In this document: positions 1 through 6,057 of the stretch, piece after piece | How positions within the stretch are numbered: the first letter of the stretch is position 1 | Layout: every line of letters begins with the position of its first letter | Notes under the pieces: generated by a model | Told to the model about the DNA's origin: nothing | What the model saw: only the letters and a program-made list of their open reading frames with translations | The model's database searches: none | Translations under genes and position numbers: made by a program | From: Candidatus Zixiibacteriota bacterium | GTDB lineage: Bacteria > SM23-81 | Direction: 5' to 3' | NCBI GenBank assembly: GCA_030628225.1 | Contig: DAOVRJ010000155.1 | Location: 1-6,057, forward strand | DNA: 6,057 nt

Positions 1-359
1 AGAATCCTCTTGACCCCGGCCTTCTTGCAGGCCAACATCACATTCATGGCACCGGTGGCATTGACCTCAAAAAATTTTCGAGGCCGATCATAGCAATGGG
101 GAATATATGGCTCAGCGGCCAAATTGAAGACACAGTCAACCTTCTCCTGGTTCATGACCTCATCCAGGCCTGGGTCCAAGATGTCTCCCTCCAAAATATC
201 CACCTGATCTTGAACATCGGTCAGGTTGGATCTGTCCCCGCTGACGAAGTTGTCGAAAACCAGCACCCCTGCGTTCTCTTTCAGCAGCTCTCTCACCAAT
301 GTCGAGCCGATGAAACCGGCCCCGCCGGTGACCATTACTTTTTTTTCGCTCAGCTCCAT
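1..359 (-). CDS. NAD-dependent epimerase/dehydratase (extended SDR), N-terminal part cut by window edge
   Basis: An open frame starts at ATG 359 and runs off the left edge after 119 codons and two bases. The peptide begins MELSEKKVMVTGGAGFIGS, with a full Rossmann motif TGGAGFIG at 11-18 and an acidic residue after strand 2 (FDNF, Asp36), which points to NAD rather than NADP. ILEGDILDP (55-63), VFNLAAEPYIPHCYDRP (77-93) and EVNATGAMNVMLACKKAGVKRI (98-119) follow. The AA-x-PYIP-x-x-Y-x-x-P stretch is shared by UDP-glucose 4-epimerase-like and GDP-mannose 4,6-dehydratase-like SDRs. The catalytic YxxxK lies outside the window, so the reaction cannot be set. Its position after two other SDRs suggests the same nucleotide-sugar supply task. 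An A8 run falls in codons 5-7. Confidence 0.87.
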   Translation of the reverse strand, partial: MELSEKKVMVTGGAGFIGSTLVRELLKENAGVLVFDNFVSGDRSNLTDVQDQVDILEGDILDPGLDEVMNQEKVDCVFNLAAEPYIPHCYDRPRKFFEVNATGAMNVMLACKKAGVKRI

Positions 360-366
360 CTCAAAA

Positions 367-372
367 CCCCTT
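367..372 (-). promoter_or_regulatory. Ribosome binding site of the leftmost SDR gene
   Basis: AAGGGG on the minus strand, 7 bases upstream of ATG at 359. It supports this start over the in-frame ATG at codon 9, which would remove most of the first beta-strand. Confidence 0.6.
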
Positions 373-396
373 CTGTTCAATTCTATTCAGCAAGTC

Positions 397-1329
397 TCAG
401 GACGCTCCAGATCGGCGGCGGCGGTAATATTCAACGGTCCTCTGGATACCCTCGTCCAGGTTCACTTGAGGCTTCCAGCCCAGTTCCTTTTGAGCCTTGG
501 CGCTGTCCAAACAGATCCGGTGTATCTCGCCCAATCGCTCCTGGGTATAGATGGGCTCGATCTCGGTGGCCAGATGCTTTTTCAGGGCAGCGAAAATCTG
601 ATTTACGGAGATCTCCCGGCCCCATCCCAAATTCATAATCTGGCCGTCGCCCCTCTTAATGGCCAGCAGATTGGCCTCCACGATATCTCCCACGAAGACG
701 TAATCTCTTGTATGCGTGCCATCGCCATAGATGGTGGGGCGCTTTCCAGCAAACAGAGCTTCGGTGAAGATGGCCACCACCCCCGCCTCCCCAAGAGGAT
801 CCTGCCGGGGCCCGTAGACGTTGGGATATCGCAAAATAGTGTAGTTCAAGCCGTGGTTGTGGCGGTACAGATACAGGTAGTGCTCCACGGTATGCTTGGT
901 GATACCATACGGGCACAGGGGATGAATGGAGTGACTCTCATCGGCAGGCAGAGACTCCGGTTCCCCGTATACGGCTCCGCCCGTGGAGGCATAGATGACT
1001 TTCTTGATATCGTGTTTGGCACACAGTTGGAGAAGGTTCAGAGACCCCAGCACATTTACCTGAGCATCGAACACGGGGTCCGTTACGGATTTGCGAACGT
1101 CTATCTGGGCAGCATGGTGATCCACCAGATCCGGCCTTTCCTTTTCAAAAACCTCTGCCAAACCGGGGTCTCGGATGTCCAGTTGATAAAAGGTGGCTGC
1201 GGGATTGATATTCTCCCGGAAACCAGTGGACAGATCATCTACGATGACCACTTCATACCCCTCGGCGATGAGCCTATCGGCGATGTTGGAGGCGATGAAG
1301 CCAGCTCCTCCGGTGACCAATATCTTCAT
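397..1329 (-). CDS. GalE-like NAD-dependent sugar epimerase/dehydratase (extended SDR)
   Basis: A 310-residue extended SDR, most like UDP-glucose/UDP-N-acetylglucosamine 4-epimerases, acting on nucleotide sugars in the cytoplasm. It shows MKILVTGGAGFIAS (Rossmann motif, 6-13), VDDLSTGFREN (30-40; Asp31 at the end of strand 2 is typical of NAD binding) and DLVDHHAAQIDVRKSVTDP (67-85). The active-site residues are in YASTGGAVYGEP (113-124; Ser115/Thr116) and YGITK (Tyr141, Lys145). RYPNVYGPRQDP (167-178), IYGDGTHTRDYVFVGDIVEA (200-219) and the C-terminal LGWKP (283-287) are also family hallmarks. The third glycine of the usual GxxGxxG is Ala13, a conservative change that is also found in related epimerases. 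It sits 17 bases after the rmlD-like gene and 37 bases before the next SDR. Epimerase activity is the best guess; a 4,6-dehydratase or decarboxylase role is less likely. Confidence 0.88.
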   Translation of the reverse strand: MKILVTGGAGFIASNIADRLIAEGYEVVIVDDLSTGFRENINPAATFYQLDIRDPGLAEVFEKERPDLVDHHAAQIDVRKSVTDPVFDAQVNVLGSLNLLQLCAKHDIKKVIYASTGGAVYGEPESLPADESHSIHPLCPYGITKHTVEHYLYLYRHNHGLNYTILRYPNVYGPRQDPLGEAGVVAIFTEALFAGKRPTIYGDGTHTRDYVFVGDIVEANLLAIKRGDGQIMNLGWGREISVNQIFAALKKHLATEIEPIYTQERLGEIHRICLDSAKAQKELGWKPQVNLDEGIQRTVEYYRRRRSGAS

Positions 1330-1337
1330 TCCACCTT

Positions 1338-1343
1338 CCCCTC
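1338..1343 (-). promoter_or_regulatory. Ribosome binding site deciding the start of the GalE-like gene
   Basis: GAGGGG on the minus strand, 8 bases before ATG at 1329. The open frame continues 82 codons further upstream to 1575, but that part overlaps the rmlD-like gene and has no homologous look. This SD plus the Rossmann motif directly after ATG fixes the start at 1329. Confidence 0.65.
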
Positions 1344-1346
1344 TTT

Positions 1347-2210
1347 TTATGATTGCTCCTTCAGGAGGCGGTTCTTGATGTAATCCTCTAGCGCCTCCTC
1401 CCAGGAACGCATCCAGTCCAAACCCATCAGATGTAACAGATAATCTCGGATGCCCTCCATTCTGGGCCTGGGGGCTGGAAGGGAAAAAGCATCGGAGCTG
1501 ATGGGTTCCAGGAGATGATTTGGAATGCCCACCAATTCCACGATCTTCTGGGCATATTCGAATCGACTGCAGCAACCCTCATTGGCCATGTGGTAGGTAC
1601 CATACCATCCCGTCTCCACCAGCTTTAATATTCCCCGGGCCATGTCCACCGTATAGGTGGGAGAGCCGAACTTGTCATCGACCACCTGCAATTTCTTTCC
1701 CTGGGCGGCCAGGTTGATGATCTTGCCGACGAATTTCTTGTCCCGCTCTCCTCCTCCGAACATCCAGCCAGCCCTGACGATATAATGCTCCTTCAGCAGC
1801 TCTCTCACAAGCAGCTCTCCCTGGTACTTGGCTTTGCTATATTCGCTACGGGGATGGGGAGTATCGAACTCCGTATAGGGCTCGTTCTTGGTACCATCGA
1901 AAACGGAGCCCGTGCTGATATAGACCATACAGGCATGAGCGTTTTGACAGGCCAGGGCCAGATTTTTTGTGCCGATGGCATTGGTTAAAAAGGTCTGGTC
2001 CGTCATGCCCTGGCAACCATCCACATTGGTCATGGCGGCCAGGTGCAAAACCAGATCTGGTTGAGTCTGCTCGAAGACGGCGGAAATAACCTGGGGATCC
2101 CTGACGTCCATCTCCTCCAGGTCAGTGGCCACCACCTGGTGTTTTTCGGCAAAAACAGGACACAAATCGCTGCCCAGCATGCCCTTTGCTCCCGTTACCA
2201 GAACTTTCAT
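1347..2210 (-). CDS. RmlD-like dTDP-4-dehydrorhamnose reductase (extended SDR)
   Basis: A 287-residue SDR of the RmlD/RfbD group, which in the classical pathway reduces dTDP-4-dehydro-L-rhamnose to dTDP-L-rhamnose with NAD(P)H. Visible features are the nucleotide-binding TGAKGMLG (6-13), a short second strand ending in TDLEEMDVRD (29-38) as in RmlD, PDLVLHLAAMTNVDGCQ (51-67), the catalytic STGSVFDG (99-106; Thr100) and YSKAK (Tyr124, Lys128). The RmlD-typical KFGSPTYTVDMA (180-191) and a late APRPRMEG (246-253) follow. The length matches the family (about 280-300). The gene ends 17 bases before the GalE-like start. No rmlA, rmlB or rmlC is visible in this window, so the substrate may be dTDP-rhamnose made elsewhere, or a related 4-keto-6-deoxy sugar. 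RmlD-like proteins also include the MAT2B and spore-coat SpsK relatives. The fold assignment is firm and the substrate is inferred. Confidence 0.88.
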   Translation of the reverse strand: MKVLVTGAKGMLGSDLCPVFAEKHQVVATDLEEMDVRDPQVISAVFEQTQPDLVLHLAAMTNVDGCQGMTDQTFLTNAIGTKNLALACQNAHACMVYISTGSVFDGTKNEPYTEFDTPHPRSEYSKAKYQGELLVRELLKEHYIVRAGWMFGGGERDKKFVGKIINLAAQGKKLQVVDDKFGSPTYTVDMARGILKLVETGWYGTYHMANEGCCSRFEYAQKIVELVGIPNHLLEPISSDAFSLPAPRPRMEGIRDYLLHLMGLDWMRSWEEALEDYIKNRLLKEQS

Positions 2211-2314
2211 CCATATCCCCCCTATCGAATCATAAGCAGCTCAATTTCTTGAGTCGTTTCTCTCCACAGAGACGGCCATTTGTGACTGTACCCCATCACA
2301 GGGCTGGTTGCTCG
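2211..2314 (-). other. 104-base spacer between glycosyltransferase and rmlD-like gene
   Basis: It contains the SD of the rmlD-like gene and a 24-codon ATG frame (2222-2296, beginning MGYSHKWPSLW) without an SD and without recognisable homology. A TGTGA/TCACA inverted repeat (2281-2300) has a 10-base loop and no T-run. No promoter or terminator is convincing. Confidence 0.35.
2217..2222 (-). promoter_or_regulatory. Ribosome binding site of the rmlD-like gene
   Basis: A run of six G on the minus strand, 6 bases before ATG at 2210. It acts as a plausible SD and confirms the start in front of the Rossmann motif. Confidence 0.5.
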
Positions 2315-3538
2315 CTAACTGGCCAGCGCCCTGTCGTAGGCCGTCATCAATTTCTGGTAGTGAGCCTCTACGCTGTACTTCCTCTCCACCTTTTCCCGGG
2401 CATTTCTGCCCATCTTAATGGTCCCTTCCGGATCGCAGGCCAGACGCTGAATCCTGTCCCTGAGGCCCTGCTCATCACCAGGGTTGAAAAGCAACCCATC
2501 CCTGCCGTGAGTGATCAACTCCGGGATCCCTCCTATTTGGGCTCCGATGACCGGCTTGCCCAGAGCAAACGACTCCAGAATCGAAAACGGACAGTTCTCG
2601 TACCACTCGGAGGGCACGACCACGAAAAGGGAGTTGCTGATCGCCTGCTTCAACTTTTGTCCCCGCAAATAACCGACAAACTCAACATCGCTGAGCCCCT
2701 CTTGTGCTGCCAGATCCTGAAGAGCACTTCGCAGCAATCCCTCGCCGATGATCAGCAACTTTAACCCCTCCAGGCCCCGCATGGACCGGATCAGGGTCAT
2801 CACGCCCTTCTCGGAAGAAAGCCGCCCAAAATAGACGCAGTAGTTTTCCCCGCCATATTGAGGTGTGTAGGCATCGGTGTCGATGAAATTGGGCAGATAA
2901 AAGACGGGCACATCGGCAATACCATTCTCGCGCAGCTTCCGGCCCAGAAATTGGCTGGGCGTGATGTACAGGTCTATATTCCGGCGGTAAAGACCCAAAG
3001 CTCGATGGGTGTACATTTCCAGCACGTTAAGCAGACTGGCCGAGAGAGAGCCTTTATTGCACCTCTGCAGGGCGGCGTGGTAATAACGCCCTCCGCGACA
3101 CCTCTCGCACACCTGTCCTTTGGTCAACATGGAGTAAGTGGGACAAATCAGTTTATAATCGTGCAAGGTTTGAACGACGGGAATGCCTAGCTTTTTCAGA
3201 GAATGAAGGATCGACGGCGATATCTGATGGGCGATGTTGTGAAGATGGGCCAGATCCACTCGCTCTCTTCTCAGGAGCTTTTCTAATCTCCTTCTGGCCT
3301 GACGAAAATAGATCACTCTGGGGATGATCTCTGCCTTCGCACGCAGAGAGTGATCCTTGTTGAATTCCACGTTGTTAACAAAGTACCGCGTGTACGGCGT
3401 CGGTCTGTTACGCTCATCCCGCATGGCAAAGGGAATCACGCGGTGCCCTTTGGCTTCAAGCATCTTTTTCGTCTCGAAGAAACTCCGCTCAGCGCCACCG
3501 CGCAGATAGTAAAATTTGTTGACGAACAAAACCTTCAT
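2315..3538 (-). CDS. Glycosyltransferase family 4 (GT-B fold)
   Basis: A 407-residue cytoplasmic or peripheral membrane enzyme, predicted to transfer a sugar from a nucleotide donor to the growing lipid-linked oligosaccharide with retention of configuration. The N-terminal acceptor domain carries the GT4 opening MKVLFVNKFYYLRGGAER (GGAE at 14-17), DLAHLHNIAHQISP (95-108) and TLHDYKLICP (124-133). A cysteine set follows: C132, C144, C147 and C160. The C-terminal donor domain shows YFGRLSSEKGV (236-246), LLIIGEG (261-267), and the EX7E signature E314-E322 within VPSEWYENCPFSILESFALG, followed by GKPVIGAQIGGIPELI (327-342). The length is normal for the family. The start is the family-typical ATG, but its SD is weak (AGAGAG at 3551-3556, 12 bases away), so translation may depend on the frame just upstream. 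Donor and acceptor cannot be inferred. Confidence 0.93.
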   Translation of the reverse strand: MKVLFVNKFYYLRGGAERSFFETKKMLEAKGHRVIPFAMRDERNRPTPYTRYFVNNVEFNKDHSLRAKAEIIPRVIYFRQARRRLEKLLRRERVDLAHLHNIAHQISPSILHSLKKLGIPVVQTLHDYKLICPTYSMLTKGQVCERCRGGRYYHAALQRCNKGSLSASLLNVLEMYTHRALGLYRRNIDLYITPSQFLGRKLRENGIADVPVFYLPNFIDTDAYTPQYGGENYCVYFGRLSSEKGVMTLIRSMRGLEGLKLLIIGEGLLRSALQDLAAQEGLSDVEFVGYLRGQKLKQAISNSLFVVVPSEWYENCPFSILESFALGKPVIGAQIGGIPELITHGRDGLLFNPGDEQGLRDRIQRLACDPEGTIKMGRNAREKVERKYSVEAHYQKLMTAYDRALAS

Positions 3539-3547
3539 CAGAATACG

Positions 3548-3637
3548 CTACTCTCTTGTAATGGCTAGCAAGTCCACCAATACTTTGGGCTGAAAGCTGT
3601 TTCCAGAACCATCCATGCCGGTAAAGGCGATGATCAT
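3548..3637 (-). pseudogene. Relic of a thymidylate-kinase-like P-loop NTPase gene (29 codons, damaged Walker A)
   Basis: On the minus strand the flippase stop overlaps a new ATG (ATGA, 3634-3637). This opens a 29-codon frame that ends in TAG at 3548-3550. The peptide begins MIIAFTGMDGSGNSFQPK and continues VLVDLLAITRE. The pattern beta-strand, G-x-DGSG-[K]-S-[T]-Q, then a hydrophobic helix (KxLVDLL), is the start of thymidylate kinase and thymidylate-kinase-like proteins, where the usual sequence is DGSGKSTQ. Here the Walker A lysine is Asn (residue 13) and the following Thr is Phe (residue 15), so nucleotide binding should be lost. The remaining roughly 170-200 residues of such a protein are absent, because the glycosyltransferase starts 9 bases after the stop. 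I infer an internal deletion plus point decay. It may still be translated as a short coupling or leader frame. The homology rests on a short stretch and was judged by eye. Confidence 0.72.
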
Positions 3638-5100
3638 ATCTTGGTTCCCGGATGTCTCGGTTTTATTCTCTCTGGTGTCCACCCGAGTACTAAGGACTTC
3701 AGGGAACCTCCGAAAAGATAGTTAAAACCTGCTAGCACTGCGCCATAAAAAATGATGGCTGAAAGAATAGTTATCAGCAACCCGTGCTCTTTGCCGATAA
3801 GGAGCAAAAAACCAGCCAGAAAAAGACTAGACACGATGGGTTTCCAGGTTACCCTGGGAATGGAGACCGCAAAGACCTTCTTGGAGACGAGTCCATAATG
3901 GAGCGTAAAGGAGATGATGTGGCTGGCCAGAACCGCCACTCCAGCACCCATGAGCCCAAAGTCATAGATCAATACAATACTGAGAGGAAAAAGGCAGGCT
4001 GAGTTCACCATGAGGATAACCAGGTTGGCCTTCTGCTGGCCGCTGGCCAGCAAGAGACCTCCAAGAATCTTGTTGAAACACATAGGAACTAAGATCCATC
4101 CCAGAACCCGCATCACTGGAGCCGCCGCCACGAACTCTTCTTTGTACACCAGCAGTATGGAATCGGCCAGGAAGAGGAAACCCACCGCCAGTGGGAGCGC
4201 CAGGGAAATGAGAAATTCGATGGTGCGCTCGGCATATTGTTTAAATCTGGCCAAATTCGTCCTATAGGTTCTGGAGAGGACGGGATAGACCACCTGCCAG
4301 AGACTCATGGACATAAGCATGAAGAAATTGGTCAACTGAAAGGCCGCGTTGTACAGCCCCACTTCAGCCTCCCCCCGGAGCTTGGACAAGACAATAACAT
4401 TTACCCTCAGAAAAATGATGGAGAAAACGCTGATACCCAGAAATATGGTGGCGACTTTGGCCAATTTTCGACAAAAACTCAGGTCGATGACCCAGCAGGG
4501 TCTGGAAAAATAATGGTAGATGAAAGACCACTCGATCAGCAACGTGGCTCCCTGAATCATCACCAGCAGGCCGATGATCTGTATCAAACCGGATCCCCGC
4601 GATAAAAGCAGCCAGATCAGCCCAATCTTGGCCAAATTAGCCAAAGCAAAGGTGTAGACAATGAACTGCATGCGCTCGAAGGCCTTAAATATTGCCTCGC
4701 ATACTGTACACATGGCAAAGGGGATCAGGGCCAGCCCCAAAAGATAACTTGCCTTGACTACCTGGGGGGAATAACCCAGCAGGTGAACGAGCAGGGCCCA
4801 CAAACCCAGAGAAACCAGGGATGACATCAGAACGATAAGGTGGCCGTTGACCAAATATTTGCCGAAATCCGACTTGTTCTTGGCCACCTCTCGCACGATG
4901 AGATCAGTAAGGCCGAAGATGGCCGGCACTTGAAAAATAATGTAAAAGGTATACACCAGGGAAAACTGGCCAAAGAGCAAAACGCCCAGATGGCGAGCGA
5001 TGAGAATATAGAGCACAAAGCTCGCCCCTCGCTGTATCAGCAAGGCGCCGGTCATGGCCATGGAATTTCTGGCCAGTTTGCTGATTGTGGTTAATCTCAT
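3634..5100 (-). CDS. Wzx-type polysaccharide flippase (MVF/oligosaccharyl-lipid flippase superfamily)
   Basis: A 488-residue, strongly hydrophobic protein that is predicted to flip undecaprenyl-PP-linked repeat units from the cytoplasmic to the periplasmic face of the inner membrane. The N-terminus has the family pattern: a short basic stretch (KLARNS), then a first helix around residues 17-37 with ARHLG and FGQFSLVYTF (44-53), as in Wzx/RfbX proteins. Further hydrophobic segments lie near 55-70, 85-108, 117-137, 148-166, 171-195, 214-236, 248-272, 296-318, 328-352, 358-379, 384-404, 420-436 and 440-463, about 12-14 helices as expected. The segment EVGLYNAAFQL (246-256) followed by a polar turn is also typical. 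The start is fixed by GAGGA (5108-5112) 7 bases upstream of ATG. The stop TGA overlaps the ATG of the next small reading frame (ATGA). The region looks somewhat more AT-rich than the SDR genes, which is common for wzx genes. Confidence 0.9.
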   Translation of the reverse strand: MRLTTISKLARNSMAMTGALLIQRGASFVLYILIARHLGVLLFGQFSLVYTFYIIFQVPAIFGLTDLIVREVAKNKSDFGKYLVNGHLIVLMSSLVSLGLWALLVHLLGYSPQVVKASYLLGLALIPFAMCTVCEAIFKAFERMQFIVYTFALANLAKIGLIWLLLSRGSGLIQIIGLLVMIQGATLLIEWSFIYHYFSRPCWVIDLSFCRKLAKVATIFLGISVFSIIFLRVNVIVLSKLRGEAEVGLYNAAFQLTNFFMLMSMSLWQVVYPVLSRTYRTNLARFKQYAERTIEFLISLALPLAVGFLFLADSILLVYKEEFVAAAPVMRVLGWILVPMCFNKILGGLLLASGQQKANLVILMVNSACLFPLSIVLIYDFGLMGAGVAVLASHIISFTLHYGLVSKKVFAVSIPRVTWKPIVSSLFLAGFLLLIGKEHGLLITILSAIIFYGAVLAGFNYLFGGSLKSLVLGWTPERIKPRHPGTKI

Positions 5101-5242
5101 GCACGGATCCTCGTCAGTGTGAAAAACCGAGGCTCACCGGGAGCTAAGAAAGAGATCCTAAGCCTTAAAGCTGCTATCTCACCTTTTCCATTTCTCCTTG
5201 GAGAATCCAACAGTTCCCAGGGCCTCTCTTCTATTAGGCAAG
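5101..5242 (-). other. 142-base spacer between ligase-family gene and flippase
   Basis: This is the longest non-coding gap in the window. Apart from the flippase SD it holds a short imperfect inverted repeat (TTCTCC/GGAGAA, 5192-5205) with a loop too small and no T-run. I see no convincing -35/-10 pair. A frame stays open across it, but the peptide is not recognisable. Confidence 0.4.
5108..5112 (-). promoter_or_regulatory. Ribosome binding site of the flippase gene
   Basis: GAGGA read on the minus strand, 7 bases before the ATG at 5100. It supports that start rather than the internal methionines at residues 14 and 16. Confidence 0.6.
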
Positions 5243-6057
5243 CTATCCCTCCTTCGTTTGCAACAATCGTTCTCGATTTATCTTCCCGGTGGCCACCACC
5301 AGGCCAGCCAAGACCCATAAATCGGCGTGCCGCCCAATGTAGGCTGGATCCACTAGCCAGTGAGCCCACAAGGCGGCCATGCCCCCCAGGATGCCGATGT
5401 TGATGAGACTTGTAAAAGAATCTCTTGCCTTAGTGTTTCTAAGACCCTGCAAGAAAATGGAGCTCAGTAACCAGAGAAAGATAATTAGCCCCGGAATGCC
5501 CATCTCGGCAGCCTTCAGCAGATATGCATTATGGACTATATAGGGAGCTACGTACCCCAAGTTGGGGTTGTAAAGGTGCATAATTTTCCAGTAATTTTTA
5601 ACCCCCACTCCCAGGAAAGGATGGGCCCTGATGATGCTGAGGGCCACCTTGTTCAGGGGCATCCGGCCCTGGGCCGCCCCGTAGTCCTCGCCGAAGAGCC
5701 GAAGCCGGATCAGGCCGGAAAAGCCAAGACTGATGCCGCCGAAGATGGCAATTATCACGGCGATGACCACCAAAGTCCGTAGGCTGATCAGTTTGGCCCG
5801 TAAAATGAGCAGAAAAACAAGGCACATTGATCCCACAAAACAAACCCACCCGCCGCGGGACAGGGTCAACAACAACGTGCTGAGGGCACAGATGAAGACC
5901 AGGCCACTGGCCAGCTTATGCCGCAGCTTGATCTGGGTGAACAGGAGGACCACAGACAGGGGGATAAGCAGTTCCATATACTTGGCCAAACTGTTTGGGC
6001 CTCCAGAGGTCCCCCACACCCTGGATATGGGGATATAATACCTAATGAAAAAGACAA
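5243..6057 (-). CDS. O-antigen ligase/polymerase family membrane protein, C-terminal part (5' end outside window)
   Basis: The protein belongs to the O-antigen ligase (WaaL/Wzy_C-like) family of polytopic inner-membrane proteins, which polymerise repeat units or transfer a finished glycan from undecaprenyl-PP to an acceptor on the periplasmic face. The frame stays open to the window edge, so the true start lies beyond it; the GTG at 6019 is an internal valine codon. About 270 residues are visible. In order they show a family-typical G-x-NS-LA-KYMELLIPL segment, a hydrophobic helix ending in TLSRGGW (visible residues about 64-70), two more membrane helices, and a large loop with RAHPFLGVGVKNY and the conserved VHNAYL...AEMGIPGL motif (His at about visible residue 175). 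Three C-terminal hydrophobic segments follow. The stop is TAG at 5243-5245, and 142 bases separate it from the flippase. Sequence alone does not separate ligase from Wzy-type polymerase. The location next to a Wzx-type flippase fits either. Confidence 0.88.
   Translation of the reverse strand, partial: VFFIRYYIPISRVWGTSGGPNSLAKYMELLIPLSVVLLFTQIKLRHKLASGLVFICALSTLLLTLSRGGWVCFVGSMCLVFLLILRAKLISLRTLVVIAVIIAIFGGISLGFSGLIRLRLFGEDYGAAQGRMPLNKVALSIIRAHPFLGVGVKNYWKIMHLYNPNLGYVAPYIVHNAYLLKAAEMGIPGLIIFLWLLSSIFLQGLRNTKARDSFTSLINIGILGGMAALWAHWLVDPAYIGRHADLWVLAGLVVATGKINRERLLQTKEG

Follow-up and report, generated by a model that had tools for sequence, protein, structure and literature searches.

Probable relic of a thymidylate-kinase-like gene between wzx and a GT4 glycosyltransferase gene in a polysaccharide operon of Candidatus Zixiibacteriota

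The window analysed here is the whole of a 6,057-base contig (C250) from a Candidatus Zixiibacteriota genome of 2.34 Mb in 306 contigs. It carries a minus-strand polysaccharide operon with the gene order Wzy_C protein, wzx flippase, GT4 glycosyltransferase, RmlD-like reductase, epimerase and second epimerase (Table 1). Between wzx and the GT4 gene lies a frame of 29 codons, which encodes MIIAFTGMDGSGNSFQPKVLVDLLAITRE and ends with TAG. Its ATG (3637-3635) shares bases with the wzx stop codon TGA (3636-3634) as ATGA, and its TAG (3550-3548) closes nine bases before the GT4 start codon at 3538. An earlier note on this DNA had described a minus-strand 29-codon frame with an ATGA overlap at the flippase stop, and both the coordinates and the peptide are as claimed there. 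The frame is the only kinase-like stretch in the window. It lacks the full domain of about 200 residues, the DRY motif and the LID region.

Table 1. Features of the 6,057-base window and the evidence for each
Feature	Position	Strand	Evidence or remark
Wzy_C polymerase/ligase	5243..6055	-	Runs off the contig end; syntenic in G001
wzx flippase (Polysacc_synt)	3634..5100	-	PF01943, E 3.5e-27; 70% identity to G001 wzx
Relic, 5' part	3571..3639	-	Homologous to L019:13226 down to about 13156, just after G001 wzx
Thymidylate-kinase-like remnant frame, 29 codons, then TAG	3548..3637	-	Sequence, kinase resemblance, homologous G001 remnant
Relic, 3' part	3539..3577	-	Homologous to 41 bp of G001 that precede its decayed GT4 start; junction of the deletion at about 3571-3577
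GT4 glycosyltransferase, intact, downstream of relic	2315..3538	-	PF00534, E 1.8e-29
RmlD-like sugar-nucleotide reductase, same operon	1347..2210	-	Syntenic in G001
NAD-dependent epimerase/dehydratase	397..1350	-	Syntenic in G001

The resemblance of this frame to thymidylate kinases was assessed in several ways. A frameshift-tolerant alignment of the gap between wzx and GT4 with a profile of intact relatives scored 44.6, against a mean of 16.0 (sd 2.3, maximum 23.4) in 200 shuffles. With an ordinary HMM built from nine kinase-like polysaccharide-locus proteins, the frame was the sole match in the window (E=0.005 over 20,000 frames). This match falls at the kinase N-terminus, and the frames that matched better in the same search were intact kinases and other P-loop proteins. 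All seven PDB matches of the 29-residue peptide were thymidylate kinases, aligned at their N-termini, each of them weak alone (best E 0.086, 2plr). The likeness to the starts of thymidylate kinases that the earlier note had described holds. Scans of the peptide against Pfam and NCBIfam gave no match, which is unsurprising for a query of this length. In a plasmid collection, the peptide found weak matches only (E 0.3-8), some of them annotated as dTMP kinases, and a polysaccharide-locus kinase query found none.

Could the resemblance be mere chance? Such motifs can arise randomly: of the three genome-wide matches to FTGMDGSGK[S/T], one (L052) falls within a protein that is unrelated. The single-peptide matches are also weak. 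The profile score, however, is far beyond the shuffles, a homologous remnant is present in a related genome (G001, see below), and elsewhere intact kinase-like genes occupy the position of the relic. The strand and the GMDGSG..S of the relic match beyond chance, but asparagine stands at the Walker lysine, where the G001 remnant has lysine. A coincidence is thus extremely unlikely, and on these sequence comparisons it can be regarded as excluded for practical purposes.

As in the thymidylate kinase superfamily (PF02223 / TIGR00041), the start of strand 1, the Walker A region G-M-D-G-S-G and the start of helix 1 stand equally far from the N-terminus. Unlike in that superfamily, the Walker lysine is replaced by asparagine, and nothing of the family, neither the DRY motif nor the LID, follows past about residue 25, so that the relic is no kinase. 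The earlier note had pointed to N and F standing in place of K and T. The change from lysine to asparagine does break the Walker A pattern GxxxxGK[S/T], but phenylalanine after the serine is permitted by it. With asparagine in place of lysine and the later motifs absent, the predicted peptide cannot bind ATP as P-loop proteins ordinarily do. A role as a protein is very unlikely; it would have no catalytic capacity and would at most hand ribosomes from wzx to GT4.

As for the subfamily of the lost gene, the relic scores 42-55 against the polysaccharide-locus group and 36-49 against housekeeping tmk of other genomes, but the scores overlap and the roughly 25 comparable residues are too few to fix it. 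The genome's own tmk (L002) is a poor match to the relic. In the genome, PF02223 matches above the cut-off were limited to this tmk and to a deoxynucleoside-kinase-like protein encoded after folK, and neither a second copy of the relic nor an intact polysaccharide-locus kinase was found in it. A search of genome_contigs with the wzx protein gave no match. We infer that the lost gene may have been a member of the polysaccharide-locus kinase group and not a copy of housekeeping tmk.

The closest comparison is provided by G001, a genome of the same family and a different genus, which shares the gene order of the window. Its wzx-rmlD interval (L019:13220-12576) is about 646 bp long and is without an intact GT4 gene. 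The DNA directly after its wzx aligns with the relic with a score of 48, where 2000 shuffles reached a maximum of 35, and this syntenic site is the best match to the relic in all 19.9 kb of L019. In the matching frame, the G001 remnant reads YIVFAEMKGS*KS. Lysine is kept at the Walker position, where the relic has asparagine, an in-frame stop lies one codon before it, and an indel upstream shifts the frame. The two remnants differ at 3/3/4 sites by codon position in 12 aligned codons, while the intact wzx genes of the two genomes show identities of 0.76/0.87/0.60. The start of a GT4 homologue is found about 360 bp past wzx in G001 (MKVLMVSKFYCKRG, 71% over 14 residues, E 0.002). This GT4 gene (L019:12860-12576, minus strand) has decayed, and only its start can be recognised; the window gene is intact. 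In the middle of the G001 gap, no residual kinase similarity was detected, even with frame shifts allowed, and the gap alone did not score above shuffles.

As the G001 copy is frame-shifted and broken by an in-frame stop, the relic peptide does not represent a small protein conserved between the two genomes. The earlier note had considered that relatives might keep the same short peptide, which the G001 copy speaks against. The differences between the remnants are read from sequence as decay and not as those of a conserved peptide; this decay, with no sign of purifying selection on the frame, is seen in one relative. A related possibility is that the frame was retained because it encodes a working small protein or couples translation from wzx to GT4. 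The frame opens in the wzx stop and closes nine bases ahead of the GT4 start, and in G001 a closed frame goes together with a decayed GT4, as polarity would predict. This explanation is nevertheless very improbable: the G001 counterpart is shifted and interrupted, the differences are spread evenly over codon positions, coupling requires no kinase-like sequence, and the comparison involves two cases.

Like the window, G001 thus has a homologous remnant after wzx and a homologous GT4 start in the same operon; unlike the window, it has about 250 bp more between the two ends. An anchored alignment of the bases preceding the two GT4 starts scored 18, which was reached by 2 of 2000 shuffles and is modest support. 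The relic appears to consist of the first ~70 bp of the gene joined to ~39 bp before GT4, with about 250 bp missing relative to G001. The last ~10 residues of the frame probably come from the far side of the deletion and not from the original helix. The earlier note had proposed a reduction of the gene to its first 29 codons by deletion and point changes. The reduction stands, but only the first ~22 codons would be original, with the tail probably from beyond the deletion.

Polysaccharide loci frequently exchange pieces. A fragment of tmk or of another polysaccharide locus might have arrived by recombination, so that a complete gene was never present here, and no intact copy was found at this site. 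We consider this highly unlikely, since G001 has the fragment at the same place together with the additional sequence between its ends. Moreover, the first codon of the fragment is a kinase start codon, probably coupled to wzx in the manner of a resident gene, and the genome's own tmk matches the fragment poorly.

The relic is 72% identical between the two genomes, compared with 43-67% at fourfold sites of the neighbouring genes (P about 0.01-0.02). Late and separate losses in the two lineages are hinted at by this difference, which is too weak for such a claim. The wzy-wzx spacer (window 5101-5242, minus strand), which is without an assigned gene, can also be aligned to G001, with a score of 44 and a shuffle maximum of 33. 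As this spacer still aligns, alignability alone is no proof of late decay.

Intact relatives were sought by motif and by similarity. The degenerate DNA pattern for F[TS]GxDGxGK[ST]T matched in none of 386 genomes and was probably too strict. The genome-wide pattern FTGMDGSGK[S/T] gave three loci, and later relatives came from protein and profile searches. In two of the three loci, from a Dehalococcoidales genome (L050) and an ANME-1 archaeon (L051), kinase-like genes sit in a polysaccharide setting with many genes of the GT4 type; as both were found by the motif, their special closeness to the relic is partly by construction. The third (L052:2821-2849, FTGMDGWGKS) is a chance match within an unrelated protein of a Thermosynechococcus MAG and serves as a control for motif-only searches.

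Intact kinase-like genes of about 225 residues occur in polysaccharide loci of several phyla. In L110 (G634) and L112 (G640), wzx is followed directly by a kinase-like gene of 223-229 residues and then by a polymerase-like gene, which was confirmed as Wzy_C in L110; the start codon of the kinase-like gene aligns with that of the relic. The PF02223 E-values of these two proteins are 8e-6, which narrowly misses the Pfam cut-off, and 1e-7, which passes it. In L057 (G275), the kinase-like gene directly precedes a GT4 gene that is 41% identical to the window GT4 over the full length, and that of L102 (G486) stands one gene ahead of a window-type GT4. A 902-residue fusion in G427 (L103:3384-6092, plus strand) combines an NTP_transf_5 nucleotidyltransferase (PF14907), a thymidylate-kinase-like part and a GT4. 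When the nine-protein profile was compared with solved structures, thymidylate kinases were the best match, and they were also the best by fold for a predicted model of the L050 protein (pLDDT 63.5, modest confidence). The intact relatives are probably kinases, as predicted from sequence, and their adjacency to flippases and GT4 genes and the GT4 fusion point to a predicted step in polysaccharide synthesis.

The relic shares its N-terminal sequence with the proteins of L050, L051, L057, L102, L110 and L112, where it reads FTGMDGSGK in L050 and L051. It lies between wzx and GT4, and these genes adjoin wzx and/or GT4. Unlike the relic, these proteins have about 225 residues and a DR[YF]xYD motif, although L051 is apparently truncated at its C-terminus. 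Most of their genes also adjoin a 'DEGxK' glycosyltransferase or phosphodiesterase family gene, which is not seen in the window.

The earlier note had expected intact copies in relatives. Such copies exist in polysaccharide loci, after wzx (L110, L112) or before GT4 (L057), but none was found at the exact wzx-GT4 site in any close relative, in a phylum that is thinly sampled. A kinase-like query gave no match in either of two further genomes of the phylum besides G001. Of the best homologues of the window GT4, only that of G275 had a kinase-like gene upstream in its locus, and the short wzx-polymerase gap of L111 showed no clear kinase remnant.

Taken with the decayed G001 copy at the same place, the intact polysaccharide-locus relatives support the central proposal of the earlier note, namely that a kinase-like P-loop gene once sat here and has since been reduced. 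With good confidence, the frame is the relic of a thymidylate-kinase-like gene that was resident between wzx and GT4 and was lost mostly by internal deletion. We infer the original length of this gene (about 220 codons), its coupling to wzx, probably translational via ATGA, and any residual coupling role. In the lineage of the window, an internal deletion would have brought the first ~22 codons (strand 1, the P-loop and the start of helix 1) up against the few dozen bases that lie ahead of GT4, and asparagine would have replaced the lysine of the P-loop. Indels and a stop would account for the decay of the gene in the sister genus, where the GT4 gene has decayed as well.

As an object, the relic is an ordinary pseudogene relic, one more decayed gene of a variable polysaccharide locus, and its value is that of a pointer to recurring kinase-like genes. 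These are the more interesting thread: in several phyla, polysaccharide loci repeatedly encode thymidylate-kinase-like proteins, beside flippase and GT4 genes or fused to GT4. A search of an open-access library of papers found none describing this association. A wider reading is that the relic marks a widespread, undescribed thymidylate-kinase-like enzyme that takes part in making polysaccharides. In some cases joined to a nucleotidyltransferase and to a GT4, this enzyme would phosphorylate a substrate other than dTMP and be readily lost, with the leftover frame still coupling the translation of wzx and GT4. Taken as a whole, this reading is unlikely. Should these proteins prove to phosphorylate an intermediate such as a sugar, a lipid or a glycan, an overlooked step in polysaccharide synthesis would become testable.

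Two further arrangements were observed in the loci with intact genes. L110 and L112 each contain two kinase-like genes (L110:4393-5754 and 7334-8023; L112:4361-5719 and 7375-8046; all on the plus strand), a nucleotidyltransferase-like fusion kinase just before wzx and a lone kinase just after it. In L058, L063, L065, L066 and L102, the kinase-like gene is the middle member of a recurring trio; it follows a glycosyltransferase with an early DEG(F/I)K motif and precedes a phosphodiesterase-type gene (VIxGIDALD/GIDGMD), and this trio is present in more than one phylum.
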